Made by a program: the position numbers and the translations under genes | Assembly (NCBI GenBank): GCA_934754755.1 | Contig: CAKVJS010000019.1 | Coordinates: 1-11,924, forward strand | DNA length: 11,924 nt | Source: an uncultured Erysipelotrichales bacterium | GTDB lineage: Bacteria > Bacillota_I > Bacilli_A > Erysipelotrichales > Coprobacillaceae | Direction of reading: 5' to 3' | The notes under the pieces: model-generated | Database searches by the model: none | Told to the model about the DNA's origin: nothing | What the model saw: only the letters and a program-made list of their open reading frames with translations | Part shown: positions 1-11,924 of the stretch, in pieces | Numbering within the stretch: the first letter of the stretch is position 1 | Layout: the number at the start of each line of letters is the position of its first letter

Positions 1-592
1 CAGAACAATACATAAAAATTATATCTTCATCATTTTCAATATGTACGAATAAGCCAACGATTTCATTAGAGACACACAACGGATCGGTATGGCTTAGCAT
101 ATAATTATCTACTTGATAGCGACAAGAATGCATTGATATTTTTGTTGTATGGTAAGTAAATATTGAAAAATAACGATACCCTTTGTTCTCTATTTCATGC
201 GTTCCTCTAGGTAAACAAAAGATTTCATTTTGACCATCTAGCAACGTTATAGAATGTTGATTATATTTTTGTAATACAGCTAGCATAGCCATAAAATGAT
301 CTTGCCTACCACCAATAACACCATACACCAGTAATCGATCATACCCCTCTTTAATCGCATATTGCAAGGCATACTCACTATCGGTAATATCTTTGTCCCT
401 AGGTAAACGATGCACAGGGATTCCTTGCAACAGTTGTTGATCACCAATCGAATCAAAGTCCCCAACCGCTACAATGGGTGTTATATTTTGTTGTAACAAT
501 GTCTCTGTACCTCGATCCACACCGATATACGGAATGGTTGTATCAAGGGTGATCGAAACATTCGCACCGCCACATATTCCGATTGTTTTCAT
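1..592 (-). CDS. thiN: Thiamine pyrophosphokinase, 3' end cut by window edge
   Basis: Transfers pyrophosphate from ATP to thiamine to give thiamine pyrophosphate, a cytosolic cofactor salvage step. I translated the minus strand from ATG at 592: 197 codons stay open to the window edge. Seen motifs are GVDRG near residue 24, GDFDS at 44-48 (acidic metal and substrate site), ITDSEYAL at 69-76 and GGRQDH at 94-99, followed by the beta-rich C-terminal half with CVSNE near 173. These match the ThiN/TPK family in order and spacing. Family members are usually about 210-215 residues, so only some 10-20 residues are missing. The ATG overlaps the rpe stop (ATGA) and has a GAGGA ribosome site 7 nt upstream inside rpe, so translation is probably coupled. 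It is the last visible gene of the rsmB operon; no terminator is in view. Confidence 0.93.
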   Translation of the reverse strand, partial: MKTIGICGGANVSITLDTTIPYIGVDRGTETLLQQNITPIVAVGDFDSIGDQQLLQGIPVHRLPRDKDITDSEYALQYAIKEGYDRLLVYGVIGGRQDHFMAMLAVLQKYNQHSITLLDGQNEIFCLPRGTHEIENKGYRYFSIFTYHTTKISMHSCRYQVDNYMLSHTDPLCVSNEIVGLFVHIENDEDIIFMYCS

Positions 593-1239
593 AGTAATTC
601 CTCAATGGCTTCCTTGTAATTATCACGATTAAAAACTGAGCTACCAGCAACCAGAACATCTACGCCCGCTTTTTTACATGGTTTTGCGGTTTCTTGATTA
701 ATTCCACCATCCACCTCAATGGTATAGTGGTATCCATTTTCTATCTTGCTTGCCTGTAAAGAGGCAATTTTATCAATTGCAATCGAGTTAAAAGTTTGGC
801 CACCAAAGCCAGGTTCCACTGACATCACAAGAATAATATCGATACTATCTAAAAATGGTGCCAGTACCGATACATCCGTATCCGGCTTAATACTAATACC
901 TACTTCTACATTTTGAGCTTGTACGTGTGCTATGATTTCTTTTGCCTCGTTTATGTCTGATACTGCCTCTTGATGAAAAACAATTGCATTTGCACCAGCT
1001 TGTATAAAAGCATCCATATACTCTTGGGGATGACTTAACATTAGATGGACATCAAGATATAAATCAGTAATCTTGCGAATCGATGAAAGGATACCATAGC
1101 CAAACGATATATTCGGTACAAAGTGGCCATCCATGACATCGTAATGGAGCATCGTTGCGCCACTATCCTCTATTTTTTTAATTTCTTTTTGTAAATTTGT
1201 AAAATCAGCCGCCAATAGCGAGGGAGCTACTTTAACCAT
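589..1239 (-). CDS. rpe: Ribulose-phosphate 3-epimerase
   Basis: Interconverts ribulose 5-phosphate and xylulose 5-phosphate in the non-oxidative pentose phosphate pathway (cytosol). The 216-residue protein has the full-length TIM-barrel of the family. Visible signatures are APSLLAAD at 5-12, HYDVMDG at 32-38, DVHLM at 63-67, EPGFGGQ at 142-148, EVDGGI at 175-180 and a phosphate-binding AGSSVF near the end. The expected metal ligands H32, D34, H65 and D177 are present; D34 and D177 are the acid/base pair by family knowledge. The ATG overlaps the end of rsgA by 8 nt, with GAGGAAGGAA upstream as ribosome site. It ends in TGA that overlaps the thiN ATG. This TGA, like that of prkC, acts as a normal stop, which argues for the standard code here. 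Nothing looks degraded. Confidence 0.97.
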   Translation of the reverse strand: MVKVAPSLLAADFTNLQKEIKKIEDSGATMLHYDVMDGHFVPNISFGYGILSSIRKITDLYLDVHLMLSHPQEYMDAFIQAGANAIVFHQEAVSDINEAKEIIAHVQAQNVEVGISIKPDTDVSVLAPFLDSIDIILVMSVEPGFGGQTFNSIAIDKIASLQASKIENGYHYTIEVDGGINQETAKPCKKAGVDVLVAGSSVFNRDNYKEAIEELL

Positions 1240-2104
1240 ATTCCTGTTCCTTCCTCTTTTTTATTACTTCCATAAACCCTACATAGTGTTCATAACGTTC
1301 CTTACTAATTTGACCGTTATGTACCGCCTCTTTAACAGCACAGTGGGGTTCCCTTAAGTGCAGGCAACCACGAAACTTACAATCCTGGCTTGCCTTTTTA
1401 AAATCCCGATAAGCGATTGCCGCTTGTTCGGGTTCCATCGTTAGGGTGAGTGACGAAAATCCTGGTGTATCCGCTACGTATCCACCAAAAAGTGGTAATA
1501 GCTCTACATGTCTCGTTGTATGCTTACCCCGACCAAGTGCCTTTGATATACCTTGCGTAGTAATCTGTAAGGATGCATCAATAGCATTTAATAGGCTTGA
1601 TTTTCCCACCCCACTTTGTCCGGTAATGACGGTAACGCGATCTTGAAACAGCTCTTTTACATCTTCTAATCCAATTGCATCCTGTGCCGACACAGGTAAT
1701 ACTGTATAGCCAGCTTGTTGATACGATTGGATATAGGGAAACATACTTTGCTTACTCTCTAAATCCATTTTTGATAGACAAATAATTGGCTCAATCTGTA
1801 AGGATTCAATAACAAGTAAAAACTTATCTAGTAATAAAGAACTAAAATCTGGCTCCCGGCAAGAAAAGATTAAAAGGGCTTGATCAATATTACTAATCGG
1901 TGGCCGGATGAGGATATTTTTACGTGGCAAAATTTCCTGTATATACCCTTCTTTTCCTTGTTTTGTAAACAATACATAATCGCCAACGACCGGTTTTATA
2001 TCGTGGATTCGAAAATTACCACGTGCTTTACAAGTAATCCTTTGATTTTCACTTTGTACATAATAAAACCCTGATAAAGCTTTTATAATTTGGCCTTGGA
2101 TCAT
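1232..2104 (-). CDS. rsgA: Ribosome small-subunit biogenesis GTPase RsgA (YloQ/CpgA)
   Basis: Circularly permuted GTPase that checks late maturation of the 30S subunit. Domain order in the 290 residues: an N-terminal OB-fold (about 1-65), then the permuted G domain with G4 SKMD at 111-114, G1 GQSGVGKSS at 162-170 and G3 DTPG at 212-215, then a zinc site with C242, C247, H249 and C255. The family hallmark GRGKHTTRH lies at 191-199, between G1 and G3. Length is typical. The ATG overlaps the prkC stop as ATGA, with GAGGT upstream as ribosome site. In B. subtilis the homologue CpgA is a PrkC substrate and PrpC reverses this, so its place right after the kinase is meaningful (known of the family, not shown here). 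Confidence 0.97.
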   Translation of the reverse strand: MIQGQIIKALSGFYYVQSENQRITCKARGNFRIHDIKPVVGDYVLFTKQGKEGYIQEILPRKNILIRPPISNIDQALLIFSCREPDFSSLLLDKFLLVIESLQIEPIICLSKMDLESKQSMFPYIQSYQQAGYTVLPVSAQDAIGLEDVKELFQDRVTVITGQSGVGKSSLLNAIDASLQITTQGISKALGRGKHTTRHVELLPLFGGYVADTPGFSSLTLTMEPEQAAIAYRDFKKASQDCKFRGCLHLREPHCAVKEAVHNGQISKERYEHYVGFMEVIKKRKEQEYG

Positions 2105-4008
2105 GTATTTACCTCGGATCCTGTTGGTTTTGTATCCTCATAGTCACCATAATACGTAAGATAAATAGTTCCTGGTTTAGCATTTGTTTTTCCAGGAGGT
2201 ACCGATTGTTCATATACCTTTAAAGCATCTTTCTTTGTGGCAGCTTTAGCACCTTCTCGAGAAATTACTTGAAAACCGGCCTCTTTTAATTTAGCTTCTG
2301 CATTGCTATAAGAAAGTCCATGAACATCAGGTACGTCATATGTTTTACCCTTGGATACGGTTAGTGTGATGGTTGCATTACTTCCCGGTTCAATACGGGT
2401 TCCTGCCTCTTTACTTTGTGCTATAACAATACCGACAGCTTTTTCGGATTCTATTTCATTCTTTCTAACCTTACAACCTAACGCTGTTAATTCCTGACGG
2501 GCTTGTTCATATTGCATATCAATATAGTTATCAATAACAATCGCATTACCTTTAGAAACGGTTAATGTTATTTCCTTCTTGCGATCTGGTTCTAGTTTTG
2601 TATCCGATTTAATGCTTTGTTCTAATACCGTTCCAATATCTGCCGAGTCCGTTTGATAGCGAACGGTCACTTCAAAACCTAATTCTTGTAACTCATCTTT
2701 AGCATCATCGATAGACTTTCCGACATAATCCTTGATTACTACGTACTTTCCTTTCGATATGGTAAGTGTAACAATACCCTTAGCCTTAATGGAAGAGTTT
2801 GCGGCTGGATCGGTTTTAGCGACCAACCCTTCTTCATACTCATCACTAGCAATTTCCTTTTGGGCAACCCTTACTTGTAAGCCATATTCTTTTTCTAAAA
2901 TAGAAATCGCTTTTTCTTTTGTTTTCCCTAACACATTTGGCATCATGATCGCATCTTTATGCCCTTGTCCAAATAGGAATATACTAAATAGTACTGCAAT
3001 AATAGCTAGTGCACTAATAGCTGCTGCCATGATTTTTGTCTTTTTGGATATTTTTTTTCTTCTTTTTGGTTCATCGGTTTGCTGGATCGGTGGTATTTCC
3101 GAAGTACTTCCCTCACTATAAGGACCTTTGGATCCTAGAACAATGGTCGGATCAGCGTCACTAGCGTCATACTTAAATACTAATTTTTCTTCATCGCGCT
3201 CTAAACACATGGTTATATCATCCAACATTTCGCTACTATTTTGATAGCGATCTTTGCGATTTTTTGCGGTTGCTTTAATGATAATATTTTCTACGGATTG
3301 CGGAATCGATGGATTAAAATCACAAATCGATGGTAGGTCTTTTTGCATATGTTCTAAGGCAATATTAACCGGTGATTCGCCATTAAAAGGTACTTCACCG
3401 CGAAGTAATTCGTAAAGAACAATACCTAGTGCATAAATATCACTCTGATTTGTGGCCTTCTCGCCGCGTGCTAATTCCGGAGCTAAATAATGTAACGATC
3501 CCATAATGACATCGGTTTGCGTTACTTGCGCTAAGGATTGCATAGAGGCTATACCAAAATCAGCGATTTTAGCGATACCACTATCGGTCACTAATATGTT
3601 TTGCGGTTTTAAATCACGATGAATAATCCCTAATTGATGGGCTTTAACCGTTCCTTCCACAACTTGTTTCATAATATCAATGGCCTCGACCACATGCAAA
3701 GCCCCACGTCGATTGATTAACTCCTTTAGGGTTGTTCCAGGGACATATTCCATAACAATATAATATTGATTTGCATCTTCACCAACATCATAGATTTCCA
3801 CAATATTTTTATGTGACAGCGAAGCAGCTGCGCTCGCCTCTCTTTGGAATCGGGTTACATATACAGGATCTTTCGCAAGTCCCGTACGCAAAATCTTAAT
3901 CGCGATAATGCGATTTAGTATCGTATCTTTAGCAAGGTAGACATCAGCCATGCCACCCTGTCCAATTAGTTTTTGTATTTCATAACGTTCTGCAATTATT
4001 TTCAACAA
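2101..4008 (-). CDS. prkC: Membrane Ser/Thr protein kinase with four PASTA domains
   Basis: Eukaryotic-type kinase with its catalytic domain in the cytosol and a sensor outside; relatives bind peptidoglycan fragments or lipid II and control dormancy exit, growth and cell-wall work. Using the TTG at 4008 (635 residues): kinase domain about 9-265 with GQGGMADVY loop, Lys38 (AIK), HRDLKPQN with Asp132, DFG at 150-152 and a Thr-bearing activation loop before GSLHYLAPE. A charged KRRKKISKKTK linker precedes one membrane helix (about 326-347). Four PASTA repeats follow (about 354-420, 421-487, 488-554, 557-620). The longer frame from TTG at 4023 is unlikely: that codon is part of the GGAGGG ribosome site, which sits 7 nt before the TTG at 4008 (10 nt before the next TTG at 4005). 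The end overlaps rsgA as ATGA. B. subtilis PrkC has three PASTA units, streptococcal StkP four. Confidence 0.96.
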   Translation of the reverse strand: MLKIIAERYEIQKLIGQGGMADVYLAKDTILNRIIAIKILRTGLAKDPVYVTRFQREASAAASLSHKNIVEIYDVGEDANQYYIVMEYVPGTTLKELINRRGALHVVEAIDIMKQVVEGTVKAHQLGIIHRDLKPQNILVTDSGIAKIADFGIASMQSLAQVTQTDVIMGSLHYLAPELARGEKATNQSDIYALGIVLYELLRGEVPFNGESPVNIALEHMQKDLPSICDFNPSIPQSVENIIIKATAKNRKDRYQNSSEMLDDITMCLERDEEKLVFKYDASDADPTIVLGSKGPYSEGSTSEIPPIQQTDEPKRRKKISKKTKIMAAAISALAIIAVLFSIFLFGQGHKDAIMMPNVLGKTKEKAISILEKEYGLQVRVAQKEIASDEYEEGLVAKTDPAANSSIKAKGIVTLTISKGKYVVIKDYVGKSIDDAKDELQELGFEVTVRYQTDSADIGTVLEQSIKSDTKLEPDRKKEITLTVSKGNAIVIDNYIDMQYEQARQELTALGCKVRKNEIESEKAVGIVIAQSKEAGTRIEPGSNATITLTVSKGKTYDVPDVHGLSYSNAEAKLKEAGFQVISREGAKAATKKDALKVYEQSVPPGKTNAKPGTIYLTYYGDYEDTKPTGSEVNT

Positions 4009-4009
4009 T

Positions 4010-4744
4010 TTATAACCCTCCAAACTCTATAATGCTGACGGCAATATTATCTTGACCGCCTAATGTATTGGCGCAATCGATAAACGTGTTAACTTTGTGT
4101 TGTACATCTGCCTTACTTTTCAATGTTTTAAAAATGGTAGTATCATCCACCGCATTATATAATCCATCGGAACAGAGTAAAACAATTTTACTGTGTGCAT
4201 GGATGCTATAAAAGGATGGTGTTATGTTATCACTAGCGCCAACTGCTTGTAATAGAACATTTTTCTGGCTATGATGCTTGGCCTCCTCCTTGCTAATTGC
4301 CCCTTGATCAATAAGTGCATTAACTAAGGTATGATCCTTCGTTACTTGGATCAGTGTATTTTCATCACATAAATAAGCTCGGCTATCGCCGACGTGGCTA
4401 ATGTATAGATTTTCCCCCATAACAATCGCAAGAACGACAGTCGTCCCCATACCTTCATGGTCACTGTTTCCCTTGGCCATCTTTTGGACGATGGTGTTGG
4501 CTTGTAAAATCGTATCGGAAATCCAAATCTTTACTTCTTCTTCATTGAGAAACGGTGGATTGCATAGAAAACATCGGGTAATATGATCCATTACAATACG
4601 GGACGCGATTTCTCCCGCCTTATGTCCGCCCATGCCATCGCATACAACAGCTAATACTTGGTTTTTTGAATTCGCTAAAACAGTTGCTTGATCTTGATTT
4701 TTTTGACGTACTTTACCAATATCTGTTTTTGCATAATAATCCAT
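4010..4744 (-). CDS. prpC: PP2C-type Ser/Thr protein phosphatase (partner of PrkC)
   Basis: Metal-dependent phosphatase that reverses PrkC phosphorylation, in the cytosol. The 244 residues carry all PP2C motifs in order: RQKNQD at 13-18, CDGMGGH at 35-41, GMGTT at 98-102, SHVGDSRAY at 116-124, TKDHTL at 135-140, CSDGL at 191-195 and GGQDN at 229-233. The metal-binding aspartates D18, D36, D193 and D232 are all present, so it should be active. Length equals that of B. subtilis PrpC and pneumococcal PhpP. The ATG shares one base with the rlmN stop (TAATG) and has AGGTGA as ribosome site. The next gene, prkC, begins right after its stop, the usual phosphatase-kinase pair. Confidence 0.97.
   Translation of the reverse strand: MDYYAKTDIGKVRQKNQDQATVLANSKNQVLAVVCDGMGGHKAGEIASRIVMDHITRCFLCNPPFLNEEEVKIWISDTILQANTIVQKMAKGNSDHEGMGTTVVLAIVMGENLYISHVGDSRAYLCDENTLIQVTKDHTLVNALIDQGAISKEEAKHHSQKNVLLQAVGASDNITPSFYSIHAHSKIVLLCSDGLYNAVDDTTIFKTLKSKADVQHKVNTFIDCANTLGGQDNIAVSIIEFGGL
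4016..4021 (-). promoter_or_regulatory. Ribosome binding site that decides the prkC start
   Basis: The minus strand reads GGAGGG here, inside the last codons of prpC. Seven bases later comes TTG (4008) and directly after it a second TTG (4005). No ATG or GTG is in frame between the site and the kinase domain. An upstream TTG at 4023 overlaps this very site and could not use it. The prpC stop (TAA, 4012-4010) lies between the site and the start, which suggests coupled translation of phosphatase and kinase. Confidence 0.8.
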
Positions 4745-5772
4745 TATTTCACCTCACTTTGTTTAGCGCGTAATTGCCCGCAAGCACCATCGATATCTTG
4801 TCCATGTTCCTTTCGCATTGTGGTATTTACTGAAAATCGTAATAATTCGGCTTTGAAAGCTTCTCTTGCTTTGTTGTCACTTGCCGCAAAGCCATGCTCA
4901 TCGACTGGATTATACGGGATCAAGTTTACATATACATTGAGTCCCTTACAGTAATGTGCTAACTGTCTAGCACAAGCAATACTATCATTTACTCCCTTTA
5001 ATAATATGTATTCAAAAGTAACTCGGCGATTGGTCGTTTGAATATAGGCTTCCAGCGATTCACGCAATACTTCCATCGGATATGTTTTATTAATCGGCAT
5101 TAAAGCATCTCGAATTGTATTGTTAGGTCCGTGTAAAGAAATGGCTAGATTGGTTTGTAATCCCTCATCCTTATAGCGATAAATCGAATCTACCATACCG
5201 CAAGTGGAAATCGTTATATGTCTAGCACCAATCGCAAGTCCAAAGGGCTCATTAATAATTCTAACAAACTGCATTACATTGTCATAGTTATCAAAAGGTT
5301 CTCCCGTACCCATTACGACTATATGGGAAATCCGTTCCTGCACATCTTGTTGTACCTTCATGACCTGGACAACCATTTCACCAGCTGTTAGGTTCCTTCT
5401 TTTGCGAAAGAGGCCACTGGCACAAAAGGCACATTTCATATTGCATCCAACTTGGGTTGTAACACATAATGAGTTCCCATACTCATGACGCATTAGTACC
5501 GTTTCAATCGTATGGCCATCCGGTAAAACAAATAAATACTTAATCGTTCCATCCTTGGATACTTGTTTTTCTTGCATCGTTAAGTAATCGATACAATGGG
5601 TTTTTTCTAATTGTCCTTGTAATTCTTTAGAAATATCACTCATAGCGCTAAAAGAGGTAACTTCTTTTTGATAGAGCCACTGGAATATCTGTTTAGCTCG
5701 AAATGGTTTTTGTTTTATTGAAACAAAATAATCCTGTAATTGTTTCAATGTATAATCGTATATTAACTGCAT
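4744..5772 (-). CDS. rlmN: Dual-specificity 23S rRNA/tRNA adenine-C2 methyltransferase (radical SAM)
   Basis: Methylates C2 of A2503 (E. coli numbering) in 23S rRNA and A37 in some tRNAs, using two S-adenosylmethionines and an iron-sulfur cluster. In the 342 residues the cluster motif CNMKCAFC gives C110, C114 and C117. GTGEP at 155-159 is the SAM-binding motif, and ISLHGPNN replaces the more common SLHAPND. The essential C-terminal cysteine that forms the protein-RNA adduct is C331 in DGACGQL. The N-terminal helical accessory domain (about 1-90) is present. Somewhat shorter than B. subtilis RlmN (363) but complete. One base separates the rsmB stop from this ATG; AAAGGAT upstream serves as ribosome site. 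Confidence 0.97.
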   Translation of the reverse strand: MQLIYDYTLKQLQDYFVSIKQKPFRAKQIFQWLYQKEVTSFSAMSDISKELQGQLEKTHCIDYLTMQEKQVSKDGTIKYLFVLPDGHTIETVLMRHEYGNSLCVTTQVGCNMKCAFCASGLFRKRRNLTAGEMVVQVMKVQQDVQERISHIVVMGTGEPFDNYDNVMQFVRIINEPFGLAIGARHITISTCGMVDSIYRYKDEGLQTNLAISLHGPNNTIRDALMPINKTYPMEVLRESLEAYIQTTNRRVTFEYILLKGVNDSIACARQLAHYCKGLNVYVNLIPYNPVDEHGFAASDNKAREAFKAELLRFSVNTTMRKEHGQDIDGACGQLRAKQSEVK

Positions 5773-5773
5773 G

Positions 5774-7024
5774 TTATCCTATCCTTTGTAATTTACACAT
5801 ATAAAAACCATCGCTATGATAGATGTATGGTAAAATTGTTCTTTCTTCTATCACCACCCGCATATCAGGGTGTCGCTCGATAAACTTATGTATCTGCATG
5901 CTATTTTCTTTTTTATTTAAAGTGCATGTGCTATATACTAGTTTACCATTATTTTTCAATAAATAATACGCATTTTCTAATAATTTTGATTGTAACGGGA
6001 TGAGTGCGTTCATCACATCACTATCATGGTATTTAATTTCTGGTTTTCTTTTTAATACCCCTAGTCCACTACAAGGCGCATCGAGTAAAATCGCATCAAA
6101 TGATTGCATGTCAAAAATACTAGAAGCCTGCGTTGCATCACACACTTGCAAGGTAATATTGGTAATTCCTAGTCGCGATGCGTTTTCAGCAACTTTTTCT
6201 AATTTACGGTCCGATACATCACAGGCAATAATTTCGCCTGTATTTTCCATAAGCGCGCTTAGATGTGTCGTTTTACCCCCGGGGGCACAACACATATCAA
6301 GTATTCTTTGTCCCTTTTTAGGAGCTAGAAAAGGCGCCACCAATTGACTTGATTCATCTTGCACCGTTACCAAACCCTGTTTAAAATAATCCGTACTCGC
6401 AATATTACCAGCACGATATAACAAAGCATCTAAACTTACCTGGCCAACTGTAAAATCCCCTGTTTCGATCAACCTATCCTTTGTTGTTTTAAGAGTATTC
6501 ACACGAGCACTACGAAGCGGTGGTTGATTATTTGATACACAAATTTTCTCGGTAACTTCCTTTCCGTATTGTTTGTGTAACATTTGTACCATCCATAACG
6601 GATGACTGGTCGTAATCGATACTTGTTGCATCCAATTATCTTCTTTAATGGGTCGCTTTCCATCTTGCAGGAAACGTCGCAAAATGGCGTTCACAAATTT
6701 ACCCGCATAGCTATTTGGACATAGGGATACTGCCTCATGGACAATAGCGTAGGAAGGGATAGCATCTAAAAAACAAATTTGATAAACGGCAGTATATAAT
6801 ATAGCCTGGATTTCTATATTTACTTTTTTATTAACGATATATTTTTCTAGTTGGTAGGCAATGTATATTTTATTTTGTACCGTACCATATACAATTTGGG
6901 TTAATAAATCCTTATCTTTTCTGGATAGGGGGGAATTTTTTAATTGTTCGTGGAGTACAACCGATACATAACAATTTTCTTGTAAATAGCGAACAATAAT
7001 ATCTCGGGCAATCTTTCTAACCAT
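5774..7024 (-). CDS. rsmB: 16S rRNA m5C967 methyltransferase RsmB (Sun)
   Basis: Adds a methyl group to C5 of cytosine 967 (E. coli numbering) of 16S rRNA. The 416 residues have an N-terminal NusB-like RNA-binding helical domain (about 1-130), a linker, and a Rossmann methyltransferase domain. The SAM-binding motif DMCCAPGGKT is at 243-252. The two cysteines of this family are seen in DAPCSG (C318, motif IV) and STCTLN (C367, motif VI, the nucleophile). The frame is open upstream to an ATG at 7117, but those 31 extra residues run through a promoter and a terminator hairpin and do not resemble the family. The ATG at 7024 has AGAAAGGA at good distance and is preferred. It is the first gene of the seven-gene left-hand operon. 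Confidence 0.95.
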   Translation of the reverse strand: MVRKIARDIIVRYLQENCYVSVVLHEQLKNSPLSRKDKDLLTQIVYGTVQNKIYIAYQLEKYIVNKKVNIEIQAILYTAVYQICFLDAIPSYAIVHEAVSLCPNSYAGKFVNAILRRFLQDGKRPIKEDNWMQQVSITTSHPLWMVQMLHKQYGKEVTEKICVSNNQPPLRSARVNTLKTTKDRLIETGDFTVGQVSLDALLYRAGNIASTDYFKQGLVTVQDESSQLVAPFLAPKKGQRILDMCCAPGGKTTHLSALMENTGEIIACDVSDRKLEKVAENASRLGITNITLQVCDATQASSIFDMQSFDAILLDAPCSGLGVLKRKPEIKYHDSDVMNALIPLQSKLLENAYYLLKNNGKLVYSTCTLNKKENSMQIHKFIERHPDMRVVIEERTILPYIYHSDGFYMCKLQRIG

Positions 7025-7051
7025 ATAAAATCCTTTCTTACTGACGCTAAA

Positions 7052-7079
7052 ATTATAACAAAAATCCCTATTAGTGCAA
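7052..7079 (-). promoter_or_regulatory. Sigma-A-like promoter of the rsmB-thiN operon
   Basis: On the minus strand TTGCAC (7079-7074) and a perfect TATAAT (7057-7052) are separated by 16 bases, with TG one base before the -10 (extended -10). It lies 27 bases upstream of the rsmB start and just past the terminator of the previous unit, so it probably drives rsmB through thiN. Confidence 0.8.
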
Positions 7080-7080
7080 A

Positions 7081-7114
7081 TAAAAAACGTAAATCCGAAA
7101 GTGGCTGGTTTACG
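7081..7114 (-). terminator. Rho-independent terminator after the two-gene module
   Basis: Read on the minus strand, CGTAAACC and GGATTTACG form a stem of eight pairs with one bulged base around a 10-base loop, followed at once by six T. It starts 17 bases after the stop of the DUF2335-like gene. On the plus strand the hairpin is not followed by a T run, so it acts in the minus direction only. It separates the small module from rsmB. Confidence 0.78.
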
Positions 7115-7131
7115 CATTAACGATACTATTA

Positions 7132-7578
7132 TTATTCTTTATTTTTACTGGCGTGTAGATCATATAGAAAGGCAGTTCCAAAAGTTGCGATCGATCCAAG
7201 TAAGGTCGCAATTCCAATAATATCCTTTCCAAAGGCAATCAGTAAAAAACTGCCGATTAATGCTACTAAAGCAATTAAAAAACCTAAGACTTGACCTAAA
7301 TGAATTTCTTTGATTTTAGCCTGAATCGCGATCTCTTCCATCCGTAGATTATGTTGCTGCGAACTCTCTGCCATAGCCTGCTCTCTTTCTGCCATTTTTA
7401 AAATTCGATTGGCTGCTCCCGGATAAATTTGTTCATACTGTGCGAAATAGGTAGGTGGCGGTAAAGGTCCAGTATACGTCTGACTGATCTGGATTTCTTC
7501 ATTTTCACTCTTCCGATTTCTTGTGAGCTGGCTATGGCTGGTTGCTGCTACTGCATTATCTTTTGTTTTTTGTGTCAT
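7132..7578 (-). CDS. DUF2335-like small membrane protein
   Basis: Function unknown. The 148 residues fall into a polar N-terminus (1-35), a motif TGPLPPP...YEQIYPGAANRIL (about 36-60) that I recognise as the signature of DUF2335 membrane proteins (GPLPxPxxLxxYexIxPGaAerI), a charged, probably helical and coiled stretch rich in Glu/Gln/Ala (60-92), and two hydrophobic helices (about 96-117 and 119-140) with a short Gly-containing turn, ending in a basic tail. The ATG at 7578 overlaps the upstream gene by 23 bases; no good ribosome site precedes it, so translation probably depends on ribosomes leaving that gene. It occupies the place where relatives carry def-fmt and is closed by a terminator. 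The family name rests on motif memory; a profile search would settle it. Confidence 0.82.
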   Translation of the reverse strand: MTQKTKDNAVAATSHSQLTRNRKSENEEIQISQTYTGPLPPPTYFAQYEQIYPGAANRILKMAEREQAMAESSQQHNLRMEEIAIQAKIKEIHLGQVLGFLIALVALIGSFLLIAFGKDIIGIATLLGSIATFGTAFLYDLHASKNKE

Positions 7579-7753
7579 ATTCGTGCATAGCTTTTTCTAT
7601 ATAATTGGCTGTTTTACTCCAATACGAAGCTATTGCTTTATCGGTATCCTGTTTTTTATGTGTATAATCCTCACTTTGGATCATATCTGTTCTAAATATA
7701 CTAGCGATACCATGAATAAGAGACGACTTCACGACTATGTTTTTATCATTCAT
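7556..7753 (-). CDS. Small soluble protein of unknown function, paired with the DUF2335-like gene
   Basis: I do not recognise a named family. The 65 residues hold no membrane segment; they include HGIASIF near 14-20, a polar middle part, and AIASYWSKTANYIEKAMHEY near 41-60, which looks like an amphipathic helix. The general pattern (GIA near the N-terminus, a D-x-x-AI-x-x-x-W stretch, then a helix ending in Y) recalls short proteins I have seen encoded directly before DUF2335 genes; this is memory, not proof. A GTG at 7771 would add six residues, but the AGAGGGTG ribosome site lies 6 bases before ATG 7753, which I chose. It overlaps the next gene by 23 bases and is the first gene behind a dedicated promoter. 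Confidence 0.75.
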   Translation of the reverse strand: MNDKNIVVKSSLIHGIASIFRTDMIQSEDYTHKKQDTDKAIASYWSKTANYIEKAMHEYDTKNKR

Positions 7754-7791
7754 CCATTTCACCCTCTTCACTAATTTTTTATTTCTATATA

Positions 7792-7821
7792 GTTATATCA
7801 TACTTTTAACTATAGTTGCAA
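7792..7821 (-). promoter_or_regulatory. Promoter of the two-gene module
   Basis: On the minus strand TTGCAA (7821-7816) and TATAAC (7797-7792) stand 18 bases apart, with TG one base before the -10. It lies 38 bases before the 65-residue gene. A 10-bp palindrome covers part of the -35 and spacer, and a related sequence touches the -10, which suggests repression by a DNA-binding protein. Confidence 0.65.
7808..7817. repeat. Palindrome AACTATAGTT, copy 1 (candidate operator)
   Basis: A perfect 10-bp palindrome that lies between the -10 and -35 of the module promoter and overlaps two bases of the -35. The same 11 bases (with a following G) occur 72 bp away. A near copy, CTATATAGTT, lies at 7785-7794 across the -10. 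Position and repetition fit a repressor site; the protein that would bind it is not evident. Confidence 0.5.
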
Positions 7822-7879
7822 TCCCTTTTATGATATTACTAAATTAAATTTTATTGCTTATCATCGATAAAAATCGTAA

Positions 7880-7889
7880 AACTATAGTT
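7880..7889. repeat. Palindrome AACTATAGTT, copy 2, over the priA stop
   Basis: Second identical copy of the palindrome; its CTATAG core supplies the TAG stop codon of priA. The distance to copy 1 is 72 bp, close to seven helical turns, which would put both sites on one face of the DNA. Could be chance in AT-rich sequence. Confidence 0.4.
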
Positions 7890-10080
7890 GGCTGTAGGGA
7901 TTGAAATCACAGGTTACCAAAGCATCATTACTTTTTTTTCCTTTATTATAGAAATCCTGCATTTCTAAAAGACACGGATAAATCGATGTACTATCTCTAA
8001 ATTTAAGTAATATTCGTTTGCGATAGTTCTCTTTCATCCGATAAATGGAACTGTTGGCAGGTCCTAAAATAGTAACATCTGGTACTTGTTTACACAAATA
8101 GGAATGGATATCTTGCGCAATGTTGGATACCTTATGTTCCTCTTTCCCTTCGATAATGATACTTACTAAATGCACAAAAGGTGGGTATTTAGCCAACCGC
8201 CGATATTCTAATTCCTGGTAAAAGAATTTCGTATAATCATGACTCTTAACGCATTGATATACATAATGTTCTGGATTATACGTTTGAATCATAACGGCAC
8301 CGGTATCCTCTCCTCGACCCGATCGACCCGATACTTGACAGAGTAATTGAAAGGTCCGTTCATTCGCCCGAAAATCAGGAACATGCAAAGAAATATCCGC
8401 ATTTAATACCCCTACAAAAGTAACGTTAGGGAAGTGTAATCCTTTCGCTATCATTTGAGTGCCAAGTAAAATATTTGCTTCTTGCTTTTCATACAAGGCA
8501 AGTAATTTTTCATGACTCCCTTTTTTTCTAGTTGAATCTACATCATACCGGATCACCTTAGCTCCTTCAAAGAGATTCTCCAATACTTCTTCCATTTTTT
8601 GTGTCCCACTTCCGATATGACGAATATTGGAACTGTAACAAGTTGGACAATGCGTAGGGTAAGGCGTAGTATGTTCACAATAATGGCATTGTAAAGAGCC
8701 CCCTTGTTTATGATATGTCATACTGACATCACAATGTGGGCAATGGATTACTTCCCCGCAATCTTTGCATCGAACATACGATGCATAGCCCCGTTTATTT
8801 AGCAGCAACATAACTTGTTTGCCTTGTTGTAATGTATTTCGAATCGCTATTTCCATTTCTTTAGAAAGTAAAGAATAATTATTTCTTTTCATTTCCTCGA
8901 CCATATTTACTAATGTGATTTTAGGTAAGGGTTTTTGATTGATTCTATCAGGCAGACTGTAATGACGATATATGCCTTTAAGAGCGCGACTATACGTTTC
9001 TAAGGAGGGGGTTGCACTGCCTAGTAAAATGGGGCAATGATGGTACTTAGCGCGCCACTTAGCCACTTGTAACGTATGGTATTTCGGTGCATTTTCCTGT
9101 TTATAACTACTATCGTGTTCCTCATCCATCAGGATCATTCCAATATTTTGTAATGGCGCAAAAATGGCGCTACGAGCCCCCACGACAATACTCGCCTTTC
9201 CCTGTTGAATGCGCCGATATTCATCATAGCGCTCGCCAGAGGATAAGCGGGAGTGTAAAATGGCTACTTGCGCGTCGAATTGTTCTTTAAAAACAGTGAC
9301 CATCATGGGTGTTAAAGAAATTTCAGGGACAAGTATAATAACCGTTTTGTTTCGTTCCGTTACCTTTTTTGCAATATGTAAATACACTTCCGTTTTTCCT
9401 GCCCCAGTTACACCATGAAGCAAACTAACAGTATTCGTACCGAAATCCTTCAATACGCCATCAACAACCCTTTGTTGGGCACTTGTTAGTGTATGCATAG
9501 TAGCTTTCGTCTTTTTTTGATAGGGGTCGCGAAATACTTCTACCGATTCCATAACAATTGCTTTTTGTTCTACCAATTTATTGACTAATCCAAGACTATA
9601 GGGAAGCTCACTAATGGAACAATTTGGGTGCGCTATAATATAAGATAAAGCCTCCTGCTGTCTTTTCGTCTTACAGCGTATAGAAGCGTCTACTATCCGT
9701 ATCCTCTTTACATGCTTAATGGAAGCCCCCTTTGTTTTACTTGGTTTTAATTGTGAGGGTAACATTGCTTGTAAACAGGCAATTTGTGGCGATAGAGTAC
9801 AGTTGGAAAGAAACTTTGAAAGTTCCTGTAATTCCGCATTTAACAACGGGTGCTGATCTAACACACGCAAAATATAACGATGCGTAAAACCAGCTTCTTG
9901 ATCAATCTTTTCTTTCGAATCATATGTATTCTTACAGGCCATTACATAGCCTATCAGCTTTTGTTTTCCAAACTGTACTTGTACCCGTACGCCAATGATG
10001 ACTTCCTCCTTGGAGACATAATCATAGGTAGCATCCAATGCATAAGCAGGATGTTCGACTAGAATACTGACAATATACAT
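7882..10080 (-). CDS. priA: Primosomal replication restart helicase PriA
   Basis: 3'-to-5' DNA helicase that recognises stalled forks and reloads the replicative helicase. The 732 residues show the N-terminal fork-binding domain (about 1-105), a winged-helix-like segment, and helicase lobes with Walker A GVTGAGKT at 223-230, DEEH at 319-322 and GSATPS at 354-359. Eight cysteines of the two zinc sites follow (C438, C441, C447, C450, C465, C468, C478, C481), then TQMIAKG at 541-547 and QVSGRSGRG at 582-590. All key residues are intact. It is shorter than B. subtilis PriA (805), mostly in the N-terminal third. ATG 10080 has AGAGGTG as ribosome site. Downstream, def and fmt, usual in Firmicutes, are missing; no clear terminator follows. 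Confidence 0.97.
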   Translation of the reverse strand: MYIVSILVEHPAYALDATYDYVSKEEVIIGVRVQVQFGKQKLIGYVMACKNTYDSKEKIDQEAGFTHRYILRVLDQHPLLNAELQELSKFLSNCTLSPQIACLQAMLPSQLKPSKTKGASIKHVKRIRIVDASIRCKTKRQQEALSYIIAHPNCSISELPYSLGLVNKLVEQKAIVMESVEVFRDPYQKKTKATMHTLTSAQQRVVDGVLKDFGTNTVSLLHGVTGAGKTEVYLHIAKKVTERNKTVIILVPEISLTPMMVTVFKEQFDAQVAILHSRLSSGERYDEYRRIQQGKASIVVGARSAIFAPLQNIGMILMDEEHDSSYKQENAPKYHTLQVAKWRAKYHHCPILLGSATPSLETYSRALKGIYRHYSLPDRINQKPLPKITLVNMVEEMKRNNYSLLSKEMEIAIRNTLQQGKQVMLLLNKRGYASYVRCKDCGEVIHCPHCDVSMTYHKQGGSLQCHYCEHTTPYPTHCPTCYSSNIRHIGSGTQKMEEVLENLFEGAKVIRYDVDSTRKKGSHEKLLALYEKQEANILLGTQMIAKGLHFPNVTFVGVLNADISLHVPDFRANERTFQLLCQVSGRSGRGEDTGAVMIQTYNPEHYVYQCVKSHDYTKFFYQELEYRRLAKYPPFVHLVSIIIEGKEEHKVSNIAQDIHSYLCKQVPDVTILGPANSSIYRMKENYRKRILLKFRDSTSIYPCLLEMQDFYNKGKKSNDALVTCDFNPYSQL

Positions 10081-10105
10081 GAGTCACACCTCTTTTTCTA
10101 TGCAT

Positions 10106-10114
10106 ATTATATCA
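10106..10114 (-). promoter_or_regulatory. Possible extended -10 promoter of priA
   Basis: The 57 bases between msrAB and priA hold a perfect TATAAT preceded by TGA on the minus strand (extended -10). No good -35 is seen at 16-18 bases upstream. It lies 25 bases before the priA start, so a short leader would result. Confidence 0.45.
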
Positions 10115-10137
10115 TAATTCTAGTCCCCATACCCTTA

Positions 10138-11118
10138 TTACTGATCTAATAAATAGGTATAATCGCCGTATCCTTCCTCTTCCATTTTTTCAGCTGGCAC
10201 AAAGCGCAAGGCAGAACTATTAATACAGTATCGAAGTCCCCCTTTATCTTTTGGTCCATCGTTAAATACATGTCCTAAATGCGCGTCCCCGGTTTTACTA
10301 CGCACCTCTGTGCGAGACATTCCATAACGGGTATCATGCTTTTCCTTGATTAATTGTTGATCAATCGGTCTAGAAAAGCTTGGCCAACCACATCCAGATT
10401 CAAACTTATCATTAGATATAAACAAAGGTTCGCCAGTAGTAATATCTACGTATATACCAGGTTTAAATGTATCATAGTATTCATTATCAAAAGGCGATTC
10501 CGTTGCTTCCTGTTGCGTAACTGCATATTGTAAATCGTTTAATTCCTTTAGTAATTGTTCATCTGTTTTTTTAACGTATGTTTTCTTAGTTTTAGTATCT
10601 TTACGTTTACTAGGATCCACTGCTTTTTCAGCCTCCTTAAATAGTTTGGGGTGAATGTGACAGTACCCTCCAGGATTTTTATCTAAATATTTTTGGTGAT
10701 ATGTTTCTGCTGAATAATAATTTTCTAATGGCTGCACCTCAATAACAATAGGGTCTGAATATTGTTTTTGTAATCGTGCGATGGAGTCTTGAATAGTAGG
10801 AGCATCGGTATCTTGGGTGTAATAGATTCCTGTACGATATTGGGAACCAACATCATTACCCTGTCTGTGATAACTTGTCGGATCAATCACTTGATAATAC
10901 ATATCGAGTAAAAATGCAAGTCCTACTTTTTGATCATCATATGTAACTTTTACCGCTTCCGCAAAATTAGTATTCTTATAACATACTTCTTCATAGGTAG
11001 GATTGTCTTTATTTCCATTCGCATATCCTACTTCGGTTTTTAGTACACCTGGAATACTCGCAAAGTATTTTTCTGTGCCCCAAAAACAACCACCTGCTAA
11101 ATAAATTTCTCTTTCCAT
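10138..11118 (-). CDS. msrAB: Fused peptide methionine sulfoxide reductase MsrA-MsrB
   Basis: Repairs oxidised methionine: the MsrA half reduces the S form, the MsrB half the R form. In the 326 residues from ATG 11118, MsrA spans about 3-160 with GGCFWGTE (catalytic C11) and GYCHIHP (C153). A lysine-rich linker (about 170-190) leads to MsrB (about 190-320) with SGCGWPSF (C243) and the catalytic cysteine C298 in RYCINSS. The two CxxC zinc pairs of some MsrB proteins are not seen, so it is the zinc-free type. No signal peptide: it should be cytosolic. The frame runs upstream to 11163, but those 15 residues cross an AT hairpin; GAGGAAAGGG before 11118 marks the start. It stands between gmk and priA, an unusual place for this gene. 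Confidence 0.96.
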
Positions 11119-11147
11119 AATTTTCCCTTTCCTCTTAATTAAACGAA

Positions 11148-11174
11148 AAAATAATATCATCATAATATTATTTT
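11148..11174. repeat. AT-only perfect hairpin in the msrAB leader
   Basis: Ten paired bases (AAAATAATAT / ATATTATTTT) around a 7-base loop, 30 bases upstream of the msrAB start. Both strands have a T run after the stem. With no G-C pair it would be a weak terminator; it could also be an attenuator, a protein site, or simply AT-rich sequence. Confidence 0.4.
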
Positions 11175-11190
11175 CTACATTCTTATAAAA

Positions 11191-11219
11191 AGTATAACCA
11201 AATACTTATAAATTATCTA
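11191..11219 (-). promoter_or_regulatory. Possible promoter of msrAB
   Basis: On the minus strand TAGATA (4 of 6 matches to TTGACA) and TATACT lie 17 bases apart, overlapping the end of the gmk frame. It lies 72 bases before the msrAB start. Moderate match only; msrAB may also be read from the gmk promoter. Confidence 0.35.
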
Positions 11220-11766
11220 AAATTATTTTCGCAATTACTTCCTTGGCTTGAATCACATCGTCGTTTTCAACAACATGTTTATATTCATCCTTTGTCGCAA
11301 TCTCTTTTTTTGCCTTGGCCAAACGCTGTTCCACTACCTCTTCCTTTTCCGTTCTACGCCCGCGAATCCGTCATTCTAATTCTTCCATAGAAGGTGGTAC
11401 TAAAAATATGGTGATCGCCTCTGGGCAAGCTTGCATAACTTGCAGAGCCCCTTGCACTTCAATCTCCAATACTACATTTTTACCTTCGGTTAATAATCGG
11501 TCTACATTATCTTTCGGTGTTCCATAGTAATTCCCCACAAATTGTGCCCACTCTAATAATTCATCCTGTTCTATTTTCTTTTTAAATGTTTCTTCATCCA
11601 CAAAAAAATAATCAATGCCTTCTCTTTCAACTGGTCTTGGTTTCCTAGTTGTCATAGAAATAGAATACGCTAAATGTAAAGAGTCATCCTTGAATAATTC
11701 TTCTCGAACCGTACCTTTTCCCACACCACTAGGCCCACTTAAAATAATAAGTTTGCCCCTTTTCAT
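11206..11766 (-). pseudogene. gmk: Guanylate kinase interrupted by one in-frame TGA
   Basis: Phosphorylates GMP to GDP, an essential step in most bacteria. From ATG 11766 (perfect AAAGGAG site 7 bases upstream) the protein shows the P-loop GPSGVGKGT at 10-18, TTRKPRP with the GMP-binding region, DYFF, GNYYGTP and EIEVQGAL. At codon 132 (11373-11371) stands TGA. Reading on in the same frame gives 54 more residues with the expected lid and C-terminal helices (RTEKEEVVEQRL, AKKEI, YKHVVENDD) up to TAA at 11206, in all 186 codons, near the usual length. E. coli Gmk has Arg here (ELDRRLRGRG), so CGA to TGA is the simplest origin. Without readthrough the product loses part of the lid and the C-terminal helices and is unlikely to work. 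A sequence error, a suppressor tRNA, or a second gmk elsewhere are open options. Confidence 0.9.
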
Positions 11767-11791
11767 TATTACACTCCTTTATATTTATTTT

Positions 11792-11820
11792 ATAATACAG
11801 AATGCACACATTAAAGTCAA
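11792..11820 (-). promoter_or_regulatory. Sigma-A-like promoter of gmk
   Basis: On the minus strand TTGACT (11820-11815) and TATTAT (11797-11792) are spaced by 17 bases, close to consensus. The start of transcription would fall about 20 bases before the AAAGGAG ribosome site (11780-11774). The remaining bases up to the window edge show no gene I can identify. Confidence 0.78.
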
Positions 11821-11924
11821 TTATTTCAGCCACTTATTCTCCTATCTGTTTCGCCACTATTACAAGTTGATAAAATTATCGAGAATATCCTTTTAAACTA
11901 GATCGTATAGTAGAAGTGCTGATC

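Follow-up and report, generated by a model that had tools for sequence, protein, structure and literature searches.

A real and recent opal allele of the native guanylate kinase gene, gmk, segregating among strains and kept alive by leaky readthrough of UGA, is in our estimate the best explanation, with a probability of roughly one half, for an interrupted reading frame in an uncultured, gut-type Erysipelotrichales bacterium of Coprobacillaceae type. The observations to be accounted for, in the stretch of 11,924 nucleotides that was analysed (hereafter, the window), are a single in-frame stop with the frame intact beyond it, a native locus, a sister protein (P0001) ending at the same residue and another (P0005) with a Cys in its place. 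It adds one more case to a known class, the in-frame stop, here in an essential gene, and it is on account of that essentiality that the allele is of moderate interest. A gmk allele with an in-frame TGA was not reported in the literature covered by our non-exhaustive search, and the premature stops in the available text of PMC8868139 are tied to genes other than gmk.

The gene runs on the minus strand from an ATG at 11766 to a TAA ending at 11206 (Table 1). Twelve frames of the window were checked (gmk, ten complete frames and thiN, which is cut by the window start), and the TGA at codon 132 of gmk is the sole internal in-frame stop among them. Taken as an uninterrupted guanylate kinase frame (TIGR03263), gmk is broken at that codon: the 131-residue ORF before it matches positions 1–127 of the 180 in the profile with 179.3 bits, and the 54 residues past it match positions 129–179 with zero shift (E=1.3e-11). 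The profile is thus covered along its length by two parts, each scored alone, the post-stop part (44.4 bits) lying below the whole-protein cut-off of 160.45. The match on both sides is far beyond chance, and a fortuitous resemblance or a wrong frame is ruled out by both parts matching in the same frame. The original observation of a gmk interrupted by a single TGA, with an intact in-frame C-terminus, therefore stands. The base following the TGA is a C, the gene lies 158 bases from the window end, and a scan for promoters and terminators returned none above shuffles.

Table 1. Elements of the interrupted gmk gene, in coordinates of the window
Feature	Position	Strand	Remarks
Shine-Dalgarno-like AAAGGAG	11774..11780	-	7 bases before the gmk ATG; identified by eye
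First 131 gmk codons, nucleotide-binding part without lid and C-terminus	11374..11766	-	TIGR03263, 179.3 bits
In-frame TGA, gmk codon 132	11371..11373	-	P0001 ends there; P0005 has Cys there
Remaining 54 Gmk sense codons with the TAA stop (lid and C-terminus), uninterrupted	11206..11370	-	TIGR03263, positions 129–179

That TGA is a stop in this organism, as had been proposed, is upheld by rpe and prkC, both of which end in TGA, and by the 11 other frames, which are free of internal stops. One internal TGA in 12 frames is not the pattern of a code in which TGA is sense, and genome-wide reassignment is ruled out on the same grounds. There is a more specific alternative, in which selenocysteine or a suppressor tRNA with a UCA anticodon (e.g., one charged with Cys) decodes the UGA of gmk. 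It draws on the alternation of stop and Cys at one codon between close relatives, which resembles selenoproteins and Cys-inserting suppression, and on the selC* tRNA-Cys described from anaerobes including Firmicutes, some with an opal anticodon (PMC7609411); yet most homologues have Arg or Lys at the position, and rpe and prkC end in TGA. The sequence from the TGA on does not form a SECIS-like fold (z +0.79, with 159 of 200 shuffles folding at least as well), and an Rfam search gave one chance match and no SECIS, so that the hairpin of a selenoprotein gene was not found. Among 43 genomes of the family, none had SelB over the cut-off, compared with 2 of 14 controls, and the sub-threshold SelB match present in all 43 is presumably to other translation GTPases. 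Likewise, tRNA-Sec exceeded its gathering score in none of the 43 genomes as opposed to 5 of 14 controls, under stricter search filters; sub-threshold matches were seen in 42 of the 43, the best reaching 46.5 against a gathering score of 47. In the eight stretches fetched for ARAGORN, the places of these near-matches are tRNA-Ser(UGA) and no UCA anticodon was detected; the window itself yielded no tRNA gene. Selenocysteine at the gmk TGA is accordingly rejected as unlikely, and dedicated recoding of either kind is very improbable. The same low standing is given to the version in which the species decodes UGA on purpose, by an opal suppressor tRNA charged with Cys or something comparable, while the sister strain encodes the Cys directly.

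The gmk of the window is, as far as gene order can tell, the native and ordinary copy, because its arrangement with priA is common to the relatives. Going by the first 26 loci compared from relatives, priA comes after gmk in the same orientation in 20 (those without priA being L001, L005, L007, L024, L025 and L026); a further set of 10 short loci shows this in 4. The spacing between them is variable, and behind priA come mostly rsmB, rlmN, stp, prkC, rsgA, rpe and thiN where the locus is long enough. An acquired extra copy is ruled out by the order in those 20 of 26 loci. The best gmk matches in genome_contigs, from Erysipelotrichaceae bacterium S24_Bin3, Clostridiales bacterium VE202-01, Faecalibacillus and Thomasclavelia, have 82–84% identity over the first 131 residues; a database protein named from a Coprobacillaceae bacterium reaches 86%, and the species itself turned up in neither genome set, the top value among the 43 family genomes being 83%. 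An interrupted gmk was not seen as a habit of the group: internal stops are absent from the matches in 42 of the 43 family genomes (the remaining one being matchless), from all 90 relatives' loci and from the matches listed for 148 genomes of the order.

A DUF2335 membrane protein gene (7132–7578, minus strand) lies between priA and rsmB, overlapped by a 71-codon frame (orf71, 7556–7771, minus strand) that has no Pfam match and may not be a gene; together (7132–7771) they look like an insertion, since priA and rsmB are nearly adjacent in most relatives compared. Between gmk and priA sits a fused MsrA-MsrB gene (10138–11163, minus strand). The genes matched across the 36 loci compared from relatives did not include it, and the closest other-species proteins among the matches listed, one of them named from Faecalicatena, have 67–68% identity; by these comparisons it may have been acquired. 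A relative of its product, P0123 (471 residues, from an ENA contig of 16975 bases), has by eye the order MsrB-MsrA-MsrB with an extra MsrB in front.

The question of whether the stop is real turns on the sister sequences. At least 7999 candidates were scored in the gmk protein search and the best 120 compared. P0001, of 131 residues, matches the window's ORF but for V123L and has the same last residue; it is a protein record found on two contigs, the longest of 15500 bases, and its stop codon is presumably TGA as well. Two other proteins also have a longest contig of 15500 bases. One is the PriA P0242, which shows 5 differences from that of the window over 732 residues, one of them needing a change of two bases, and whose contig looks like that of another strain; the other is the MsrAB P0122, found on three contigs and identical to the window's protein minus the first Met. 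We take these three contigs to be one, and the contig counts to belong to the representative, since P0242 has four members yet a single contig. If so, the protein records would place a stop at codon 132 in at least one other strain. P0005, of 172 residues on a single contig of 11962 bases, begins at residue 15, carries E66V, E69V and, at 132, a Cys, and shows no difference from the Gmk of the window over residues 133 to 186.

A lone sequencing error would seem unlikely, because P0001, despite a different residue 123, stops where the window's ORF does and because P0005 reads on via Cys at codon 132; tested against the pattern of stops at the same codon in PMC7918605, P0001 ends, by its protein record, at the codon-132 boundary. 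The one-off error among the explanations originally listed is to that extent weakened, as is selenocysteine-type recoding, although the list as such was sensible. A broader artefact, in which contigs of low coverage or mixed strains brought the same wrong base into several related assemblies, is unlikely but deserves a fuller hearing. It would fit the position of gmk close to the window end, the contig of P0005, which is near the size of the window and has an incomplete gmk start, and the unusual substitutions: residue 123 is V in 116 of the 120 proteins listed, which makes the L of P0001 unusual, and E66V and E69V are each unique among the 120. It is also favoured by the lack of a stop in any of the relatives' gmk listed, which renders a real one surprising. 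On the other hand, P0001 ends at the same residue despite its difference at 123, internal stops are missing from the 11 other frames of the window, and the way in which priA differs from that of the sister contig looks like variation between strains.

If the allele is real, the codon at which it arose is a permissive one. Across the 90 loci, a set in which some genomes are included twice, residue 132 is R in 48, K in 23, N in 5, E, S, D and A in 3 each, and H and L in 1 each; among the 120 proteins listed it is R in 86, K in 26, N in 5, C in 1 (P0005) and a gap in 2, and its counterparts in PDB chains 3tau and 2j41 are Asn and Glu, respectively. As judged from these alignments, it tolerates many side chains and is not strictly Arg, the residue first named for the position from E. 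coli Gmk. The associated derivation of the stop from CGA is one of several possible and is not established, for the commonest codon aligned to the TGA in the 90 loci is AGA (26), with CGA in 2. P0005 is the only one of the 120 with a Cys, which is what a single step between Cys and TGA would lead one to expect. A Cys that arose via TGA would fit a pattern of stop and then sense; a path in which Arg first became Cys and then TGA is just as possible.

The coding sequence past the stop shows no decay. There are 95 columns invariant in 22 relatives, and the window departs from them at one, residue 31, before the stop, agreeing with all 22 of those after it; in the same test 16 of the 22 relatives show no departure, and the other 6 show between one and five. 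Furthermore, the identity of the window's gmk to 19 relatives is slightly above the prediction from priA, rlmN and rsmB, the mean residual being +0.025 before the stop and +0.013 after it, with spreads among the others of 0.031 and 0.072. These comparisons argue that there has been no old decay past the TGA; conservation measured against other species cannot speak to selection after the stop came about.

A further alternative is that a second working gmk elsewhere in the species has left the native copy free to decay. A gmk match is present in 42 of the 43 family genomes, and a second one over the family cut-off in 1 (G012), where it stands besides a native gmk that is next to priA and itself cut off. 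Over the order as a whole, the cut-off is exceeded by a match in 145 of 148 genomes, and apart from G012 a second match exceeds it in at least six (G120, G070, G117, G093, G110 and G051), which lends the alternative some substance, as would relaxed constraint in the unusual substitutions of P0001 and P0005. Against it are the single second match over the cut-off in the 43 family genomes and the lack of decay after the stop; a spare copy is uncommon among relatives, and this alternative is held to be improbable without being negligible. The second gmk of G012 (L103) is full-length, has 47% identity to that of the window and is flanked by frames resembling, by eye, glycerol kinase and an M24-type peptidase. 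Weaker second matches of 31–35% identity occur in G003, where the match is short, G004 and G013; those of the latter two (L099 and L100) are distant Gmk-like kinases near a frame that by eye resembles a MATE-type transporter.

The lid and the C-terminus have a catalytic role in Gmk. A working short Gmk, with both lost, was considered an unlikely candidate, and in Staphylococcus aureus the enzyme is crippled by a substitution in the lid as well as by a deletion at the C-terminus (PMC10101089); restart at a GTG or TTG past the stop, noted by eye, was considered as a candidate route. Under the leaky opal allele, UGA would act as an ordinary stop, with most translation ending at residue 131 and yielding a fragment that lacks the lid and C-terminus and is presumably dead. 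A small fraction of ribosomes would presumably read the UGA with a near-cognate tRNA, that for Trp being usual, and the full-length Gmk would work because residue 132 tolerates many side chains. Such a strain, low in Gmk and presumably in GTP, would live on until the codon becomes sense again. A TGA reporter in Bacillus subtilis was read through at 6% (PMC7918605 Discussion, citing its ref. 42), and in Escherichia coli TGA leaks more than any other stop and is decoded mostly as Trp (PMC11126739). By analogy, leakage at UGA would be a sufficient route to some full-length Gmk. That little may be enough is suggested by S. aureus without (p)ppGpp, which survived with a Gmk that had no detectable activity in vitro (PMC10101089).

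There are also points that weigh against the leaky allele. The contigs of P0001 and P0005 may come from related samples, and the unusual changes in both, with the start of P0005 at residue 15, could possibly point to errors or a decaying gene. A G after TGA raises readthrough and a T lowers it (PMC11126739); the TGA here is followed by C, which is neither of the bases singled out in the available text of that work. Natural near-null gmk alleles should moreover be rare, because Gmk in 990 clinical S. aureus strains had no change that seemed likely to affect its activity (PMC10101089) and because the gmk suppressors of B. subtilis were all base substitutions (PMC11980595, where the gene is called essential). 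If the leaky allele is nevertheless true, the enzyme making GDP, and via it GTP, depends in nature on leakage of UGA, and strains exist at the stop state and at the neighbouring sense state. A short-lived path of stop and then back to sense would become testable in an essential gene, and the allele would give the low-GTP gmk mutants of laboratory selections an equivalent in nature.

Parallels might be struck with three known systems. With the selenoprotein genes and Cys-inserting opal suppression of PMC7609411, the window shares an in-frame TGA and a Cys in a close relative; it differs in having no SECIS-like structure, in a position that is mostly Arg or Lys, and in a family where SelB and tRNA-Sec stayed below their cut-offs throughout the 43 genomes. 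Like the low-activity gmk alleles of B. subtilis and S. aureus lacking (p)ppGpp (PMC11980595, PMC10101089), the allele would lower Gmk and GTP without killing; unlike it, those alleles are substitutions, deletions and promoter changes from laboratory selection, with no nonsense allele in the available text of either source. The third parallel is with the in-frame stops under purifying selection in PMC7918605. Those cases come from many complete genomes, whereas here the gene is essential and the evidence consists of metagenome-type protein records. In both, however, one stop lies in an otherwise intact gene, with a sense codon at its place in another relative; the stop is common to close relatives in PMC7918605, as it would be here if P0001 also ends at a TGA, and the stops of PMC7918605 are mostly young, often going back to sense, and are judged there to be SNP-like states.
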